From positions 4,852,001 to 4,916,000 of the forward strand of contig NZ_AP022848.1 of the NCBI RefSeq assembly GCF_011764485.1: a stretch of 64,000 bases of DNA, in the 5' to 3' direction. Under the pieces are notes generated by a model. That model was not told where the DNA came from, did not search any database, and was given only the letters and a program-made list of their open reading frames with translations. Of the stretch, positions 1 through 64,000 are shown piece by piece. A program made the position numbers and the translations under genes. Position 1 is the first letter of the stretch. The number at the start of each line of letters is the position of its first letter. Source of the DNA: Bosea sp. ANAM02. Its GTDB lineage: Bacteria; Pseudomonadota; Alphaproteobacteria; Rhizobiales; Beijerinckiaceae.

Positions 1-452
1 AAGGCCAGCATCAGGAAGCCGATCACGACAAGGCCCTTCGCCGGCCATTGCGGCAGGCCGCCGGCCGAGAGCGACTGCTCGTCGATGGCATAGGAGCGCA
101 TGAAGAACGGCCAGGAATGGTAGACGATCAGCAGGCAGAACGGCATCAGGAAGAGAATGTGGCCGAGCAGCTCGATCCAGTGCCGGACCTTCCTCGGCAG
201 CATGCTGTTCACGATGTCGATGCGGATGTGCTCCTTCACCTGCATCGTCCAGGAGGCGCACATAAGGAAGACCGCCCCGAACAGCATCCATTGCAGCTCG
301 AGCCAGGCGTTCGACGAAACGTTGAAGACCTTGCGGATGATGGCGTTGATCGCCGCCACGAGCACCGCGACGAGGATGAGCCAGGCGATCTTCTTGCCGA
401 TCTGGCCGTTAACCGCGTCGATGACGCGGCTGATGGCGAGGAGACCCTTCAC
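1..452 (-). CDS. dctQ: TRAP transporter small permease (DctQ), partial
   Basis: The minus strand reads from a GTG at 452 to the window edge without a stop, so the 3' end is missing. The visible 150 residues have two clear hydrophobic segments, an early one around IAWLILVAVLVAAINAII, and the family feature WLELQWMLFGAVFLMCASW followed by KEHIRIDI. These are typical of the four-helix DctQ subunit that bridges the binding protein and the large permease DctM in TRAP dicarboxylate or sialate transporters. A GGGAGCGGG stretch just upstream supports the GTG start. dctM would be expected downstream, outside the window. The substrate cannot be told. No dctP gene precedes it, because the next gene upstream is divergent. 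Confidence 0.82.
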   Translation of the reverse strand, partial: MKGLLAISRVIDAVNGQIGKKIAWLILVAVLVAAINAIIRKVFNVSSNAWLELQWMLFGAVFLMCASWTMQVKEHIRIDIVNSMLPRKVRHWIELLGHILFLMPFCLLIVYHSWPFFMRSYAIDEQSLSAGGLPQWPAKGLVVIGFLMLA

Positions 453-673
453 ATTCCCGCTCCCGTGAAGACGCAATTCTGCGCCGTTTCCGCCCCTTAG
501 TCGGCAGGATCGGTATAGGAGGGATGCGCGGCACGCAAGACTGTGCGGGCCTTATCCATTGGACCAAAGGCGAAGGCGGCGCATTTGCCTCTTTTTGCGG
601 CAACAGGTTGCGGCGCGGCCGGAATCCGAATTCGCCGGCACCGCGAAGAAACGTTATGGTCGCGTTCATCTTC

Positions 674-690
674 GGAGAACATCATTCTCC
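674..690. repeat. Short inverted repeat in the amidotransferase 5' region
   Basis: GGAGAA and TTCTCC form a perfect 6-bp inverted repeat with a 5-nt spacer, about 30 nt before the amidotransferase start codon. It could be a small 5'-UTR hairpin or a regulator half-site pair. There is no further support. Confidence 0.3.
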
Positions 691-722
691 AGCCCGCTTT
701 CCATGCTCGATTCGAGGCGCCG

Positions 723-1511
723 ATGTGCCGCTTCCTCGCCTATTCCGGCGTTCCCGTCTTCCTCGAGGATTTCGTCGCCTCGCCCTGCCATTCGCTGATC
801 CACCAGTCGCTCCATGCCGAGGAGGCCAAGACCGGCACGAATGGCGATGGCTTCGGCGTCGGCTGGTATGGCGAGCGGCCCGAGCCCGGCCAGTATCGCG
901 AGGTGCGCCCCGCCTGGTCCGACGAGAACCTGCTCTCGATCGCGCGGCAGGTGCGCTCGCATCTGTTCTTCGCCCATGTCCGCGCCGCGACCGGCACCGC
1001 GACGACGCGCGCGAACTGCCACCCCTTCGTCCATGGCCGCTATCTCTTCATGCATAACGGCCAGATCGGCGGCTACGGCACGATCCGCCGGCGGCTGGAG
1101 GCGCTGATCCCGGATTCGCTCTACGGCGCCCGCGCCGGCACGACCGACTCCGAAGCCCTGTTCCTGCTCGCGCTCTCCCATCTGGCGGAAGGCATGGCGC
1201 CGGGCGACGCGCTGGCCACCGCCCTGTCGGATACGCTCGCGCTGATGGAGCAGGCCGGCGTGCGCGAGCCGCTGCGCTGTGCCGCCGCGCTGGCCGATGG
1301 CGATGGCATCCATGCGATCCGCTGGTCCTCCGACACCAAGCCACCGAGCCTCTATGTCTGCGAGCGGCCCGACAGCGTCGTCGTCGCCTCCGAGCCGGTC
1401 GATGCCCAGCGCGAATGCTGGCAGGCCCTGCCCTGCAACACGCTGGTCACGGTGCAGGGCGGCGCGGTGACCTTCTCGCCCTTCGAGATCGCGCTGAAGC
1501 AGGCGGCTTAA
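723..1511 (+). CDS. Class II glutamine amidotransferase (YafJ/EgtC-like)
   Basis: 262 residues beginning MCRFLAYSG. In this Ntn-hydrolase family Cys2 becomes the N-terminal nucleophile after Met removal, which fixes the start at 723 although the frame is open further upstream. The conserved stretch NGDGFGVGWYG follows, then FAHVRAATG, NCHPF and FMHNGQIGG, all of which line the glutaminase site. The protein releases ammonia from glutamine or a related gamma-glutamyl amide; the acceptor is unknown. EgtC of ergothioneine synthesis has the same fold, but no egtB or egtD gene is nearby, so that assignment is not supported. It is transcribed alone, divergent from dctQ. Confidence 0.85.
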   Translation: MCRFLAYSGVPVFLEDFVASPCHSLIHQSLHAEEAKTGTNGDGFGVGWYGERPEPGQYREVRPAWSDENLLSIARQVRSHLFFAHVRAATGTATTRANCHPFVHGRYLFMHNGQIGGYGTIRRRLEALIPDSLYGARAGTTDSEALFLLALSHLAEGMAPGDALATALSDTLALMEQAGVREPLRCAAALADGDGIHAIRWSSDTKPPSLYVCERPDSVVVASEPVDAQRECWQALPCNTLVTVQGGAVTFSPFEIALKQAA

Positions 1512-1654
1512 GGCGACCCCGACCCGCTCGCTTCAAGTTCCGGCCCGACAGGACGGCCATGCGCCGTGCGCCCTGACACGCCCCCGGTTGCCTTCCTACG
1601 TCGAAGGCCTAGCCTTGCCGTCCGACGAGGCTGTCTCCGCGAAAGGCACGGGCG

Positions 1655-3310
1655 ATGAAGAAGGGTTCCGATCTCCTGGTCGAGGCGCTCGAGAACGAGG
1701 GCGTCGATCGCGTCTTCGGCGTTCCCGGCGAGGAAAATCTCGACGTCGTCGAATCCCTGCGCCGGTCGAAGATCGAGCTTGTCCTGACCAGGCACGAGCA
1801 GGCCGCCGCCTTCATGGCCGCGACGCATGGGCGCCTCACCGGCCGCCCCGGCGTCTGCATCGCGACCCTCGGACCCGGCGCGCTTAACTTCTCGACCGGG
1901 GCGGCCTATGCCCATCTCGGCGCGATGCCGATGATCCTGATCACCGGGCAGAAGGCGATCATGACCGCCAAGCAGGCGCGTTTCCAGATCGTCGACGTCG
2001 TCGCCTCGATGCGCCCGCTGACCAAGATGACACGCCAGATCGTCAGCCCCGGCAGCATCCCCTCCGTGGTGCGCGATGCCTTCCGCGTGGCGATGGAGGA
2101 GCGGCCGGGTCCGGTCCATCTCGAACTGCCCGAGGATATCGCGGCCGAGGAGGTCGAGGATATCCCGATGATTCCGGTTCATGCGCTCGACCGGCCGGTC
2201 GCGCCGGCTGCCCCGCTCGACCGCGCCGCCGCGATGATCCTCGCCGCCAGGCGCCCGCTGGTGATGATCGGCGCCGCCGGCAACCGGCCGCATCTCGTCG
2301 AGCCGCTTTCGACGGCGGTGCGCCGCATCGGCCTGCCCTTCTTCAACACGCAGATGGGCAAAGGCGCCGTCACCGGCGGCTCCAACCTCTATCTTGGCAC
2401 CGCAGCGCTCTCCGAGGGCGACTATGTCCATGAGGCCGTCGCCGCCGCCGATCTCATCATCGCGGTCGGCCACGACACGATCGAGAAGCCGCCCTTCCTG
2501 ATGCGCCAAGCCGGCGGACCGAAGGTGATCCATCTCGGCTTCCAGTCCGCCAATGTCGAGCAGGTCTACCATCCCGATGCCGAGGTGATCGGCGATATCG
2601 GCGTCACCATGACGGGGCTCGCCGACCGGCTGGAAGGCAAGCTGCCCGAGCAGAAGCAGACGCTTGAACTGCGCCAGAAGATCCTCGCGAAGATCAATGC
2701 CCGCGCCGAGGAGGACCGCTTCCCGGTGACGCCGCAGCGTCTCGTCCACGACGTGCGCGCGGTGATGCCGGAGGACGGCATGGTCTGCCTCGACAACGGC
2801 ATGTACAAGATCTGGTTCGCGCGGAACTACCGCACCCATGTCGCCAACACGCTCCTGCTCGACAATGCGCTGGCGACGATGGGCGCAGGCCTTCCCTCGG
2901 CGATGATGGCGGCGATGCTGCATCCCGAGCGGCGCGTCATGGCCGTCTGCGGCGATGGCGGCTTCATGATGAACTCGCAGGAGATGGAAACGGCGGTCCG
3001 GCTCGGGCTCAACCTCGTCGTGCTCGTCCTCAATGACGGCGCCTATGGCATGATCCGCTGGAAGCAGGCCGTCGACCAGTTCCCGGATTACGGCATGACC
3101 TTCGGCAATCCCGATTTCGTGCGCTATGCCGAGGCCTATGGCGCCAAGGGCTCGCGCGTCACCTCGGCCGAAGCGCTGGTGCCGACGCTGGAGGCCGCGT
3201 TCAAGGGCGGCGGCGTCCATCTCGTCGACTGCCCGATCGACTATTCCGAGAACACCCGCGTCCTCGTCGAGGAACTCAGGAACAAGGTGCCGGACGTGGA
3301 TCTGGCTTAA
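1655..3310 (+). CDS. Acetolactate synthase-type TPP enzyme (large subunit-like)
   Basis: 551 residues with the three domains of TPP-dependent decarboxylases/synthases. The N-terminal pyrimidine-binding domain carries the activating glutamate (Glu48 in RHEQAAAFMA). A central domain with a GAAGNRP stretch is followed by the C-terminal pyrophosphate domain, with GDGGFMMNSQE from residue 433 and the ND that completes the metal site. No small regulatory subunit gene follows, so this is more like a catabolic acetolactate synthase or a related 2-oxoacid enzyme than the biosynthetic IlvB. The aldehyde dehydrogenase downstream, across a palindromic repeat, suggests that the product or a by-product is an aldehyde oxidised to an acid (inference). 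The family is certain; the exact reaction is not. Confidence 0.8.
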   Translation: MKKGSDLLVEALENEGVDRVFGVPGEENLDVVESLRRSKIELVLTRHEQAAAFMAATHGRLTGRPGVCIATLGPGALNFSTGAAYAHLGAMPMILITGQKAIMTAKQARFQIVDVVASMRPLTKMTRQIVSPGSIPSVVRDAFRVAMEERPGPVHLELPEDIAAEEVEDIPMIPVHALDRPVAPAAPLDRAAAMILAARRPLVMIGAAGNRPHLVEPLSTAVRRIGLPFFNTQMGKGAVTGGSNLYLGTAALSEGDYVHEAVAAADLIIAVGHDTIEKPPFLMRQAGGPKVIHLGFQSANVEQVYHPDAEVIGDIGVTMTGLADRLEGKLPEQKQTLELRQKILAKINARAEEDRFPVTPQRLVHDVRAVMPEDGMVCLDNGMYKIWFARNYRTHVANTLLLDNALATMGAGLPSAMMAAMLHPERRVMAVCGDGGFMMNSQEMETAVRLGLNLVVLVLNDGAYGMIRWKQAVDQFPDYGMTFGNPDFVRYAEAYGAKGSRVTSAEALVPTLEAAFKGGGVHLVDCPIDYSENTRVLVEELRNKVPDVDLA

Positions 3311-3328
3311 CGGCCGCCATCACCGAAG

Positions 3329-3447
3329 CCCTCATCCTGAGGAGCAAGCGCAGCTTGCGTCTCGAAGGATGCTCCAGATAGTTCCAGAGCCTCCTAAAGC
3401 ATCCTTCGAGACGCCATTCCCAAGGGAATGGCTCCTCAGGATGAGGG
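3329..3447. repeat. Intergenic palindrome family A, copy 1
   Basis: The element is bounded by CCCTCATCCTGAGGAGC and its exact reverse complement. Inside is a second inverted pair, GTCTCGAAGGATGCTCC against GCATCCTTCGAGACGCC. It lies between the TPP enzyme and the aldehyde dehydrogenase. The same outer and inner arms recur at 15887, 57626 and 59030. The RNA would fold into one long hairpin. Confidence 0.9.
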
Positions 3448-3481
3448 TTCGGAAGCGTCGATGTCCAAAGGAGACAAGATC

Positions 3482-4864
3482 ATGCTCCAGGTTGTTCAGG
3501 CCTTTGACCGCGCCCCGATCACCGAGATCGAAACCGATGACGAGGCCGCGCTCGAACGCAAGCTCCAGGCGGCGCAGGCGGTCTTCAAGGATCGCGACAA
3601 CTGGCTGAAGCCGCATCAGCGGATCGCGATCCTGCGCAGGCTCGCCGGCCTGCTCGAAGCCAGGCGCGACCATTTCGCCATGCAGATCGCGCGCGAGGGC
3701 GGCAAGCCGCTGCCGGACGCGATGGTCGAAGCCAACCGGGCGGTCGACGGCGTCTACAATGCGGCCGAGGAACTCCGGAACTTCGCCGGGCGCGAGATCC
3801 CGATGGGGCTCTCGGCGGCGGCCGCCGATCGCTGGGCCTTCACCACCAAGGAGCCGATCGGCATCATCGCGGCGATTTCGGCCTTCAACCACCCGCTCAA
3901 CCTGATCGTGCATCAGGTCGCGCCGGCGATCGCGGTCGGCTGCCCGGTCATCGTCAAGCCGGCCGGCACGACGCCGCTCTCCTGCATCGACTTCGTCAAG
4001 CTGGTGCATGACGCCGGATTGCCGGAAGCCTGGTGCCAGACATTCGTGCCCTTGGAGACCGCGCTGGCGGAGAAGTTCGCCACCGATCCGCGCATCGCCT
4101 TCCTGAGCTTCATCGGCTCTGCCAAGGTCGGCTGGCACCTGCATTCCAAGCTCGCCCATGGCGCCCGCTCGGCGCTGGAACATGGCGGCGTCGCGCCGGC
4201 GATCGTCGACAGGAGCGCCGATCTCGACGGAATCATCGAGCCGATCGTGAAGGGCGGCTACTACCATGCCGGACAGGTCTGCGTGTCGACGCAGCGGATC
4301 TATGTCCATGACGCGATCATCAATGACTTTACCGAGCGGCTCGTGGCGCGGGTCCGAAAGCTGCGCACCGGCGACCCGACGTTGAAGGACACCGAAGTCG
4401 GCCCGCTGATCATCCCGAAAGAGGCCGACCGCGTCGCCTCCTGGATCGACGAAGCGGTGAAGGGCGGCGCGCGGCTCGCCACCGGCGGCGGGCGCCTGTC
4501 CGAGACGACGCTTGAGCCGACCGTGCTGATCGACCCCGATCCGGAAGCGCGCATCTCCAGAGAGGAGGTCTTCGGCCCGGTCGTCGCGATCTACCGCTAC
4601 AGCAAGCTCGACGATGCGATCGCGCGGGCGAATTCGCTGCCCGTCGCCTTCCAGGCCAGCATCTTCGCGCAGGATATCGACATCGCCTTGCGCGCCGCGA
4701 ACCGGCTCGACGCCTCCGCCGTGATGGTCAACGATCCCACGACCTTCCGCACCGACTGGATGCCCTTCGCCGGACGGCGCGTCTCCGGCTACGGCACCGG
4801 CGGCATTCCCTACACGATGCGCGACATGACCCAGGAGAAGATGATCCTGCTCAAGCGGCGCTGA
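3482..4864 (+). CDS. Aldehyde dehydrogenase family protein
   Basis: 460 residues of the NAD(P)-dependent aldehyde dehydrogenase fold. It has the catalytic cysteine (Cys267 in GQVCVSTQR), the general-base glutamate (Glu233 in LEHGG), the PAFNHPLN-like cofactor segment (here SAFNHPLN), and EVFGPVV. The Glu-Cys spacing of 34 matches the family. In-frame ATGs also occur at 3428, inside the palindromic repeat, and at 3461. AAAGGAG at 3467-3473 is ideally spaced for 3482, which I chose. It probably oxidises an aldehyde linked to the upstream TPP enzyme. The substrate is not recognisable from the sequence. Confidence 0.87.
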   Translation: MLQVVQAFDRAPITEIETDDEAALERKLQAAQAVFKDRDNWLKPHQRIAILRRLAGLLEARRDHFAMQIAREGGKPLPDAMVEANRAVDGVYNAAEELRNFAGREIPMGLSAAAADRWAFTTKEPIGIIAAISAFNHPLNLIVHQVAPAIAVGCPVIVKPAGTTPLSCIDFVKLVHDAGLPEAWCQTFVPLETALAEKFATDPRIAFLSFIGSAKVGWHLHSKLAHGARSALEHGGVAPAIVDRSADLDGIIEPIVKGGYYHAGQVCVSTQRIYVHDAIINDFTERLVARVRKLRTGDPTLKDTEVGPLIIPKEADRVASWIDEAVKGGARLATGGGRLSETTLEPTVLIDPDPEARISREEVFGPVVAIYRYSKLDDAIARANSLPVAFQASIFAQDIDIALRAANRLDASAVMVNDPTTFRTDWMPFAGRRVSGYGTGGIPYTMRDMTQEKMILLKRR

Positions 4865-4879
4865 CGGGTGTCCACGCCC

Positions 4880-4950
4880 TCCGTCATGGTCGGGCTCATC
4901 CCGATCATCCACGTCTTCTTGCATGCGACGGGAAGCGCAAGACGTGGAAG
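4880..4950. repeat. Intergenic palindrome family B, degenerate copy
   Basis: The stretch CCGTCATGGTCGGGCTCATC, then ATCCACGTCTT, with a partner AAGACGTGGA downstream, resembles the better preserved elements at 50454-50546 and 60130-60222. The distal arm has drifted. It lies 3' of the aldehyde dehydrogenase. Confidence 0.6.
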
Positions 4951-5022
4951 CTCACCACGCGGGCGAGCACGATGAGAATGCGTGGGTGAACCATGTTTTC
5001 GACAAGTATCCGATCGCAAATC

Positions 5023-5049
5023 GATAGTTTACGATCATTCTAAACTATC
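5023..5049. promoter_or_regulatory. Operator-like inverted repeat before efeU, Irr-box-like
   Basis: GATAGTTTA and TAAACTATC are perfect 9-bp inverted arms with a 9-nt spacer, in an AT-rich patch about 95 bp upstream of the EfeU start. The inner 17 bp at 5028-5044 (TTTA...TTCTAAA) match, as I remember it, the alphaproteobacterial iron control element bound by Irr: one half-site exact, the other with two mismatches. The position ahead of an iron-uptake operon fits iron-responsive control. The match to the consensus is from memory. Confidence 0.6.
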
Positions 5050-5143
5050 AGGAATTGGTTGACCCTTGCGCTCCGGCTGCCTAGGCACGGGCTGCCTGCG
5101 CCGCGAATGACTGATCGCGACGCGCAATCGAGCCGGGTTCGTC

Positions 5144-6964
5144 GTGATCGTACCGTTTCTCATCATGCTCCGCGAGGGCATCGAGGCCGCGCTGATCGTC
5201 GGCATCGTCGCGAGCTATCTGGTCAGGAGCGGGCGGCGCGAATGGCTGCCGGCGCTCTGGATCGGCGTCGGCCTTGCCTGTGCGGTCAGCCTCGCGGCCG
5301 GCGCTGCGCTCGACATCGTCGTGGGCGAACTGCCCCAGCGCGGGCAGGAACTGTTCGAGGCCGTGATCGGCCTGATCGCGGCGGCGATGCTGACCTCGAT
5401 GGTGTTCTGGATGCGCAAGGCCGCGCGCTCGATCAAGGGCGAATTGCAGGCCGGCGTCGACGCCGCACTGTCCGGGGCGCATCAGGGGCTGGCGCTGGTC
5501 GGGCTCGCCTTCCTGGCCGTGGTCCGCGAGGGGTTGGAATCGGTCTTCTTCCTGCTCGCCATCTTCCAGCAGAACAGCGGCTGGGCACCGGCCATCGGCG
5601 CGGGTCTCGGCATCGGACTGGCGGCCGTCATCGGCTATGCCATCTATGCGCTCGGCGTGAAGCTCAACCTGCGCAGCTTCTTCCGCTGGACCGGCATCCT
5701 GATCCTGTTCGTCGCGGCCGGGCTCGTGGCGAACGCCGTGCGCTCGCTGCACGAAGCCGGGCTCTGGAACCATCTCCAGCAGGGCGTCTACGATCTCGGC
5801 ACGGTGCTGCCGGCCGACAGCGCGCTCGGCGCGGTCCTCTCCGGCTTCTTCGGCTATCAGGAGCGGGCGGCGCTCGGCGAGGTCCTCGCCTATCTCGCCT
5901 TCCTCATCCCGATGCTGGCGCTGTTTCTCCTGGGTGGCAGGGAGACGCAGACATCGCCTGCGCCGCAGGCCAGGGTGCAGCGCTCGCCGCGCCTGAAGCT
6001 TGCCGGTATGACCGCGCTGCTGCTGGCCTGCGGCGGCGTCACGGCCTTCATCTATGCCGCCGGCAGCGGTGGCCGACGCGGGGCGGCGGCCGGGACGAGC
6101 GATATCGCCATCGCGATCACCGACCGGACCTGCCAGCCGGCGACGCTGACCGTTCCCGCCGGCAGGTTGAGCTTCGTCGTGAGCAATCGCGGCGAACGCG
6201 TGCTGGAATGGGAAATTCTCGACGGCGTCATGGTGCTGGAGGAGCGCGAGAACATCGCGCCGGGCCAGTCGCGCCGGCTGACGACGCAGCTTCATCCCGG
6301 CGAATACGCCATCACCTGCGGCCTGCTCAGCGCGCCGCGCGGCCGCCTGATCGTGCAGGCCTCGACGGCGCAGCCACGCCCGGCCCTGACGCTGATGGAC
6401 ATGGTCGGCCCTGCCGCCGAATACCGCGCGGTCCTCAGCGAGCGCTCGGCCGCACTCGGGGCGGCGCTCGACAGGCTCGAACAGGCGGAAGGCACGGGCG
6501 ACCTGCAGGCGGCGGGCAAAGCCCGCCGCGAGGCCGCTTCGCTGCTATCCGGACTGCACCCGGCCACGGCGGACGACGGCGAGCTCGAAGGGCTCTACGG
6601 CACGTTGCAGGCGGCGCTCTCCGGCGCAGCGGTCGCGATCAAGCCGGCGGCCGAGACTTTCCGCGCCGCGCTCGCCCAGCGCACCGTCCTACCCGACACG
6701 ATGCTGGCGGGCGCGATCAACCTTCTCTCGTCGCCGGATGGCGAGGCCGCCTCGCCCGAGGACGCCATTGCCGCGAGCGATATCGCGAAGCTGCTGCTGC
6801 CACTGACGGTGCGCGTCGATCCGGCACTGGCGGCACGTGTGCGGGCCGATCTCGTGGCCCTGCCCGACGACGCCAAGCCGGGTGGCGCGCGGCAGGCGCT
6901 GGCCGAAGACCTCGCGGCCATGCGCAAGGCGCTCGCTTTGCCCGAAGCGGAGCGCAAGTCATGA
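5144..6964 (+). CDS. efeU: EfeU ferrous/ferric iron permease fused to an EfeO-like cupredoxin and helical domain
   Basis: 606 residues from a GTG start giving the classic IVPFLIMLREGIEAAL beginning. Residues 1-275 are the seven-helix FTR1/EfeU permease, with both iron-binding REGxE motifs (R10-E14 and R128-E132). After a further membrane segment, residues about 318-406 form a cupredoxin domain matching EfeO, including Cys330, EWEILDGVMVLEERENIAPG and Cys392 in ITCGLL. Residues about 410-606 resemble a worn EfeO helical domain without an HxxE motif. E. coli EfeU has only the permease, at about 276 residues. The metal-oxidising or -handling domain is thus tethered to the channel. ATGA overlap with efeB shows one operon. 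Confidence 0.88.
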   Translation: MIVPFLIMLREGIEAALIVGIVASYLVRSGRREWLPALWIGVGLACAVSLAAGAALDIVVGELPQRGQELFEAVIGLIAAAMLTSMVFWMRKAARSIKGELQAGVDAALSGAHQGLALVGLAFLAVVREGLESVFFLLAIFQQNSGWAPAIGAGLGIGLAAVIGYAIYALGVKLNLRSFFRWTGILILFVAAGLVANAVRSLHEAGLWNHLQQGVYDLGTVLPADSALGAVLSGFFGYQERAALGEVLAYLAFLIPMLALFLLGGRETQTSPAPQARVQRSPRLKLAGMTALLLACGGVTAFIYAAGSGGRRGAAAGTSDIAIAITDRTCQPATLTVPAGRLSFVVSNRGERVLEWEILDGVMVLEERENIAPGQSRRLTTQLHPGEYAITCGLLSAPRGRLIVQASTAQPRPALTLMDMVGPAAEYRAVLSERSAALGAALDRLEQAEGTGDLQAAGKARREAASLLSGLHPATADDGELEGLYGTLQAALSGAAVAIKPAAETFRAALAQRTVLPDTMLAGAINLLSSPDGEAASPEDAIAASDIAKLLLPLTVRVDPALAARVRADLVALPDDAKPGGARQALAEDLAAMRKALALPEAERKS

Positions 6965-8280
6965 CCAGACCGGACAAGCCCTTCATACCCTCGCGGCGCT
7001 CGCTCCTGACCGGCGGCGCGGCAGCTCTCGGCAGCGCCTCGCTGGCTCAGGCCTCGGGCGAACCGGTGCAGAATCCGGCGGCGGCGCCCGAAAGCGAGAC
7101 CACCGCCCAGCGCCAGCCCTTCCACGGCCTCCATCAATCCGGCATCGTCACGCCGCGCCCGGCTACCGGAATGGTCGCTGCCTTCGACGTCACCGCGACC
7201 TCGCTGGACGAACTGGAACGGCTCTTCCGGCTGCTCAGCGAGCGCATCGCCTTCCTGATGCAGGGCGGGCCGGCGCCGACCGCCGACCCCGGCTTTCCGC
7301 CGCCCGACAGCGGCATCCTCGGCCCGGTCATCGCGCCCGACAACCTCACCGTCACCATCGCGCTCGGCGCCTCGCTCTTCGACGAACGCTTCGGGCTCGG
7401 GCCGTTCAAGCCCAGGCATCTCCAGCGGATGAAGCGCTTCCGCAACGACGCGCTCGACGGCGCGCTCTGCCATGGCGATCTCCTGCTGCAGTTCTGCGCC
7501 AACACCGCCGACACCAATATCCATGCTCTGCGCGACATCCTGAAGAACGCGCCCGATCTGCTCGTGCTGCGCTGGAAGCAGGAAGGTACGGTGCCGGTGC
7601 TGAAGCCGAAGCCCGGCGAGCCGGCCGAGAGCGCCCGCAACCTGCTCGGCTTCCGCGACGGCACTGCCAATCCCGATGCCGCCGACACGACCCTGATGGA
7701 CCATCTCGTCTGGGTGCAGTCAGGTTCCGGCGAGCCGGACTGGGCGACACATGGCAGCTATCAGGTCGTCAGGATCATCCGGAACTTCGTCGAGCGCTGG
7801 GACCGCACGCCGCTCGGCGAGCAGGAAGCGATCATGGGCCGCGAGAAGGCGAGCGGCGCGCCCTTCGGCGGCAGCCAGGAGTATGACGAGCCCGTCTATG
7901 CCGACGATCCCGAAGGCAAGCGCACGAAGCTCGACGCCCATATAAGGCTGGCCAATCCGCGCCGCCCGGGGACGGAAGCCAGCCGCATGCTGCGCCGGCC
8001 GTTCAACTATTCCAACGGCGTCACCCGCGCCGGCCAGCTCGACATGGGGCTGCTCTTCATCTGCTTCCAGCAGGATCTCGAGCGCAGCTTCATCGCCGTG
8101 CAGAAGCGGCTCGATGGCGAGCCGCTGGAGGAATACATCAAGCCTGTCGGCGGCGGCTATTTCTTCGCCCTGCCGGGCGTGCCCGAGGCCGGCAGCCATC
8201 TCGGCGCCGGCCTGATTCGGGCCGCGCGCGGCATCGTCCCCGCCGCGACCTCGACTTCCCCCCGCAAGACAGGAGACTGA
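6961..8280 (+). CDS. efeB: EfeB, Tat-exported DyP-type haem peroxidase
   Basis: 439 residues. A twin-arginine signal ([10 protein letters not shown]12-R13) is followed by an Ala-rich stretch, so the protein is exported folded. The DyP signature GFRDGTANP contains the distal aspartate at about residue 233, and AHIRLANPR holds the likely proximal haem histidine, His327. EfeB works in the periplasm with EfeO and EfeU in iron uptake, oxidising ferrous iron or, as proposed, taking iron from haem. The frame is open about 1.9 kb upstream, but that is the shadow of efeU. The ATGA overlap with efeU fixes the start. Confidence 0.93.
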
Positions 8281-8281
8281 T

Positions 8282-9106
8282 ATGCGCTTGCGTTTCGCAA
8301 GGCTGGCCGGTGCCAGCCTGATCGCCATGATGACCGCCGGATCGGCATGGGCCGCCTCGCCGCTCGACCTCGTGGCGCCGGTTGCCGAGTACAAGCTCTA
8401 TGTCTCCAAGGGCGTCGATCAACTGGTGAAGGACACCAAGGTCTTCACCGATGCCGTCAAGGCCGGCGACCTCGCCAAGGCCCGGGCGCTCTACGCGCCG
8501 ACCCGCGTCTCCTATGAGAAGATCGAGCCCGTGGCCGAATTGTTCAGTGATCTCGACGGCAAGATCGACTCGCGCGCCGACGACCACGAGAAGGCCGAGA
8601 AGGACCCGGAATTCACCGGCTTCCACCGCATCGAATATGGTCTCTTCGCCAAGAACAGCACGGAGGGGCTCGGCCCCTTCGCCGACGGCCTGCTCGCCGA
8701 CGTCACGGAATTGCAGAGCCGCATCAAGGGCCTGACGGTGCCGCCGGACAAGATGGTCGGCGGTGCGGCGGCGCTGATCGAGGAGGTCGCGGCGACCAAG
8801 ATCTCCGGCGAGGAAGACCGCTACAGCCATACCGATCTCTGGGATTTCCAGGCCAATGTCGACGGCGCCAAAAAGATCGTCGACCTGCTGCGCCCGCTCG
8901 TCGTCAAGGAGGATAAGGCGCTGGCCGGGAAGATCGACGCCAATTTCGTGACCGTCGACAAGACGCTCGCCAAGTACAGGCTCAAGGATGGCGGCTTCGA
9001 GACCTATGACAAGCTGAGCGAGGCCGACCGCAAGGCGCTGGCCGCGATGATCACCACGCTGGCGGAGGACCTCTCCAGGCTGCGCGGCGTGCTCGGCCTC
9101 GGCTGA
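8282..9106 (+). CDS. efeO: EfeO/EfeM imelysin-family periplasmic iron-binding protein
   Basis: 274 residues with an N-terminal signal peptide (hydrophobic to AWA-AS around residue 24) and the M75/imelysin domain. It has the hallmark [20 protein letters not shown] and the metal motif HxxE (His115, Glu118). It lacks the N-terminal cupredoxin domain of E. coli EfeO, so it is of the short EfeM type. That domain is found at the C-terminus of EfeU two genes upstream. It begins one base after the efeB stop. Role: periplasmic iron carrier for EfeU. Confidence 0.9.
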
Positions 9107-9146
9107 CATCAACCGGTTACGCAAGCGCGCCACTCGACAGGTGGGA

Positions 9147-9174
9147 GCCGATGCGCCATGGACGGCGCATCGGC
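9147..9174. terminator. Strong hairpin after efeO
   Basis: GCCGATGCGCC and GGCGCATCGGC form a perfect 11-bp stem with a 6-nt loop, 40 nt after the efeO stop and 40 nt before arginase. There is no U-tract, so it may be a stabilising 3' end or a Rho-assisted terminator rather than a classical intrinsic one. Confidence 0.5.
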
Positions 9175-9213
9175 GCCTGACGCCTATCGAAATCCCATGA
9201 ACGGATCGCCAGC

Positions 9214-10194
9214 ATGACCGCCTCCTCGACGAACGCTCCCGCCTCCCAGGGCCGCATCGCCCTGCTCGGTTGCCCGATCGAGGTCGGCGCCTCGCGTCGC
9301 GGCGCGTTGATGGGCCCAGCCGGCCTGCGCACCGCCGGTCTCGTCGGCGTTCTGGAAAGCCTCGGCTACGCGGTCAGCGACCATGGCGACATCCTGCCGC
9401 GCGACCTGAAGCCGGTGGATGGCCCCGCCCCGGCCAATGCCCGCTTCTACAACGAGATCGCCGCCTGGATGCGCGCGCTCAGCGCCCGCGCCTACGAGAT
9501 AGCCCGCTCCGGCGACACGCCGATCTTCCTCGGCGGCGATCACAGCCTGTCGATGGGCTCGGTCAACGGCGTCGCCCGCCACTGGCAGGAGCAGGGTCGC
9601 AAACTCTTCGTGCTCTGGCTCGACGCCCATGCCGATTTCAACATGCCGGCGATCTCGCCCTCCGGGAACATGCACGGCATGTCCTCGGCCTTCCTCTGCG
9701 GGGAGACCGGGCTCGACGATCTGCTCGGCGCCGAGCCGCGTGCCTCGATCGCGCATGAGCAGCTCAGCCTGTTCGGCATCCGCTCGATCGATCCGCTGGA
9801 GAAGGCGGCGGTGAAGGCTCGCGGCGTCGACATCGCCGACATGCGCGCCATCGACGAGCACGGCGTCGGCGTGCTGATCCGCCAGGTCATCGAGAAGGTG
9901 CGCGCGGCAAACGGCGTGCTGCACGTATCCTTCGACGTCGATTTCCTCGATCCGCCGCTGGCGCCGGGCGTCGGCACCACCGTGCCGGGCGGCGCGACCT
10001 ATCGCGAGGCCCATCTGGTGATGGAGCTGCTGCACGATTCCGGGCTGGTGCGCTCGATGGACATCGTCGAGCTCAACCCCTTTCTCGACGATCGCGGCCA
10101 GACCGCCCGCCTCGCGGTCGAGCTCGCCGGCAGCCTGTTCGGCCAGCAGATCACCGACCGGCAGACACCTTCGAACGCGATCGGCGCGGCGTAA
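9214..10194 (+). CDS. rocF: Arginase
   Basis: 326 residues of the ureohydrolase fold that hydrolyses arginine to ornithine and urea. The Mn2+ ligands are visible in order: GGDHSLS (His), DAHADFN (Asp, His, Asp) and SFDVDFLDP (two Asp). The HGMSSAFL segment and the ELNPFLDD end also match arginases rather than agmatinases. It stands alone, with hairpins on both sides, and no ornithine aminotransferase is adjacent. The start at 9214 places GCPIEVGASRRGA at the expected distance from the N-terminus. Confidence 0.9.
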   Translation: MTASSTNAPASQGRIALLGCPIEVGASRRGALMGPAGLRTAGLVGVLESLGYAVSDHGDILPRDLKPVDGPAPANARFYNEIAAWMRALSARAYEIARSGDTPIFLGGDHSLSMGSVNGVARHWQEQGRKLFVLWLDAHADFNMPAISPSGNMHGMSSAFLCGETGLDDLLGAEPRASIAHEQLSLFGIRSIDPLEKAAVKARGVDIADMRAIDEHGVGVLIRQVIEKVRAANGVLHVSFDVDFLDPPLAPGVGTTVPGGATYREAHLVMELLHDSGLVRSMDIVELNPFLDDRGQTARLAVELAGSLFGQQITDRQTPSNAIGAA

Positions 10195-10199
10195 GTCGC

Positions 10200-10269
10200 G
10201 CTTTCGCGAAAGCCGATCTTCACTCTTGCCTGTTAGAGGCGGTTCTGTCGGCTTGCCAGCCGACGGAAC
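10200..10269. repeat. Two hairpins between arginase and the oxidoreductase gene
   Basis: A 14-bp perfect palindrome (GCTTTCGCGAAAGC, 10200-10213) follows the arginase stop. A 12-bp stem with one G-T pair and a 4-nt loop follows at 10242-10269, ending 10 nt before the next start codon. The second would sit over the ribosome-binding region of the oxidoreductase gene. Either may act as a transcript end. Confidence 0.5.
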
Positions 10270-10279
10270 GGATTCAGGC

Positions 10280-11425
10280 ATGAAGATCGCGCTCGTCGGC
10301 ACGGGGTTCGTCGCCGACTACTACATCACCACGCTGGTGAACCATCCGGCGCTCGCTCTCGCCGGCGTCTGGGATCACGATGCGGCGCGGCTCGAAGCCT
10401 TCCGCGCCTTCCACGACATCCCCGCCTATCCCGATCTCGATGCCCTGCTGGCCGACCCGGCCGTGCAGATCGTCGTCAACCTGACGACGCCCGAAAGCCA
10501 TTGCGAGATCAGCAGCCGCGCGCTTGCCGCCGGCAAGCATGTCTATTGCGAGAAGCCGCTAGCGATGGGATTGGCGCAGGCCGAGACGCTGGTCGCGCAG
10601 GCAGAAACTGCCGGGCTGACGCTCGCGACCGCGCCGGCCAACGGTCTCAGCGACGCACATCGCCTCGTCGAGGATGTCCTGCGTTCCGGCCGGATCGGCG
10701 CGCCACGCCTGGTCTATGCAGCGATGGAGGATGGCCCGGTCTTCCGCGACAAATGGGAGACCTGGCGCTCGCGCTCGGGCGCGCCCTGGCCCGGACTGCA
10801 CGAGTTCGAGATCGGCTGCACGCTGGAACATGCCGGCTACGCGCTGTCCTGGCTGGTGACGCTGTTCGGACCCGTCGAGAGCCTGACGGCGTTCTCCGCC
10901 GTAACCTTTCCGGACAAGGGACCGGGCACCGGGCACGTCGCAATGGCGCCGGATTTCTCGGTGGGCTGCCTGAATTTCCGCTCCGGCGTCGTCGCGCGAT
11001 TGACCAACGGGCTCGCCGCTCCCCGCGACCGCTCGCTGCAGGTCTTCGCCGAGAAGGGCTCGCTGACTGTGCGCGATCTCTGGGACAATCGCTCCGTGGT
11101 CCATGTCGAGGAGGCCGATGCGCCGAGACCGCTGCTCGGACGCATCCTGACGCGGGCCGAGGCGAAGCTCGGGCGCGCGCTACCCTGGAAGCCTGCGCCG
11201 GGGCGCAGGCTGCCCTATCCCGCGCAGCCGACGAGCAAGGCCCTGCCCGGCTATCCCTCGCAGATCGATTTCATGCGGGGCGTGGCGGATCAGGCCGAGG
11301 CGATCGCGCGCGGCGAGGCGCCGCGCTTCTCGGGCGGACTCGCGCTGCATATCACAGAGCTCGCGCTCGCTCTCAACAACGCCCGTGACCTGGCACAGCC
11401 CTACCGGCCGCGCTCAAGCTTCTGA
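10280..11425 (+). CDS. Gfo/Idh/MocA-family NAD(P)-dependent oxidoreductase
   Basis: 381 residues. An N-terminal Rossmann fold opens with the dinucleotide motif GTGFVADYY, and CEKPLAMG carries the catalytic-site EKP triad. A C-terminal alpha/beta substrate domain follows. The family oxidises or reduces sugars, inositols or their derivatives; the substrate here is unknown. The ATG at 10280 places KIALVGTG at the very N-terminus, as in the family, whereas an upstream TTG at 10226 would run through a hairpin. It is followed tail to tail by the PLP enzyme. Confidence 0.85.
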   Translation: MKIALVGTGFVADYYITTLVNHPALALAGVWDHDAARLEAFRAFHDIPAYPDLDALLADPAVQIVVNLTTPESHCEISSRALAAGKHVYCEKPLAMGLAQAETLVAQAETAGLTLATAPANGLSDAHRLVEDVLRSGRIGAPRLVYAAMEDGPVFRDKWETWRSRSGAPWPGLHEFEIGCTLEHAGYALSWLVTLFGPVESLTAFSAVTFPDKGPGTGHVAMAPDFSVGCLNFRSGVVARLTNGLAAPRDRSLQVFAEKGSLTVRDLWDNRSVVHVEEADAPRPLLGRILTRAEAKLGRALPWKPAPGRRLPYPAQPTSKALPGYPSQIDFMRGVADQAEAIARGEAPRFSGGLALHITELALALNNARDLAQPYRPRSSF

Positions 11426-11443
11426 CCGCGCGGACCGGCGCTC

Positions 11444-12445
11444 TCAGCTCACCGTGCGGAACAGCTCGCGCTGCGCGAAGAGCGAGGCCGTCCCGCCGGT
11501 ATGGATGATGCAGGCCGGTTCGTCCTGCGGAATCGTGCCGTTCGCGACCAGATCAAGGAAGCCGGCGCAGGTCTTCGCGGTGTAGACATGCTCGATCAGG
11601 ATGCCCTCGGTGCGGGCGAAGGCGACGATCGCCGCTTCCGATTCGGGCGTCGGCACGCCCCAGCCCCCGCCGAGATGGGCCATGTGATAGTGCAGCGGCG
11701 CCCGATCGAGCCCGCCGACCGAAAGCCCGGTCCGCTCGCCGATGCCGTCGTAGATCCGGCGGATGCGGGCCTCCAGCTCGGCCTGCTCGTATTCGACGCT
11801 GACGAGATGGACCTGGAAGGGGTGGCCGAGCATGGCGTTGCCGAAGATGAAGCCGGCCTCGGTCGGCCCCATCGAACCGGCGAGGAAGACATGCCGCAAC
11901 GGAGCCGGTTCGCGCTGCGACTGCCCGTGCAGTTCGAAAGCAGCCAGGACATAGCCGAGCGCACCGAGCACAGCGTCCCCGGCGATATAGGGGCTGCGTC
12001 CCTGCTGCCTTAACTCCGCTGCTGCAGCCTTCACCGCCGCTCCGCGCTCGTCTTCGCCGACCACGCCGATGAAACGCGTCTCAGCGCCGAACAGGCGATT
12101 CAGGAAGGAGCGCTCGCGATTCGCCGGGCTGTCCTCGGCATTGTGGATGATCACGCAATCCAGCCGCGCCATCGCGGCGGCTACGGCGGTGAGACGGCAG
12201 AGATTGGACGTCGCCCCGCCCGCGACGAGGACGATGTCGGCGCGCTCCTGCAAGGCAGCGCCCAGCCAGAATTCGAGGCTGCGCAGCTTGTTGCCGCCGA
12301 GCCCGATCTCCATCAGGTCGTCGCGCTTCATATAGAGGCCCGGCCGCCCGAGCTGGCGCTCGAAGCCGGAGAGGCGCTGCAGCGGCGTCGGCGCCTTGAC
12401 GAGATCGTAGCGTGGCTCGCGCAGGATGGTCTGCAGGTCCGACAT
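11444..12445 (-). CDS. D-cysteine desulfhydrase / ACC deaminase-family PLP enzyme
   Basis: 333 residues of the tryptophan-synthase-beta-like PLP fold. The Schiff-base lysine is in GGNKLRSLEF. The phosphate/substrate loop reads GGATSNLCRL, where relatives usually have a QSNH-type loop, and TGG near the end (IIHTGGTASLF) binds the cofactor phosphate. The likely reaction is alpha,beta-elimination of D-cysteine (to pyruvate, H2S and ammonia) or deamination of a related amino acid. True ACC deaminase cannot be excluded. The start at 12445 (MSDLQTIL) is favoured over a far upstream one because the family begins there. Confidence 0.75.
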   Translation of the reverse strand: MSDLQTILREPRYDLVKAPTPLQRLSGFERQLGRPGLYMKRDDLMEIGLGGNKLRSLEFWLGAALQERADIVLVAGGATSNLCRLTAVAAAMARLDCVIIHNAEDSPANRERSFLNRLFGAETRFIGVVGEDERGAAVKAAAAELRQQGRSPYIAGDAVLGALGYVLAAFELHGQSQREPAPLRHVFLAGSMGPTEAGFIFGNAMLGHPFQVHLVSVEYEQAELEARIRRIYDGIGERTGLSVGGLDRAPLHYHMAHLGGGWGVPTPESEAAIVAFARTEGILIEHVYTAKTCAGFLDLVANGTIPQDEPACIIHTGGTASLFAQRELFRTVS

Positions 12446-12542
12446 CAGGCCAACCGCCCTCCAGATCGCGCCCGCAAGCGGCGCGGCATGGCCGCGTGCT
12501 CGCTCATCGCTTGAGGAAAGACAAGCCCCGTCGATACCGGCC

Positions 12543-12824
12543 TTACGCCGAGCGCTTCTTCCGGTCGTCCTTGCGCGCGTCCGGCTCGGCGCCCGACTTC
12601 GACGACCGCACGAGCGTCGCGATCGCCAAAGGCGGCTTGCCCGATTTTTCCGAGATGACCTGGTCCTGCTCCATGATGGCCGTCCGGGCGGGCTCGTCTC
12701 CATCGAGGCCGCCGAGCAACGACGTCAGAACGCGCCGGTTCGACGTCCTCGATCCGTCCTCATAGACGACGTCGAACATGGTGAACTCGGTATCCAGGGC
12801 TTTGGATTTCGTGCGCTTGGCCAT
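12543..12824 (-). CDS. Small conserved-looking hypothetical protein
   Basis: 93 residues, starting MAKRTKSKAL after an AAGGAAG ribosome-binding site; longer in-frame starts lack one. The central part FDVVYEDGSRTSNRRV looks folded, and the tail (ARKDDRKKRS) is strongly basic. There are no membrane segments or signal peptide. It lies upstream of the PLP enzyme on the same strand, with a gap of about 100 bp. I do not recognise a function. A nucleic-acid-associated role is only a guess from the charge. Confidence 0.6.
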   Translation of the reverse strand: MAKRTKSKALDTEFTMFDVVYEDGSRTSNRRVLTSLLGGLDGDEPARTAIMEQDQVISEKSGKPPLAIATLVRSSKSGAEPDARKDDRKKRSA

Positions 12825-13039
12825 TCCTGCTTCCTTGTCCGGAGCGTGTAACCGGCGGCTCTCACCCTGTCGCTCGCACGGCAAGCTGCCGCATGATTCG
12901 CGGAGCATGGTGAGCAGGGGCGGATCAGACGAGCGCGACGATCATCGCTTCATCACGCTTCAGCCCGTTCGCGATATGGGGAAAACGCCGAAGCGTAAAA
13001 TCCGAGAACGGGCAAGCCGGCTGTTCACGGAAGGAGATT

Positions 13040-13115
<76 letters not shown>

Positions 13116-13278
13116 ACGCAAGACGACCGAGTTGGGGATCGATCATCAACCGGATTTCTACCGCCTCGGCGGCTCCGTCCGGGCCGCCCTGCCGGCGACG
13201 AAGCGCTCTATAGGCGGCCCGGGCTGAAGACACAAGCGCTTAATGTCGCCGTGTCGTCATCTTTTTCGAGGCTGTGGA

Positions 13279-13677
13279 TCAGTTGTCCTCGTCGCCTTCG
13301 ATGTCGCCATCGATCAGGTCGGAGACGTCGTCGTCGCCTTCCTCATCCTCTTCGAGGAAGGTGTCGTCCTCGTCATCGCCGCCGACATCCTCGACCTCGA
13401 TATCGTCCTCGCTGGTGACGACGGCTTCCTTCTCGGACGCCTCGGCATCGGCCTCGTCGAGCGAGACGAGCTCGACGGCGCCATCGGCGGCCTCGGTCTC
13501 GTCCTCCTCGTCCGCCTCGGGCTTCGCTGCCGCAGCCGCCTTGGCCTGCGGTTCGAACATCGCCCGCGGATACGCCTGGCCCGTATAGGGCGAGACGATG
13601 GGATCCTTGTTCAAATCATAGAACTTGCGCCCCGTGACCGGGCAAACGCGCTTCGTTCCGAGTTCCGGTTTCGCCAC
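13279..13677 (-). CDS. FYDLN acidic protein (TIGR02300 family)
   Basis: 132 residues. The N-terminal 45 residues carry the family signature CPVTGRKFYDLNKDPIVSP. The rest is a long Asp/Glu-rich tail (for example DDEDDTFLEEDEEGDDD), probably disordered. This family is almost confined to alphaproteobacteria and has no established function. I chose the GTG at 13677, which gives VAKPELGTKR like other members and has GAAGGG 9 nt upstream. An ATG at 13698 would add seven residues. Confidence 0.85.
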   Translation of the reverse strand: MAKPELGTKRVCPVTGRKFYDLNKDPIVSPYTGQAYPRAMFEPQAKAAAAAKPEADEEDETEAADGAVELVSLDEADAEASEKEAVVTSEDDIEVEDVGGDDEDDTFLEEDEEGDDDVSDLIDGDIEGDEDN

Positions 13678-13871
13678 TGCGTCGGACCCTTCAACCATCT
13701 TGTTCTGAAAAGCAGGCGCGTCCGTTAGTCGGGGCAGGCGGCGCTGTCAAATGTTGATTTGCGGGAGGCTTCGATTCCACCCCCCGCCCGCGCTCGTCTT
13801 GGCGCATCGCGCGCGGGCATGCTACGGCCCTCGGTGCATTCCGTTCGGCCAGCCCGCAGAGACCGTTACTC

Positions 13872-15215
13872 GTGTCCCACGACCATGAACCCGTTCCCGT
13901 CACCGCCCGCGCCGGGGGGCCGCTCAAGGGCCGCGTCCGCGTGCCCGGCGACAAGTCGATCTCGCACCGGGCGATGATCTTCGGCCTGCTGGCGATCGGC
14001 GAGACCAAGGTGACCGGCCTGCTCGAAGGCGAGGACGTGATGCGCACCGCCGCGGCGGCCCGCGCGCTCGGCGCCATCGTCCATCATGACGGGCCGGGCG
14101 CCTGGCGCGTACAGGGCGTCGGCGTCGGCGGCCTGCGCGAACCGGCCGACGTGCTCGATTTCGGCAATGCCGGCACCGGCTCGCGCCTGATGATGGGCGT
14201 TTGCGGCTCGCACCCGATCACCACGACCTTCGACGGCGACGCCTCGCTGCGCAAACGGCCGATGCGCCGCATTCTCGACCCGCTCGAGCAGATGGGCACC
14301 GTCGTCGTGTCGCAGCAGGAGGGCGGCCGCGTGCCGCTGACCCTGCGCGGGCCGAAGGAGGCGATCCCGATCACCTACAGCCCGCCGGTCGCCTCGGCGC
14401 AGATCAAGTCCGCCGTGCTGCTGGCCGCGCTCGCCGCACCCGGCGAGACCACGGTGATCGAGGCGGAAGCAACCCGCGACCATACCGAGAAGATGCTGGC
14501 GCATTTCGGCGCCGAGATCACGGTGACGCGAGAGGGCGAACATGGCCGGCGCATCGTGATGAAGGGCCAGCCTGAGCTGAAAGCGGCGCCGATCGTCGTG
14601 CCGGCGGACCCGTCCTCGGCCGCCTTCCCGCTGGTGGCGGGGCTGATCGTGCCGGGCTCCGACATCCTGATCGAGAGCGTGATGACCAATCCGCTGCGCT
14701 CGGGCCTGCTCACCACGCTGCGCGAGATGGGCGCCGACGTCACGATCGAGCGCGAGGCCAACGAGGGCGGCGAGACGGTCTGCGACCTGCGCGTGCGCGC
14801 CTCCAGGCTCACGGGCGTGACGGTGCCGCCGGAGCGGGCGCCGGCGATGATCGACGAGTATCCGGTGCTGGCGGTGGCTGCCTCCTTCGCGACGGGCACG
14901 ACGCGGATGCGCGGCCTGCAGGAATTGCGCGTCAAGGAATCCGACCGTCTTGCGGCGGTCGAAGCCGGGCTGAAGGCAGCCGGCGTGACCTGTCGGATCG
15001 AGGGCGACGACCTCATCGTCGAAGGCTCGGGCGGCGGACCGGTGCGGGGCGGCGGGCCGATCGCGACCCATCTCGATCATCGCATCGCGATGAGCTTCCT
15101 CGTCATGGGGCTGGCCACCCGGAATCCTGTCGTGGTCGATGACGGGCTGATGATCGCGACGAGCTTCCCGAGCTTCGTCTCGCTGATGAACGGCCTCGGA
15201 GGCCAGATCGGATGA
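13872..15215 (+). CDS. aroA: 3-phosphoshikimate 1-carboxyvinyltransferase (EPSP synthase)
   Basis: 447 residues of the two-domain EPSP synthase, which condenses shikimate-3-phosphate with PEP in aromatic amino acid synthesis. GDKSISHRA near the N-terminus, [10 protein letters not shown] and LRVKESDR near the C-terminus are the substrate-binding signatures. The overall form resembles the class II enzymes of rhizobia. The loop reads [10 protein letters not shown] with glycine where the Agrobacterium CP4 enzyme has an alanine. The start is GTG at 13872. It overlaps cmk by ATGA. Confidence 0.95.
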
Positions 15216-15862
15216 GCGCGGCCCGCTCCGGCCGCCTCGTCATCGCCGTCGACGGCCCTGCGGCCTCCGGCAAGGGCACGCTGGCGCGCCGGCTCGCCGC
15301 GCATTACGGACTGCCCTATCTCGATACCGGCCTGCTCTACCGCATGGTGGCGCGCGCCATGCTCGATGCCGGCCACGACATCCACGATGCCGAGGCGGCC
15401 GAGAGGATCGTCGGCAGCTTCGACGAGACCGCCTTCCCCGAGGAGCGGCTGCGCGGCCGCGAGATCGGCGAGGCGGCTTCCGTGGTCGCGGCCATGCCTG
15501 CGGTGCGTGCCGGCCTGCTGACCCGGCAGCGGCGCTTCGCGGCACAACCCGGCGGGGCCGTGCTCGACGGGCGCGATATCGGCACCGTGATCTGCCCGGA
15601 GGCAACGGCCAAGCTCTTCGTCACGGCGACGCCGGAGGTCCGCGCCGCCCGCCGGCACAAGGAACTGGTCGGGCGTGGCGAGGCCGTCACCCTCGACGGC
15701 ATCCTCGCCGATATCCGCCGGCGCGACGCCCGCGATTCGGGCCGCAGCGACGCCCCCCTCAAGGCGGCGGAGGATGCGGTCGTGCTCGACACCTCGGCGC
15801 TGACCGTCGAGGAGGCGGCCACTGCGGCGATCGGCATCGTCGAGGGCCGCCGCGCGGCCTGA
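15212..15862 (+). CDS. cmk: (d)CMP kinase
   Basis: 216 residues. An N-terminal P-loop GPAASGKGT is followed by the CMP-binding LDTGLLYR and the lid region [12 protein letters not shown], with LDGRDIGT before it. It phosphorylates CMP/dCMP for nucleotide recycling. The start overlaps the aroA stop. In many alphaproteobacteria the next gene is rpsA; here a palindromic repeat and an unrelated gene follow instead. Confidence 0.95.
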
Positions 15863-15886
15863 AAGCCGAACGAGAAGAATGGTGAG

Positions 15887-16005
15887 CCCTCATCCTGAGG
15901 AGCCATTTCGGGAGAGATAGCGTCTCGAAGCATGCTTCAGGAGGCTTCGGAGGTAACTGGAGCATCCTTCGAGACGCCGCGTGCCGCGGCTCCTCAGGAT
16001 GAGGG
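15887..16005. repeat. Intergenic palindrome family A, copy 2
   Basis: It has the same outer arms as copy 1 (CCCTCATCCTGAGGAGC and reverse complement) and an inner GTCTCGAAG...CTTCGAGAC pair, with a divergent centre. It lies 24 bp after the cmk stop, where a transcript end would be expected. Confidence 0.9.
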
Positions 16006-16142
16006 CTCGTATATTCGACCGGACGGAGCCCGCCGCTCGCGAATTTGCTATCGAAACAGGCGCCCTTAGCCGGATTTTCCGGCTTGGCGCGTGCCCCGAC
16101 CAAGCGCACACTTCCCCTCGCAAATCGGCGACGGAGGTGGCG

Positions 16143-16949
16143 ATGCGGCGTTGGCTGTACGGTCTCTCATGTCTGGCAGCGGCGGCGCTCTGGCAGCCCG
16201 CCCTGCCTCGAGCCCAGACGCCCGCGACACCGCCCGAGGAGGTCGATGTCGCGCTCGTGCTCGCGGTCGACGTCTCCTATTCGATGGATATCGACGAGCT
16301 CGCCCTGCAGCGCAACGGTTATATCGAGGCCTTCCGCTCGAAACAGCTTCACGACGCCATCGACAAGGGCGCGATCGGCAAGATCGCGGTGACCTATTTC
16401 GAATGGGCCGGCGGCAATTTCCAGTACGTCGTCCGGCCATGGAAGGTGATCGACGGCCCGGCCGCGGCCATCGCCTTCGCCGAGGAGCTCGGCGAGGCGC
16501 CGACGCGGCGCGGCCGACGCACCTCGATCTCGGGCGCGATCGATCTCGGCGTGCAATTGCTGGAGCAGTCGAATGTCAGCGCGATGCGGCGCGTCATCGA
16601 CATCTCCGGGGACGGCGCCAATAATGACGGGCGCCCTGTCACCGCCGCGCGCGACGACGCGGGCGCCAAGGGCATCGCCATCAACGGCCTGCCGGTGATG
16701 CTGAAGCAGGCCGGCTATTTCGACATCGACAATCTCGACACCTACTATTCCGACTGCGTCATCACCGGCATCGGCGCCTTCGTCATCCCGATCCGCGACA
16801 AGAGCCAATTCGTCGAGGCGACGAAGACGAAGCTGCTGCGCGAGATCGCCGAGGCGCCGGCCGATGCGACGTTCCACAAGGCGCAATCCGGCAATATCGC
16901 GACCTGCCTTGCCGGCGAGCGGCAATGGCGCGACCGGATGGGGAATTGA
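16143..16949 (+). CDS. DUF1194 protein with a von Willebrand factor A-like fold
   Basis: 268 residues starting after a near-perfect GGAGGTG ribosome-binding site. A signal peptide (hydrophobic core LSCLAAAALW, cleavage likely near the RAQ at about residue 24) indicates export. The mature part begins with VDVALVLAVDVSYSMD, a MIDAS-like metal-site motif (DxSxS), and continues with ISGDGANNDG. The family is exported and uncharacterised. The vWA fold suggests a protein-protein or adhesion role (inference). It is transcribed alone, between two palindromic repeats. Confidence 0.78.
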   Translation: MRRWLYGLSCLAAAALWQPALPRAQTPATPPEEVDVALVLAVDVSYSMDIDELALQRNGYIEAFRSKQLHDAIDKGAIGKIAVTYFEWAGGNFQYVVRPWKVIDGPAAAIAFAEELGEAPTRRGRRTSISGAIDLGVQLLEQSNVSAMRRVIDISGDGANNDGRPVTAARDDAGAKGIAINGLPVMLKQAGYFDIDNLDTYYSDCVITGIGAFVIPIRDKSQFVEATKTKLLREIAEAPADATFHKAQSGNIATCLAGERQWRDRMGN

Positions 16950-16970
16950 GGGAAGCTGCTGTCCCCTCGT

Positions 16971-17070
16971 TGTCATCCCGGGCGACCGAAGGGAGACCCG
17001 GGATCCATGCCGGAACGGTTCAGGCATGGATCCCGGATCGGTGCCGCTCACGCGGCTTGTCCGGGACGGC
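16971..17070. repeat. Intergenic palindrome family C, copy 1
   Basis: GTCATCCCGGGC...CCCGGGATCCATGCC is followed by GGCATGGATCCCGG...TTGTCCGGGAC, forming a long imperfect hairpin. A second copy is at 43231 and a short relative is at 54590. It sits between two convergent genes. Confidence 0.85.
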
Positions 17071-17087
17071 GCGTTTGTACGAGAAGC

Positions 17088-19592
17088 TCACGTCCCCCTG
17101 GGCTTCGCCCGTGTCGTCGGCAGGGCGGCGGCAGGGTCGTCCGGCCAGAGATGGCGGGGATAGCGGCCCTTCATCTCGGATTTCACCCCCGCCCAGGAGC
17201 CGCGCCAGAAGCCCGGCAGGTCGCGCGTGACCTGGATCGGCCGATGCGCCGGGGAGAGCAGCTCCAGCACGAGCGGCACGCGCCCGCCGGCCAGGGCCGG
17301 ATGCGTCGCGAGCCCGTAGAGCTCCTGCACGCGCACCGAAATGGTCGGGCCGGCCTCGGCGGCATAGTCGACCGCGAGCGAGGAGCCGGTCGGAGCGGTG
17401 AAATGGGTCGGCGCTTCCTGATCGAGCCGGCGCTTCATCTCCCAGGGCAGGAGGCCTGCCAGCGCCGAATCGAGATCAGAGGCTTGAATCGCAGCGAGCG
17501 AGGCGCGGCCGGCGAGATGCGGCGCCAGCCAGATTTCCGGCTCCTGCGCCAGGCCTTCGTCCGAAAGGTCAGGCCAGCCGGCTTCTGGCTCGGCCTTGCG
17601 GAGGAAGGCCGAGCGCTCGCGCAACTGGTTCTGCCCTTTGGTCCAGGGCAGGAGATCGATGCCGAGCGCCGCGATGCCCTTGGCCAACGCTTCGGCATTC
17701 TCCGGGGTGGCGGCGACGGAAAGCGGCCGTTCCGACAGCGAGAGGGCGCCGTAGCGGCGCACGGCCCGGACGCGCAAGGCACGAGCAGCACGGTCGAAAC
17801 TCGCCTCCTCGCGCTCCGCGATGGCGAAGGGCGCGAGACCATGGGAGACGAGCGTCGCGATCTCGGCCTCGCTGATCGTGGCGGCGGCCATGATGCGGGC
17901 CTGCTGGGCCACACCGGTCATCTCGGCCACGACGATATAGGGCTCGCGCGCCAGACGCTGCGACGGCTCCAAAGCGCCGCCGCGGCCATTGGCGAGGAGA
18001 TACTGGCCGGAGCCCGGCGCGCGGGCCTTGGCGATACGGTCGGGATAGGCGAAAGCGAGCAGCAGGCCGGGTGAGAGGGTTTCGTTGGCCGGAGCCTGCC
18101 CCTTGCCGCTGTTGCGTTCGGCGGCCCGTGCCCAGCCTTCGGCGAGGCGGCGCATGTCGCCGGCCCGGCCGCCGCGCTCGCGGTTGAAGCGCTCCAGCCG
18201 CTCGGCGAGATCGATGGCATCGCCGCCGAGGCCGCGCTCGACCAGCAGCGCGGCGAGATCGGCAGCGGCATCCGCCTGTCCGAAGCGAGCCGCCGCCACG
18301 ATCATCCGGGCGAGGCGCGGCGGCAGGGGCAGCGCCTGCAACGCGCGCCCGTCCGGCGTGATGCGACCGTCGAGATCGAGCGCGCCGATATGGCTCAGCA
18401 GCGCGCGGGCTTCCCTGAGGGCTGGCGCGGGCGGCGGATCGAGGAAGGCGAGCGTGGTGGGATCGCCCACGCCCCAGGCGGCGCAATCGAGCAGGAGCGG
18501 GCTGAGATCGGCCGAGAGTATTTCCGGCCGGGCGAAGGCTTCGAGCGCGCCGGTGGCGGCCTCCTCCCAGAGCCGGTAGCACACGCCCGGCTCGGTGCGG
18601 CCGGCGCGGCCCCGGCGCTGGTCGGCGGCGGCGCGGCTGACGCGTCGGGTCTCCAGCCGGGTCACGCCGATATCGGGCTCGTAGACCGGCACGCGAGCGA
18701 GGCCGGAATCGATGACGACGCGGACCCCCTCGATGGTCAGCGAGGTTTCGGCGACGGCGGTGGCGAGGACGATCTTGCGTCGGCCAGCCCGCGCCGCCAG
18801 CACGGCCCGATCCTGATCGCGCTGATCGAGCGCGCCATAAAGCGGAGCGATCTCGACGGCCGGATCGCGCAATCTTTCGCGCAGGCGCTCCTCGACACGG
18901 CGTATCTCGCCCTGGCCGGGCAGGAAGACGAGCTGCGAGCCCGGCTGCTCGTTGAGCGCGAGCAGGACCGTCTCGGTGACCTGATCCTCGATGCGCTTCA
19001 GCGGGTCGCGGCCGCGATAGCGCGTCTCGATCGGATAGGCGCGCCCCTCGCTCTCGATCACAGGGGCATCGCCGAGCAGTCTTGCGACGCGGGCGCCATC
19101 CAGCGTCGCGGACATCACGAGGATGCGCAGGTCCTCGCGCAGGCCGCCCTGGGCATCGAGCGCCAGCGCGAGACCGAAATCGGCATCGAGCGAGCGCTCG
19201 TGGAATTCGTCGAAGAGCACGGCCGCGACGCCATCCAGCGCGGGATCGTCGAGGATCATCCGGGCGAAGACGCCTTCGGTGACGACCTCGATGCGCGTCT
19301 TCGGGCCGATCTTGGAGCCCAGCCGCACGCGCAGGCCGACGGTCTCGCCGACGCGCTCGCCCAAGGTCTGCGCCATCCGGTTCGCCGCGCCGCGGGCCGC
19401 CAGGCGGCGCGGCTCCAGTACGATCAGCTTGCCGCCTTTCGTCCAGGGCTCGTCGAGCAGGGCGAGCGGCACGCGCGTGGTCTTGCCGGCGCCGGGCGGG
19501 GCGACCAGCACGGCATTCGGTCGCGCCCTCAATGAGGCAGCGAGATCACCGAGGACGGCATCGATCGGAAGGGGCGTGTCGAAGGTGCGCAT
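17088..19592 (-). CDS. hrpB: ATP-dependent helicase HrpB
   Basis: 834 residues, the usual HrpB length. The DExH-box core has Walker [10 protein letters not shown] (residues 31-39), DEFH at 128-131, the SAT motif VMSATLDG, and the [11 protein letters not shown] motif VI. The HrpB-specific C-terminal region ends with [30 protein letters not shown]. It is presumed to act on RNA or RNA-protein complexes; its exact role in bacteria is poorly known. It is divergent from trpA with about 80 bp between the starts. Confidence 0.95.
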
Positions 19593-19670
19593 GCCCGGCC
19601 GATGTGGCGCAGCCGCGCCCTACGCGCAAGCCACTCGCCAGCGGGCACGCATCATGCTAACCGCTGCGGC

Positions 19671-20516
19671 ATGACTGAGACCGGCCAGACCCGCATCCAG
19701 AACCGTTTCCAGGCCTGCGCCCGCGAGGGCCGGGCGGCACTCGTGACCTTCGTCACCGCCGGCGACCCGGATTTCGAGACCTCCAGCGCGATCCTCGCGG
19801 CCCTGCCCGGAGCCGGCGCCGACGTGATCGAGCTCGGCGTGCCCTTCACCGACCCTATGGCGGATGGCGTGCCGGTGCAGCTCGCCGGCCAGCGCGCGCT
19901 CAAGGCCGGCCAGACGCTGCGCAAGACCCTCGCCATGGTCGAGAGCTTCCGCAAGGCCGGCCATGACACGCCGATCGTGCTGATGGGCTATTACAATCCG
20001 ATCTGGGCTTATGGCGTCGAAGCCTTCCTCGCGGACGCCCGCCGCGTCGGCATCGACGGGCTGATCGTCGTCGACCTGCCGCCGGAAGAGGACGAGGAGC
20101 TCTGCCTGCCGGCGCTGCAAGCCGGCGTCTCCTTTATCCGCCTGGCGACGCCGACGACCGACGACAAGCGCCTGCCCAAGGTGCTGCAGAACACCTCCGG
20201 TTTCGTCTATTACGTCTCGGTCACCGGCGTGACCGGCGGCGCCATCGCCGATTACGGCGCGGTCGGCGACGCGGTCGCCCGGATCAAGCGCCATACCGAC
20301 CTGCCGGTGGCGGTCGGCTTCGGCGTCAAGACCGCCGAGGACGCCGCCACCATCGCCAGGCGCGCGGACGGCGTCGTCGTCGGCTCGGCCCTCGTCGAGC
20401 GCGTCCGCCTCTCGCTCGACGACCAGGGCAAGGCCACGGAAAAGACGGTTTCGGCTGTCACCTCGCTGGTCAGCGAGCTCGCCGAGGGCATCCGCTCCGC
20501 CGCCAAGGCGGCCTGA
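19671..20516 (+). CDS. trpA: Tryptophan synthase alpha chain
   Basis: 281 residues of the TIM-barrel alpha subunit, which cleaves indole-3-glycerol phosphate and passes indole to TrpB. The catalytic Glu is in [15 protein letters not shown], which also holds the catalytic Asp. The loop SVTGVTGG and the phosphate-binding [10 protein letters not shown] are present. The start at 19671 ([14 protein letters not shown]) matches the family. trpB is not visible. The order trpA-accD-folC is a common alphaproteobacterial arrangement. Confidence 0.95.
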
Positions 20517-20534
20517 GGCCCAAGTTTCGTTCAC

Positions 20535-20567
20535 GGTCGCGTCGCTTGCCCACCGGCAGGCGCGACC
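20535..20567. terminator. Hairpin between trpA and accD
   Basis: GGTCGCG and CGCGACC close a stem with an inner TGCC/GGCA pair and a CACC loop, 19 nt after trpA. The run CCCATTTTC follows. It is a candidate partial terminator separating trpA from accD-folC. Confidence 0.5.
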
Positions 20568-20622
20568 CCATTTTCGGCGTGACGGCGCGCAAGCGCCGAA
20601 AAGCGCATCAGGGATTCATCCG

Positions 20623-21522
20623 ATGAACTGGATTTCCGAAGTCGTCCGGCCGCGCATCAAGACGCTGTTCAAGCGCGAGAGCCCCGAGAACCTCTGGATC
20701 AAATGCCCCGATTCCGGGCAGATGGTGTTCCATCGGGATGTCGAGGCCAATGGCTACGTCATCCCCGGCTCCGAGCACCATATGCGGGTCACCGCGCCGG
20801 AGCGCCTGCGCCTGACCTTCGACGACGGCAAGTGGCTCGACGTCGCGCTGCCTGAAGTCCCGGTCGATCCGCTGAAGTTCCGCGACGAGAAGCGCTATGT
20901 CGACCGGCTGAAGGACGCCCGCGCCAAGACCGGCATGCAGGACGCCTTCAAGATCGGCTACGGCCGGGTCAAGGGCCTGCCGATGACGCTGGCGGTGCAG
21001 GATTTCCACTTCATGGGCGGATCGCTCGGCATGGCCGCCGGCGAGGCCTTCGTGAAGGGCGCCGAGACCGCGCTCGACAAGAAGACGCCCTATGTCGTCT
21101 TCGCGGCCTCGGGCGGTGCCCGCATGCAGGAGGGCATCCTCTCGCTGATGCAATTGCCCCGCACGACCGTCGCTGTCCGGCGCCTGCGCGCCGCCGGCCT
21201 GCCCTATTTCGTGGTGCTGACCAATCCGACCACCGGCGGCGTCACCGCCTCCTATGCCATGCTGGGCGATGTCCATATCGCCGAGCCGGGCGCGCTGATC
21301 GGCTTCGCCGGCCCGCGCGTGATCGAGCAGACCATCCGCGAGAAGCTGCCCGACGGCTTCCAGCGCTCGGAATATCTCAAGGATCACGGCATGGTCGACA
21401 TGGTCGTGCATCGCCGCGACCTGCCGGAAACGCTCGCCCGGCTCGGCCGCCTGCTGACCAGGCAGCCGGCCGTGAAGGAAGAGGCGACAGAGCCCGCGCG
21501 TCCGGTGGCCGAGGCGGTCTGA
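20623..21522 (+). CDS. accD: Acetyl-CoA carboxylase carboxyltransferase subunit beta
   Basis: 299 residues. It pairs with AccA to transfer the carboxyl group to acetyl-CoA, the first step of fatty acid synthesis. The crotonase-like core has [21 protein letters not shown] and the oxyanion region [12 protein letters not shown]. The N-terminal zinc ribbon of E. coli AccD is degenerate. It keeps Cys28 (KCPDSG) but has Ser31, Ile47 and Ser50 where cysteines are expected (VIPGS). The Pro-Gly-Ser pattern seems typical of rhizobial AccD, from memory. Confidence 0.95.
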
Positions 21523-21560
21523 GCGGTCCGAGATAGCTTACGGCTGGGGGCCGTCACGCC

Positions 21561-22883
21561 ATGGGGTCTTCCGACGCCTTGCTCGCGCGCTTCATGGCGC
21601 TGCATCCCAAGCTGATCGATCTCTCGCTCGGCCGCATCCTCACCTTGCTGGAGCGGCTTGGCGCCCCCCAGAAGAAGCTGCCGCCGGTGATCCATGTCGC
21701 CGGCACCAACGGCAAGGGCTCGACCATCGCCTTCATGCGGGCGATCCTCGAAGCGGCCGGCCTCTCGGTCCATGTCTATATCTCGCCGCATCTGGTGCGC
21801 TTCCATGAACGCATCCGGCTGGGCGCCCCCGGCGGCGGGCGTTTCGTCGACGAGGACAAGCTGGTCGAGGCGCTGGAGCGCTGCGAGGCGATCAATGCCG
21901 GCGATCCCATCACTTTCTTCGAGATGACGACGGCCGCCGGCCTGCTGCTCTTCTCGGAGCATCCGGCCGATGTCCTCCTGCTGGAAGTCGGGCTCGGCGG
22001 GCGCTTCGACGCGACCAATGTCATCGCCCATCCGGCCTGCACGGTGGTGACGCCGGTCTCGCTCGACCATTCCGAATATCTCGGCGATACCGTCACCAAG
22101 ATCGCCGGCGAGAAGGCCGGCATCTTCAAGCGCGGCGCGCCGGCCGTGATCGCGCCGCAGGAGCCGGAGCCGACCGCCGTGCTGGAAGCCGCGGCCGAGC
22201 GCGCCGGCGCCTCCCGCATTCTGATCGGCGCGCAGGATTTCAACGTCCACGAGGCCGGCGGGCGGCTGGTCTACGAGGATCAGGACGGGCTGCTCGACCT
22301 GCCGCTGCCCCGCCTCTCCGGCCGGCACCAGCATATCAATGCCGGCACGGCGATCGCCGCATTGCGGGCCGCCGGCTACGGCGCCCTGCCGACGCGCGCC
22401 TTCGAGGACGGGATGCGCCAGGCCGACTGGCCGGCGCGGTTGCAGCGCCTGTCGCGCGGCGCGCTCGCCGAGATCGTGCCTGATCGTGCCGAGCTCTGGC
22501 TCGACGGCGGCCACAATCCCGATGGCGGGCGCGTTCTCGCCCAGGCCATGGCCGATCTCGCCGACCGCAACCCGGCGCCGCTGGTGATGATCGCCGGCCT
22601 GCTCTCGACCAAGGACGCCGCCGCGACGCTCGGCCATTTCAAGGGACTGGCACAGGCGCTCTACGCCGTGCCGATCCATAATTCGCTGGCCGCGCGCCCG
22701 GCCGAGGAGGTGGCGGAGGCCGCCCGCAACGCGGGCCTCGTCGCCGAGGTCTCCAGCTCGGTCGAGCAGGCCCTGCGGACGATCGCGGCGCGCGACTGGC
22801 CGGTGCCGCCGCGCATCCTGATCTGCGGCTCGCTCTATCTCGCGGGCGAAGTGCTGTCGGATAACGGCACGCCGCCGCGCTAG
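21561..22883 (+). CDS. folC: Bifunctional folylpolyglutamate synthase / dihydrofolate synthase
   Basis: 440 residues of the Mur-ligase fold. The P-loop HVAGTNGKGST is followed by SPHLVRFHERIRLG, LEVGLGGRFDATN and VSLDHSEYLGDT, the folate and metal sites. GGHNPDGGRVLAQ marks the C-terminal domain. It adds glutamate to dihydropteroate and extends polyglutamate tails on folates. It follows accD by 38 bp and is probably cotranscribed. Confidence 0.94.
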   Translation: MGSSDALLARFMALHPKLIDLSLGRILTLLERLGAPQKKLPPVIHVAGTNGKGSTIAFMRAILEAAGLSVHVYISPHLVRFHERIRLGAPGGGRFVDEDKLVEALERCEAINAGDPITFFEMTTAAGLLLFSEHPADVLLLEVGLGGRFDATNVIAHPACTVVTPVSLDHSEYLGDTVTKIAGEKAGIFKRGAPAVIAPQEPEPTAVLEAAAERAGASRILIGAQDFNVHEAGGRLVYEDQDGLLDLPLPRLSGRHQHINAGTAIAALRAAGYGALPTRAFEDGMRQADWPARLQRLSRGALAEIVPDRAELWLDGGHNPDGGRVLAQAMADLADRNPAPLVMIAGLLSTKDAAATLGHFKGLAQALYAVPIHNSLAARPAEEVAEAARNAGLVAEVSSSVEQALRTIAARDWPVPPRILICGSLYLAGEVLSDNGTPPR

Positions 22884-22920
22884 AACCGCTCAAACCCCTT
22901 TCCGGCCGCGGGAGGCACGC

Positions 22921-23766
22921 ATGACCGCAAAGCCCTTCGGAGTCTCCGGTCCACTCGTCCCGTCGATCGGCCAGGGGAGCTGGTATAGCGAGCAGGGCGA
23001 CCGGCGCGAGGCGATCGCCGCCTTCCGGCGCGGGCTCGACCTCGGGCTGACCCATATCGACACCGCCGAGATGTATGGCGACGGCCGCTCCGAGGCGCTG
23101 ATCGGCGAGGCCATTGCCGGCCGGCGCGACGAGGTCTTCCTGGTTTCGAAGGTATTGCCGCACAACGCCTCGCGACGCGGCGTTCAGGCCGCCTGCGAGC
23201 GCTCGCTGAAGCAACTCGGGACCGACCGGCTCGACTGCTACCTGCTGCATTGGCGCGGCCCGCATGCCCTTGAAGAAACCTTCGCCGCCTTCGAGACGCT
23301 GAAGCAGGAGGGCAAGATCCAGACCTGGGGCGTCAGCAATTTCGACGAGGACGATCTCGACGAGGCTCTCGCCGCAGCCGGCAAAGGCAAGATCGCCTGC
23401 AACCAGGTGCTCTACCATCTGCGCGAACGCGCGATCGAGCATGCGGTGATCCCGTGGTGCGCGCGCAACGGCGTCGCCGTCACCGCCTACAGCCCGTTCG
23501 GCCATAACGATTTCCCGGCTGTCGGCAGCGCCCAAGGCAAGGTTCTCGCCGAGATCGCCGCGAGTCATGGCGCGACGGCCCGTCAGGTCGCGCTCGCCTT
23601 CCTGACACGGCGCGACAGCGTCTTCGCGATCCCGAAGGCCGGCCGGGTCGCCCATGTCGAGGACAATGCCGGCGCCTTGAAACTCGCGCTCTCCGAGGCC
23701 GAGATCGCGCGGATCGACGCGGCTTTCCCTCGTGGCCGGAAGCCCGCCTCGCTGCCGATGATCTGA
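22921..23766 (+). CDS. Aldo/keto reductase
   Basis: 281 residues of the AKR TIM barrel, using NADPH. The catalytic tetrad is visible as Asp and Tyr in HIDTAEMYGDG, Lys in LVSKVLPHN and His in YLLHWRG. The cofactor-binding IPKAGRVAHVEDN lies near the C-terminus. The natural carbonyl substrate is unknown. The gene follows folC by 37 bp and may be transcribed with it. Confidence 0.88.
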   Translation: MTAKPFGVSGPLVPSIGQGSWYSEQGDRREAIAAFRRGLDLGLTHIDTAEMYGDGRSEALIGEAIAGRRDEVFLVSKVLPHNASRRGVQAACERSLKQLGTDRLDCYLLHWRGPHALEETFAAFETLKQEGKIQTWGVSNFDEDDLDEALAAAGKGKIACNQVLYHLRERAIEHAVIPWCARNGVAVTAYSPFGHNDFPAVGSAQGKVLAEIAASHGATARQVALAFLTRRDSVFAIPKAGRVAHVEDNAGALKLALSEAEIARIDAAFPRGRKPASLPMI

Positions 23767-23799
23767 GCCGGCGGAAACCACGTTCCGCCTTCCGGCTTT
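23766..23799 (+). terminator. Terminator-like hairpin after the aldo/keto reductase gene
   Basis: AGCCGG/CCGGCT and CGGAA/TTCCG stack into a bulged 11-bp stem that begins at the stop codon and is followed by TTTA. This is consistent with a short intrinsic terminator for the accD-folC-AKR unit. Confidence 0.55.
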
Positions 23800-23898
23800 A
23801 CAAGCCGGGGGTGTCGGCGCTTTCCTAGAGTCAAGGGCGGCAGCCGTCAGAGCTCGACAACGCCTCATCCAGCAGTAGCGTCTTTCGGAGTGCGTGTG

Positions 23899-24564
23899 AT
23901 GCGTCGCGTTCTCGGCTTCCTGGCCGTCCTGATCCTGTCGGCCCTGGCCGGCACCGCCCATGCCGGCGTCGATGTCCGGGTCGATATCGTCGCCCAGCGC
24001 ATGACGGTGACCACCACCGACGGCGAGGTCTATGACTGGAAGATCTCGTCGGGCCGAAAGGGCTTCCGCTCGCCCAACGGCGTCTACCGGCCGACCCGGC
24101 TGGAGAAGAACTGGTACTCTCGCAAATATGGCGGCGCGATGCCCCATTCCGTGTTCTTCCGCGGCGGCTATGCGATCCACGGCACCACGGCCGTCGGTGC
24201 GCTCGGCCGCCCGGCCTCGCATGGCTGCATCCGCCTGCACCCGGCCAATGCCGCCAAGCTCTTCGCGCTGGTGAAGAAGCACGGCTCCAGCCAGACCAGG
24301 ATCGCGCTCAACGGCGCGGCGCCCGACAATCTCTCGCGCTTCGCCAAGGCCTCCTCGCCGTCGAAGGCGAAGATCGCCAAGGCGGGTTCGTCCAAGCACA
24401 AGATCGCCAAGGCGAAGCAGCGTCATCAGGCGACGAGCGTCGCCCAGCAGCGTCGCGGCGGCGACTGGGAAGCGGCGCGCGGCCAGATCCTGCTGCGCCC
24501 CGCCCTGCCGGCCGGCGCCTATGGCTATCAGCCCTATTATCCGAGCAGCTACGGCTGGCGCTGA
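23899..24564 (+). CDS. L,D-transpeptidase (YkuD/ErfK family)
   Basis: 221 residues with a signal peptide (VLGFLAVLILSALAGTAHA). The YkuD domain has His94 (AIHGTT) and the catalytic Cys110 in SHGCIRLHP. Such enzymes make 3-3 peptidoglycan cross-links or attach proteins to peptidoglycan in the periplasm. The C-terminal 85 residues are Lys-rich, with a repeated SKxKIAKA pattern, and then end in Pro/Tyr/Gly-rich sequence; this tail may bind the cell wall (inference). ATG 23899 has GGAG 8 nt upstream and is preferred to the GTG at 23890. Confidence 0.88.
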   Translation: MRRVLGFLAVLILSALAGTAHAGVDVRVDIVAQRMTVTTTDGEVYDWKISSGRKGFRSPNGVYRPTRLEKNWYSRKYGGAMPHSVFFRGGYAIHGTTAVGALGRPASHGCIRLHPANAAKLFALVKKHGSSQTRIALNGAAPDNLSRFAKASSPSKAKIAKAGSSKHKIAKAKQRHQATSVAQQRRGGDWEAARGQILLRPALPAGAYGYQPYYPSSYGWR

Positions 24565-24567
24565 GCG

Positions 24568-25479
24568 CTAGATCGCTTCGGGCACGATCCTGAGCCAGCC
24601 TTCGAGCGTCTCGCCAGGCGCCAGCCGCTGCAACGGCGCCGCAGCGCGGGCCGGCGGTTCGCTCGGCGCGCCGATGGCGTGGCTCTGCGGCTCGACGCAG
24701 AGGAAATCCGCACCCGCCGGCGCCCAGACCACCGGGCAGTCGAGATTGTCGCTCGCGGTCAGGGTGATCGCGAGGCCGGTCGAGGGCGTCTCGATCCGGG
24801 CCCGGCCGTCCCAGCCGAGGAAGCTCCAGGCGGTCACGGTCTCGGCACGGAAGGGCTTGGCTTCGGCATAGGGCCCGCCAGCGGCGAAGGCCTGCTGGCC
24901 AGTGGCGCGGAAGGCCTCGCCGAACACCAGCGCGCCGGTGCTGCGCATGACGAGGCGCGTGTCGGCGGCGCAGGAAAACCAGGGATGATGCCCCATACCG
25001 AACGGTAGTGCCGCCGTCGCATCGTTGGTGATCGCCATCCGGACGGTCATACCGGCTTCGTCGAGGATGACCTCCTGCCGCGCCCGGTAGCGATAGGGGT
25101 CCGCCCCCTCCGTGCGGCGATGTTCGAGGACGGTATGACCGCGGTCATACTCCAGGACGTCCCAGGCCGCCTGCCAGCCGAAACCGTGGATGGCGCCGCC
25201 GGGATCGTTCTGCGGGACGCGGAAGCGCCGCTCGCCATCGTCGACGACGCAATCGAAGGCGCGGTTGGCAAAAGGCAGCAGCGCCCATGTCCCGAAGAAA
25301 TTCGGCGAGGCCGTGCCCGGCTGCCGCCCGGCAGGCGGATAGAGCACGTCATGACGCCGGCCATCCGGACCGCGCCAGTTCAGCGAGGAGACGATGCCGC
25401 CCATCTCGGGATGAATGACGGCGTCGAGGCCGCCCGCCTGCAGTTCGAGCATCCGGCTTGTCCGATTCGTCCCTGCCAT
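24568..25479 (-). CDS. Aldose 1-epimerase family protein
   Basis: 303 residues of the galactose-mutarotase beta-sandwich. A catalytic-type His is in AIHGFGW, a second is in GMGHHPWFS, and a Glu is in FLCVEPQSHA. It interconverts sugar anomers or acts on a related hexose derivative. The start could also be the ATG at 25452 (MLELQAGG); neither has a clear ribosome-binding site. It is divergent from dgoK-rbsK, suggesting a shared sugar pathway, and ends 3 bp from the L,D-transpeptidase stop. Confidence 0.8.
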   Translation of the reverse strand: MAGTNRTSRMLELQAGGLDAVIHPEMGGIVSSLNWRGPDGRRHDVLYPPAGRQPGTASPNFFGTWALLPFANRAFDCVVDDGERRFRVPQNDPGGAIHGFGWQAAWDVLEYDRGHTVLEHRRTEGADPYRYRARQEVILDEAGMTVRMAITNDATAALPFGMGHHPWFSCAADTRLVMRSTGALVFGEAFRATGQQAFAAGGPYAEAKPFRAETVTAWSFLGWDGRARIETPSTGLAITLTASDNLDCPVVWAPAGADFLCVEPQSHAIGAPSEPPARAAAPLQRLAPGETLEGWLRIVPEAI

Positions 25480-25642
25480 CAAGACTTTCAGGGTTGCCGC
25501 GAAGGTCCGCGCTATACAAGGCTTCTCTGCGGCTGCTCTTGACCGAGCCGGGTGCGGCGGAGACAGTCGCCGCGCCTGGATCGCAGTTCGTCCCGCCGGA
25601 TGCGTAGCGATCCATCTATTTGTCGTCGCTTCGGATTCTGCC

Positions 25643-26539
25643 ATGCCCAAACCTCTGATCGCGCTCGACTGGGGAACGACCCGCGCGCGCGCCTTCCTGA
25701 TCTCGGAGGCGGGCGCGGTGCTGGAGCGGCGCATCGCCGATCGCGGCATCCAGTCGGTTCCGGCGGGCGGCTATCCGGATGCCTTCGCGGAGCTTGCCGG
25801 CGATTTCCGGCAGGCCGCGCCCGATGCCGCGATCGTGCTCGCCGGCATGGTCGGCAGCCGCAACGGCTGGATCGAGGCGCGCTATGTTCCCTGCCCGGCT
25901 TCGCCCGCCGAGATCGCTGCCGCCGCGATCAAGGTCGAACTCGATGCCCAGACGACCGCGACCATCCTGCCCGGCCTGAGCTGCGACGACGGCGCCTTCG
26001 ACGTGATGCGCGGCGAGGAGACGCTGATCGTCGGCCTCGGCCTGAGCGACGGCATCGCCTGCCTGCCCGGCACCCATTCGAAATGGGCCGAGATCAGGCA
26101 GGGCCGCATCACCCGCTTCGCCAGCTTCATGACCGGCGAGATCTACGGGCTGCTACGCAACGATTCGATCCTCGCCCGGCTGGCCGAGGCTCCATCCGAG
26201 TCGGACACGGCCGAGGGTGCCGCGCGCGGCCGCGCCGCGGCCGGCCGTGCGGGCGGGTTGCTCAACACCGCCTTCGCGGCGCGTACCGAAGTTCTCGCCG
26301 GCCGGATGGCGGGCGGCGCGGTCGGTCCCTATATCTCGGCGCTGCTGGTCGGACAGGAGATCGCCGGCGCCGAAGCCCTGTTCGGCAAGGGCCAGACGAT
26401 CCACCTCGTCGCGGACGGAGCGCTGGCCGAGAGCTATGGCGCGGGCCTGCAGGCACGGGGGCACACCGTGCAGATCGTCTCGCCCGAAGCAGCTTTCGTT
26501 GCTGGCATTGGGCGGCTCGCGGCCGGTCTGCCGGCATGA
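25643..26539 (+). CDS. dgoK: 2-dehydro-3-deoxygalactonokinase
   Basis: 298 residues. The N-terminal ALDWGTTRARAFL is the ATP-binding phosphate-1 motif of the DgoK family, and GLSCDDGAFDVMRGEE and LPGTHSKWAEI are family hallmarks. It phosphorylates 2-keto-3-deoxygalactonate in De Ley-Doudoroff-type galactonate breakdown. The aldolase dgoA, the usual neighbour, is not next to it. The stop overlaps the start of the following kinase (ATGA), so the two are translationally coupled. Confidence 0.87.
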   Translation: MPKPLIALDWGTTRARAFLISEAGAVLERRIADRGIQSVPAGGYPDAFAELAGDFRQAAPDAAIVLAGMVGSRNGWIEARYVPCPASPAEIAAAAIKVELDAQTTATILPGLSCDDGAFDVMRGEETLIVGLGLSDGIACLPGTHSKWAEIRQGRITRFASFMTGEIYGLLRNDSILARLAEAPSESDTAEGAARGRAAAGRAGGLLNTAFAARTEVLAGRMAGGAVGPYISALLVGQEIAGAEALFGKGQTIHLVADGALAESYGAGLQARGHTVQIVSPEAAFVAGIGRLAAGLPA

Positions 26540-27456
26540 TCGTCGTCTTCGGCTCGATCAATATCGACCTCGTGACCCCGGTCGAGCGCCTGCCGGGGCC
26601 GGGCGAGACCGTCCTCGGGCCGGGCTATGCCCTGCATCCCGGCGGCAAGGGAGCGAACCAGGCGCTCGCCGCCAGACGGGCTGGCGCGGATGTCGTGCTC
26701 GTCGGCGCGACCGGGCGTGACCGATTCAGCGATGCCGCGCTGGCGCTGCTCGCCGCCGACGGCGTCGATCTCGATCATGTCGGGCAGGTCGACGCACCGA
26801 CCGGCGCAGCCTTCATCGCGACGGACCGGGACGGCGCCAACCAGATCATCGTCGCGGCCGGCGCCAATGCGGCCGTGCGGCCGGATGCCTTGCGGCAGAT
26901 CGAGCTCGCGGCGGAGGATATCCTGCTCCTGCAGCGCGAGGTCCCCGAGGAAGCCTGCCTGGAGGCCGCCCGCGCGATGAAACGGGCCGGCGGGCGCGTG
27001 ATCCTCAATCTCGCCCCCGCCGGGGTGCCGTCAGCCGCCATGCTGGACCAGCTCGACATGCTGGTCGTCAACGAGCACGAAGCGATGGTGCTGGCGCAGG
27101 CGCTCGGCTGGCCGGAACGCGATCCGGACGCGGTTGCGCGACGGCTCGACGGCGACCGCGGCATCGCCACGATCGCGACGCTGGGAGCGGCCGGTGTCGT
27201 GGCCTGGATCGGCGGGGCCCGTCATCGGCTCGAAGCCCCGCAGATCGATGTCGTCGACACCGTCGCGGCGGGAGACAGCTTCACCGGCGCCTTCGCTGCC
27301 GCGCTCGCGGCCGGGAAGACGATGGTTGCGGCGCTGCGCGACGGGCTCGCCGCCGGTTCGCTCGCCTGCACGCGGCGGGGAGCCCAGCCGAGCATCCCTC
27401 ATGCGGCCGAGATCGCGGCACTGGCCGCCACGCTTTCCGGCGAAGCCGGGCGGTAA
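26536..27456 (+). CDS. rbsK: Ribokinase-like PfkB-family carbohydrate kinase
   Basis: 306 residues. The N-terminal FGSINIDLV, PGGKGANQALAARRAG (PfkB signature 1, ribokinase type) and DTVAAGDSFTGAF (signature 2 with the catalytic Asp) are clear. It phosphorylates ribose or another sugar at the expense of ATP. Direct overlap with dgoK hints that its substrate may be tied to that pathway rather than free ribose (inference). Confidence 0.82.
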   Translation: MIVVFGSINIDLVTPVERLPGPGETVLGPGYALHPGGKGANQALAARRAGADVVLVGATGRDRFSDAALALLAADGVDLDHVGQVDAPTGAAFIATDRDGANQIIVAAGANAAVRPDALRQIELAAEDILLLQREVPEEACLEAARAMKRAGGRVILNLAPAGVPSAAMLDQLDMLVVNEHEAMVLAQALGWPERDPDAVARRLDGDRGIATIATLGAAGVVAWIGGARHRLEAPQIDVVDTVAAGDSFTGAFAAALAAGKTMVAALRDGLAAGSLACTRRGAQPSIPHAAEIAALAATLSGEAGR

Positions 27457-27499
27457 GCCCGGGTTAAGCCTGTCCGCAGCCCTGCGGCCCTCACCGTCC

Positions 27500-27523
27500 G
27501 GTTGCAGGCAAATGCCTGCAACC
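27500..27523 (+). terminator. Hairpin after rbsK
   Basis: GGTTGCAGGCA and TGCCTGCAACC are perfect 11-nt inverted arms separated by AA, 44 nt after rbsK. No U-run follows (CGTTCACG). It probably marks the 3' end of the dgoK-rbsK transcript. Confidence 0.5.
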
Positions 27524-27588
27524 CGTTCACGCTTCGTCAGGGCTCGCTTGCGCATCCTGGACGCACCGGCAGAGGACCGGAGGGGGCC

Positions 27589-28116
27589 GTGACGACATCA
27601 CCATTGACTTGGGCGTTGAGCGTGGCCGGTGCCGCAGCCGTCGGCGCGCTATCGTATACACACTGGCTCGCGCCGCGCATGGCCGGCGAAGCGCCTTCCG
27701 TCGCGGTCGCCGCGACCACGCAGAGGATGCCCGGGCCACGCGTGCCCACCACGCTCGCCGTCGCTGCCGATTATCGCGGGCACTATATCGTCCACCCCTC
27801 CGTCGACAATTACCGCATCAAGATGATGGTCGATACCGGCGCCAGTATCGTCGCGCTGACCGCGGCGGACGCGCGCGCCCTCGGCATCAGGAGCGACGCC
27901 TCGACGCGCAAGGTCATGCTCAGCACGGCCAACGGCAGGGTCACCGGCTTCCGCACCGTGCTGCGGGAGATCCGGCTCGGCGAGATCGTCGTCCGCAATG
28001 TCGATGCCGTGGTCCTGCCCGAGCGCGCGCTCTCGATGAGCCTGCTGGGCAACTCCTTCCTCAGCAAGCTTCTGGGCTACGAGGTCCAGACCGGGCGCAT
28101 GGTGCTGCGGGGATAG
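27589..28116 (+). CDS. Membrane-anchored retropepsin-like aspartic protease (TIGR02281 type)
   Basis: 175 residues from a GTG start preceded by GGAGGGGG. One N-terminal membrane segment (WALSVAGAAAVGALSY) anchors a periplasmic single-lobe aspartic protease domain. The active-site motif is MMVDTGASIVALT, and SLLGNSFLSKL near the end is the second conserved motif. The family is clan AA, common in alphaproteobacteria, with largely unknown substrates; it would act as a dimer. It is convergent to the tadE genes. Confidence 0.83.
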   Translation: MTTSPLTWALSVAGAAAVGALSYTHWLAPRMAGEAPSVAVAATTQRMPGPRVPTTLAVAADYRGHYIVHPSVDNYRIKMMVDTGASIVALTAADARALGIRSDASTRKVMLSTANGRVTGFRTVLREIRLGEIVVRNVDAVVLPERALSMSLLGNSFLSKLLGYEVQTGRMVLRG

Positions 28117-28228
28117 AGCTTACCCGCGGATATCCGACGTTCGGGAGCCCCGACGACCCGGTACCGGCCCCTCCACAGAAGATGCAGCCGGGCGGAATGG
28201 TGGCTCTCCGCCTCGGAGGTCGATCAGC

Positions 28229-28825
28229 TCAGTTGAAATTCGGGCAGGCGTTCGTACCCGTCCGCACCACCTGCTCGATATTCAGGGTACCGCCAGCCAC
28301 GCCGTTGCGCGGGCGCGCATAGATCGCATTGTCGCCGAGCTTGAATGTGCCGGTGAGGACATAGCCGACGGCCGGTGTGTAGCTGTAGCTCGCTTTGGCC
28401 ATGATGACCGAGGTGTTCGGAATCCGGACGCTGTCGGGCACCGCGATGGTGGCTCCGCGTGCCGGCGCCATTCCATTGCGCTGGTTGCTCCAGCAGACCT
28501 TGGCCACGCCCGACGCGTCGATGACGACATTGGCGATCACCATCGAGGCCTTGCTGTTGTCATACGGCATCAGGATGGTCTGCGCGGCATTGAAGATGTT
28601 GTCGACATCCGCATTCGAAACCGTCTGGACGCGTGCCGTGAGATCGCTGAGCGCCGAGGTCAGTTGCGTGACTTTGCGGTTGACCATGACGAGTTGCACG
28701 GTCTCGACCATTCCGACGTACGCAATGGCCATCACCGGCAGGAGCATGGCGAACTCCACGATGGCCACACCGTCCCGGTTGCTGCAGAATTGGCGGCAGG
28801 AACGGAGGGCTTTCAGTTTCCGCAT
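28229..28825 (-). CDS. TadE/TadG-family pilus assembly pseudopilin (second)
   Basis: 198 residues. The N-terminal RDGVAIVEFAMLLPVMAIAYVG is the TadE-like prepilin/TM segment, with the invariant Glu five residues after the processing Gly. The rest is a periplasmic domain with a likely disulfide (CWSN and ACPNFN). Start chosen at 28825, with GAAGGA 9 nt upstream; an in-frame TTG at 28843 would overlap the preceding gene. It is a minor pseudopilin for Flp pilus assembly, second in the minus-strand pair. Confidence 0.85.
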   Translation of the reverse strand: MRKLKALRSCRQFCSNRDGVAIVEFAMLLPVMAIAYVGMVETVQLVMVNRKVTQLTSALSDLTARVQTVSNADVDNIFNAAQTILMPYDNSKASMVIANVVIDASGVAKVCWSNQRNGMAPARGATIAVPDSVRIPNTSVIMAKASYSYTPAVGYVLTGTFKLGDNAIYARPRNGVAGGTLNIEQVVRTGTNACPNFN

Positions 28826-28839
28826 GAGAATCATCCTTC

Positions 28840-29481
28840 TCAAGACCCTGCGGCGGGAGCCGCGCCCGACGAGACGAAGGGTTCCGCCCTGAAGGCCATG
28901 CTCACGACGATGCCCCGCCGGCCCGAGCCGATATTCGCCAGCGCAGCGGAAGCCCAGCTCGTCAAGAACAGCTTGTAGTCGAGCACGGCGCGGACGACGA
29001 CGATGTCGTTGCCCTGAGGCTGGACATAGGTGAAGCCGCCCGTGCTCAGGCCGCCGCCCGAAATCGGATTGCTGGCGGACGTCCCAGAGGAGGCGGCGGC
29101 GAAGTTGTCATAGACCCGGACATCGATGAAGAGCTTCGTGCAGTCGATCAGACCCATCGGCGCTACGGCACAAATGTCATCCCGGAACTTCGCCGCGTTC
29201 GCTGCTCCAGTGGCTCCGTTATAGATGGTCCGCGATTGCCCAGTGATCAGCGAGCGGGCGACCCGAGACAGCGACTCTTCCAAGACCTGGCTGGTCCAGA
29301 ACATCAAGGCCGTTTCGATGATCGCGAAAAGCAGCGCGAAGAACGGCGCTGCCAGGAATGCGAACTCGACGATGGCCACTCCGTCCTGGGAGCGGCGAAA
29401 GCGCCGGAGCAGTAGAAGGCGAGCATTGCGGCGCCGAGACCCGTCATCGGGCAAGGGCATTGTTTTCGTGGTGTCGAACAT
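28840..29481 (-). CDS. TadE/TadG-family pilus assembly pseudopilin (first)
   Basis: 213 residues. After a basic N-terminus (RRRNARLLLLRRFRRSQ) comes DGVAIVEFAFLAAPFFALLFAI, the TadE prepilin signature. A periplasmic domain follows, containing DDICAVAPMGLIDCTKLFIDVRVYDNF with two cysteines. This is the typical TadE layout of about 190-210 residues. It is the upstream member of the pair. A CTAACCAT site lies about 110 bp upstream at 29589. Confidence 0.87.
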   Translation of the reverse strand: MFDTTKTMPLPDDGSRRRNARLLLLRRFRRSQDGVAIVEFAFLAAPFFALLFAIIETALMFWTSQVLEESLSRVARSLITGQSRTIYNGATGAANAAKFRDDICAVAPMGLIDCTKLFIDVRVYDNFAAASSGTSASNPISGGGLSTGGFTYVQPQGNDIVVVRAVLDYKLFLTSWASAALANIGSGRRGIVVSMAFRAEPFVSSGAAPAAGS

Positions 29482-29680
29482 CCATTTGCCCCGTCGAGTT
29501 TCGGCCCAGGCCGGAAATCTCTACGGCAAAAGAATTTCAGATCGGTTAGGGGCGCCGCCGGCCAGCCGGAATCGCGGTGAAGATTTCGCTAACCATGTGC
29601 GAGGGCAACGGAAGTCTCGCGCGCGCCTGCGTACTTGAATACGAGGGCTGCGACTTATGGCGCATCAACCTCAAAGCAGC

Positions 29681-30178
29681 CTAGTTCCGCGCGCCGCCCG
29701 CGGCGAGCGCGTTGCGAGCGGCCGCCTGCCCCGTTGTGCGTCCGAAGAAGGGCTGGGCATCGCCCAACTGGACCGAAGGCTCGCAAGTCGGATTGCAGGC
29801 ATAACTTTCGCGGTCCATGCCCCGCTGAACCGTCAGGACCTCGTCGGACGCCGCACCGACCCGCACCATCGATTCGGCGAGCAGCGATCCGTTGGCATCC
29901 AGCGCGATCAGATTGGTCACACCGAAACTCTTGCCGGTGACGATCATCACACCGTTGCGCTGAACCGATACATCGGCGATGGCCGGATTGCCGACGACGA
30001 CCGTCTGAGCCTTCTCGGGCAGGCGCACGACCTTGGCGTGATCGACGAGAACAATCACGCTGTCGGATTTTCCCTGAGGCGTCGCTGCGGCGGTGCCGCA
30101 CATGGTCAGCGCAAGGGCCGTTGCAGCCACCCAACGGGTTAGCCGAAGGCGCCCTTCAGGAGCACGAATGATCAACAT
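29681..30178 (-). CDS. Pilus assembly N-terminal-domain protein (CpaC-N-like, stand-alone)
   Basis: 165 residues with a signal peptide (WVAATALALTMCGTAAA). The domain KVVRLPEKAQTVVVGNPAIADVSVQRNGVMIVTGKSFGVTNLIALD corresponds to the T2SS/T3SS pilus N-domain at the front of the CpaC secretin. Here it stands alone, without a secretin barrel. The C-terminal part has two Cys (YACNPTCEP). It probably sits beside the CpaC channel in the periplasm as a pilotin or collar protein (inference). It is divergent from flp across a 415-bp regulatory gap. Confidence 0.82.
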   Translation of the reverse strand: MLIIRAPEGRLRLTRWVAATALALTMCGTAAATPQGKSDSVIVLVDHAKVVRLPEKAQTVVVGNPAIADVSVQRNGVMIVTGKSFGVTNLIALDANGSLLAESMVRVGAASDEVLTVQRGMDRESYACNPTCEPSVQLGDAQPFFGRTTGQAAARNALAAGGARN

Positions 30179-30593
30179 GGCGGCGCCTCAAGCTTTGCGA
30201 CCGCCTCACTGAAGCCCAAAATGATGAATCAAATCCTAAGCGTGCGGCGAACAGCGATCTCGCGCGACAGACTCAATGATGCCGCAGCGGAACAACGATG
30301 AAGGCCAGAGCTTCCTGCCGATCCAGATGAAAATAAATCGGTATTATTCGATCCATTAAACACCTTGTTTACCGACAAAAACTCAGAATCCCGACTTTAC
30401 TCATAAGCTAACCGTCAATTTATGCCTGCTCAATCGAGCGTTAACCACAGAAAAAACACTGCGACAAAGAAGCCAATTCTTCGATCAGCTTAACCGATCA
30501 GCAAGATGAGCGGGCTAGTGTCGTTCCTGTCGCTGACCGAAGCCACCTCAGAGCACAGGCAGCCGTCAAACCGTGGTGTAAAGGAGATTTCGC
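30179..30593. promoter_or_regulatory. AT-rich divergent regulatory region of the tad locus
   Basis: These 415 bp contain no gene and are clearly richer in A+T than the rest of the window. Three CtrA-type half-sites lie in the 90 bp before the flp leader: CTAACC at 30408, TTAACC at 30441 and TTAACC at 30490. The first belongs to CTAA-N7-TTTA, two mismatches from TTAA-N7-TTAA. The flp ribosome-binding site AAAGGAG (30580-30586) lies at the end, 7 nt before the ATG. Promoters for both directions are expected here. Confidence 0.55.
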
Positions 30594-30767
30594 ATGACCA
30601 ACGTTTTCGCTCGCTTCGTCAAGGATGAGTCCGGCGCCACCGCCATCGAGTACGGCCTGATCGCCGCTCTCGTCGCCGTCGCCGCCATCGCCGGCATGAC
30701 CACCCTCGGCACGAAGCTCAGCGCCCTGTTCACCGGCATCGGCGGCAAGCTCAACGCTCCGACCTGA
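30594..30767 (+). CDS. flp: Flp/Fap-type major pilin
   Basis: 57 residues. The leader MTNVFARFVKDESG is followed by the Flp motif ATAIEYGLIAALVAVAAIAGM, with the prepilin cleavage G/A and the Glu-Tyr pair. The short C-terminal tail is FTGIGGKLNAPT. It is the structural subunit of the Tad (type IVc) adhesive pilus, processed by CpaA next door. A perfect AAAGGAG ribosome-binding site and a strong terminator fit a highly expressed, mostly monocistronic message. Confidence 0.96.
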   Translation: MTNVFARFVKDESGATAIEYGLIAALVAVAAIAGMTTLGTKLSALFTGIGGKLNAPT

Positions 30768-30800
30768 TCGCTGCGGAACCTCAGGTTCCGACCTTTAGGG

Positions 30801-30830
30801 AACGCCCCGGTCTCACGCCGGGGCGTTTCT
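30801..30830 (+). terminator. Intrinsic terminator after flp
   Basis: AACGCCCCGG and CCGGGGCGTT pair perfectly over 10 bp with the loop TCTCACG, followed by TCTCGTT. It lies 33 nt after the pilin stop. A smaller hairpin (GGAACC/GGTTCC) precedes it at 30775-30789. It would cap pilin mRNA and let only part of transcription reach cpaA. Confidence 0.85.
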
Positions 30831-30919
30831 CGTTCGGATGGTCCATTCTGTCGGCAAACCCGTAAGGCTTTGGTGAGGGATGGCTGTCAATCTGCGGGCA
30901 TTGCCGATTGGATCATGCC

Positions 30920-31432
30920 ATGTCGCTGTCCCTGATCGTCCTCCTGGGCGTCTTCCCGTTCGCGATGGCCTATGCCGCAGCGAGCGACCTCGTCTCAATG
31001 ACGATCTCGAACCGGCTCTGCCTGTTCCTTCTCGGCGCGTTTGCACTATGCGCCGCCGTGCTCGGCCTGAGCCTTCCCGAGATCGGCTGGCATCTCGCGG
31101 CCGGTGGACTGGTTCTGGTGATTGCCTTTGGATTGTTCGCGGCCGGCTGGATCGGCGGCGGCGATGCCAAGCTCGCGGCCGCCACGGCCGTCTGGTTCGG
31201 CTTCGACCAGCTGATGCCTTATCTGACGATCGCCGGCATCCTCGGCGGCCTGCTGACAATCTTCATCCTCGCGTTGCGCTCGCGGCCGCTGCCGGCTCCC
31301 GTCGAGACATGGCCCTGGCTGCGCCGGCTTCATGCGGCCAACGAGGGAGTGCCCTATGGAATCGCGCTCGCTTTCGCCGCGCTGCTGATCCTGCCGGAGA
31401 CGTCCATCTGGCACGCGGCGATCGGCATCTGA
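30920..31432 (+). CDS. cpaA: Prepilin peptidase CpaA
   Basis: 170 residues, almost entirely hydrophobic (about five or six helices). The two catalytic aspartates of the type IV prepilin peptidase are in AASDLVSMTISN and GWIGGGDAKLAAA (the GxGD motif). It lacks the N-terminal methylase domain of PilD, as expected for CpaA/TadV. It cleaves the leader of Flp and of the TadE-type pseudopilins at the inner membrane. ATG 30920 is preferred to a TTG 12 nt upstream. Confidence 0.93.
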   Translation: MSLSLIVLLGVFPFAMAYAAASDLVSMTISNRLCLFLLGAFALCAAVLGLSLPEIGWHLAAGGLVLVIAFGLFAAGWIGGGDAKLAAATAVWFGFDQLMPYLTIAGILGGLLTIFILALRSRPLPAPVETWPWLRRLHAANEGVPYGIALAFAALLILPETSIWHAAIGI

Positions 31433-31482
31433 GCGGCTTTGCATGCCGGAATGCCGGCAGGCTTCAAAAAATATACGACCGA

Positions 31483-31497
31483 TTAACCATAAGTTGA
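31483..31497 (+). promoter_or_regulatory. CtrA-box-like site upstream of cpaB
   Basis: TTAA-CCATAAG-TTGA matches seven of eight bases of the CtrA consensus TTAA-N7-TTAA and contains the half-site TTAACCAT exactly. It lies 61 nt before the cpaB start, in the AT-rich cpaA-cpaB gap, and may drive a separate cpaB-tadC transcript. Confidence 0.5.
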
Positions 31498-31557
31498 CGT
31501 TTGACGAAGACGATCCGGGTCGAGAGCCAATCACGCTTGGCTGAGGATCGTTCGTCC

Positions 31558-32331
31558 ATGAGTCCCGCACGCATCATCATTCTTGTGGTCGCGCTGGCGG
31601 CAGGGTTAGGAGCAGCACTGCTTGTGCAGGGTCCCTCCGACGCCCCCGCTCCCGTGGCGAAGGTCGAGGCAGCCCCGACTGTACCCGTCCTGGTCGCGGC
31701 CAGCGACATCCCCGTCGGCAATACGGTGACGGCCAACGACCTGCGCTGGTTGGAATGGCCGCTGGCCAGCGTACCGGCCGGCATCATCCGCAAGGACGAA
31801 ACGCCCGAGGCCGAAAAGGAGATCATCGGACAGGTGGCGCGCTATGCCACCCTGGGCGCCGAACCGATCCGCCGCGAGAAGCTGATCAAGACCGACGGCA
31901 CCGGCTTCCTTTCAGCTGTGCTGCCCTCCGGCATGCGGGCCGTTGCGATCTCGACCGACAGCCGCGGCGCCAGCACCGCCGGCGGCTTCATCCTGCCGAA
32001 TGACCGCGTCGACGTGATCTCCACCACGCGCAGCGAATCAGGCGGCCAGGAGAACTATGCCAGCGAGGTCATCCTGCGGAACATCCGCGTCCTGGCCATC
32101 GGCCAGAACGTGCAGGAGCGCAACGGCGAGAAAGTCGTCATCGGCGAGACAGCAACGCTGGAAATCGAGCCCGGGCAGGTCGAGAACCTGATCCAGGCTC
32201 AGAAGAAGGGCACGCTCTCGCTGGCGCTGCGCAGCCTCAAGGATGCCGGCGAAACGACGCCGCCCTCCCAGGCCGACCACTCCCTGACGCTCGTACGCTA
32301 CGGTGTCACCTCGAAGAGCGTGAAGCCATGA
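31558..32331 (+). CDS. cpaB: Flp pilus assembly protein CpaB
   Basis: 257 residues. An N-terminal membrane anchor (IIILVVALAAGLGAALLV) is followed by an SAF domain (VPVLVAASDIPVGNTVTANDLRW) and the RcpC/CpaB domain (MRAVAISTDSRGASTAGGFILPNDRVDVI). CpaB sits in the periplasm and supports the CpaC secretin. Its stop overlaps the cpaC start by ATGA. ATG 31558 places the anchor at the N-terminus. Confidence 0.93.
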   Translation: MSPARIIILVVALAAGLGAALLVQGPSDAPAPVAKVEAAPTVPVLVAASDIPVGNTVTANDLRWLEWPLASVPAGIIRKDETPEAEKEIIGQVARYATLGAEPIRREKLIKTDGTGFLSAVLPSGMRAVAISTDSRGASTAGGFILPNDRVDVISTTRSESGGQENYASEVILRNIRVLAIGQNVQERNGEKVVIGETATLEIEPGQVENLIQAQKKGTLSLALRSLKDAGETTPPSQADHSLTLVRYGVTSKSVKP

Positions 32332-33773
32332 TCAGATCTTCCCTCCGCCTCGCGACGGCTCTCGCGCTTGCCCTGGCCGCCGGCAACGCCACTGCCCAGA
32401 CCACAGGCAAAGGCCCTGCCCCGGTGCTGAATGTCGGCTCGAGCGAGAGCGCGATCTCGCGGAAGCTCGATCTCTCGATCGGCCGCTCGCTCATCGTCGA
32501 ATTGCCGCGCGACGCGAAGGAAGTCTTCGTGGCCAATCCGAAGGTCGCCAATGCGGTGGTCCGGACGGCGCGCAAGCTCTTCGTGATCGGCATCGCCGAC
32601 GGAAACACTTCGATGTTCGTCATGGACGGCGACGGCCAGCAGATCACCGCGCTCGACATCAATGTCGGCCGCGATCTCAACGTCCTCCGGCAGACGCTGC
32701 GCACCGCATTGCCAAACTCGCAGATCGACATCAAGCCGGCCGGCGATTCGATCCTGCTCGTCGGAACCGTGCCGAACGCTTCGGAAGCGACCCAGGCCGT
32801 TGACATCGCCAAGGCTTTCGTCGGCGGCGCCTCCTCCTGGCGCAGCGGGACGGTGATCAATTCGCTGACGCTACGCGATCGCGACCAGGTGATGGTGAAG
32901 GTCACCGTTTCCGAAGTCTCACGCAAGGCGATCAAACAGCTCGGCATCAACTCGACTGGCGAGTGGAAGCTCGGGAAGTTCTCCATCACCCCTTCGATCG
33001 AGAACCCGTTCCCGCTGCAACCGCAGCAGCTTTCGGCCACCGCTATCGGCGCCGGACTCGGCAATTCCCAGAATTTCACGCTGCGAGCGCTTGAACGCGC
33101 AGGCCTGGCTCGCGTTCTCGCCGAACCGACGGTTACGGCCATCTCGGGCGAGAGCGCCAAATTCACCGCCGGCGGCGAAGTACCGGTGCCGAAGGGCCAG
33201 AACTGCTCCTACGACATCCTCAACCGGCGCACCTGCCAGGTTCAGATCGAGTACAAGCCCATCGGCGTCGCCCTGAATTTCACGCCGATCGTGCTGTCCG
33301 ACAACAAGATCAGCATGCGCATCGCGACCGAAGTCACTGAACTCGACTTCGAGAACCAGCTTCGCTTCAACGCTGCCAATGACGAGGCCCTGAACGTGCC
33401 CGCGTTCCGCGTGCGCAAGTCCGACACCACGGTGGAACTGCCCTCGGGCGGCACGCTGGCAACGGCCGGCTTGATTCAGCGCGTTTCGAAGCAGTCGATC
33501 AACGGCCTGCCCGGGTTGATGAACCTGCCGATCATCGGAACCCTGTTCCGCTCGCGTGACTACCAGCGCGAGGAAACCGAGCTGATGATCATGGCGACGC
33601 CCTACATCGCCAAGCCGATGCAGCCGAACCAGATCCAGAGACCCGACGACGGCTTCGTCGAGGCACATGATTCCCAGGCGATCCTGCTCGGCCGCCTCAA
33701 CAAGATCTATGGCAGCGGTGGTGGCCCGGTTCCCCAGGCCTACAAGGGCCGCGTCGGCTTCATCGCCGACTGA
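32328..33773 (+). CDS. cpaC: Outer-membrane secretin CpaC
   Basis: 481 residues. A signal peptide is followed by the pilus N-domain (RSLIVELPRDAKEVFVANPKVANAVV), a BON-like segment (residues about 110-165) and the secretin domain (about 230-430). The latter has the VPVPKGQ and LPIIGTLFRSRDYQREETELMIMATPYI motifs. It forms the pilus channel in the outer membrane. Its N-domain is paralogous to the stand-alone protein at 29681-30178. Confidence 0.95.
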   Translation: MIRSSLRLATALALALAAGNATAQTTGKGPAPVLNVGSSESAISRKLDLSIGRSLIVELPRDAKEVFVANPKVANAVVRTARKLFVIGIADGNTSMFVMDGDGQQITALDINVGRDLNVLRQTLRTALPNSQIDIKPAGDSILLVGTVPNASEATQAVDIAKAFVGGASSWRSGTVINSLTLRDRDQVMVKVTVSEVSRKAIKQLGINSTGEWKLGKFSITPSIENPFPLQPQQLSATAIGAGLGNSQNFTLRALERAGLARVLAEPTVTAISGESAKFTAGGEVPVPKGQNCSYDILNRRTCQVQIEYKPIGVALNFTPIVLSDNKISMRIATEVTELDFENQLRFNAANDEALNVPAFRVRKSDTTVELPSGGTLATAGLIQRVSKQSINGLPGLMNLPIIGTLFRSRDYQREETELMIMATPYIAKPMQPNQIQRPDDGFVEAHDSQAILLGRLNKIYGSGGGPVPQAYKGRVGFIAD

Positions 33774-33788
33774 GCCCCGGTGAAAACG

Positions 33789-34553
33789 ATGATGGATGGC
33801 CCGACCATGACGGTTTCCTCCCGGATCGACTCGACAGGACTGCGCCTGATCGCCGCCGTGCTGGCGCTCGGCGCCGTGCTCGGCGGCTGCGCCAACCGGA
33901 CGGCCGGAGGCGACACTCTCGCCTACGGTCCAGACGACGTGCGCGAGCGCCATCCGATCGTGCTGCGCGACGCACCCCGCTCGCTCGACGTCTTCGTCGG
34001 GCGCGCCGGCGGCAGGCTCGACGCCCGGCAGGCCGAGGATGTTGCCAGCTTTGCCCGCGAGTTCCGCCTCTCCGGCAAGGGCGGCCTCGTGGCCGAAGTC
34101 CCGACCGGCGACCGCCGCGACCGTGCCGCGCACGACACGCTCAACGAAATCAGGGCCGAGCTGGCTCGCGGCGGTGTCTCGCCCCGCATCCTCAGCGTCC
34201 GCAGCTATCCGGTGCAGGATCCGGGACTGGCCTCGCCGATCCGGCTGACCTTCGCTTCGCTACAGGCGAGCGTGGCACACGCTTGCGGGCAATGGCCGTC
34301 CGACATCGGCAGCTCCGATTTCAAGTTCTCGTCCTCGAACGCGCCCTACTGGAATCTCGGTTGCTCGTCGCAGGCGACCCTGGCCGCGCAGGTGGCAGAT
34401 CCGCTGGACCTCGTCCGGTCGCGCGACGAGGGTCGCCCCGATATGGTCAAGCGCATGGGCGCGATCGCCAAGATCCGCGAGGGCCGCGATCCTTCGACCC
34501 AGTACCGCCAGCAGACGCCGCAGATCAACTCGACGGTCGGAGGCGGAAACTGA
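33789..34553 (+). CDS. cpaD: Pilus assembly lipoprotein CpaD
   Basis: 254 residues from ATG 33789. In-frame alternatives are GTG 33780 and ATG 33807, and no start has a strong ribosome-binding site. The lipobox VLGGC after a hydrophobic stretch marks an outer-membrane-directed lipoprotein. The CpaD domain includes RHPIVLRDAPRSLDVFVG and ends with NLGCSSQATLAAQVADPLDLV. It helps secretin assembly. Its stop overlaps the cpaE start (TGATG). Confidence 0.88.
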   Translation: MMDGPTMTVSSRIDSTGLRLIAAVLALGAVLGGCANRTAGGDTLAYGPDDVRERHPIVLRDAPRSLDVFVGRAGGRLDARQAEDVASFAREFRLSGKGGLVAEVPTGDRRDRAAHDTLNEIRAELARGGVSPRILSVRSYPVQDPGLASPIRLTFASLQASVAHACGQWPSDIGSSDFKFSSSNAPYWNLGCSSQATLAAQVADPLDLVRSRDEGRPDMVKRMGAIAKIREGRDPSTQYRQQTPQINSTVGGGN

Positions 34554-35818
34554 TGCAGGCCGACACCCGCGACATCCCTGCGATCGACCTGCCGAGCGAC
34601 GAGATCATCGCGCCGCTGCCGCGCGTCACGCTGCAGGCCTTCTGCGAGACCCCGGCCGTCGCCGCGACCATGCAGGCCGCGATCGCCGACCGGCGCATGG
34701 ACAAGGCCCATGCCCGCGTCCAGATGGGGGGCCCGGCTGCGGCCGTCGAGGCCTTCCGCGCGGCGCCGACCCCCAACATCATCGTGCTCGAAGCCGTTGC
34801 CGACCCGGCGACGCTGGTCTCGCATCTCGAATCCCTGTCGGAAAGCTGCGATGCCGGCACCAAGGTCGTCGTGATCGGCCATGTCAACGATGTCCAGCTC
34901 TATCGCGACCTGATGCGCCGCGGCGTCAGCGAATACCTGATCGCGCCGCTGGAGCCGCTCGATGTCCTGCGCACGCTGTCGGATCTCTACACAGCCCCCG
35001 AAGCCCGCAACCTCGGCCGCGTCATCGCGGTGATGGGCGCCAAGGGCGGCGTCGGGGCCTCGACCGTCGCCCACAACGTCTCCTGGGCGATTGCGCGCAA
35101 CCTCGACGCTTCGACTGTGGTGGTCGATCTCGACATTGCCTTTGGTACGGCAGGGCTCAACTTCAACCAGGACCCGCCGCAAGGTATCGCGGAAGCGGTA
35201 TTCGCACCGGAGCGCCTCGATTCCAATCTATTGGACCGGCTGCTCTCGCGTTGCAGCGACAATCTCGCTCTGCTCGCCGCTCCGGCCGTCCTGGATCGGA
35301 CGGTCGATCTTAACGAGGACGCGCTCGAACAGCTGCTGGAACTGCTCAGAGCCAGCGTGCCGTGCATCGTCCTCGACGTGCCGCATCAGTGGAGTGCCTG
35401 GGTGAAACGGATGGTGCTCAGCGCCGACGAGGTGGTCATCGTGGCCGAGCCCGAACTCGCTTCCCTGCGCAACGCCAAGAACCTCGTCGATCTGTCGCGC
35501 GCGACCCGGCCGAACGATGCGGTCGCCCGGCTCGTCCTCAACCGCGTGGGCGTTCCGAAGCGGCCGGAGATCAGCACGTCGGAGTTCTCCAAGGCGCTCG
35601 GCATCGACGTGCTCAGCACGATTCCCTTCGACGCCCAGCTTTTCGGCACGGCCGCCAATAACGGCCAGATGATCGCCGAGGTGCAGGCCGGCAGCAAGGC
35701 GACCGAGGCCTTCACCCAGATCGCCAGCGCCCTGACCGGGCGCGGCGAGGCCAGACGCAGCCGGCGCAGCCTGCTCGATCCGTTCGTCGCGAAGCTGAAA
35801 CGCCGCAAGGCCTCGTGA
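34553..35818 (+). CDS. cpaE: CpaE/TadZ pilus localisation ATPase-like protein
   Basis: 421 residues. The N-terminal half is a receiver-like domain (FRAAPTPNIIVLE...VSEYLIAPLEPLDVL). The C-terminal half is a ParA/MinD-type domain with the deviant Walker motif GAKGGVGASTVAHN (Lys164) and VVVDLDIAFGTAGLNF. CpaE places the Tad machine at a cell pole. The C-terminus is basic (RRSRRSLLDPFVAKLKRRK). The frame is open upstream, but TGATG coupling with cpaD fixes the start. Confidence 0.93.
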   Translation: MQADTRDIPAIDLPSDEIIAPLPRVTLQAFCETPAVAATMQAAIADRRMDKAHARVQMGGPAAAVEAFRAAPTPNIIVLEAVADPATLVSHLESLSESCDAGTKVVVIGHVNDVQLYRDLMRRGVSEYLIAPLEPLDVLRTLSDLYTAPEARNLGRVIAVMGAKGGVGASTVAHNVSWAIARNLDASTVVVDLDIAFGTAGLNFNQDPPQGIAEAVFAPERLDSNLLDRLLSRCSDNLALLAAPAVLDRTVDLNEDALEQLLELLRASVPCIVLDVPHQWSAWVKRMVLSADEVVIVAEPELASLRNAKNLVDLSRATRPNDAVARLVLNRVGVPKRPEISTSEFSKALGIDVLSTIPFDAQLFGTAANNGQMIAEVQAGSKATEAFTQIASALTGRGEARRSRRSLLDPFVAKLKRRKAS

Positions 35819-35898
35819 GGAACAGGAACTGACGATGACGGCGAGCCGCCCGCGCGCGAGGCGAGAGACCGACCCGATCCGGGCGGGAGAGTGACGAG

Positions 35899-37347
35899 AT
35901 GTTCGGCAAGCGATCCGCAGGCGCCGGTCATGCGCCCAACCTGAAGGCAAGGGTGCCCGCAGCCGTGCAGGCCGCCCCGCGCAAGCCCGAGCCGGCTCCA
36001 GCCGCCCTGGAAGAGCGCAAGATCGCGCCGATGGTCGAGGCGGCTCCGCGCTCCGACGACTACTACCAGATGAAGAGCATGATCTTCGGGGCGCTGATCG
36101 AGGCGATCGATCTGTCGCAGCTCGCGAAGCTCGATGCCGAATCCGCGCGCGAGGAAATCCGCGACATCATCAACGAGATCATCTCGCTGAAGAACGTCGT
36201 GCTGTCGATCGCGGAGCAGGAAGAACTGCTCGACGACATCTGCAACGACGTGCTCGGCTACGGACCGTTGGAGCCGCTTCTGGCCCGCGACGACATCGCC
36301 GACATCATGGTCAACGGCGCCGGCCGGACCTTCATCGAAACCGCCGGCAAGATCCAGCTCACCAATATCCGCTTCCGCGACAACGCGCAGCTGATGAATA
36401 TCTGCCAGCGCATCGTCAGCCAGGTCGGCCGGCGCGTCGACGAAAGCTCGCCGATCTGCGACGCACGCCTCGCCGACGGTTCGCGCGTCAACGTCATCGC
36501 ACCGCCGCTGGCGATCGACGGCCCGGCCCTCACCATCCGCAAGTTCAAGAAGGACAAGCTGACGCTCGACCAGCTCGTCAAGTTCGGCGCGATCTCGCCG
36601 CCGGGGGCCGAGATCCTGAAGATCATCGGCCGCGTCCGTTGCAACATCGTCATCTCCGGCGGCACCGGCTCGGGCAAGACCACGCTGCTGAACTGCCTGA
36701 CGAACTATATCGACCATGACGAGCGCGTCATCACCTGCGAGGACGCCGCCGAGCTCCAGCTCCAGCAGCCGCATGTGGTGCGTCTCGAAACCCGCCCGCC
36801 CAATCTCGAAGGCACCGGCGCGGTGACGATGCGCGACCTCGTCAAGAACTGCCTGCGCATGCGGCCCGAGCGCATCATCGTCGGCGAGGTGCGCGGACCC
36901 GAGGCCTTCGACCTGCTCCAGGCGATGAACACGGGCCATGACGGCTCGATGGGCACGCTGCACGCCAACTCGCCGCGCGAGTGCCTGAGCCGCATCGAGT
37001 CGATGATCACCATGGGCGGTTTCTCGCTGCCCTCCAAGACGCTGCGCGAGATGATCTGCTCGTCGATCGACGTCATCATCCAGGCCCAGCGCCTGCGCGA
37101 CGGCTCGCGCCGGATCACGCACATCACCGAAGTGATGGGCATGGAGGGCGAGGTGATCACGACGCAGGACCTGATGCTCTACGACGTCACCGGCGAGGAT
37201 GCCGCCGGCAAGCTTATCGGCCGGCACCGCGCCACCGGGGTCGGACGGCCGCGTTTCTGGGAGCGCGCGCGCTATTTCAACGAGGAGCAGCGCCTCGCCG
37301 CCGCGATCGACCAGCTCGAAGAGGCGGGCACCAGCAATGCGCTCTGA
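35899..37347 (+). CDS. cpaF: Tad pilus secretion ATPase CpaF/TadA
   Basis: 482 residues of the type II/IV secretion ATPase. Walker A is GGTGSGKTT (residues 254-262), with ITCEDAAELQLQQPHVVRLETR (Asp box) and GSMGTLHANSPRECLSRIESM (Walker B/His box region) after it. The N-terminal helical region is typical of CpaF. It hexamerises on the inner membrane and powers both extension and retraction of Flp pili. An 80-bp gap with no obvious signal separates it from cpaE. Confidence 0.96.
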   Translation: MFGKRSAGAGHAPNLKARVPAAVQAAPRKPEPAPAALEERKIAPMVEAAPRSDDYYQMKSMIFGALIEAIDLSQLAKLDAESAREEIRDIINEIISLKNVVLSIAEQEELLDDICNDVLGYGPLEPLLARDDIADIMVNGAGRTFIETAGKIQLTNIRFRDNAQLMNICQRIVSQVGRRVDESSPICDARLADGSRVNVIAPPLAIDGPALTIRKFKKDKLTLDQLVKFGAISPPGAEILKIIGRVRCNIVISGGTGSGKTTLLNCLTNYIDHDERVITCEDAAELQLQQPHVVRLETRPPNLEGTGAVTMRDLVKNCLRMRPERIIVGEVRGPEAFDLLQAMNTGHDGSMGTLHANSPRECLSRIESMITMGGFSLPSKTLREMICSSIDVIIQAQRLRDGSRRITHITEVMGMEGEVITTQDLMLYDVTGEDAAGKLIGRHRATGVGRPRFWERARYFNEEQRLAAAIDQLEEAGTSNAL

Positions 37348-37374
37348 CCGGAAGCTTTCGCGGGGAAGCCGGGC

Positions 37375-38352
37375 ATGAACACGAGCACGCTGGCCGTTGC
37401 CCTGCTGGCCATGTTCGCCGTCGGCGGCGTGGTCTACGCGCTGCTTTATCCGACGCTCAGCGGGGAGAAGCGCGCCGAGAAGCGGCGCAAGGAGTTCGCA
37501 GGCCCAAGCACGGCGCGCGGTATCGACCGCGAGGCGCAGGCCCGGCACAAGCGCGGCCAGATCGCGCAGAGCCTGAAGGAGATCGAGAACCGCGAGAACG
37601 AGCGCAACAAGGTCTCCCTCGAAACACGCATTGCCCAGGCTGGCCTTAGCTGGACGCCCAAGAAATATTACGGGATCAGCGCAGGACTTGCAGTCGCGCT
37701 GGGCTTCGCGCTCTGGCTCGGCAGCGGAAGCTGGATCATCGGCCTGGCCGGCCTGTTCATCGGCGGCTTCGGCATGCCCGCCTGGTTTCTGAAGCGCTGC
37801 AAGGCCAAGCGCCTCAAGAAGTTCGGCGTCGAATTCCCGAATGCGCTGGACGTCATCGTACGCGGCATCAAGGCGGGCCTGCCCGTGAACGACTGCCTGC
37901 GCATCATCGCCAACGAAGCCGTCGAGCCCGTGAAGGGCGAATTCAGGACGATCATCGAGGCTCAGGCTCTAGGCCTGCCGCTGGCGGAAGCCACCAGCAA
38001 ACTGTTCGAGCGCATGCCCTGTGCCGAGGCCAATTTCTTCGGCATTGTCATCGCCATCCAGCAGAAGACCGGCGGCAACCTCTCCGAGACGCTCGGAAAC
38101 CTGTCGCGCGTGCTGCGCGAGCGCCGCAAGATGCGTGACAAGATCCAGGCGGTATCGATGGAGGCCAAGGCCTCGGCCGCCATCATCGGATCGCTGCCTC
38201 CGGTGGTGGCACTCCTTGTCTGGCTCACCACCCCGAAATACATCGAGATTCTTTGGATCAGCCAGACCGGAAAGGTCGCGCTGGTCGCAAGCGGCCTGTG
38301 GATGCTGATCGGCGTCCTGATCATGCGCAAGATGATCAACTTCGACATCTGA
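37375..38352 (+). CDS. tadB: Tad inner-membrane platform protein TadB
   Basis: 325 residues. One N-terminal helix, a basic cytoplasmic stretch (EKRAEKRRKEF) and then the T2SSF domain (FPNALDVIVRGIKAGLPVNDCLRIIANE...GGNLSETLGNLSRVLRERRKMRDK), with two C-terminal helices. It forms the membrane platform with TadC and is driven by CpaF. It follows cpaF by 27 bp. Confidence 0.93.
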   Translation: MNTSTLAVALLAMFAVGGVVYALLYPTLSGEKRAEKRRKEFAGPSTARGIDREAQARHKRGQIAQSLKEIENRENERNKVSLETRIAQAGLSWTPKKYYGISAGLAVALGFALWLGSGSWIIGLAGLFIGGFGMPAWFLKRCKAKRLKKFGVEFPNALDVIVRGIKAGLPVNDCLRIIANEAVEPVKGEFRTIIEAQALGLPLAEATSKLFERMPCAEANFFGIVIAIQQKTGGNLSETLGNLSRVLRERRKMRDKIQAVSMEAKASAAIIGSLPPVVALLVWLTTPKYIEILWISQTGKVALVASGLWMLIGVLIMRKMINFDI

Positions 38353-38360
38353 GGCGAACG

Positions 38361-39338
38361 ATGATCTCTCAAATCGCCAACAGCGTCACCAATCCGCAGT
38401 TCATGCTGGCGCTGCTGGCCGCCATCGCGGCGGCTGCGACCGTGCTGACGATCGCGATCCCGCTGACCGAGGGCAACAGCCTCCAGAAGCGCATGAAGAA
38501 CGTCGCGACGGAGCGCGATAAGATCCGCGCCCGCGAACGCGAGCGTCTCAACCGGCAGAATGAGAAGGTCTCGTTGCGGCAAGAGCCCAAGGCGTATATG
38601 CGGCGCATCGTCGAGCGCTTCAAACTCGGCGACTGGTTGGGCACGGAGACCGCCAAGAAGCAGCTCGCCATGGCCGGCTATCGCGGCCCCCAGGCCGAAA
38701 TCGGCTTCCTGTTCTTCCGCCTGGCCGTTCCCGTGGGGCTGTTCCTGTTCACGCTGTTCTACGTCTTTGCGATCAATGATTTCGGCCAGAGCTTCACGGT
38801 CAAGGTCGGGATGGCGATCGGCGGCGCGTATCTCGGCATCAAAGCGCCGGAGATCTTCCTGTCGAACCAGATCAGCAAACGGCAGGTGTCGATGCGCCTG
38901 GCCTTTCCGGATGCGCTCGACCTGCTGCTGATCTGCGTGGAATCCGGCATGTCGATCGAGCATGCGTTCCGCAAGGTTGCGGGCGAGGTTGGCAATCAAT
39001 CGGTGCCGCTGGCGGAAGAGTTTGCGCTGTGCACCGCCGAACTCTCCTATCTGACCGATCGGCGCATCGCCTACGAGAACCTTGCGCTGCGCACGGGTCT
39101 CGAAAGCGTGAAATCGGTCTCGACCGCTCTGATCCAGGCTGAGCGCTACGGCACGCCGCTCGGCACCGCCTTGCGCGTGCTGGCCCAGGAAAGCCGCGAT
39201 CAGCGCATGTCGGCCGCGGAGAAGAAGGCGGCAGCGCTGCCGCCGAAACTCACGGTGCCGATGATCCTGTTCTTCCTGCCGGTGCTGTTCGTCATCATCA
39301 TGACGCCGGCGATGGTGCAGGTCTTCAAGTGGCAGTGA
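38361..39338 (+). CDS. tadC: Tad inner-membrane platform protein TadC
   Basis: 325 residues. The first helix (FMLALLAAIAAAATVLTIAI) is followed by an Arg-rich cytoplasmic loop and a helix pair. The T2SSF domain (FPDALDLLLICVESGMSIEHAFRKVAGEVG...ERYGTPLGTALRVLAQESRDQRM) and a final helix (MILFFLPVLFVIIMTPAMVQVF) come last. It is the paralogue and partner of TadB. ATG 38361 follows the tadB stop by 8 nt. Confidence 0.93.
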   Translation: MISQIANSVTNPQFMLALLAAIAAAATVLTIAIPLTEGNSLQKRMKNVATERDKIRARERERLNRQNEKVSLRQEPKAYMRRIVERFKLGDWLGTETAKKQLAMAGYRGPQAEIGFLFFRLAVPVGLFLFTLFYVFAINDFGQSFTVKVGMAIGGAYLGIKAPEIFLSNQISKRQVSMRLAFPDALDLLLICVESGMSIEHAFRKVAGEVGNQSVPLAEEFALCTAELSYLTDRRIAYENLALRTGLESVKSVSTALIQAERYGTPLGTALRVLAQESRDQRMSAAEKKAAALPPKLTVPMILFFLPVLFVIIMTPAMVQVFKWQ

Positions 39339-39379
39339 AGCGTCTTCGCTCACCAACGATGTCTCGCTGACGCAAATGG

Positions 39380-39409
39380 CCGAAGCCTTGCAGCTCCGGC
39401 CTTCTTTGG
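39380..39409. terminator. Terminator-like hairpin between tadC and tadD
   Basis: GGCCG-A-AGC and GCT-C-CGGCC form a stem with one internal mismatch and a 6-nt loop, followed on the plus strand by TTCTTT. It lies between the convergent tadC and tadD stops and could end the cpaB-tadC transcript. Confidence 0.5.
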
Positions 39410-39458
39410 TTTCCACGCTGTCGTTCGCGACGCGCTCGAGCCGGGGCGGATAGCCGTT

Positions 39459-40361
39459 TCAGGCGGGCGGGGCGGCCGCGGGCCGCGGACCGGCTCCCTG
39501 CGCGCCCTGAACGGCCGGCTGCCTCGCCGGCGCCTGGGCCTTGCCCTTGCCGCCCTTGAGCAGTTTCCAGCTATTCTGCTGGCTGACGCTGCGCTTGAGA
39601 TAGGCGATCGTCTGGGCAGCCTCGGCCGGGCTCTGGTCGCGGCGGGCCAGCGTCTCGGCCTCGCCGAAGCGCCCTTGCAGGCCCAGCACCAGCACGAGGT
39701 TCTGGCGGACGCGGGCATCAGCGCGTTCGGAGGCCGCGGCCTCGGACAGGATTCGCTCCGCCTCGGGCAGGTTCCGCGACAGGGCGAGCGACAGCCCGTA
39801 ATTCGACATGATCGTCGGCTCGTTCGGGGCGAGCTTCAGCGCCGACTGGTAGATCTGCTGGGCACGGGCGTGATCGCCGAGCTGGTCGGCAACCGTGCCC
39901 TGCGCCGACAGGATGCGCCAGTCCGGCCGCTCGGGCGAGTGCGCCCGCGACAGCACGTCGTCCGCCTCCTGGAAACGGCCGTTATCGGCGAGCACGCGGC
40001 CATAGGCGCCGAGCAGCTCGCGATCGCCCTGATGGGTCAGGACGGCGCTCTGCAGCACGGCCAGCGCCTGCGCGTTCTGGTCGAGGCTGCGCAGCGCCCG
40101 CGCATAATAGAAGGCGGCGTCGCGATCCTTCGGGTTGGCGTCGTAGCGCTTGGCCCAGCTGTCGCGCTCGGCCTGCCAGTCGGATGCGCTGCGCGGCTGG
40201 CTCGCCTGGCTGCGGCCGATCGAGCCGGTGACATCGCCGAGGCCGCCGCGACCCTGGCACCCCGCCAGGACGAGCGCCGCAAGGCAGACGGCGAGGCCGA
40301 GGACGGGACGCGCGCGCCGCACGGGCTCGCGGGCTGAAGAATGGGGCCGGGCAGAAGACAT
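39459..40361 (-). CDS. tadD: TPR lipoprotein TadD
   Basis: 300 residues. A signal sequence ends in the lipobox VLAGC. Several tetratricopeptide repeats follow (for example AAFYYARALRSLDQNAQALAVLQ and PTIMSNYGLSLALSRNLPEAERIL). A Pro/Ala-rich, probably disordered tail (APARQPAVQGAQGAG) comes last. TadD helps place the secretin and pilotin proteins of the Tad apparatus. It lies at the end of the locus on the opposite strand and has its own promoter region, shared divergently with the aminopeptidase gene. Confidence 0.85.
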   Translation of the reverse strand: MSSARPHSSAREPVRRARPVLGLAVCLAALVLAGCQGRGGLGDVTGSIGRSQASQPRSASDWQAERDSWAKRYDANPKDRDAAFYYARALRSLDQNAQALAVLQSAVLTHQGDRELLGAYGRVLADNGRFQEADDVLSRAHSPERPDWRILSAQGTVADQLGDHARAQQIYQSALKLAPNEPTIMSNYGLSLALSRNLPEAERILSEAAASERADARVRQNLVLVLGLQGRFGEAETLARRDQSPAEAAQTIAYLKRSVSQQNSWKLLKGGKGKAQAPARQPAVQGAQGAGPRPAAAPPA

Positions 40362-40490
40362 GGGCCGGATCGCCTCCCGAAAACGGGTCGTCGGATGGGT
40401 TCGTCTGGTCGATCCGGTGATAAAGCGTTAACCCTAATGCATTCTTAATTCCCGCCCCGGCACCCCTGCCCGAAACCGAAACAGCGCTCC

Positions 40491-41873
40491 GTGCACAGCC
40501 TCCTGACCTCCGCTTCTGCTGCCGCCATTCCCGTCCACGTCATCTCGGCCGGCAACTGGCCCGCGCTTCAGGACCAGCTCCCGGCCGCCCATCGCGGTTT
40601 CGCCCTCGCGCAGGGTTTCGCGGCCCGCGCCGGGCAGCATTGCCTGCTGCCGGATCAGCAAGGCGCGCTGGCAGCCGTCCTGCTCGGCATCGATGCCGGT
40701 GGGCGCCGGCCCGATCCGTTCGCGGCCGGGCGCCTTGCGGCCCTGCTGCCGGCCGGCGATTACGCGCTATCGGGCGAGGTCGGCGATCCTGCGCTGGCGG
40801 CGCTGAGCTGGCTGCTGCAGGGCTATCGCTTCGATCGCTACCGCAAGCCGAATCCGGCCCGCGCCCGGCTGGTCGTGCCCGGCGGCGTCGATGGCGAGGA
40901 CATCAGCCAGATCGCCGAATCCGCCATGCTGGCGCGCGATCTCGTCAACACGCCGGCCAACGAGCTCGGACCGGGCGAGATCGAGGCGGCGATCCGCGGG
41001 CTCGCCGGCGAATGCGGCGCGACCGTCACCAGCATCGTCGGCGACGACCTGATCACCCGCAATTTCCCGATGATCCATGCGGTCGGCCGCGCCTCGACGC
41101 GGGCGCCGCGGCTCGTCGACCTCGTCTGGGGCGATCCCGTCCATCCCAAGGTCACGCTCGTCGGCAAGGGCGTCGCCTTCGACACGGGCGGGCTCAATCT
41201 CAAGCCCGATGCCTCGATGCTCCTGATGAAGAAGGACATGGGCGGGGCTGCGGCGGCGATCGCCGCGGCGCGGATGATCATGCTGGCGAAGCTGCCGGTT
41301 CGTCTGCGCCTGCTGGTGCCCGCCGTCGAGAACGCCGTGTCGGGCAGCGCTTTCCGCCCGGGCGACGTGCTGGCGAGCCGCAAGGGCCTCTCGGTCGAGA
41401 TCGGTAACACCGATGCCGAAGGCCGGCTGATCCTGGCCGATGCGCTGGCGCTCGCCGACGAGGAGGCACCGGGGCTGCTCGTCGATTTCGCGACGCTGAC
41501 CGGGGCTGCCCGGACCGCGCTCGGCCCGGAGCTGCCGCCCTTCTACACCCATGACGAGACCCTCGCCGGCGAGATCGCCCGGCTCGGCATGGCCGTGAAC
41601 GACCCGGTCTGGCGCCTGCCGCTCTGGCCGCCCTATGACGGCCTGCTCGAGTCCAAGATCGCCGATGTCAACCACATCTCCGGCGGCGGCATGGCCGGCT
41701 CGGTCACGGCGGCGCTGTTCCTCAACCGCTTCGTCGAGAAGACCAGATCCTACGCGCATTTCGACATCTATGCCTGGAACCCCTCGAACAGGCCGGGACG
41801 GCCGGAGGGCGGCGAGTGCCAGGGGGCACGGCTGATCCACGCGCTGGTGAAGCAGCTTCATCCCGGCAGTTAA
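40491..41873 (+). CDS. M17-family leucyl aminopeptidase
   Basis: 460 residues from a GTG start. The C-terminal catalytic domain has the metal and active-site segments GKGVAFDTGGLNLKP, KKDMGGAAA and the signature NTDAEGRLILADAL. The N-terminal domain is poorly conserved, as usual. It is a two-metal hexameric enzyme removing N-terminal residues from peptides in the cytosol. It lies outside the pilus locus functionally. Confidence 0.9.
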   Translation: MHSLLTSASAAAIPVHVISAGNWPALQDQLPAAHRGFALAQGFAARAGQHCLLPDQQGALAAVLLGIDAGGRRPDPFAAGRLAALLPAGDYALSGEVGDPALAALSWLLQGYRFDRYRKPNPARARLVVPGGVDGEDISQIAESAMLARDLVNTPANELGPGEIEAAIRGLAGECGATVTSIVGDDLITRNFPMIHAVGRASTRAPRLVDLVWGDPVHPKVTLVGKGVAFDTGGLNLKPDASMLLMKKDMGGAAAAIAAARMIMLAKLPVRLRLLVPAVENAVSGSAFRPGDVLASRKGLSVEIGNTDAEGRLILADALALADEEAPGLLVDFATLTGAARTALGPELPPFYTHDETLAGEIARLGMAVNDPVWRLPLWPPYDGLLESKIADVNHISGGGMAGSVTAALFLNRFVEKTRSYAHFDIYAWNPSNRPGRPEGGECQGARLIHALVKQLHPGS

Positions 41874-41920
41874 GCCTGTTCCGCAAAGGCGATTGCGCGA
41901 AACCCGCCACGCGATAATGA

Positions 41921-41946
41921 TACGGGTCCGTAACGATCTGGACCCG
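41921..41946. promoter_or_regulatory. Operator-like inverted repeat at the MarR gene start
   Basis: ACGGGTCC and GGACCCGT are perfect 8-bp inverted arms with a 10-nt spacer, ending 8 nt before the regulator's ATG. TAATGAT, a possible -10 element, lies just upstream at about 41914. The spacing fits a MarR dimer site for autoregulation. Confidence 0.55.
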
Positions 41947-41953
41947 TTCCTTC

Positions 41954-42307
41954 ATGCCCCTGGAGATCAGGCCTTCGCAGGCGCTCAAGCTGTGGCGGCA
42001 GGTGCATCTCGATCTGGTGCGGGACCATGACGCCGATCTCTCGGCACGCCAGACCGCGATCCTGCTGACGGTCTATCTCGAATTGCCGCCGCATACGGTG
42101 CGCGGGCTCGCCGCGCAGCTCGGCGTGACCAAGCCGGTGATAACGCGCGCGCTCGATACGCTCGGCAAGCTCGGCCTGCTCACCCGCAAGCGCGACGAGG
42201 CGGACCGCCGCAATGTCGTGATCCAGCGCACCGTCGCCGGGGCACTGGCCGTCGAGCGGCTGGCCGATCTGGTCACGGAACACGCCAAGGAGATCGGTGG
42301 AAGCTGA
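41954..42307 (+). CDS. MarR-family transcriptional regulator
   Basis: 117 residues. The winged helix-turn-helix core reads LSARQTAILLTVYLELPPHTVRGLAAQLGVTKPVITRALDTLGKLGLLTRKRDEADRRNVVI, with the recognition helix at VTKPVITRALDTL and the wing at KRDEADRRN. The flanking dimerisation helices are short. It probably controls itself, through the inverted repeat over its start region, and perhaps the NlpC/P60 gene 41 bp downstream. The ligand is unknown. Confidence 0.82.
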   Translation: MPLEIRPSQALKLWRQVHLDLVRDHDADLSARQTAILLTVYLELPPHTVRGLAAQLGVTKPVITRALDTLGKLGLLTRKRDEADRRNVVIQRTVAGALAVERLADLVTEHAKEIGGS

Positions 42308-42348
42308 CGCCTCTCCCGAACTGCCGCCCGCCACGCTAGATTGCCGCC

Positions 42349-43206
42349 ATGACCGCGATTCTCGACCGCCGCATCCACGCTTTCCGCCCCGACCTCGCCG
42401 CGCGGGCGCTGACCGGACAGGTCGAGGCCGCCCGCTTCACCGACCCGCAGCCGATGCGCGTCGTCGCAGCCTCCGCCCCGATACGGCGCGAACCGCGCCC
42501 GGACGCGGCGCTCGATACGGAAGCGCTGGCCGGCGAGCTGGTGCAGGTCTATGAGCGCGAGGAGGGCTGGGCCTGGGCGCAGCTCGCCCGTGACGGCTAT
42601 GTCGGCTACATCCCCGATGACTTCTTACGGCCGGACCAGCCTGACCCGACGCATCGGGTCGCAGGCTTACGGACATTCGTGTATCCCGGCCCCTCGATCA
42701 AATTGCCGCCGCTCGCCGCGCTCTCACTCGGCGCCGGCGTCGCCGCGATCGAGAACAAGGGCGATTTCGCGGTTCTGGCCGATGGCGGCCATGTCTTTGC
42801 CGCGCATCTCGCGCCGATCGACCAGTTTGAACCGGATTTCGTCGCTGTGGCCGAACGCTTCGTCGGCGTGCCCTATCTCTGGGGCGGCAAGACCAGTCTC
42901 GGGCTCGACTGTTCGGGGCTGACGCAGCTTTGCCTGGCAGCGGCCGGCATCTCCGCGCCGCGCGATTCAGACATGATGGAAGCGACGCTCGGCCGACCGG
43001 TCGAACTGCGCGAGGACCTCGCCGGCCTGCAGCGCGGCGACCTCGTCTTCTGGAAGGGCCATGTCGGCATCCTGACCGCTCCCGACACGCTGCTCCATGC
43101 CAGCGGGCATGTGATGAGCGTCTATCGCGAGCCCCTGCGCGAAGCGCGCGACCGCATCCGCGCCAGGAGCTTCGGCGAGGTCACGGCCATCAGACGGCTG
43201 GGCTGA
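42349..43206 (+). CDS. NlpC/P60-family (C40) peptidoglycan hydrolase with SH3-type domains
   Basis: 285 residues. There are two SH3-like bacterial domains (residues about 35-95 and 100-160; ASAPIRREPRPDA and GYVGYIPDDFL). The C-terminal NlpC/P60 domain has the catalytic Cys188 (GLDCSGLTQ), His238 (KGHVGI) and a later His in LLHASGH. It cleaves gamma-D-Glu-diaminopimelate bonds in peptides. No signal peptide is visible, so it may recycle imported muropeptides in the cytosol. It is probably cotranscribed with the MarR gene. Confidence 0.87.
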   Translation: MTAILDRRIHAFRPDLAARALTGQVEAARFTDPQPMRVVAASAPIRREPRPDAALDTEALAGELVQVYEREEGWAWAQLARDGYVGYIPDDFLRPDQPDPTHRVAGLRTFVYPGPSIKLPPLAALSLGAGVAAIENKGDFAVLADGGHVFAAHLAPIDQFEPDFVAVAERFVGVPYLWGGKTSLGLDCSGLTQLCLAAAGISAPRDSDMMEATLGRPVELREDLAGLQRGDLVFWKGHVGILTAPDTLLHASGHVMSVYREPLREARDRIRARSFGEVTAIRRLG

Positions 43207-43230
43207 CGCCCCGATCCATTAAAAGCGGGC

Positions 43231-43346
43231 CGTCATCCCGGGCGGAGCGAAGCGCAGACCCGGGATCCATGCCTGAACCTTCATCGGAGGCGATCCGGAA
43301 TGGATCCCGGATCGGCGCCGCTGACGCGACTTGTCCGGGATGACGG
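43231..43346. repeat. Intergenic palindrome family C, copy 2
   Basis: CGTCATCCCGGGC...CCCGGGATCCATGCC pairs with GGAATGGATCCCGGATC...TTGTCCGGGATGACGG, as at 16971. The centre differs. It lies between the convergent ends of the NlpC/P60 gene and mutS, a likely bidirectional 3' end. Confidence 0.87.
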
Positions 43347-43369
43347 CCGTCCTTCGTAGGGCTTGAAAT

Positions 43370-46087
43370 TCAGGCGATGCCCTTCAGGCGATAGAGCGCT
43401 TCCAGTGCCTCGCGCGGGGTCATCTCATCCGGGTCGATCCCGGCGAGCGCCTCGCGCAGGCCGTCCGGCTCGCCCTCGACGACGACCGACGCTTGTCGGC
43501 GCTGCGGCACGGCGAAAAGCGGGAGGTCGTCGACCAGCGAGGCGACCGGCTTCTCGCGCTCGGTCTTCTCCAGTTCCCCGAGGATGGCGCGGGCGCGCTC
43601 GACCACGGCCGGCGGCAGGCCGGCGAGCTTGGCGACCTGGATGCCATAGGAGCGATCGGCCGCGCCCGGCACGACCTCGTGCAGGAAGACGACCTCGCCC
43701 TTCCACTCGGTGACGCGCACGGTCGCGTTGGCGACGCGGTCGAGCCGGTCTCCGAGCGCCGTCAGCTCGTGGTAATGCGTCGCGAACAGGCTGCGGCAGC
43801 GGTTGATCTCGTGGAGATGCTCGATCGCGGCCCAGGCGATGGAAAGACCGTCGAAGGTCGCGGTGCCGCGCCCGATCTCGTCGAGGATGACGAGCGCGCG
43901 CGGGCCGGCCTGGTTCAGGATCGCAGCAGTCTCGACCATCTCGACCATGAAGGTCGAACGGCCTCGGGCGAGATCGTCGGCCGCACCGACGCGCGAGAAC
44001 AGCCGGTCGACAATGCCGATATGCGCCGCGGTCGCCGGCACGAAGGAACCCATCTGGGCGAGCACCGCGATCAGCGCGTTCTGGCGGAGGAATGTCGATT
44101 TACCGGCCATGTTCGGGCCGGTGATCAGGCAGATGCGGCCGCCCTTCGCATCGCCGCCGGGCGGCGAGAGTTCGGTGTCGTTGGCGACGAAAGGCTTGCC
44201 GTCGCGTTTCAGCGCGGCCTCGACCACGGGATGGCGGCCCCGTTCGATGGTGAAGGCTGCACCATCATCGACCTGCGGGCGGCTCCAGCCCTCGCGGGTT
44301 GCGAGATCGGCCAGCGCGGAGGCGACATCCAGTTCGGCCAGCGCCAGAGCGGCGGCCTTGATCGGCTCGGCCTGGGCGAGCACGGCCTCACTGAGCGCAG
44401 CGAAGATCGCGAGTTCCAGCTTCAGCGCCCGGTCGGCGGCCGAGGCGATCTTGGCTTCGAGCTCACCGAGCTCGACCGAGGAGAAGCGCATCGCATCCGA
44501 CATGGTCTGGCGATGCACGAAGGTCGCGCGCCAGGGATCGCGCAGGAATTCCTCGCCCATCGCCTGCGGCACCTCGACGAAATAGCCGAGCATGGCGTTG
44601 TGCTTGATGCGCAAAGTCCGGCAGTTGGTCTCGGCGGCGTAGCGCGCCTGCAACTGGGCGATGACCTTGCGCGAGTCGATCTGGAGCAGGCGCAGTTCGT
44701 CGAGCGCCGGATCGAAGCCCTCTCGCACGAAGCGGCCGTCGCGGCGGTTGAGCGGCAATTCGTCGGCCAGCGTCGCATTGAGGCGCACCGGCAGGTCGGG
44801 ATCGCTTTCGCCGAGCGCCCGCATGGCGCGGGCGAGTTCGACGGGCAGTTCGCCGCGCCGGACCAGCAAGGCGGCGATCGCGCGGGCCGCATCGAGCCCG
44901 GCACCGAGCGCCGCGAGATCGCGCGGGCCGCCACGGTCGAGCGAGAGCCGGGCCAATGCGCGAGCGACATCGGGGACCTTCTCCAGGGCGAGACGCAGGT
45001 TCTCGCGCAGACCGGCATCCGCGACGAGCAGTTCGACCGCATCATGGCGCGCCGCGATGGCGGCGGGATCGGTCAGCGGGCCGGCGAGGCGCTCGGCCAG
45101 CAGGCGCGCGCCGCCCGGCGTCACCGTGCGGTCGATCGTGGCGAGCAGACTGCCCTGGCGCTCGCCGCCCAGCGTGCGGGTCAGTTCGAGATTGGCGCGG
45201 GTCGCGGCGTCGATCAGCATCGTCGCCGAGCCGGAATCGCGCACCGGCGCCGAGAGTGGCGGGCGGGCGCCGAGCTGGGTGCGCTCGACATAGGCGAGCG
45301 CCGCGCCCGCCGCCGCGATCTCGGCGCGGGTGAAGGCGCCGAAGGCGTCGAGCGTGGCCACGCCGAAGAACTCCTTCAGGCGCCGCTCGGCCGAGGCCGC
45401 ATCGAGACCGTCGCGCGCCAGCGGCGTCACCGGCACCGCGATCTCGCGCCAGAATTCCCTGAGCTCGGGATCGTCGTGGATCGCGTCCGGGCAGACGATC
45501 TCGCGCGGTTCCAGTCGCGAGAACTCGATTCCGAGCCGCTCCTGCGGCGTCTCCATCACGGTGAAGCGGCCGGTCGAGATGTCGATCGCGGCCAATCCGT
45601 AGAGCGAGGCCGCTTCGCCGGTCCGGCGGCGCGCAACGGCGACGAGCAGGCTGGCGCGGCCGGGTTCGAGCAGGCGTTCCTCGGTGATGGTGCCGGGGGT
45701 GACGAGGCGCACGACGTCACGCTTCACCACCGATTTGTTGCCGCGCTTCTTCGCTTCGGCCGGGTCCTCGGTCTGTTCGCAGACGGCGACGCGGTGACCG
45801 GCGGCGATCAGGCGCTGGAGATAGTCGTCGGCGCGCTCCACCGGCACGCCGCACATCGGGATGTCGTCGCCCTGATGCTTGCCGCGCTTGGTCAGCACGA
45901 TGCCGAGCGTGCGGGAGGCGATCTCGGCGTCGGCGAAGAACAATTCGTAGAAATCGCCCATCCGGTAGAAGAGCAGGCAGTCGGGATTGGCGGCCTTGAT
46001 CTCGACATACTGCGCCATCATCGGCGTGACCCGGTCGGGCGCCGCGGCAATGGGACGGGCGGTTTCGGAGGAGGAACTCTGGCGCAT
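43370..46087 (-). CDS. mutS: DNA mismatch repair protein MutS
   Basis: 905 residues, full length. The N-terminal mismatch-recognition domain has the GDFYELF motif with the stacking Phe. Connector, lever and clamp domains follow. The C-terminal ATPase has Walker [15 protein letters not shown], then [38 protein letters not shown] and FATHYHEL. It finds base mismatches and recruits MutL. It is divergent from the chemoreceptor gene with only about 20 bp between the start codons. Confidence 0.97.
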
Positions 46088-46107
46088 CGCGCCGGCACGC
46101 TAGCAAA

Positions 46108-48024
46108 ATGTCCGGCCAAGGCCATCCGTTAGGACGGCTTTCAACAATTGAAAGCACTATTCGGCAGCCGAATCGGGCCAGGATCTCCCCATTGCTGCTG
46201 ATCAACCTCGCCGAGAGCCTGTTCTTCCTGCTGCTGGCAGGGCTGTTGCTGACCGTCGCCACGCCCCGGATCGGGGACCGCGCCTGGCTGCGTCAGGTCG
46301 TCGTCGGCATCCTGTTCGCGGCGGGCGCGCTGGTCAGCATGGGCAATCCCTTCGTGCTCCAGCCGGGTCTCGTCGTCGATTCCCGCAACAGTTTCGCGAT
46401 CCTCGCAGGGCCGGTCGGCGGACCGATCGCCTCCGTCCTGACTGCCGCGCCGCTCGTCGTGATGCGCTATCTCGGCGGCGGAGTCGGCATGGTGACGGGC
46501 ATCACCGGTATCCTCGCCCGCGCGCTGATCGGCATCGCCTATGCGTTCTGGCTGGCGCGCCGCCGGCGGCCGCTCGGCATCCGCGACCTCGCGGCGCTCA
46601 GCGCCATCGACGCCATCATCCTCATCGCCTCGGTCGGCTTCATTCCCGGCGCGGCCGGCGAACGCTTCCTGCGCGAGGCCGTGCCGGTGATGATCCTGGT
46701 CGGGACGATCGGCATCTTCCTCACCGGCATCATCGTCATCAACGACAGCGAGAGGCGTGAGACGGCCTATCGGCTGCGTACGCTGATCGACCGCGCGCCC
46801 GGCACGCTCTACCAGCGGCTGGTGCGGCCGGACGGCACGATGACCTATCAGTTCGCCTCCTTCGCCATCGACAAGCTGCTGGGGATCACCAGGGAGGAGG
46901 TCGAGCGCGATCCCGAGGTCTGGCTCGGCAAGCTCCTGCCCGAGGATCGGGCGCGCTTCGAGCAGCAACGCCGCGACCAGCAGGAGACCGAGACGTTCTG
47001 GCGCTTCGAGGGACGCTATCACGCGCCCGATGGCGGCATCGTCTGGCTTCGCAGCGAATCGACCAAGCGGCGCCTGCGCGACGGGACGCTGGTCTGGGAC
47101 GGCATCCTGCTCGACATCACCGCCGAGAAGACGCTGGAAACCCGCCGCGGCGAGATCGAAACGCTGCGCAAGACGACGCTCGATGCGCTCGCGAGCGATC
47201 TCGAACGCACCGTCGGCAAGGCATTGGGCGATGTCGGCGCCTCGCTGCACGGCATGCATGCGGCCGCCGGCCAGATGGTCGAGAACGCCAACAAGACGAC
47301 CTTGCGCGCCGAGAGCGTGACGCAGGAGGCCGACAGCGCCTCGCGCCGCATCGGCAGCGTCGCGGTCGCGGCCGAGGAGATCGAGGCCTCGATCCGCGAG
47401 CTCACCCGCCAGACCAGCCATGCCGACGACACGGTACGCGCCGCCGCATCCTATGTCCGCAGCACCCGCAGCGACGTCGCCGGGCTGACGGAAGCCGCCG
47501 ACAAGGTCCGCGCCGTGCTCGACTTCATCGAGGAGATCGCGGCCCGCACCAACCTGCTCGCCCTCAACGCGACGATCGAGGCGGCCCGCGCCGGGGCCGC
47601 CGGCCGTGGCTTCGCCGTGGTCGCCGGCGAGGTCAAGACGCTGGCCGAGCAGACCCAGAAGGCGACTCGCGACATCGCCGAGACGCTGGCCGATATCCGC
47701 GGCGCCGCGGCGACCGCCTTCGAGGCCGTGGCCCATATCGAAGGCACGATGACGACGATCGAGCAGACCTCGGGCGCGATCGCCGATGTCGTCAGCCGCC
47801 AGGCCGGCATCGCCTCGACCATCGCCGCCGACGCGCAGGCCGTGGCGCTGAGCGCCGATACGGTCACGGTCAATGTCGGCGCCGTCGGCGCCGAAGCGCG
47901 CGTCACCGGCGATGCCGCGATCCAGGTCGCGGACGCCGCCCGCAAGGTCGACGAGCAGGCCGAGGCGCTCGACCGCTATGTCGCGGATTTCGTGCGCAGC
48001 GTGCGCAGCGCCTCGCGGGCCTGA
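46108..48024 (+). CDS. Methyl-accepting chemotaxis protein with LytS-type 5TM sensor and PAS domain
   Basis: 638 residues from ATG 46108. Residues about 30-215 are a five-helix 5TMR-LYT-like membrane domain ([22 protein letters not shown]...MVTGITGIL). A PAS domain lies at about 230-345 ([18 protein letters not shown]). The C-terminal signalling domain (about 390-610) has the hairpin tip [22 protein letters not shown]. It should sense a membrane-accessible or cytosolic cue and signal to CheA; there is no periplasmic ligand domain. A TTG at 46192 with AGGA 8 nt upstream would begin right at the first helix and skip a 17-bp inverted repeat, so the true start may be there. Confidence 0.85.
46138..46154. 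promoter_or_regulatory. Inverted repeat near the chemoreceptor gene start
   Basis: CTTTCAA and TTGAAAG are perfect 7-bp arms with a 3-nt spacer in an AT-richer patch. It lies inside the first codons if translation begins at 46108, but upstream of the alternative TTG start at 46192. It may be an operator or promoter element in the very short mutS-chemoreceptor gap. Confidence 0.4.
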
Positions 48025-48145
48025 CCGCCCGCGACACCCCTCGTCATCGACAAGAGTTCTGTGAAGCACTCGCCGCTTGTGATCTCGGGCGCCGCCGCCG
48101 TATGGTCGGTACCCCTCGAGGAAACGCACAAGAAAAGACGCTTCG

Positions 48146-50431
48146 ATGAACGACCGTCCGACGACCAAGAGAGCCCGCCCGACCTTCACCGACCAGGAGG
48201 CCCTGCTGTTCCATTCGCAGGGACGGCCCGGCAAGCTGGAGGTGGTGCCGACCAAGCCGATGGCGACGCAGCGTGACCTCTCGCTCGCCTATTCGCCCGG
48301 CGTCGCGGTGCCCGTCCTGGCGATCGCGGAGGACCCGTCGCGCGCCTATGACTACACGACACGCTCGAACCTCGTCGCGGTGATCACCAACGGCACCGCC
48401 ATCCTCGGCCTCGGCAATCTCGGCGCGCTCGCCTCGAAGCCGGTGATGGAGGGCAAGTCGGTCCTGTTCAAGCGCTTCGCCGATGTCGACTCGATCGATC
48501 TCGAGGTCGATACCGAGGACCCGGACAAGTTCATCGAGGCCGTGCGCTATCTCGGCCCGTCCTTCGGCGGCATCAATCTCGAGGACATCAAGGCGCCGGA
48601 ATGCTTCATCATCGAGCAGCGCCTGCGCGAACTGATGGACATCCCCGTCTTCCACGACGACCAGCACGGCACCGCGATCATCGCCGCCGCCGGCCTGATC
48701 AACGCGCTCGACCTGACCGAACGCGACATCAAGACGACCAAGCTCGTCATCAACGGCGCGGGCGCGGCCGCCATCGCCTGCATCGAACTGCTCAAGGCGA
48801 TGGGCTTCAAGCCCGACAACGTCATCCTCTGCGACACCAAGGGCGTGATCTACCAGGGCCGCACCGAGGGCATGAACCAGTGGAAATCGGCCCATGCTGC
48901 GGTCACCGACCGGCGTACGCTGGCCCAGGCGCTGGACGGGGCGGACGCCTTCTTCGGCCTGTCGCAAAAGGGCGCGGTGACGCCGGAGATGGTCGCCTCG
49001 ATGGCGCCGAACCCGATCATCTTCGCCATGGCCAATCCCGATCCGGAGATCACGCCGGAGGAGGTCCATGCCATCCGCGACGACGCGATCATGGCGACCG
49101 GCCGCTCGGACTATCCGAACCAGGTCAACAACGTGCTGGGCTTCCCCTTCATCTTCCGCGGCGCGCTCGACGTGCGCGCCACCACCATCAACATGGAGAT
49201 GAAGATCGCGGCGGCCGAGTCGCTGGCGATGCTGGCCCGCGAGGACGTGCCGGACGAGGTCGCGGCCGCCTATCAGGGCTCGCGGCCGCGCTACGGCAAG
49301 GACTACATCATCCCCGTGCCGTTCGACCCGCGCCTGATCCATGTCGTGCCGATGGCGGTCGCCAAGGCGGCGATGGATACCGGCGTCGCCGGCAAGCCGA
49401 TCGTCGATACGGCCGCCTACAAGGCGCAGCTTTCGGCAAGGCGCGACCCGATCGCCGGCACGCTCAACCGCATCTTCGAGCGCGTCCGGCGCTATCCGAA
49501 GCGCGTCGTCTTCGCCGAAGGCGAGGAGGAGCAGGTCATCCGCGCCGCCGCCTCCTTCGTGGCGCAGGGGCTCGGCCAGGCCATCCTCGTCGGCCGCGAG
49601 GACCGCATTTCGGAGGTCGCGACCTTCCTCGGCGTCGATCTCGAAGCCAAGGGCATCTCGATCCAGAACGCCCGGCTCTCTCACCGCAATGCCGTCTATG
49701 CCCAGTATCTCTACGAGCGGCTGCAACGGCAGGGCTACCTGTTCCGCGACTGCCAGCGTTTGATCAACCAGGACCGCAACCATTTCGCCGCGGCGATGGT
49801 GGCGCTGGGCGATGCCGACGCGATGGTGACCGGCGTCACCCGCAACTACTCGATCGCGCTGGAGGAGGTCCGCCGCGTCATCGACGAGAAGCCGGGGCAC
49901 CGCGTGATCGGCGTCTCGATCGTGATCTCGCGTGACCGCACCGTGCTGGTCGCGGACACCGCGATCACCGAGATGCCGACGGCGCGTCAGCTCTCGGAGA
50001 TCGCGATCGAGGCGGCCGGCGTCGGCCGCAGGCTCGGCTACGAGCCCCGCGTCGCAATGCTGGCCTTCTCCAGCTTCGGCCATCCGGCCGGCGAGCGCTC
50101 GGAGAAGGTGCGCGAGGCGGTCGCGCTGCTCGACAACCAGCGCGTCGATTTCGAGTATGACGGCGAGATGGCGGCCGATGTCGCGCTCAACCGCGAGGTG
50201 ATGAGCCAGTATCCGTTCTGCCGGCTCTCCGGGCCGGCGAACGTGCTGGTGATGCCGGCCTTCCACTCGGCCTCGATCTCGACCAAGCTGCTGCAGGAAC
50301 TCGGCGGCGCGACCGTGATCGGCCCGCTGATCGTCGGCCTCGACAAGCCGATCCAGATCGTGCCGCTCGGCGCGAAGGATTCCGACATCGTCAACATGGC
50401 CGCGCTGGCCGCCTTCAATATCGGCGGCTGA
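48146..50431 (+). CDS. maeB: NADP-dependent malic enzyme (MaeB) with phosphotransacetylase-like domain
   Basis: 761 residues. Residues 1-430 are the malic enzyme, which decarboxylates malate to pyruvate. They include [15 protein letters not shown], the metal site [11 protein letters not shown] and the cofactor motif [16 protein letters not shown]. Residues about 440-761 are a phosphate acetyltransferase-like domain ([16 protein letters not shown]...FYR-less C-terminus with [21 protein letters not shown]), usually regulatory (acetyl-CoA) rather than catalytic. The length matches the rhizobial fused enzymes. Confidence 0.95.
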
Positions 50432-50453
50432 ATCGGCGTCATCGACCAACGCT

Positions 50454-50546
50454 CGTCATGCTCGCCGTTGTGGCGAGCATCCACGTCTTGAGCGCCGTCC
50501 TCGACGCAGGAAGACGTGGATGGCCGGGACAAGCCCGACCATGACG
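50454..50546. repeat. Intergenic palindrome family B, copy 2
   Basis: CGTCATGCTCGCC-TTGTGGCGAGCATCCACG is followed by GACGTGGATGGCCGGGACAAG and CCCGACCATGACG. A small GCTCGCC/GGCGAGC hairpin is nested inside a longer inverted pair. It is almost the same as the element at 60130. It lies after maeB, before a convergent gene. Confidence 0.88.
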
Positions 50547-50552
50547 AGGACG

Positions 50553-50855
50553 TCAGGACGCGTTCTTCCTGCGCGTCGCGGCGGCCTTCTTCGCCGAGGC
50601 GGAGCGCTCGGCCTTCGGACGCGCGGCCGAAGCCTCGCCTCCCAACCTGCCGCCGCGCCTTGCCGAGGCGTTGGTGTCCGGCTTGCCCCTGCCGGAGCCG
50701 GACTTGTTGCCGCCGCCGCTATCCTTGTTGACCGTCGCCCAGGCGCGGCGCTCGGCTTCCTCATGCGGCACGCCGCGCTCCTCGTAGCTCTCCTCGATAT
50801 GCTCGGCCTTGCGCTTCTGCTTGTCGGTATAGGCGGATTTGTCTCCACGCGGCAT
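50553..50855 (-). CDS. Small basic protein (so-called plasmid stabilisation protein family)
   Basis: 100 residues. The N-terminal 48 residues, PRGDKSAYTDKQKRKAEHIEE and ERRAWATVNKDSGGG, are a conserved module that databases often name plasmid stabilisation protein, on weak grounds. The C-terminal half is a Lys/Arg/Ala-rich tail (SASAKKAAATRRKNAS), likely disordered and possibly nucleic-acid binding. No toxin or antitoxin partner is adjacent, so I would not call it a stability system. Confidence 0.7.
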   Translation of the reverse strand: MPRGDKSAYTDKQKRKAEHIEESYEERGVPHEEAERRAWATVNKDSGGGNKSGSGRGKPDTNASARRGGRLGGEASAARPKAERSASAKKAAATRRKNAS

Positions 50856-50938
50856 CGCGAACCTCCCTACACGGATATGAGCCGGGAACGCCGGACGCCT
50901 CGAGACTGTTCCGGAGCGGGCTGCGCGGCCGTCCGTTC

Positions 50939-52813
50939 ATGTCGAGTTCATTTTCGCCCGATCAGGTTCAAGTCAGAGGAGACCGGAAAACCGGCCCTGG
51001 GGGACCAATCGCAACCGTGCCGACGCCCGACGAGACGCCAGGCGCTAGATCGGACGTGCCTGGAGATCGCCAGGTCGCGCTACGATTCGCGCGGTTGACC
51101 CGTGACTTCTGGCGCGGCGAGACTGCGCGCTGCGCCTGGCTCTGGACGCTGCTGCTGGCGGCAGGCGTCATCCTCACCGTCTTCGCCAATGTCACGGTGA
51201 ACCGCTGGAACGGCTGGTTCTTCGACGCACTGGAGCGCAAGGACGGGCACAGCGCGCTCGTCGCCATGGCGGTGTTCCCGGTGATCGTGCTGGTCGTCGC
51301 CGGGCTCGGCGTCCTCATCCTGAAGTCGCGCGAGACCTTCCAGGTCCACTGGCGGCGCTGGCTCACCGCCAAGCTGGTCGATGGCTGGGTCGGCGACCGG
51401 CGCTTCTTCCGGCTCAGCCTCTCCGGAAAGGAGCCGGCCAACCCGGAATACCGGATCGCCGACGATGTCCGCTGGGCGACGGAGCCGATCGTCGATTTCG
51501 CGATGGGGCTGCTCTCCTCGGTCATCACCATCGTAATGTTCATCGAGATTCTCTGGGAGATCGGCGGCAGCCTGCGCCTGAACTGGGACGGCAGCACGAT
51601 CACCATCCCCGCCTATCTCGTGCTGGCCGCGATCCTCTATGCCGTGATCGTCACCCTGCTGGTCACGGCCGTGGGACGGCGGCTCGCCGGGCTCATCGCC
51701 CAGCGCACGGAGAGCGAGGCAGGACTGCGCTTCGCGCTGATGCGCATCCGCGACCATGGCGAGGCGATCGCGCTCGCCCGCACCGAGACCGGCGAGCGCC
51801 AGGCCGTGGCGCAGAGCCATGGCGTGCTGGTGCTGCGCTGGCTCTCGGTGATCACCCAGCGGGCGCGCCTGACCTGGATCACCAATGGCAGCAGCGCGCT
51901 GGTGCCGGTCGTGCCGCTGCTGCTGGCCGCTCCGAAATATCTCGCCGGCGAGATGACGCTGGGCGGCGTCGTGCAGGTCGCAGCCGCCTTCGTCGCCGTG
52001 CAGAACGCCTGCAACTGGCTGTTCGACAATTTCATGCGCATCGCCGAATGGCTCGCGGCCGCAAGGCGAGTCAACGAGCTCGCCGACGCGCTGGAAGAGG
52101 TCGAGCAGGAGCCGCCGGCGCAGGGCCTCGCGATCGAGGACGGCCCGCATGACAGCCTGCGGCTGGAGGCGGTGACGCTGCATGACGGCGCCGGCCACGC
52201 GCTTGCGGCCGATATCGACTTCGTGCTGCCGGCGGGAGCCGTGCTCCATGTCACCGGCGATGCCGGCTTCGCCAAGAACGCGTTGATGCAGGCGGTCGTC
52301 GGGCTCTGGCAGCAGGGTGAGGGCACGATCGTGCTGCCGCGCGGCGCGCGCGTCGCCACCGTGCCCCAGCATCTGCAACTGCCGGGGATCGGCCTGCGCC
52401 ATCTCCTCCTGAGCGACCGGCCGCGGCCCGCGCCGGAAATCGCCGCGACCTTGCGCCGCTACGGCCTCTCGACCCTGACCGCGCGGCTCGACGGCGAGGA
52501 GGACTGGAACCGGAGCCTGACCCGGGCCGAGCGGCAGCGGCTCGCGCTCGCCCGGGCCGAGCTGGCCGATCCCGCGATCGTCCTGCTCGACGAGGCGACG
52601 AGCGCGCTCGAGACCGAGGCGGCGCTGGAAGTCCTGACCGAGCTGCGCGCTGCCCTGCCGCGCGCGATCGTCATCGCCTTCGGCCAGAGTCCGGGCCTGG
52701 CGGAAAGCGCCAGCCACCGGATCGTGCTGCGCCGGATCAGGGGCGTCGCCGCAATCGTCGAGCGCGAGGGCTTCGCCGAGCCCCGCATCGCCGCGACCAG
52801 CGAAGCCCGCTGA
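50939..52813 (+). CDS. YddA/SbmA-BacA-type ABC transporter (TM plus ATPase) with degenerate P-loop
   Basis: 624 residues. A disordered start of about 50 residues precedes a six-helix ABC_membrane_2-type domain (FWRGETARCAWLWTLLLAAG ... NRWNGWFFDALERKD, LAAPKYLAGEMTLGGVVQ). The nucleotide-binding domain covers about 400-615. Walker A is GDAGFAKNA (440-448), where GxxGxGKS/T is expected, so the last Gly is Ala445 and the Ser/Thr is Asn447. The LSGGE signature is LTRAE (527-531). Walker B (VLLDEATSALE, Asp551-Glu552) is intact. Relatives move peptides or vitamin-like compounds; this one may hydrolyse ATP poorly. Confidence 0.82.
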   Translation: MSSSFSPDQVQVRGDRKTGPGGPIATVPTPDETPGARSDVPGDRQVALRFARLTRDFWRGETARCAWLWTLLLAAGVILTVFANVTVNRWNGWFFDALERKDGHSALVAMAVFPVIVLVVAGLGVLILKSRETFQVHWRRWLTAKLVDGWVGDRRFFRLSLSGKEPANPEYRIADDVRWATEPIVDFAMGLLSSVITIVMFIEILWEIGGSLRLNWDGSTITIPAYLVLAAILYAVIVTLLVTAVGRRLAGLIAQRTESEAGLRFALMRIRDHGEAIALARTETGERQAVAQSHGVLVLRWLSVITQRARLTWITNGSSALVPVVPLLLAAPKYLAGEMTLGGVVQVAAAFVAVQNACNWLFDNFMRIAEWLAAARRVNELADALEEVEQEPPAQGLAIEDGPHDSLRLEAVTLHDGAGHALAADIDFVLPAGAVLHVTGDAGFAKNALMQAVVGLWQQGEGTIVLPRGARVATVPQHLQLPGIGLRHLLLSDRPRPAPEIAATLRRYGLSTLTARLDGEEDWNRSLTRAERQRLALARAELADPAIVLLDEATSALETEAALEVLTELRAALPRAIVIAFGQSPGLAESASHRIVLRRIRGVAAIVEREGFAEPRIAATSEAR

Positions 52814-52856
52814 CCGGCATCACAACGAGAAAGCCCGTTCGGAGAGGAGAAACACC

Positions 52857-53423
52857 GTGAAAATGAATATCTGGGATGCGTTTTGGGGCCTGGAGATCGA
52901 GCAATGCCCCTGCGACGTGCATTTCGTCGAATGGCTGGAGCAGGAGAAGCTCCGCGGCAAGCGCATCTATCATTTCGGCACTGGCGGGCATCACTATGTC
53001 GGCCTGCGCTGCGCCGAGCCGCATCTCGACAACACGGTGCTGGGCATCACCGCCTCGCCGCAGGAATACGAGTCCTTCATCAAGCTCGCGACCGACAACC
53101 CGAACGTCACCAAGACCTACAGCGCCTATTTCGGCGATATCTACACCAGCAATGCCCGCCTGCTGCCGTGCTTCGACATCGTGACGCTGTTCCATAGCGG
53201 CGAGTTCCGCGGCGAGGCCAACGACGCCTATGGCGCGCTGACCGACCGCGAGGTGATGGATCTCTTCACCGCGCAGACCGACAAAGGCGGCCATATCCTG
53301 TTCTACAGGGGCTCCTATGCCTATGACGTGGCCGAGCGGCTGATCCCGGACTGGATGAAGGCGATGCCGGTCGAGGAGGTCGAGGGCTTCAAGACGCTGC
53401 GGATTTTCCGCAAGACGGCCTGA
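52857..53423 (+). CDS. Uncharacterised protein, possible methyltransferase fold
   Basis: 188 residues from a GTG with GAGGAG 7-8 nt upstream. The pattern KRIYHFGTGGHHYVGL, then LGITASPQEYESF, then FDIVTLFHSGEF resembles the order of motifs in class I SAM methyltransferases (glycine loop, acidic strand end, later strand). However, the glycine loop is unusual, with two His, and no acidic residue is clear. The sequence is Trp/Tyr/His-rich and has no signal peptide. It follows the ABC gene by 43 bp and may be cotranscribed. Function not recognised. Confidence 0.55.
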   Translation: MKMNIWDAFWGLEIEQCPCDVHFVEWLEQEKLRGKRIYHFGTGGHHYVGLRCAEPHLDNTVLGITASPQEYESFIKLATDNPNVTKTYSAYFGDIYTSNARLLPCFDIVTLFHSGEFRGEANDAYGALTDREVMDLFTAQTDKGGHILFYRGSYAYDVAERLIPDWMKAMPVEEVEGFKTLRIFRKTA

Positions 53424-53585
53424 ACCTCTTCCCGCTGCACCTGAAACCGGGTTCCCTCATGCGGCCTATTCGCCGCAACGGCTTGTGCATTGCCGCCGAG
53501 GCGCTATCTGTCGGACGGGGCTCGCCCGAGCCCTGCCCGCCACCGCGCCGCCGCATCCCGCAGCGGCGCGCAACCCCGAGAGCGC

Positions 53586-54560
53586 ATGTCCTTCGGCCAG
53601 CATGAGCCCGGAATGCTTCCGCGCAAGCGCAGTCGCTGGTGGTGGCTCGGTCCGCTGGCGAGCATCGCCATCTTCGGCGCCTCGCTGGTCGTGCTCTGGC
53701 ACATCATCAGCGGGATGGAGCCCGGCCAGCTCGCCGGCGCCTTCGAGAATGCCAGCCTGCGCCAGCTCGGCCTCGCCGTCGCCTTCACCGCGCTGAGCTA
53801 CGTCCTGCTCACCGGCTACGATGCGCTGGCCCTGCGCCGGCTCGGCCTCTCGATCCCCTATCGCACGACCGCGCTCGCCTCCTTCACCAGCTATTCCGTC
53901 TCGTTCACGCTCGGTTTCCCGATCGTGACGGGGGGCACCGTGCGCTACTGGATCTATTCGCCGAAGGGCGTCAGGGCCTCGGAGGTCGCGAGCCTGACCG
54001 TGATCGCAGGCATCACCTTCTGGCTGGGGCTGGGCGCCATCCTCTGCGCCAGCCTGATCTATGCCTCCGACGCTGTCGCCATGCTGGCGCGGACCACGCC
54101 GCTCGTCGTCCAGGTCGTCGGCGGGCTCGTGGGCCTCGGCATCATCGGCTATCTCGCCTGGATCGCGACCGACGATCGTACGATCCGCGTGCGCGGCTGG
54201 AACCTCCATCTGCCGGGCCTCGGCACGACGCTCGGCCAGATGGCGCTCGGCGCCTGCGAGGTCAGCGCGGCCGCCGCCGTGCTCTTCGTGCTGCTGCCCG
54301 GCGGCTATGGCCTGGAATACCCGACTTTCCTCGCCGCCTATATCTTCGCCTGCCTGATCGGCATCGCCAGCCATGCCCCGGGCGGGCTCGGCGTGTTCGA
54401 GGCGACGATGCTGGTCGCGCTCAACCGCTTCCCCTACGAGCAGGTTCTGGGCGCGCTGCTGATCTTCCGGGTGGTCTATTACATCCTGCCTTTCATCCTG
54501 GCGCTGGTGCTGCTGGCGCTGAACGAGATGATCCGCCGCATCCGCCGCCACGAGACTTAG
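53586..54560 (+). CDS. UPF0104 / lysylphosphatidylglycerol synthase-type flippase membrane protein
   Basis: 324 residues with about eight membrane helices. Family traits are LASFTSYSVSFTLGFPIVTGGTVRYWIYSPKGV in the middle and SHAPGGLGVFEATML near the C-terminus, as in the flippase half of MprF and in UPF0104/AglD-like proteins. There is no soluble aminoacyl-transferase domain, so it would be a lipid translocase or permease only. ATG 53586 is taken as the start because the in-frame sequence upstream is Arg/Pro-rich and not family-like. Confidence 0.83.
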   Translation: MSFGQHEPGMLPRKRSRWWWLGPLASIAIFGASLVVLWHIISGMEPGQLAGAFENASLRQLGLAVAFTALSYVLLTGYDALALRRLGLSIPYRTTALASFTSYSVSFTLGFPIVTGGTVRYWIYSPKGVRASEVASLTVIAGITFWLGLGAILCASLIYASDAVAMLARTTPLVVQVVGGLVGLGIIGYLAWIATDDRTIRVRGWNLHLPGLGTTLGQMALGACEVSAAAAVLFVLLPGGYGLEYPTFLAAYIFACLIGIASHAPGGLGVFEATMLVALNRFPYEQVLGALLIFRVVYYILPFILALVLLALNEMIRRIRRHET

Positions 54561-54589
54561 GCGATTGCCGGCATAGCTCTGGCTAACCC

Positions 54590-54634
54590 CTTGTTATTCG
54601 GGTTCGCGCCTTCGGCGCGGCCCGGAATGACAAG
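54590..54634. repeat. Hairpin after the UPF0104 gene, family C-like
   Basis: CTTGTTATTCGGG...CCCGGAATGACAAG encloses CGCGC-CTTCG-GCGCG, a long imperfect hairpin 30 nt after the stop. The core resembles the GTCATTCCCGGG part of family C but is shorter. It is a likely transcript end for the ABC-to-UPF0104 group. Confidence 0.65.
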
Positions 54635-54687
54635 CGTTTCGCTCGAAGCCGCTCCGATCAAACGGCGGCGGCACCCGCGCCCGGCGC

Positions 54688-55437
54688 TCATTTCATCGCG
54701 ACGATGATGAGCAGGAAGGCCAGCATCAGCAGGAGCAGGCGGAAGCTTCCGTTGATCCGGCGCAGTTCATCGGCGGCGCCCTCCTCCCAATCCTCCTCGG
54801 CCTGCTGGGCGGGCGCCGGCACGGGATCGGGCGCCGGCACGGTCCCGACGACCGTCTGAAGCGGGCGCGGACCCCATTCAATACTCTCGATGAAGCCGCG
54901 CGCGGGTTGGCTGGAGCGGCCGTCGGTATCGAGGCCGAGATACCAATCGAGCGGCTCGCCGCCCGGGCGGACGCGATCCTCCTCGCGAATCCACAGGCTG
55001 GTGGTGGCGCTCAGCGAAATGTCATGCGCAAGACCGGAAAGAAGGTCCGCCTTGAGCGCCTCGAACACGGCCGGCGCCAGGAACGCTTCGGCGAATGGCA
55101 GCGCCTCGCCGGCCTCGTCGCGATACCCGAGCAGCAGGAGGAGGCGCGGCTGCTCGCCAGCCTGCGAGAGCGGGCGCAAGGTCAGTCCGATCGTGCCGGC
55201 CTCGCCCTCGAATCCGGCGCGGCGCAAGCCGCCATCGACGACCATCGCCTCGGCGAGGAAGCGCCGGTCGTCCTCCAGCCGGCCGTCGCGGCTCTCAAAG
55301 CCGCCGACAAAGCGCAGGCCCGAAGCCGAGAGGCGGAAACGCCGGGCCGCATCCTGCACGTAACGGGTCGACAGGCCTTCGATCGCCATCCGCCCGTCAT
55401 TGACGGAAACGCTGCGCGCCACGCGTGATTCGTCCAT
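54688..55437 (-). CDS. Hypothetical tail-anchored protein
   Basis: 249 residues, not recognised. Residues 1-175 look like a globular beta-rich domain (VNDGRMAIEGLSTRYVQDAARRFRLSASGLRFVGG, WIREEDRVRPGGEPLDWYLGLDTDG). A Pro-rich linker (VPAPDPVPAPAQQ) follows, then an acidic patch and a single C-terminal helix LLLLMLAFLLIIVAMK that ends the protein. This architecture suggests a cytosolic domain held at the inner membrane by its tail. Both sides are flanked by unrelated genes, and there is no operon partner. Confidence 0.6.
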   Translation of the reverse strand: MDESRVARSVSVNDGRMAIEGLSTRYVQDAARRFRLSASGLRFVGGFESRDGRLEDDRRFLAEAMVVDGGLRRAGFEGEAGTIGLTLRPLSQAGEQPRLLLLLGYRDEAGEALPFAEAFLAPAVFEALKADLLSGLAHDISLSATTSLWIREEDRVRPGGEPLDWYLGLDTDGRSSQPARGFIESIEWGPRPLQTVVGTVPAPDPVPAPAQQAEEDWEEGAADELRRINGSFRLLLLMLAFLLIIVAMK

Positions 55438-55565
55438 ATCCTCGTCCTGTTTCGCAGCGACGATAGCAGGTCGGGCAAGCTGCGTCAGGCAAGGAGGCTC
55501 CTGACAGCGTCACGTCGATGCCGCAGGATAAGGGCATCCTCGGCCGATCAAGGAGGCAGACGACG

Positions 55566-56201
55566 ATGGCAGACGAACTCGTGCTCTACACCAACCCGAT
55601 GTCGCGCGGGCGCATCGCCCGCTGGATGATGGAGGAGATCGGCCAGCCCTACCGCGCCGAGATCGTCGGCTTCGGCGCCCCGATGAAGAGCGCGGCCTAC
55701 ACGGCGATCAATCCGATGGGCAAGGTGCCGGCGCTGGTCCATGGCGATACCGTCGTCACCGAATGCGCCGCGATCTGCGCCTATATGGCCGATGCCTTCC
55801 CACGGGCCGGGCTCGCGCCCGAGCCGGGCAGCCGTTTGCGCGGCCCCTATTACCGCTGGCTGTTCTTCACCGCCGGCCCGGTCGAGGCTGCCGTCAGCCA
55901 CAAGGCCTTCGGCATGGAAGTGCCGGCCGACCGGGCGCGCTCCATCGGCTACGGCACCTATGCCGACGCGATGGACACGCTCGAATACGCTGTGACCCGC
56001 GGCGAGTTCCTCGCCGGAGACCGTTTCAGCGCCGCCGATGTCTATGTCGGGTCCCAGGTGCTGTGGGGTCTCCAGTTCGGCACGATCGAGAAGCGGCCGG
56101 CCTTCGAGAGCTATGGGGCCCGGCTCGCCGCGCGGTCCGCGGCACGCCGCGCCGCCGAGATCGACGACGCGCTGATGGCCGAAATGCAGAAGCAGGGATG
56201 A
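55566..56201 (+). CDS. Glutathione S-transferase family protein
   Basis: 211 residues. The N-terminal thioredoxin-like domain has LYTNPMSRGRIARWMMEEIG, with Ser in the catalytic position, and NPMGKVPALVHGDTVVTECAAICAYMAD, the glutathione-binding loop. The C-terminal helical domain has FLAGDRFSAADVYVGSQV, the N-capping box. A strong AAGGAGG ribosome-binding site lies 9 nt before ATG 55566. It conjugates or reduces small electrophiles with glutathione. Substrate unknown. Confidence 0.88.
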   Translation: MADELVLYTNPMSRGRIARWMMEEIGQPYRAEIVGFGAPMKSAAYTAINPMGKVPALVHGDTVVTECAAICAYMADAFPRAGLAPEPGSRLRGPYYRWLFFTAGPVEAAVSHKAFGMEVPADRARSIGYGTYADAMDTLEYAVTRGEFLAGDRFSAADVYVGSQVLWGLQFGTIEKRPAFESYGARLAARSAARRAAEIDDALMAEMQKQG

Positions 56202-56362
56202 GGCCCACCGCATGTGCCGGGAAACGCGCCCCGCGCATGGCACATGGCCGATTGGACCGGTTGCCGCGCGCAACCGGCAGAGCTAATCCTGCTGGCAGAA
56301 TCTTGCCCGCGCTGCCGGATGACCGCAGCCGCCGGGTCTCGCCAGCCAGTTTCGCGATCGCC

Positions 56363-57601
56363 ATGAACGACATGTCCGCCATTGCCCGGCCGCGCCACGG
56401 CATGGGCTTCTACCCCTTCGTGGGCCTGACAGCCGCGCTGATGGCGACGAATGCGCTCGCCATCGATTCGATGCTGCCGGCCCTGCCGCAGATGGCCGAG
56501 GCGCTCGGCATCGCCGAGGCCAACCAGCGGCAATGGATCATTACCGCCTATCTGCTCGGCTTCGGCGTCTCGCAGATCTTCTACGGCACGATCTCCGATC
56601 GCTATGGCCGGCGCCCGGTGCTGCTCACGGGCCTTGCGATCTACGTCGTCGCCAGCATCGCCGCCGCCTTCGCCGGCTCGTTCGAGGCCATGATGGCGGC
56701 GCGCGTGCTGCAGGGCGTCGGAGCGGCGGCGACCCGCGTGCTCGTCGTCTCGATCGTGCGCGACTGCTATTCCGGCCGCGAGATGGCGCGCGTCATGTCG
56801 CTGGCCATGATCGTCTTCCTGGCCGTGCCGATCCTGGCGCCATCGATCGGCCAGGCGATCCTCTGGGTCGCGCCCTGGCGCTGGATCTTCGGCGTGCTGA
56901 CCAGCTTCGGCGCCGTCGTCATGATCTGGGCCCTGCTCAAGCTGCCCGAAACGCAACGCCCGGAGGACCGCAAGCCGATCGAGCCGGCAAGCGTGCTGGC
57001 TTCGTTCCGGACGACGCTGACCAGCCGCATCGGCGTCGGCTACATGCTGGCCATGGCCTTCGTACTCGGCGGACTGTTCGGCTTCATCAACTCGGCGCAG
57101 CAGGTCTTCGTCGACGTCTTCAAGGCGCCGGAGCTGTTCACCACCATCTTCGCGCTGATCGCGATGTTCATGGCGGCGTCCTCCCTGCTGAACTCGCGCA
57201 TCGTCGGCAAGCTCGGCATGCGCCGCGTCTCGCATGGCGCCCTGCTCGGCTATATCGCGCTGACCGGCCTCCATGCGCTGGTCGCGCTGGCGGGCCATGA
57301 ATCGCTCTGGAGCTTCGCGATCCTGCAGGGCGGGGCGATGTTCTGCTTCGGGCTGATCGGTCCGAATTTCGGGGCGATGGCGATGGAGCCGCTCGGTCAT
57401 GTCGCCGGCACCGCCTCTTCGGTGCAGGGCTTCGTCACCACGGTGATCGGCGCGCTGCTCGGCTTCTATATCGGGCAGCATTTCAACGGCACGGTCGTGC
57501 CGCTGACGCTCGGCTTCGCGCTCTGCGGCATCGCGGCGCTCATCGTCGTGCTGATCGTGGAAAGAGGCCGGCTGTTCCATCCGGCGCCGGGCCGGGCCTG
57601 A
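56363..57601 (+). CDS. MFS transporter, Bcr/CflA (DHA1) drug-resistance type
   Basis: 412 residues with twelve predicted helices. The loop 2-3 motif A reads GTISDRYGRRPVLLTG, and ARVLQGVGAAATRVLVVSIVRDCYSGREMARVMS matches the Bcr/CflA motif C region. It exports small molecules by proton antiport; bicyclomycin-like drugs are the family example and the true substrate is unknown. The frame is open about 600 nt upstream, but MNDMSAIARPRHG just before the first helix is the sensible start. Confidence 0.87.
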   Translation: MNDMSAIARPRHGMGFYPFVGLTAALMATNALAIDSMLPALPQMAEALGIAEANQRQWIITAYLLGFGVSQIFYGTISDRYGRRPVLLTGLAIYVVASIAAAFAGSFEAMMAARVLQGVGAAATRVLVVSIVRDCYSGREMARVMSLAMIVFLAVPILAPSIGQAILWVAPWRWIFGVLTSFGAVVMIWALLKLPETQRPEDRKPIEPASVLASFRTTLTSRIGVGYMLAMAFVLGGLFGFINSAQQVFVDVFKAPELFTTIFALIAMFMAASSLLNSRIVGKLGMRRVSHGALLGYIALTGLHALVALAGHESLWSFAILQGGAMFCFGLIGPNFGAMAMEPLGHVAGTASSVQGFVTTVIGALLGFYIGQHFNGTVVPLTLGFALCGIAALIVVLIVERGRLFHPAPGRA

Positions 57602-57905
57602 GAGTCCGGCAAAAAATCCCCTGAGCCCTCATCCTGAGGAGCCATTTCGCCAGAAATGGCATCTCGAATGATGCTCCCGGAGGCTCCGGAACCATCGGAC
57701 CCTCCTTCGAGACGCCGCGTTCCGCGGCTCCTCAGGGTGAGGGCTGGAGTTTCAGCTCGAATTCCGAAGGCGCCTTGCCCTCACACCGCCGCCTGAGGCG
57801 ACGGGCATGCCTGGAATCCGCCCTCGGCCCCATCGAGACCGAAAGCGGCCCGCCTAGGCTCGGGAAGGGCGCCGCCATCGCCTTCCCGCGGAACGCATCA
57901 CGCGC
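57602..57905. other. Gene-free gap with palindrome A and a terminator-like hairpin
   Basis: 304 bp between the convergent MFS and cold-shock genes. It holds family A copy 3 (57626-57743) and, at 57861-57888, a hairpin with the perfect 8-bp arms CGGGAAGG/CCTTCCCG that would end the minus-strand cspA message. I see no coding sequence here. Confidence 0.7.
57626..57743. repeat. Intergenic palindrome family A, copy 3
   Basis: Outer arms CCCTCATCCTGAGGAGC and GCTCCTCAGGGTGAGGG differ by one base from perfect symmetry, and the inner arms have decayed (ATCTCGAATGATGCTCC against CCTCCTTCGAGACGC). It is the most degenerate of the four family A copies. Confidence 0.87.
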
Positions 57906-58115
57906 TCAGGTCGTCTGCAGGTTGACGGCCGAGTTCTTCCCGGTCTTGCGATCCGGCTCGAGATCGTAGCTGATCTTCTGCCCCTCGTTCAGGCCACGCA
58001 GGCCGGCCCGCGTCACCGCGCTGATATGGACGAAGACGTCATTGCCGCCGCCATCAGGGGTGATGAAGCCGTAACCCTTGGTCTCGTTGAACCATTTCAC
58101 GGTTCCCGTACTCAC
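57906..58115 (-). CDS. cspA: Cold-shock domain protein
   Basis: 69 residues starting with GTG (first residues [22 protein letters not shown]). RNP1 is KGYGFI and RNP2 is VFVHIS. It is an OB-fold RNA chaperone that melts mRNA structure, usual for the CspA family. AAGGA lies about 8 nt upstream of the GTG. The long 5' leader before it, up to the divergent FAH gene, is typical of cold-regulated messages, though I did not identify a specific element. Confidence 0.93.
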
Positions 58116-58331
58116 ATGCCGTTCCTTCCATAGGCTCGCCGGTTCCCCCGGCGGGGCAGTGTAAGGAGCAAATCGTCTCCCTTGCAACGACGCGCCGCAC
58201 AACCCGTGACGCGCTTGCGAAAAGCGTGCCGCAATGTCTCCCGCGCAGGCCCGCCGCCGACGCAAGCCGCTTGCGGTCCGGACGCCGCTCGCTCATGAAC
58301 GGCGCAAGCCTGTGAGCGAGGGAGCAATACG

Positions 58332-59018
58332 ATGAGCAATTATGTGATCGACCCGCCTGCCGTGACGGCTGTTCCGGTCGCGGGTGGCGGCTCCTTTCCG
58401 GTTCGCCGCGTGTTCTGCGTCGGCCGCAACTACGCCGAGCATGCCCGCGAGATGGGCGGCGATCCCGACCGCGAGGAGCCGTTCTTCTTCACCAAGCCGG
58501 CCGACGCTCTGCTGATCAACGGCGCCGACATGCCCTATCCGAGCAAGACCGCCGATCTACATCACGAGATGGAACTCGTCGTCGCCATCGGCTCGGGCGG
58601 CAGGGACATTCCGGAATCCGAGGCGCTGGCCCATGTCTACGGCTATGCCGCCGGCCTCGACATGACCCGCCGCGACCTGCAGAACGTCGCGAAGAAGACC
58701 GGGCGCCCGTGGGACATGTCCAAGGGCTTCGACCTGTCCGGCCCGATCGGCGAAATCGTCCCGGCGAGCCATGCCGGCCATCCCAGCGCCGGCAAGATCG
58801 AGCTCACCGTCAACGGCGTCGTGCGCCAGAGTTCCGACCTCGCCAAGCAGATCTGGAATGTCGAGGAGACGATCGCCTATCTCTCCGGCCTCGTGGAGCT
58901 GAAGCCGGGCGACCTGATCTTCACCGGCACGCCCGAGGGCGTTGCCGCCGTGAGCAGGGGCGACGTGCTCGAAGGCGAGATCGCCGGCGTGGGCACCGTC
59001 CGCACCCGCATCGCCTGA
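58332..59018 (+). CDS. Fumarylacetoacetate hydrolase-family protein
   Basis: 228 residues of the FAH fold. VFCVGRNYAEHAREMG, EEPFFFTKPADALL, HHEMELVVAIG (metal-binding Glu pair), YAAGLDMTRRDLQ, KGFDLSGPIG and LIFTGTPEGV are family hallmarks. Members cleave or isomerise C-C bonds in acylpyruvates and related dicarbonyls, with Mg2+. The exact substrate is unknown. The next gene, a DHDPS-like aldolase, lies across a palindrome and may act in the same catabolic route. Confidence 0.88.
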   Translation: MSNYVIDPPAVTAVPVAGGGSFPVRRVFCVGRNYAEHAREMGGDPDREEPFFFTKPADALLINGADMPYPSKTADLHHEMELVVAIGSGGRDIPESEALAHVYGYAAGLDMTRRDLQNVAKKTGRPWDMSKGFDLSGPIGEIVPASHAGHPSAGKIELTVNGVVRQSSDLAKQIWNVEETIAYLSGLVELKPGDLIFTGTPEGVAAVSRGDVLEGEIAGVGTVRTRIA

Positions 59019-59029
59019 AGCCTTCCCAG

Positions 59030-59144
59030 CCCTCATCCTGAGGAGCAAGCCGATGGCTTGCGTCTCGAAGGATGGTCCAGGAGGCTCCGGGACCATCTGG
59101 AGCATCCTTCGAGACGCCGCTGACGCGGCTCCTCAGGATGAGGG
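59030..59144. repeat. Intergenic palindrome family A, copy 4
   Basis: Perfect outer arms CCCTCATCCTGAGGAGC and reverse complement, and inner arms GTCTCGAAGGAT / ATCCTTCGAGAC. It lies between the FAH-family gene and the DHDPS-like gene on the same strand, as copy 1 lies between two same-strand genes. Confidence 0.9.
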
Positions 59145-59187
59145 CTGAGTGGGACAACAATCTTCAGCCATCTTGAAGGACACCATC

Positions 59188-60117
59188 ATGCGCCTCACCC
59201 CCGACGCTTCCGGCGTCTTCCCGATCGCGCCGACCCCGTTCAATCCCGACGGCAGCATCGACTGGGCCTCGGCCGACCGGCTGTTCCAGTTCTATCACGA
59301 CATCGGCTCGGACGGCGTCACCGTGCTCGGCATCATGGGTGAAGCGCCCAAGCTGGAGTCCGAGGAATCGGTCGAGCTGGTCAAGCGCTGCGTCGCCCGG
59401 ATGGGGGCTAAGCCGATCATCGTCGGCGTTTCCGCACCCGGCTTCGCAGCGATGCGCTCGCTCGCCCGGCAGGTGATGGATCTCGGCGCCGGCGGCGTGA
59501 TGATCGCCCCGCCGCCCTCATTGCGGACCGACGACCAGATCACGGGCTATTACGCGCAGGCCGTCGAGGCGATCGGCAGCGACATCCCCTTCGTCATCCA
59601 GGATTATCCGCTGACGCTCTCGGTGGTGATGACGCCGGCGGTGATCCGCAAGATCGTCATGGACAACCCGTCCTGCGTGATGCTGAAGCACGAGGACTGG
59701 CCGGGGCTGGAGAAGATCTCGACGCTGCGCAGGTTCCAGAAGGAAGGCTCTCTGCGCCCGATCTCCATCGTGACCGGCAATGGCGGGCTCTTCCTCGATT
59801 TCGAGATGGAACGTGGCGCCGACGGCGCCAATACCGGCTATGCCTTCCCAGAGCTCCTGATCGACGTGGTCCGCCTGCAGAAGGCCGGCAAGCGCGACGA
59901 GGCGCATGACATCTTCGACGCGCATCTGCCGCTGATGCGCTACGAGCAGCAGCAGGGCGTGGGGCTCGCCGTGCGCAAGTACACGATGATGAAGCGCGGC
60001 ATCCTCAGCCACGACGCCCAACGCAAGCCGGGTTCGACCCTCAGCGCTGCGGCGAAGGCCGAGGTGGATTACCTGCTGGCGCGCATCGCCAAGCACGACC
60101 CGCGCGCGAAGCTCTAA
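59188..60117 (+). CDS. Dihydrodipicolinate synthase-family aldolase/dehydratase
   Basis: 309 residues of the class I aldolase TIM barrel. The Schiff-base lysine is Lys167 (VMLKHEDWPG) and the catalytic tyrosine is Tyr140 (IQDYPLTL). The usual GTTGE loop is replaced by GIMGEAPKL, as in non-biosynthetic members, so this is more likely an N-acetylneuraminate-lyase or keto-deoxy sugar acid type enzyme than DapA. GAAGGA 7 nt before ATG 59188 sets the start. Confidence 0.85.
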   Translation: MRLTPDASGVFPIAPTPFNPDGSIDWASADRLFQFYHDIGSDGVTVLGIMGEAPKLESEESVELVKRCVARMGAKPIIVGVSAPGFAAMRSLARQVMDLGAGGVMIAPPPSLRTDDQITGYYAQAVEAIGSDIPFVIQDYPLTLSVVMTPAVIRKIVMDNPSCVMLKHEDWPGLEKISTLRRFQKEGSLRPISIVTGNGGLFLDFEMERGADGANTGYAFPELLIDVVRLQKAGKRDEAHDIFDAHLPLMRYEQQQGVGLAVRKYTMMKRGILSHDAQRKPGSTLSAAAKAEVDYLLARIAKHDPRAKL

Positions 60118-60129
60118 GGGCGCCACGAC

Positions 60130-60222
60130 CGTCATGCTCGCCCTTGTGGCGAGCATCCACGGCTTGAACACGACCCTCGACGAATGAAGACGTGGATGGT
60201 CGGGACAAGCCCGACCATGACG
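60130..60222. repeat. Intergenic palindrome family B, copy 3
   Basis: CGTCATGCTCGCCCTTGTGG with its GGCGAGCATCCACG partner, then GACGTGGATGGTCGGGACAAG and CCCGACCATGACG. It is nearly identical to the copy at 50454 and lies between two convergent genes. Confidence 0.88.
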
Positions 60223-60241
60223 GCAGGCGGCAACGACCGCC

Positions 60242-60721
60242 TCAATGCCCCTTGTGCTCGCTCGCGCCGCCCCTGGCGGCGATCGAGTCGACCTTGAACT
60301 CGACATCGACGGTCCCGGCCTTCTCGAAGGTCAGCGTGCCCTTCATCATCTCGCCCTGCTTGAGCGGCTGCTTCAACTCCATGAACATGATGTGGTAGCC
60401 GCCGGGCTTGAACTCGATCGTCTTGCCGGCGGGCAGTTCGACGCCCTGTTCCAGCGGCCGCATCGTCATGATGCCGTCCTTCACCGCCATTTCGTGGATT
60501 TCCGAACGCGCGGCGAAGGGCACCGAGACCGAAACGAGCCGGTCGGCAGCCGAGCCGGTGTTCTCGATCGAGAGATAACCGCCGCCGACCTTGGCGCCGG
60601 CCGGCGTGGCGCGCGACCAGGGATGGCCGATCTTCAGCGGCCCGGCCTTGAACTCATGGGCGGAAGCGAAGCCGGCGGAGACCAGAAGAGCCGCGGCGGC
60701 GAGCGAATGGGAAAGCTTCAT
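60242..60721 (-). CDS. Periplasmic copper chaperone PCu(A)C
   Basis: 159 residues with a signal peptide (LAAAALLVSAGFASAHE). The Cu(I)-binding set His76, Met87, His110 and Met112 (HEMAVKDGIMTM ... YHIMFM) follows the H-x10-M ... H-x-M pattern of the family. The His-rich end SEHKGH may add a site. These proteins hand copper to the Cu-A or Cu-B site of cytochrome c oxidase. The next gene upstream on the same strand is a DUF2946 protein, often seen with copper genes. Confidence 0.88.
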   Translation of the reverse strand: MKLSHSLAAAALLVSAGFASAHEFKAGPLKIGHPWSRATPAGAKVGGGYLSIENTGSAADRLVSVSVPFAARSEIHEMAVKDGIMTMRPLEQGVELPAGKTIEFKPGGYHIMFMELKQPLKQGEMMKGTLTFEKAGTVDVEFKVDSIAARGGASEHKGH

Positions 60722-60831
60722 GATGGATGTCCCGAACGAAAGGGCCGCTGGCGCAGCCTCGTGACGAGGTGCCGTCGCTCCCAAGCGAAGCAAACAGGCT
60801 GGAATTGGATGCGGATGGGCAGGCTGAGGTT

Positions 60832-61209
60832 TCAGCCTGCCGGCGGCGCGCGCGATTGCGCGAGCCCGGCGGCGAAACGATGCGGGAGGCCTTCGGCCAC
60901 CGGCAAGGGCGCCGGCAGGTGAACGGCGAGCCGCCCCGGCTCCGGCGCGCGATCAACCGGCGGGCCGGCGAGCACCGGATTGAGCGGGCAGCCCTTGCAA
61001 TGGGTGAGCTCGCCCCGCGGCACCGGCTGGCCCCCGTCGGGCACCGGCGCGCCCGAGCAAAGCACGACGCCATCCGAACTGCCGAACGCCGCCATGGCGG
61101 GAGCCGGCGCGAGCGCCAGGGCCATGACGCAAAGCGCATAGGCCGTCGCCAGCCAGGCTCCGAGCCCGGAACGGCGAAGACGATCGAGAAGGGCGGCGCG
61201 AGCCTGCAT
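60832..61209 (-). CDS. DUF2946-like membrane-associated protein
   Basis: 125 residues. A hydrophobic N-terminal segment (AWLATAYALCVMALALAPAPAMA) could be a signal or anchor. The mature part has Cys51 and the motif HCKGCPL (His70, Cys71, Cys74), as in DUF2946 proteins that accompany copper-handling genes. The remainder is Pro-rich. It precedes the PCu(A)C gene by about 110 bp on the same strand. The function is unproven; a metal-related role is inferred from the Cys/His set and the neighbour. Confidence 0.68.
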   Translation of the reverse strand: MQARAALLDRLRRSGLGAWLATAYALCVMALALAPAPAMAAFGSSDGVVLCSGAPVPDGGQPVPRGELTHCKGCPLNPVLAGPPVDRAPEPGRLAVHLPAPLPVAEGLPHRFAAGLAQSRAPPAG

Positions 61210-61334
61210 GGCCGCAAATGGCGCCGCTTTCCCGGCTTCGTCAAGCCGCGCATTGCCGCATGCTTGGCGCGGTGCAAAGAGCGCACGGAGAATATTCTTC
61301 TCCGCCGTATCGTTTCTTCAGAAGAACGATCCGG

Positions 61335-61363
61335 TTGACAAAGAGGACGATCCCGATCAGATT
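61335..61363 (+). promoter_or_regulatory. Candidate promoter for the metNIQ leader
   Basis: TTGACA at 61335 is an exact -35 consensus. It is followed 17 nt later by CAGATT (three of six -10 matches). It would start transcription about 110 nt before the upstream ORF. The only other features in the 61210-61479 gap are a 7-bp hairpin CCACGAC-TGG-GTCGTGG at 61441-61457 and an imperfect inverted repeat around 61308-61330. Confidence 0.4.
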
Positions 61364-61479
61364 GCAGGTGTTCCCGGAGCAATCGGGGAGCCGCGGAGAT
61401 TTGAGCAGCAGCTTGCGCCGCGTCACCAAACGCTAAAGCGCCACGACTGGGTCGTGGGCTCCAGATCGAGGAGACTGAC

Positions 61480-61548
61480 ATGACCATTGTGAAAGCCAGC
61501 CGAAGCCAATCCTGCTTCCGCCTGATGTCCTGCCGCTGTCGACGCTGA
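61480..61548 (+). CDS. 22-residue Cys/Arg-rich leader peptide (uORF)
   Basis: ATG at 61480 is preceded by GAGGAG with a 6-nt spacer, better than many full genes here. The 22 codons end FRLMSCRCRR before a TGA, giving Cys at 12, 18 and 20 and an Arg cluster. Short Cys/Arg leader peptides are known before sulfur-uptake genes in actinobacteria. The location 73 nt before a small ORF and the methionine transporter fits a translation-sensing leader. It is unlikely to have a function as a free peptide. Confidence 0.65.
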   Translation: MTIVKASRSQSCFRLMSCRCRR

Positions 61549-61609
61549 GATCGCGAGGCCGAGAGGCCTTTCCCATCCGATCGTTCCGACACGTGCCGCA
61601 TCGACGGCA
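61531..61609 (+). promoter_or_regulatory. Putative cysteine-responsive leader RNA switch
   Basis: Three structures can be drawn after the uORF. A stem GATCG/CGATC (61549-61553 with 61578-61582) encloses AGGCC-GAGA-GGCCT (61556-61569). A 5-bp stem TGCCG/CGGCA (61594-61609) abuts the ribosome-binding site of the next ORF. Alternatively, TGCCG-ctg-TCGA inside the uORF (61531-61542, covering the last two Cys codons) can pair with TCGACGGCA at 61601-61609. The last two are mutually exclusive, so a ribosome stalled on Cys codons would change the structure. Confidence 0.5.
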
Positions 61610-61621
61610 GAAGGCAGTTCC

Positions 61622-61870
61622 ATGTCCCAGCTTCATTCCCTTCCCGCCCGGGCCCGCCCGGCGCAGCAGGCCTATGTCATCGAGCTCGGCGAGGCCCAGA
61701 TCGGGCTCGTGAGCCGCCGCGCCGACGAGCGCGACTTCACATTCGTCTCGGCTTCCGCCGCCTTCCGGGCGCTGGACGGGCAGCGCTTCGCAACGCCCGG
61801 CGCTGCCGAGACCGCCGCGCGCCGGCTCTTCCGCTCGCAGCGGCGCGCGCCGCTGCTGCTGGCTTCGTGA
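61622..61870 (+). CDS. Small hypothetical protein upstream of metN
   Basis: 82 residues. It has the pattern YVIELGEAQIGLVSRRADERDFTFVSASAAFRALDGQRFATPGAAETAARRL, an alpha/beta mini-domain with Arg-rich surfaces and no membrane segment. AAGGCAG precedes the ATG. It is the first gene after the leader switch and lies in the same direction as metNIQ with only short gaps, so it is probably cotranscribed. Function not recognised. Confidence 0.6.
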   Translation: MSQLHSLPARARPAQQAYVIELGEAQIGLVSRRADERDFTFVSASAAFRALDGQRFATPGAAETAARRLFRSQRRAPLLLAS

Positions 61871-61877
61871 GGCGGCG

Positions 61878-62051
61878 ATGCAGCTCCTCTCCACCCTCTG
61901 GAACGGTCTCGCGGCGTGGTTCGTCCAGGCCGTCCCCGCCAGTTTCGACCCGCTCGACGCCGCGACCGCGGACGACCAGCGCCGCTCGGTCCATGACGTG
62001 ACCATCGAGCAGCTCGGCATCGCCCACTGGTCCTGCCACACGCATTTCTGA
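61878..62051 (+). CDS. 57-residue hypothetical protein between the leader and metN
   Basis: Starts MQLLSTLWNGLAAWFVQAVP, an amphipathic or membrane-skimming helix. An acidic middle (DPLDAATADDQRR) follows, then the tail HWSCHTHF, with one Cys and three His. It begins 7 nt after the preceding stop and ends 4 nt before metN, so it is almost certainly cotranslated with the transporter operon. Too short for confident assignment; the CHTH tail could bind a metal or thiol ligand (speculation). Confidence 0.5.
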   Translation: MQLLSTLWNGLAAWFVQAVPASFDPLDAATADDQRRSVHDVTIEQLGIAHWSCHTHF

Positions 62052-62055
62052 GGAC

Positions 62056-63177
62056 ATGATGAACGCCCCCGTCAGACCCGGCACGCTCGGTGCCGGCGCG
62101 ACTTCCGTCGCCTTGCCCCTATCGTCGCCCGAGACGGCCATCCGCTTCGAGCGGGTCGGCAAGACCTATCCGGGCCGCCGCGGCCAGTTGCCGGTCGGCG
62201 CGCTCGCCGGAATCGATCTCGACGTCCCCGCCGGCACGATCCTCGGCGTGATCGGTCGCTCGGGCGCCGGCAAGTCCACCCTGATTCGCCTCGTCAACGG
62301 GCTGGAATGCGCCACCGAGGGGCGCATCCTGATCGAAGGCACCGATGTCACGGGTCTCACCGAATCCGGCTGGCGCCAGCAGCGCCGGCGGATCGGCATG
62401 ATCTTCCAGCATTTCAACCTGCTCTCGTCGCGCACGGTCTTCGACAATGTCGCGCTGCCGCTGGAGATCGCCGGCGCCGGTAAGGCCGAGATCGCCGCGA
62501 AGGTGGCGCGGCTGCTCGCGCTGGTCGGGCTCTCCGACAAGAGCGCGCGCTATCCGGCCGAGTTGTCGGGCGGGCAGAAGCAGCGCGTCGGCATCGCCCG
62601 TGCGCTCGCCACCGATCCGAAGGTGCTGCTCTGCGACGAGGCGACCTCGGCGCTCGATCCCGAGACGACGCGCTCGATCCTCGCCCTGCTCCGCCAAGTC
62701 AATCGCGAGCTCGGCATCACCATCCTGCTGATCACCCACGAGATCCCCGTCATCAAGGAGATCTGCGACCGCGTCGCGGTGATCGAGGGCGGGCGGATCG
62801 TCGAGCAGGGCGAGACCTTCGAAGTCTTCACCAACCCGCAGCACCCGACCACGGCGAGCTTCGTCGAGACGGTCACCGGCGTCGAACTGCCGGAACATCT
62901 CACTCACCGCATCCGCAAGGACGCGCGTCCCGGCGACAATATCGTGCTGCGCATCACCTTCCTCGGCGAGAACGCGACGGCGCCGGTGATCAGCCGGCTC
63001 AGCGCCATCGTCGGCGTCGACGTCAACATCCTGGCCGGGCGGATCGACGCCATCGCCGGCCAACCCTTCGGCAGCCTGCTCGTCTGCGTGCCCGCGCGCG
63101 CGCCGGAGAGCGATGCCGTGCTCGGCGCCCTCAGGAACCTCGGGCTCAAGGCGGAGGTGATCGGCCATGTCTCCTGA
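62056..63177 (+). CDS. metN: Methionine ABC transporter ATP-binding protein MetN
   Basis: 373 residues. The ATPase has Walker A GRSGAGKSTL, the signature LSGGQKQRVGIARALA, and Walker B VLLCDEATSALD. The C-terminal 90 residues are the NIL/ACT-like regulatory domain (LRITFLGENATAPVISRLSAIVGVDVNILAGRID), which senses methionine and inhibits transport. The start may be the second ATG (62059). It overlaps metI by 11 nt. It powers uptake of methionine or related sulfur amino acids. Confidence 0.94.
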   Translation: MMNAPVRPGTLGAGATSVALPLSSPETAIRFERVGKTYPGRRGQLPVGALAGIDLDVPAGTILGVIGRSGAGKSTLIRLVNGLECATEGRILIEGTDVTGLTESGWRQQRRRIGMIFQHFNLLSSRTVFDNVALPLEIAGAGKAEIAAKVARLLALVGLSDKSARYPAELSGGQKQRVGIARALATDPKVLLCDEATSALDPETTRSILALLRQVNRELGITILLITHEIPVIKEICDRVAVIEGGRIVEQGETFEVFTNPQHPTTASFVETVTGVELPEHLTHRIRKDARPGDNIVLRITFLGENATAPVISRLSAIVGVDVNILAGRIDAIAGQPFGSLLVCVPARAPESDAVLGALRNLGLKAEVIGHVS

Positions 63178-63832
63178 GATCATCCGCCTGATCGCGCAGT
63201 CGACGCTGGACACGCTCGCCATGGTCGCGGTCGCAGCCGGGCTCGGCACGCTGTTCGGCCTGCCGCTCGGCGTCTTCCTCGCCACCAGCAAGCGCGGCGA
63301 ACTCTTCGCGGCGCCGGCCGCCAACCTTCTGCTGGGCACGCTGGTCAACGCCACGCGCTCGACGCCCTTCATCATCCTCGTCGTCGCGATCATCCCGTTC
63401 ACACGGCTGATCGCCGGCACCTCGATCGGCACCGGTGCCGCGATCGTGCCGCTCACCGTCGCGGCGACGCCCTTCATCGCCCGCCTGATCGAAGGCGCGG
63501 TGCGCGAGGTCGACCAGGGGCTGGTCGAGGCCGCGCGCGCCATGGGCGCCACACCCGTCCAGATCGTGCGCAAGGTGCTGGTGCCCGAGGCCCTGCCGGC
63601 GATCGTGCTCGGCCTGACGCTGGCGCTGGTCAGCCTGATCGGCTTCTCGGCCATGGTCGGCGCGGTCGGCGGCGGCGGGCTCGGCGATCTCGGCATCCGC
63701 TACGGCTACCAGCGCTTCATGCCGGACGTGATGGCGGCGGTCGTCGCCGTGCTCATCGTCCTCGTCCAGCTCGTCCAGAGCATCGGCGACCGGCTCGCCC
63801 GCCATCTCAACAAGCGCCTGCGCCACGCCTGA
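63167..63832 (+). CDS. metI: Methionine ABC transporter permease MetI
   Basis: 221 residues with five helices. The binding-protein-dependent transport motif lies in the cytoplasmic loop EAARAMGATPVQIVRKVLVPEALPAIVLG. The first helix follows MSPEIIRLIAQSTLDTLAMV, and NATRSTPFIILVVAIIPF is typical of MetI. It pairs with MetN as a dimer in the inner membrane. Confidence 0.95.
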   Translation: MSPEIIRLIAQSTLDTLAMVAVAAGLGTLFGLPLGVFLATSKRGELFAAPAANLLLGTLVNATRSTPFIILVVAIIPFTRLIAGTSIGTGAAIVPLTVAATPFIARLIEGAVREVDQGLVEAARAMGATPVQIVRKVLVPEALPAIVLGLTLALVSLIGFSAMVGAVGGGGLGDLGIRYGYQRFMPDVMAAVVAVLIVLVQLVQSIGDRLARHLNKRLRHA

Positions 63833-63873
63833 CGCTGACCCGTTCATCCGCATCCATTGAAGGAAACGACACC

Positions 63874-64000
63874 ATGACGACCCTCATCAACCGCCGCGCC
63901 GCGCTGCTCGCCGGCTTCACCCTGACGCTCTCCGCCGTGCCCGCCCTTGCCCAGCAGAACCAGGTGGTCCGCATCGGCGTCTCGCCCGGCCCGCATGCCG
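63874..64000 (+). CDS. metQ: MetQ/NlpA-family substrate-binding protein, partial
   Basis: The first 42 residues are present before the window ends. A signal peptide (NRRAALLAGFTLTLSAVPALAQQ) is followed by VVRIGVSPGPHA, the first strand and ligand loop of MetQ/NlpA proteins. AAGGAAA lies 9 nt before the ATG. It would deliver methionine or its oxidised or D-forms to MetNI. Confidence 0.85.
   Translation, partial: MTTLINRRAALLAGFTLTLSAVPALAQQNQVVRIGVSPGPHA

Follow-up and report, generated by a model that had tools for sequence, protein, structure and literature searches.

A SAM-II-type aptamer and a cysteine-codon leader ORF in front of the Bosea metNIQ operon: a candidate serial two-input leader

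Genes and leader elements of the metNIQ locus

The window, that is, the whole 64,000-nucleotide stretch of Bosea sp. ANAM02 DNA that was analysed, ends within an operon whose order in the ORF list is orf82, orf57, metN, metI and probable metQ; all features described here lie on the forward strand. The metN gene (62056..63177) encodes a methionine ABC transporter ATPase with a NIL domain, matching TIGR02314 at 394 bits, short of its equivalog cut-off (499.7), and PF09383, the NIL domain, at 65.5 bits, and metI (63167..63832) encodes a permease that matches NF008049 at 237.9 bits, above the cut-off of 212. The probable metQ is cut by the window end, and its 5' part (63874..64000) was called by position; the family search gave no match for this fragment. 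The original prediction placed a cysteine-responsive leader in front of metNIQ. The operon does lie downstream, but the next ATG (61622) is that of orf82 rather than of metN, and two small ORFs of 82 and 57 aa intervene before metN: orf82 (61622..61870), the first gene of the operon, and orf57 (61878..62051), both devoid of Pfam or NCBIfam matches. Small ORFs with an orf82-like stretch (..VIEIGEVTAGIAVP..) occupy the same place in another genus.

Upstream of orf82 we found the predicted leader ORF (uORF) exactly as described: a 22-codon ATG ORF (61480..61548) encoding the peptide MTIVKASRSQSCFRLMSCRCRR, preceded by a GAGGAG Shine-Dalgarno (SD) sequence at 61468..61473, with an SD-like site present in relatives as well, and with 73 nt between its stop and the orf82 ATG. 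Its Cys codons start at 61513, 61531 and 61537, and the last two belong to a conserved ORF end, TGC CGC TGT CGA CGC TGA (C-R-C-R-R-stop; 61531..61548).

The prediction had overlooked a further element, a SAM-II-type riboswitch aptamer (61383..61456) that ends 23 nt before the leader-ORF ATG. With cmscan it matches SAM_alpha (RF00521) at 22.8 bits (E 0.0044 in 401 nt), and as the Rfam gathering score of 36 is not reached, we name the element SAM-II-type and not a certified RF00521 member. An RF00521 search of 14 control genomes with E up to 1 produced matches in 10 of them, none above the cut-off, so that the Rfam score by itself proves nothing. The assignment rests instead on position and on the conserved core, which a sequence expression recovered together with both strands of the aptamer P1 stem in 58/58 Bosea leaders. 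The gene association is that of a methionine and sulfur riboswitch, with metN and metI in the window and ssuA, tauA, msuE, metQ and sufS at five other loci. On this basis the aptamer is very probably of the SAM-II type. This subtype is easily missed: when ten other loci were compared with RF00521, four scored 27.5-29.5 bits and six gave no match at E 0.5, so that the 11 loci tested range from 22.8 to 29.5 bits or no match against a threshold of 36. Just upstream of the aptamer lies a candidate promoter, TTGACA-17 nt-CAGATT (61335..61363); inspection by eye shows TTGACA and a box similar to CAGATTG in many Bosea leaders, and we grade the promoter weak because a consensus promoter scan listed none.

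The short segment between the aptamer and the leader-ORF SD suggests how the two elements may be coupled. A hairpin, CCACGAC-TGG-GTCGTGG (61441..61457), stands between the aptamer core and the leader ORF, and its 5' arm CCACG immediately follows the aptamer in 54/58 Bosea leaders. Next comes GCTCC (61458..61462), a putative anti-Shine-Dalgarno sequence of the leader ORF that is complementary to GGAG at 61470-61473; a GGCTC motif occurs between aptamer and SD in 53/58 leaders. Four leaders (L033, L037, L060 and L061) carry neither the CCACG hairpin nor GGCTC, and there the SD immediately adjoins the tail of the aptamer (GCTAAAGCGGAG...ATG), with 11 nt from GCTAAAG to the leader-ORF ATG. These hairpin-less leaders resemble the arrangement of S. 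meliloti metA, where, in the accessible part of the report, SAM binding is said to hide the SD (PMC9373788). A 5' GGAGCC segment that could act in anti-anti-SD pairing is visible in the window and was discarded, being invisible in many other Bosea leaders. Judged from the position of the aptamer relative to the SD, the riboswitch probably controls initiation at the leader ORF.

Conservation of the leader ORF and its linkage to the aptamer

A search with orf82 gave 60 matches in Bosea, from which the best per genome was kept, setting aside two weak second ones; this resulted in 58 leaders, one from each of the 58 among 67 genomes of the genus that have an orf82 match, and all leader counts refer to these. 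Records named Bosea robiniae, B. thiooxidans and B. vaviloviae, among others, likewise contain orf82 loci. A metN match lies downstream in the fetched stretch at 57/58 leaders, the exception being L016. The expectation that relatives would share the uORF and its Cys codons held throughout: an ATG ORF with an SD-like site is present in 58/58 leaders by a loose rule (L062 fails a stricter SD rule), and all 58 encode at least one Cys in the last eight residues, with at least two in 56/58 (one Cys in 2 leaders, two in 26, three in 26 and four in 4). The ORF is 19-26 codons long, in frame in every case and 22 codons long in 45/58, and its stop precedes the orf82 ATG by 69-102 nt in the 57 leaders with an assigned ATG (L020, which has none, was left out of this spacing count, of both alignments and of the co-variation and stall tests described below).

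The pattern of variation within the ORF is uneven. Among 15 close relatives, positions 1, 2 and 3 of codons 2-17 vary at 10, 10 and 11 of the 16 codons, respectively, and such equal variation indicates that the front of the peptide is not under selection. The end behaves differently also at the nucleotide level, as the last Cys codon is TGT in 58/58 leaders, compared to 15 of 130 Cys codons in gene proxies from the window; the following codon is CGA in 44/58, compared to 72 of 1377 Arg codons in the same proxies; and the stop is TGA in 58/58. A preserved frame and end combined with a free front argue that the ORF is translated and that the end of its product is what counts; it is thus almost certainly a conserved, translated element. 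The conservation of the end as nucleotides suggests possible selection on RNA structure or codon identity besides the amino acids. The motif does not appear to mark a wider regulon in Bosea, since none of 12 other CxCRR-pattern sites, among the matches listed, is an SD-led ORF.

To place the Bosea leaders in a broader setting, we surveyed aptamers in the family and the order. A general SAM-II pattern occurs in 162/397 genomes of the family, representing 20/43 genera, and 40 non-Bosea loci were taken from the matches listed. A pattern for the aptamer subtype occurs in 27/249 genomes of the order, compared to no matches with the backward control pattern, and gave 24 loci outside the family, spread over nine other families. 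Linkage was scored with an automatic rule that calls a short SD-led ORF after the aptamer with at least one Cys in the last eight residues; owing to position and SD filters stricter than the leader-by-leader derivation, this rule recovers 53/58 of the Bosea uORFs. In other genera of the family such an ORF follows 35/37 aptamers among the matches listed (shuffle mean 0.9, maximum 3), a count that includes ORFs unconvincing by eye (L124 at least). In other families it follows 23 of the 24 loci (shuffle mean 1.0, maximum 4). The leader at L184 carries the aptamer subtype but no such ORF. At least two Cys in the last ten residues were found at 24/37 loci in other genera, among the matches listed, and at 13/24 in other families, with shuffle means of 0.2. 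Among 21 control loci with ssu-type or metA-type SAM-II elements, only 2 showed at least one Cys (shuffle mean 0.4, maximum 3) and none had two or more in the last ten, and within Bosea the Cys uORF follows 14/14 metN-type aptamers as compared to 1/18 ssu-type ones. With Cys-ending ORFs far more frequent than in the shuffles, we rejected a chance uORF. As the loci are not phylogenetically independent, families are a better unit than locus counts, and by this measure the ORF is present in eight of the nine families outside that of the host.

The linked peptides share little besides their Cys residues, ending elsewhere in CCCP, LCCW, ACCRS, CLCRRAS, CCGCCCC, RCCPCCC, CCCSCCR, CRCRRNSR, SRCRC or GRCRP. 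Downstream, NCBIfam matches above cut-off identify an SsuA-family protein (L125), a taurine-binding protein (L127), an MsuE-type FMN reductase (L133), a MetQ/NlpA-family protein (L135) and a SufS-family cysteine desulfurase (L189), and by eye MetN-like genes lie at L131, L139-L141, L194, L206 and L211 and a MetQ-like gene at L191.

Predicted pairing between the end of the leader ORF and the orf82 start region

The original prediction envisaged the segment with the last Cys codons pairing with 61601-61609 just upstream of the orf82 SD. This complementarity is present in the ensemble computed for the window, where 61535-61542 pairs with 61601-61608 at p 0.76, yet it is confined to the window and not conserved: in the closest relatives the partner of TGTCG(A) is CGACA or TCGACG, which lies upstream of that arm by about 15 nt, and we therefore dropped 61601-61609 as the conserved partner. 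The local alternative, TGCCG (61594-61598) with CGGCA (61605-61609), can form as claimed. In the two leader alignments this hairpin next to the orf82 SD (61594..61609) takes the form GCCGC/GCGGC in most relatives, and it is uninformative for co-variation because it is nearly invariant.

Folding of many individual Bosea leaders suggests two long-range helices instead. In the first, termed P1, the Cys codons pair with the spacer between the SD and ATG of orf82 (CTGCC/GGCAG, CTGCT/AGCAG or GCTGT/GCAGC); in the window its predicted 5' strand is CTGCC at the first C-terminal Cys codon (61530..61534) and its 3' strand GGCAG (61613..61617), paired in the ensemble at p 0.98. Other Bosea leaders, such as the L036 group, lack P1. 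In the second, P2, the last Cys codon, Arg codon and stop pair with a segment that lies some 30-50 nt ahead of the orf82 ATG, with the variants TGTCG/CGACA, TTGTCGA/TCGACAA, TCGAATG/CATTCGA and TCTGA/TCAGA; by homology with relatives its strands in the window are TGTCG at the last Cys codon (61537..61541) and CGACA (61587..61591). The GCCGC/GCGGC hairpin stands between the helices in many of these single-sequence folds, and the window ensemble also contains a middle hairpin, GAGGCC-GAGA-GGCCTT (61555..61570), at p 0.94. For P2 the window's own ensemble is less favourable, as it prefers 61535-61542 with 61601-61608 and keeps P2 at or below p 0.25. The overall stability of the window fold is not unusual compared to chance (z -0.17 for 161 nt, -1.18 for 97 nt).

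Co-variation was assessed by comparing own with cross-locus pairing among 19 sequence clusters, over 117 window pairs and in five draws. P2 ranked first among the 117 in every draw (z -3.5 to -3.9; family-wise p 0.0085, 0.010, 0.0175, 0.024 and 0.0435), the partner of the last Cys codon, Arg codon and stop being the segment from -42 to -27 of orf82, and a separate fixed-window test gave p 0.004 for P2. Of the windows that cover the orf82 start, several score between z -2 and -3.3, and others in that column fall short of this. Compensatory changes in the arms named by the prediction were thus not borne out, and a neighbouring segment pair co-varies instead. Taken together, the P2 helix has moderate support across Bosea. 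No co-variation of P1 was detected in the fixed-window test (p about 0.5), and other tests of it are suggestive only. RNAalifold on 19 close relatives kept P1, with 2/17 pairs changed on both sides, and did not retain P2; on a gappy MAFFT alignment of 57 leaders it returned no pairs. Complementarity of the uORF end at each locus was no greater than with shuffled downstream DNA in three data sets (mean z -0.10, 0.00 and -0.12). A simulated stalled-ribosome mask lowered the cost of opening the orf82 start from 10.98 to 9.64 kcal/mol (p 0.009), but performed no better than a control mask (10.03 kcal/mol, p 0.002; stalled versus control p 0.26). Because the tests of P1, complementarity, RNAalifold consensus and stall mask were null in this sense, we infer the switch itself from the helices rather than presenting it as computed.

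A possible serial gate and alternative readings

In order to rationalise the succession of aptamer, Cys-codon ORF and predicted pairing, we propose a serial two-input leader in which SAM gates the loading of ribosomes on a Cys-codon attenuator, a combined statement to which we assign a probability of about 0.6. SAM bound to the SAM-II-type aptamer would close the ribosome-binding site of the leader ORF and leave the ORF untranslated, and at low SAM ribosomes would load on it. If charged tRNA-Cys is then scarce, the ribosome would stall on the Cys codons near the stop. In a ribosome-free leader, P2 (through 61587-61591), P1 (through the SD-ATG spacer) and the hairpin at 61594-61609 would keep the orf82 start closed. 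Stalling would place the ribosome over the 5' strands of P1 and P2, the orf82 start would open, and translation of orf82 would turn on metNIQ via the closely spaced ORFs. The individual parts of this proposal differ in strength. Sensing of Cys-tRNA by the leader ORF is likely, whereas the sign described here (on when SAM and Cys are both low) and the translational output we regard as evenly poised. The original idea of a cysteine sensor for methionine uptake accordingly survives as the likeliest reading of the conserved uORF and its Cys codons, but as a second input behind a SAM-II-type riboswitch and not as the sole one.

Both halves of the proposed leader belong to known kinds. As far as the accessible part of its description goes, SAM-II (the metA motif, RF00521; Corbino 2005, PMC1273637) shares with the Bosea aptamer the core GATTTG...GCTTGC...GCTAAAG, the P1 stem, an alphaproteobacterial host, sulfur genes downstream and a candidate promoter just upstream; it differs in that the subtype here is sub-threshold and the first start after the aptamer is that of a Cys leader ORF instead of a metabolic gene. 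In the S. meliloti metA leader (Scheuer 2022, PMC9373788, accessible text), too, a riboswitch controls an SD and AUG1, and the start in use lies 74 nt downstream, but its AUG1 is in frame with metA, whereas in Bosea AUG1 opens a separate Cys-ending ORF; the word cysteine is absent from the portion of that text available. Actinobacterial Cys leaders, in the available portion of PMC1262725, resemble the Bosea ORF as short ORFs with Cys codons near the stop, before sulfur genes and with no obvious terminator, and that portion describes no riboswitch with them. The uORFC-8-2 motif before cysS in Rhodobacterales is an alphaproteobacterial uORF with conserved Cys codons and a proposed Cys-tRNA attenuator as well; unlike the Bosea leader it ends in an intrinsic terminator and controls cysS, and SAM-II is not mentioned with it in the part of PMC8632094 at hand. 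The combination of SAM-II and a Cys leader peptide was not found in the open-access literature, which mostly leaves aside subscription papers, and the parts are known separately; the same negative covers the accessible sections of PMC6429828, PMC10117765 and PMC12218461. In the sequences themselves, the aptamer, the ORF and its Cys codons are conserved, and they occur linked across genera and families.

Mycobacterial Cys leader peptides are reportedly leaderless, going by the title of a 2020 paper by Canestrari, and differ in this from the Bosea ORF. Another parallel for two sensors in one 5' leader is the mgtA leader of Salmonella and E. coli, which joins a Mg2+-responsive leader to the proline-codon ORF mgtL; an RNA sensor and a codon-sensing ORF are common to it and the Bosea leader, and the signals and the RNA differ.

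The output of such a leader could also be transcriptional, with the same two sensors acting through Rho in Bosea or through an intrinsic terminator in some lineages. Termination would then fall before the operon when the uORF is untranslated or after its normal stop, and a stalled ribosome would block it. Terminator-like hairpins with T runs do follow the uORF at 7/60 non-Bosea loci with a placed uORF, among the matches listed (the automatic placement is doubtful at L136 and L160), the best at L201 (-20.4 kcal/mol, TTTTT) and weaker ones at L134, L137, L197, L199, L200 and L207, and at those seven loci the order of uORF and hairpin means that the output may indeed be transcriptional. The weak outcome of the P1/P2 switch tests points in the same direction, as does the Rho-dependent control suggested for mycobacterial Cys leaders in the accessible text of PMC1262725. 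Set against this, 53 of the 60 loci, again among the matches listed, have no terminator-like site, and none was detected between 61200 and 62100 of the window, which makes transcriptional output possible but doubtful as the general explanation.

The nature of the signal read by the uORF is a separate question. Its C-R-R-stop end could cause a nascent-peptide or slow-codon arrest, with CGA and TGT as rare codons, or the Cys residues could sense metal or thiol stress, for which CruR, a uORF that senses copper through Cys residues, is a precedent (PMC9426467, from the accessible text). The TGT-CGA-CGC-TGA end is conserved as nucleotides and the Arg codons are conserved too, and a single Cys near the stop, kept in 2/58 Bosea leaders and in several leaders elsewhere, would make a thin sensor of Cys-tRNA. 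However, the ends CCCP, LCCW, CCGCCCC, RCCPCCC and CCCSCCR of other lineages share no common peptide; what they have in common is Cys near the stop, and the genes linked to them serve sulfur acquisition or handling, so that we consider arrest or metal sensing improbable. It is more improbable still, indeed hardly credible, that the uORF is a passive companion with incidental Cys codons, and that ribosomes use the riboswitch SD for stand-by or coupling to reach the remote orf82 start. The SAM-II-controlled SD of S. meliloti metA does act on a start 74 nt downstream (PMC9373788, in the text available), and the 69-102 nt between uORF stop and orf82 ATG in the 57 Bosea leaders are comparable with such an arrangement, but a passive ORF would not be expected to keep Cys near its stop while the rest of the peptide drifts, nor to end in Cys far more often than shuffled sequences in three data sets.

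If the serial two-input reading is correct, the riboswitch would directly target the start codon of a leader peptide that senses an amino acid. One RNA and one ribosome would then form a naturally occurring serial logic gate, in which SAM shortage would be the licence for reading the Cys signal. SAM and Cys, which stand at opposite ends of sulfur amino acid metabolism, would be linked at the uptake step, and the small Cys-ending ORF behind this SAM-II subtype in Hyphomicrobiales would be explained. The reading may extend to an order-wide class: in Hyphomicrobiales, initiation at a Cys leader peptide would be under a SAM-II-type riboswitch, and sulfur operons (metNIQ, ssu, tau, msuE, suf) would need low levels of both signals to open. 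We give this extension even odds. Many lineages carry the pair, making the gate testable in ordinary soil bacteria.

Some further SAM-II-type loci deserve mention in their own right. The Bosea sp. ANAM02 genome holds two more SAM-II-type matches (L001 and L002; 33.7 and 29.2 bits, both below the cut-off; 4177019-4179940), which directly precede genes resembling by eye a binding protein of the sulfonate type and an ABC ATPase and carry no Cys uORF. A fourth SAM_alpha match in this genome (L004, 18 bits) sits among long open frames and was rejected as a probable false positive. At L124, in another genus, a 182-aa protein ORF, flavin-reductase-like by eye, begins at the uORF position after the aptamer, which offers a naturally occurring test case for the target of the riboswitch. 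At L189, in another family, a Cys-rich uORF (..MRCCPCCC) stands before the SufS-family cysteine desulfurase gene, whose best NCBIfam match is the encapsulin-cargo cysteine desulfurase model, at 781 of 800 bits just under its cut-off.
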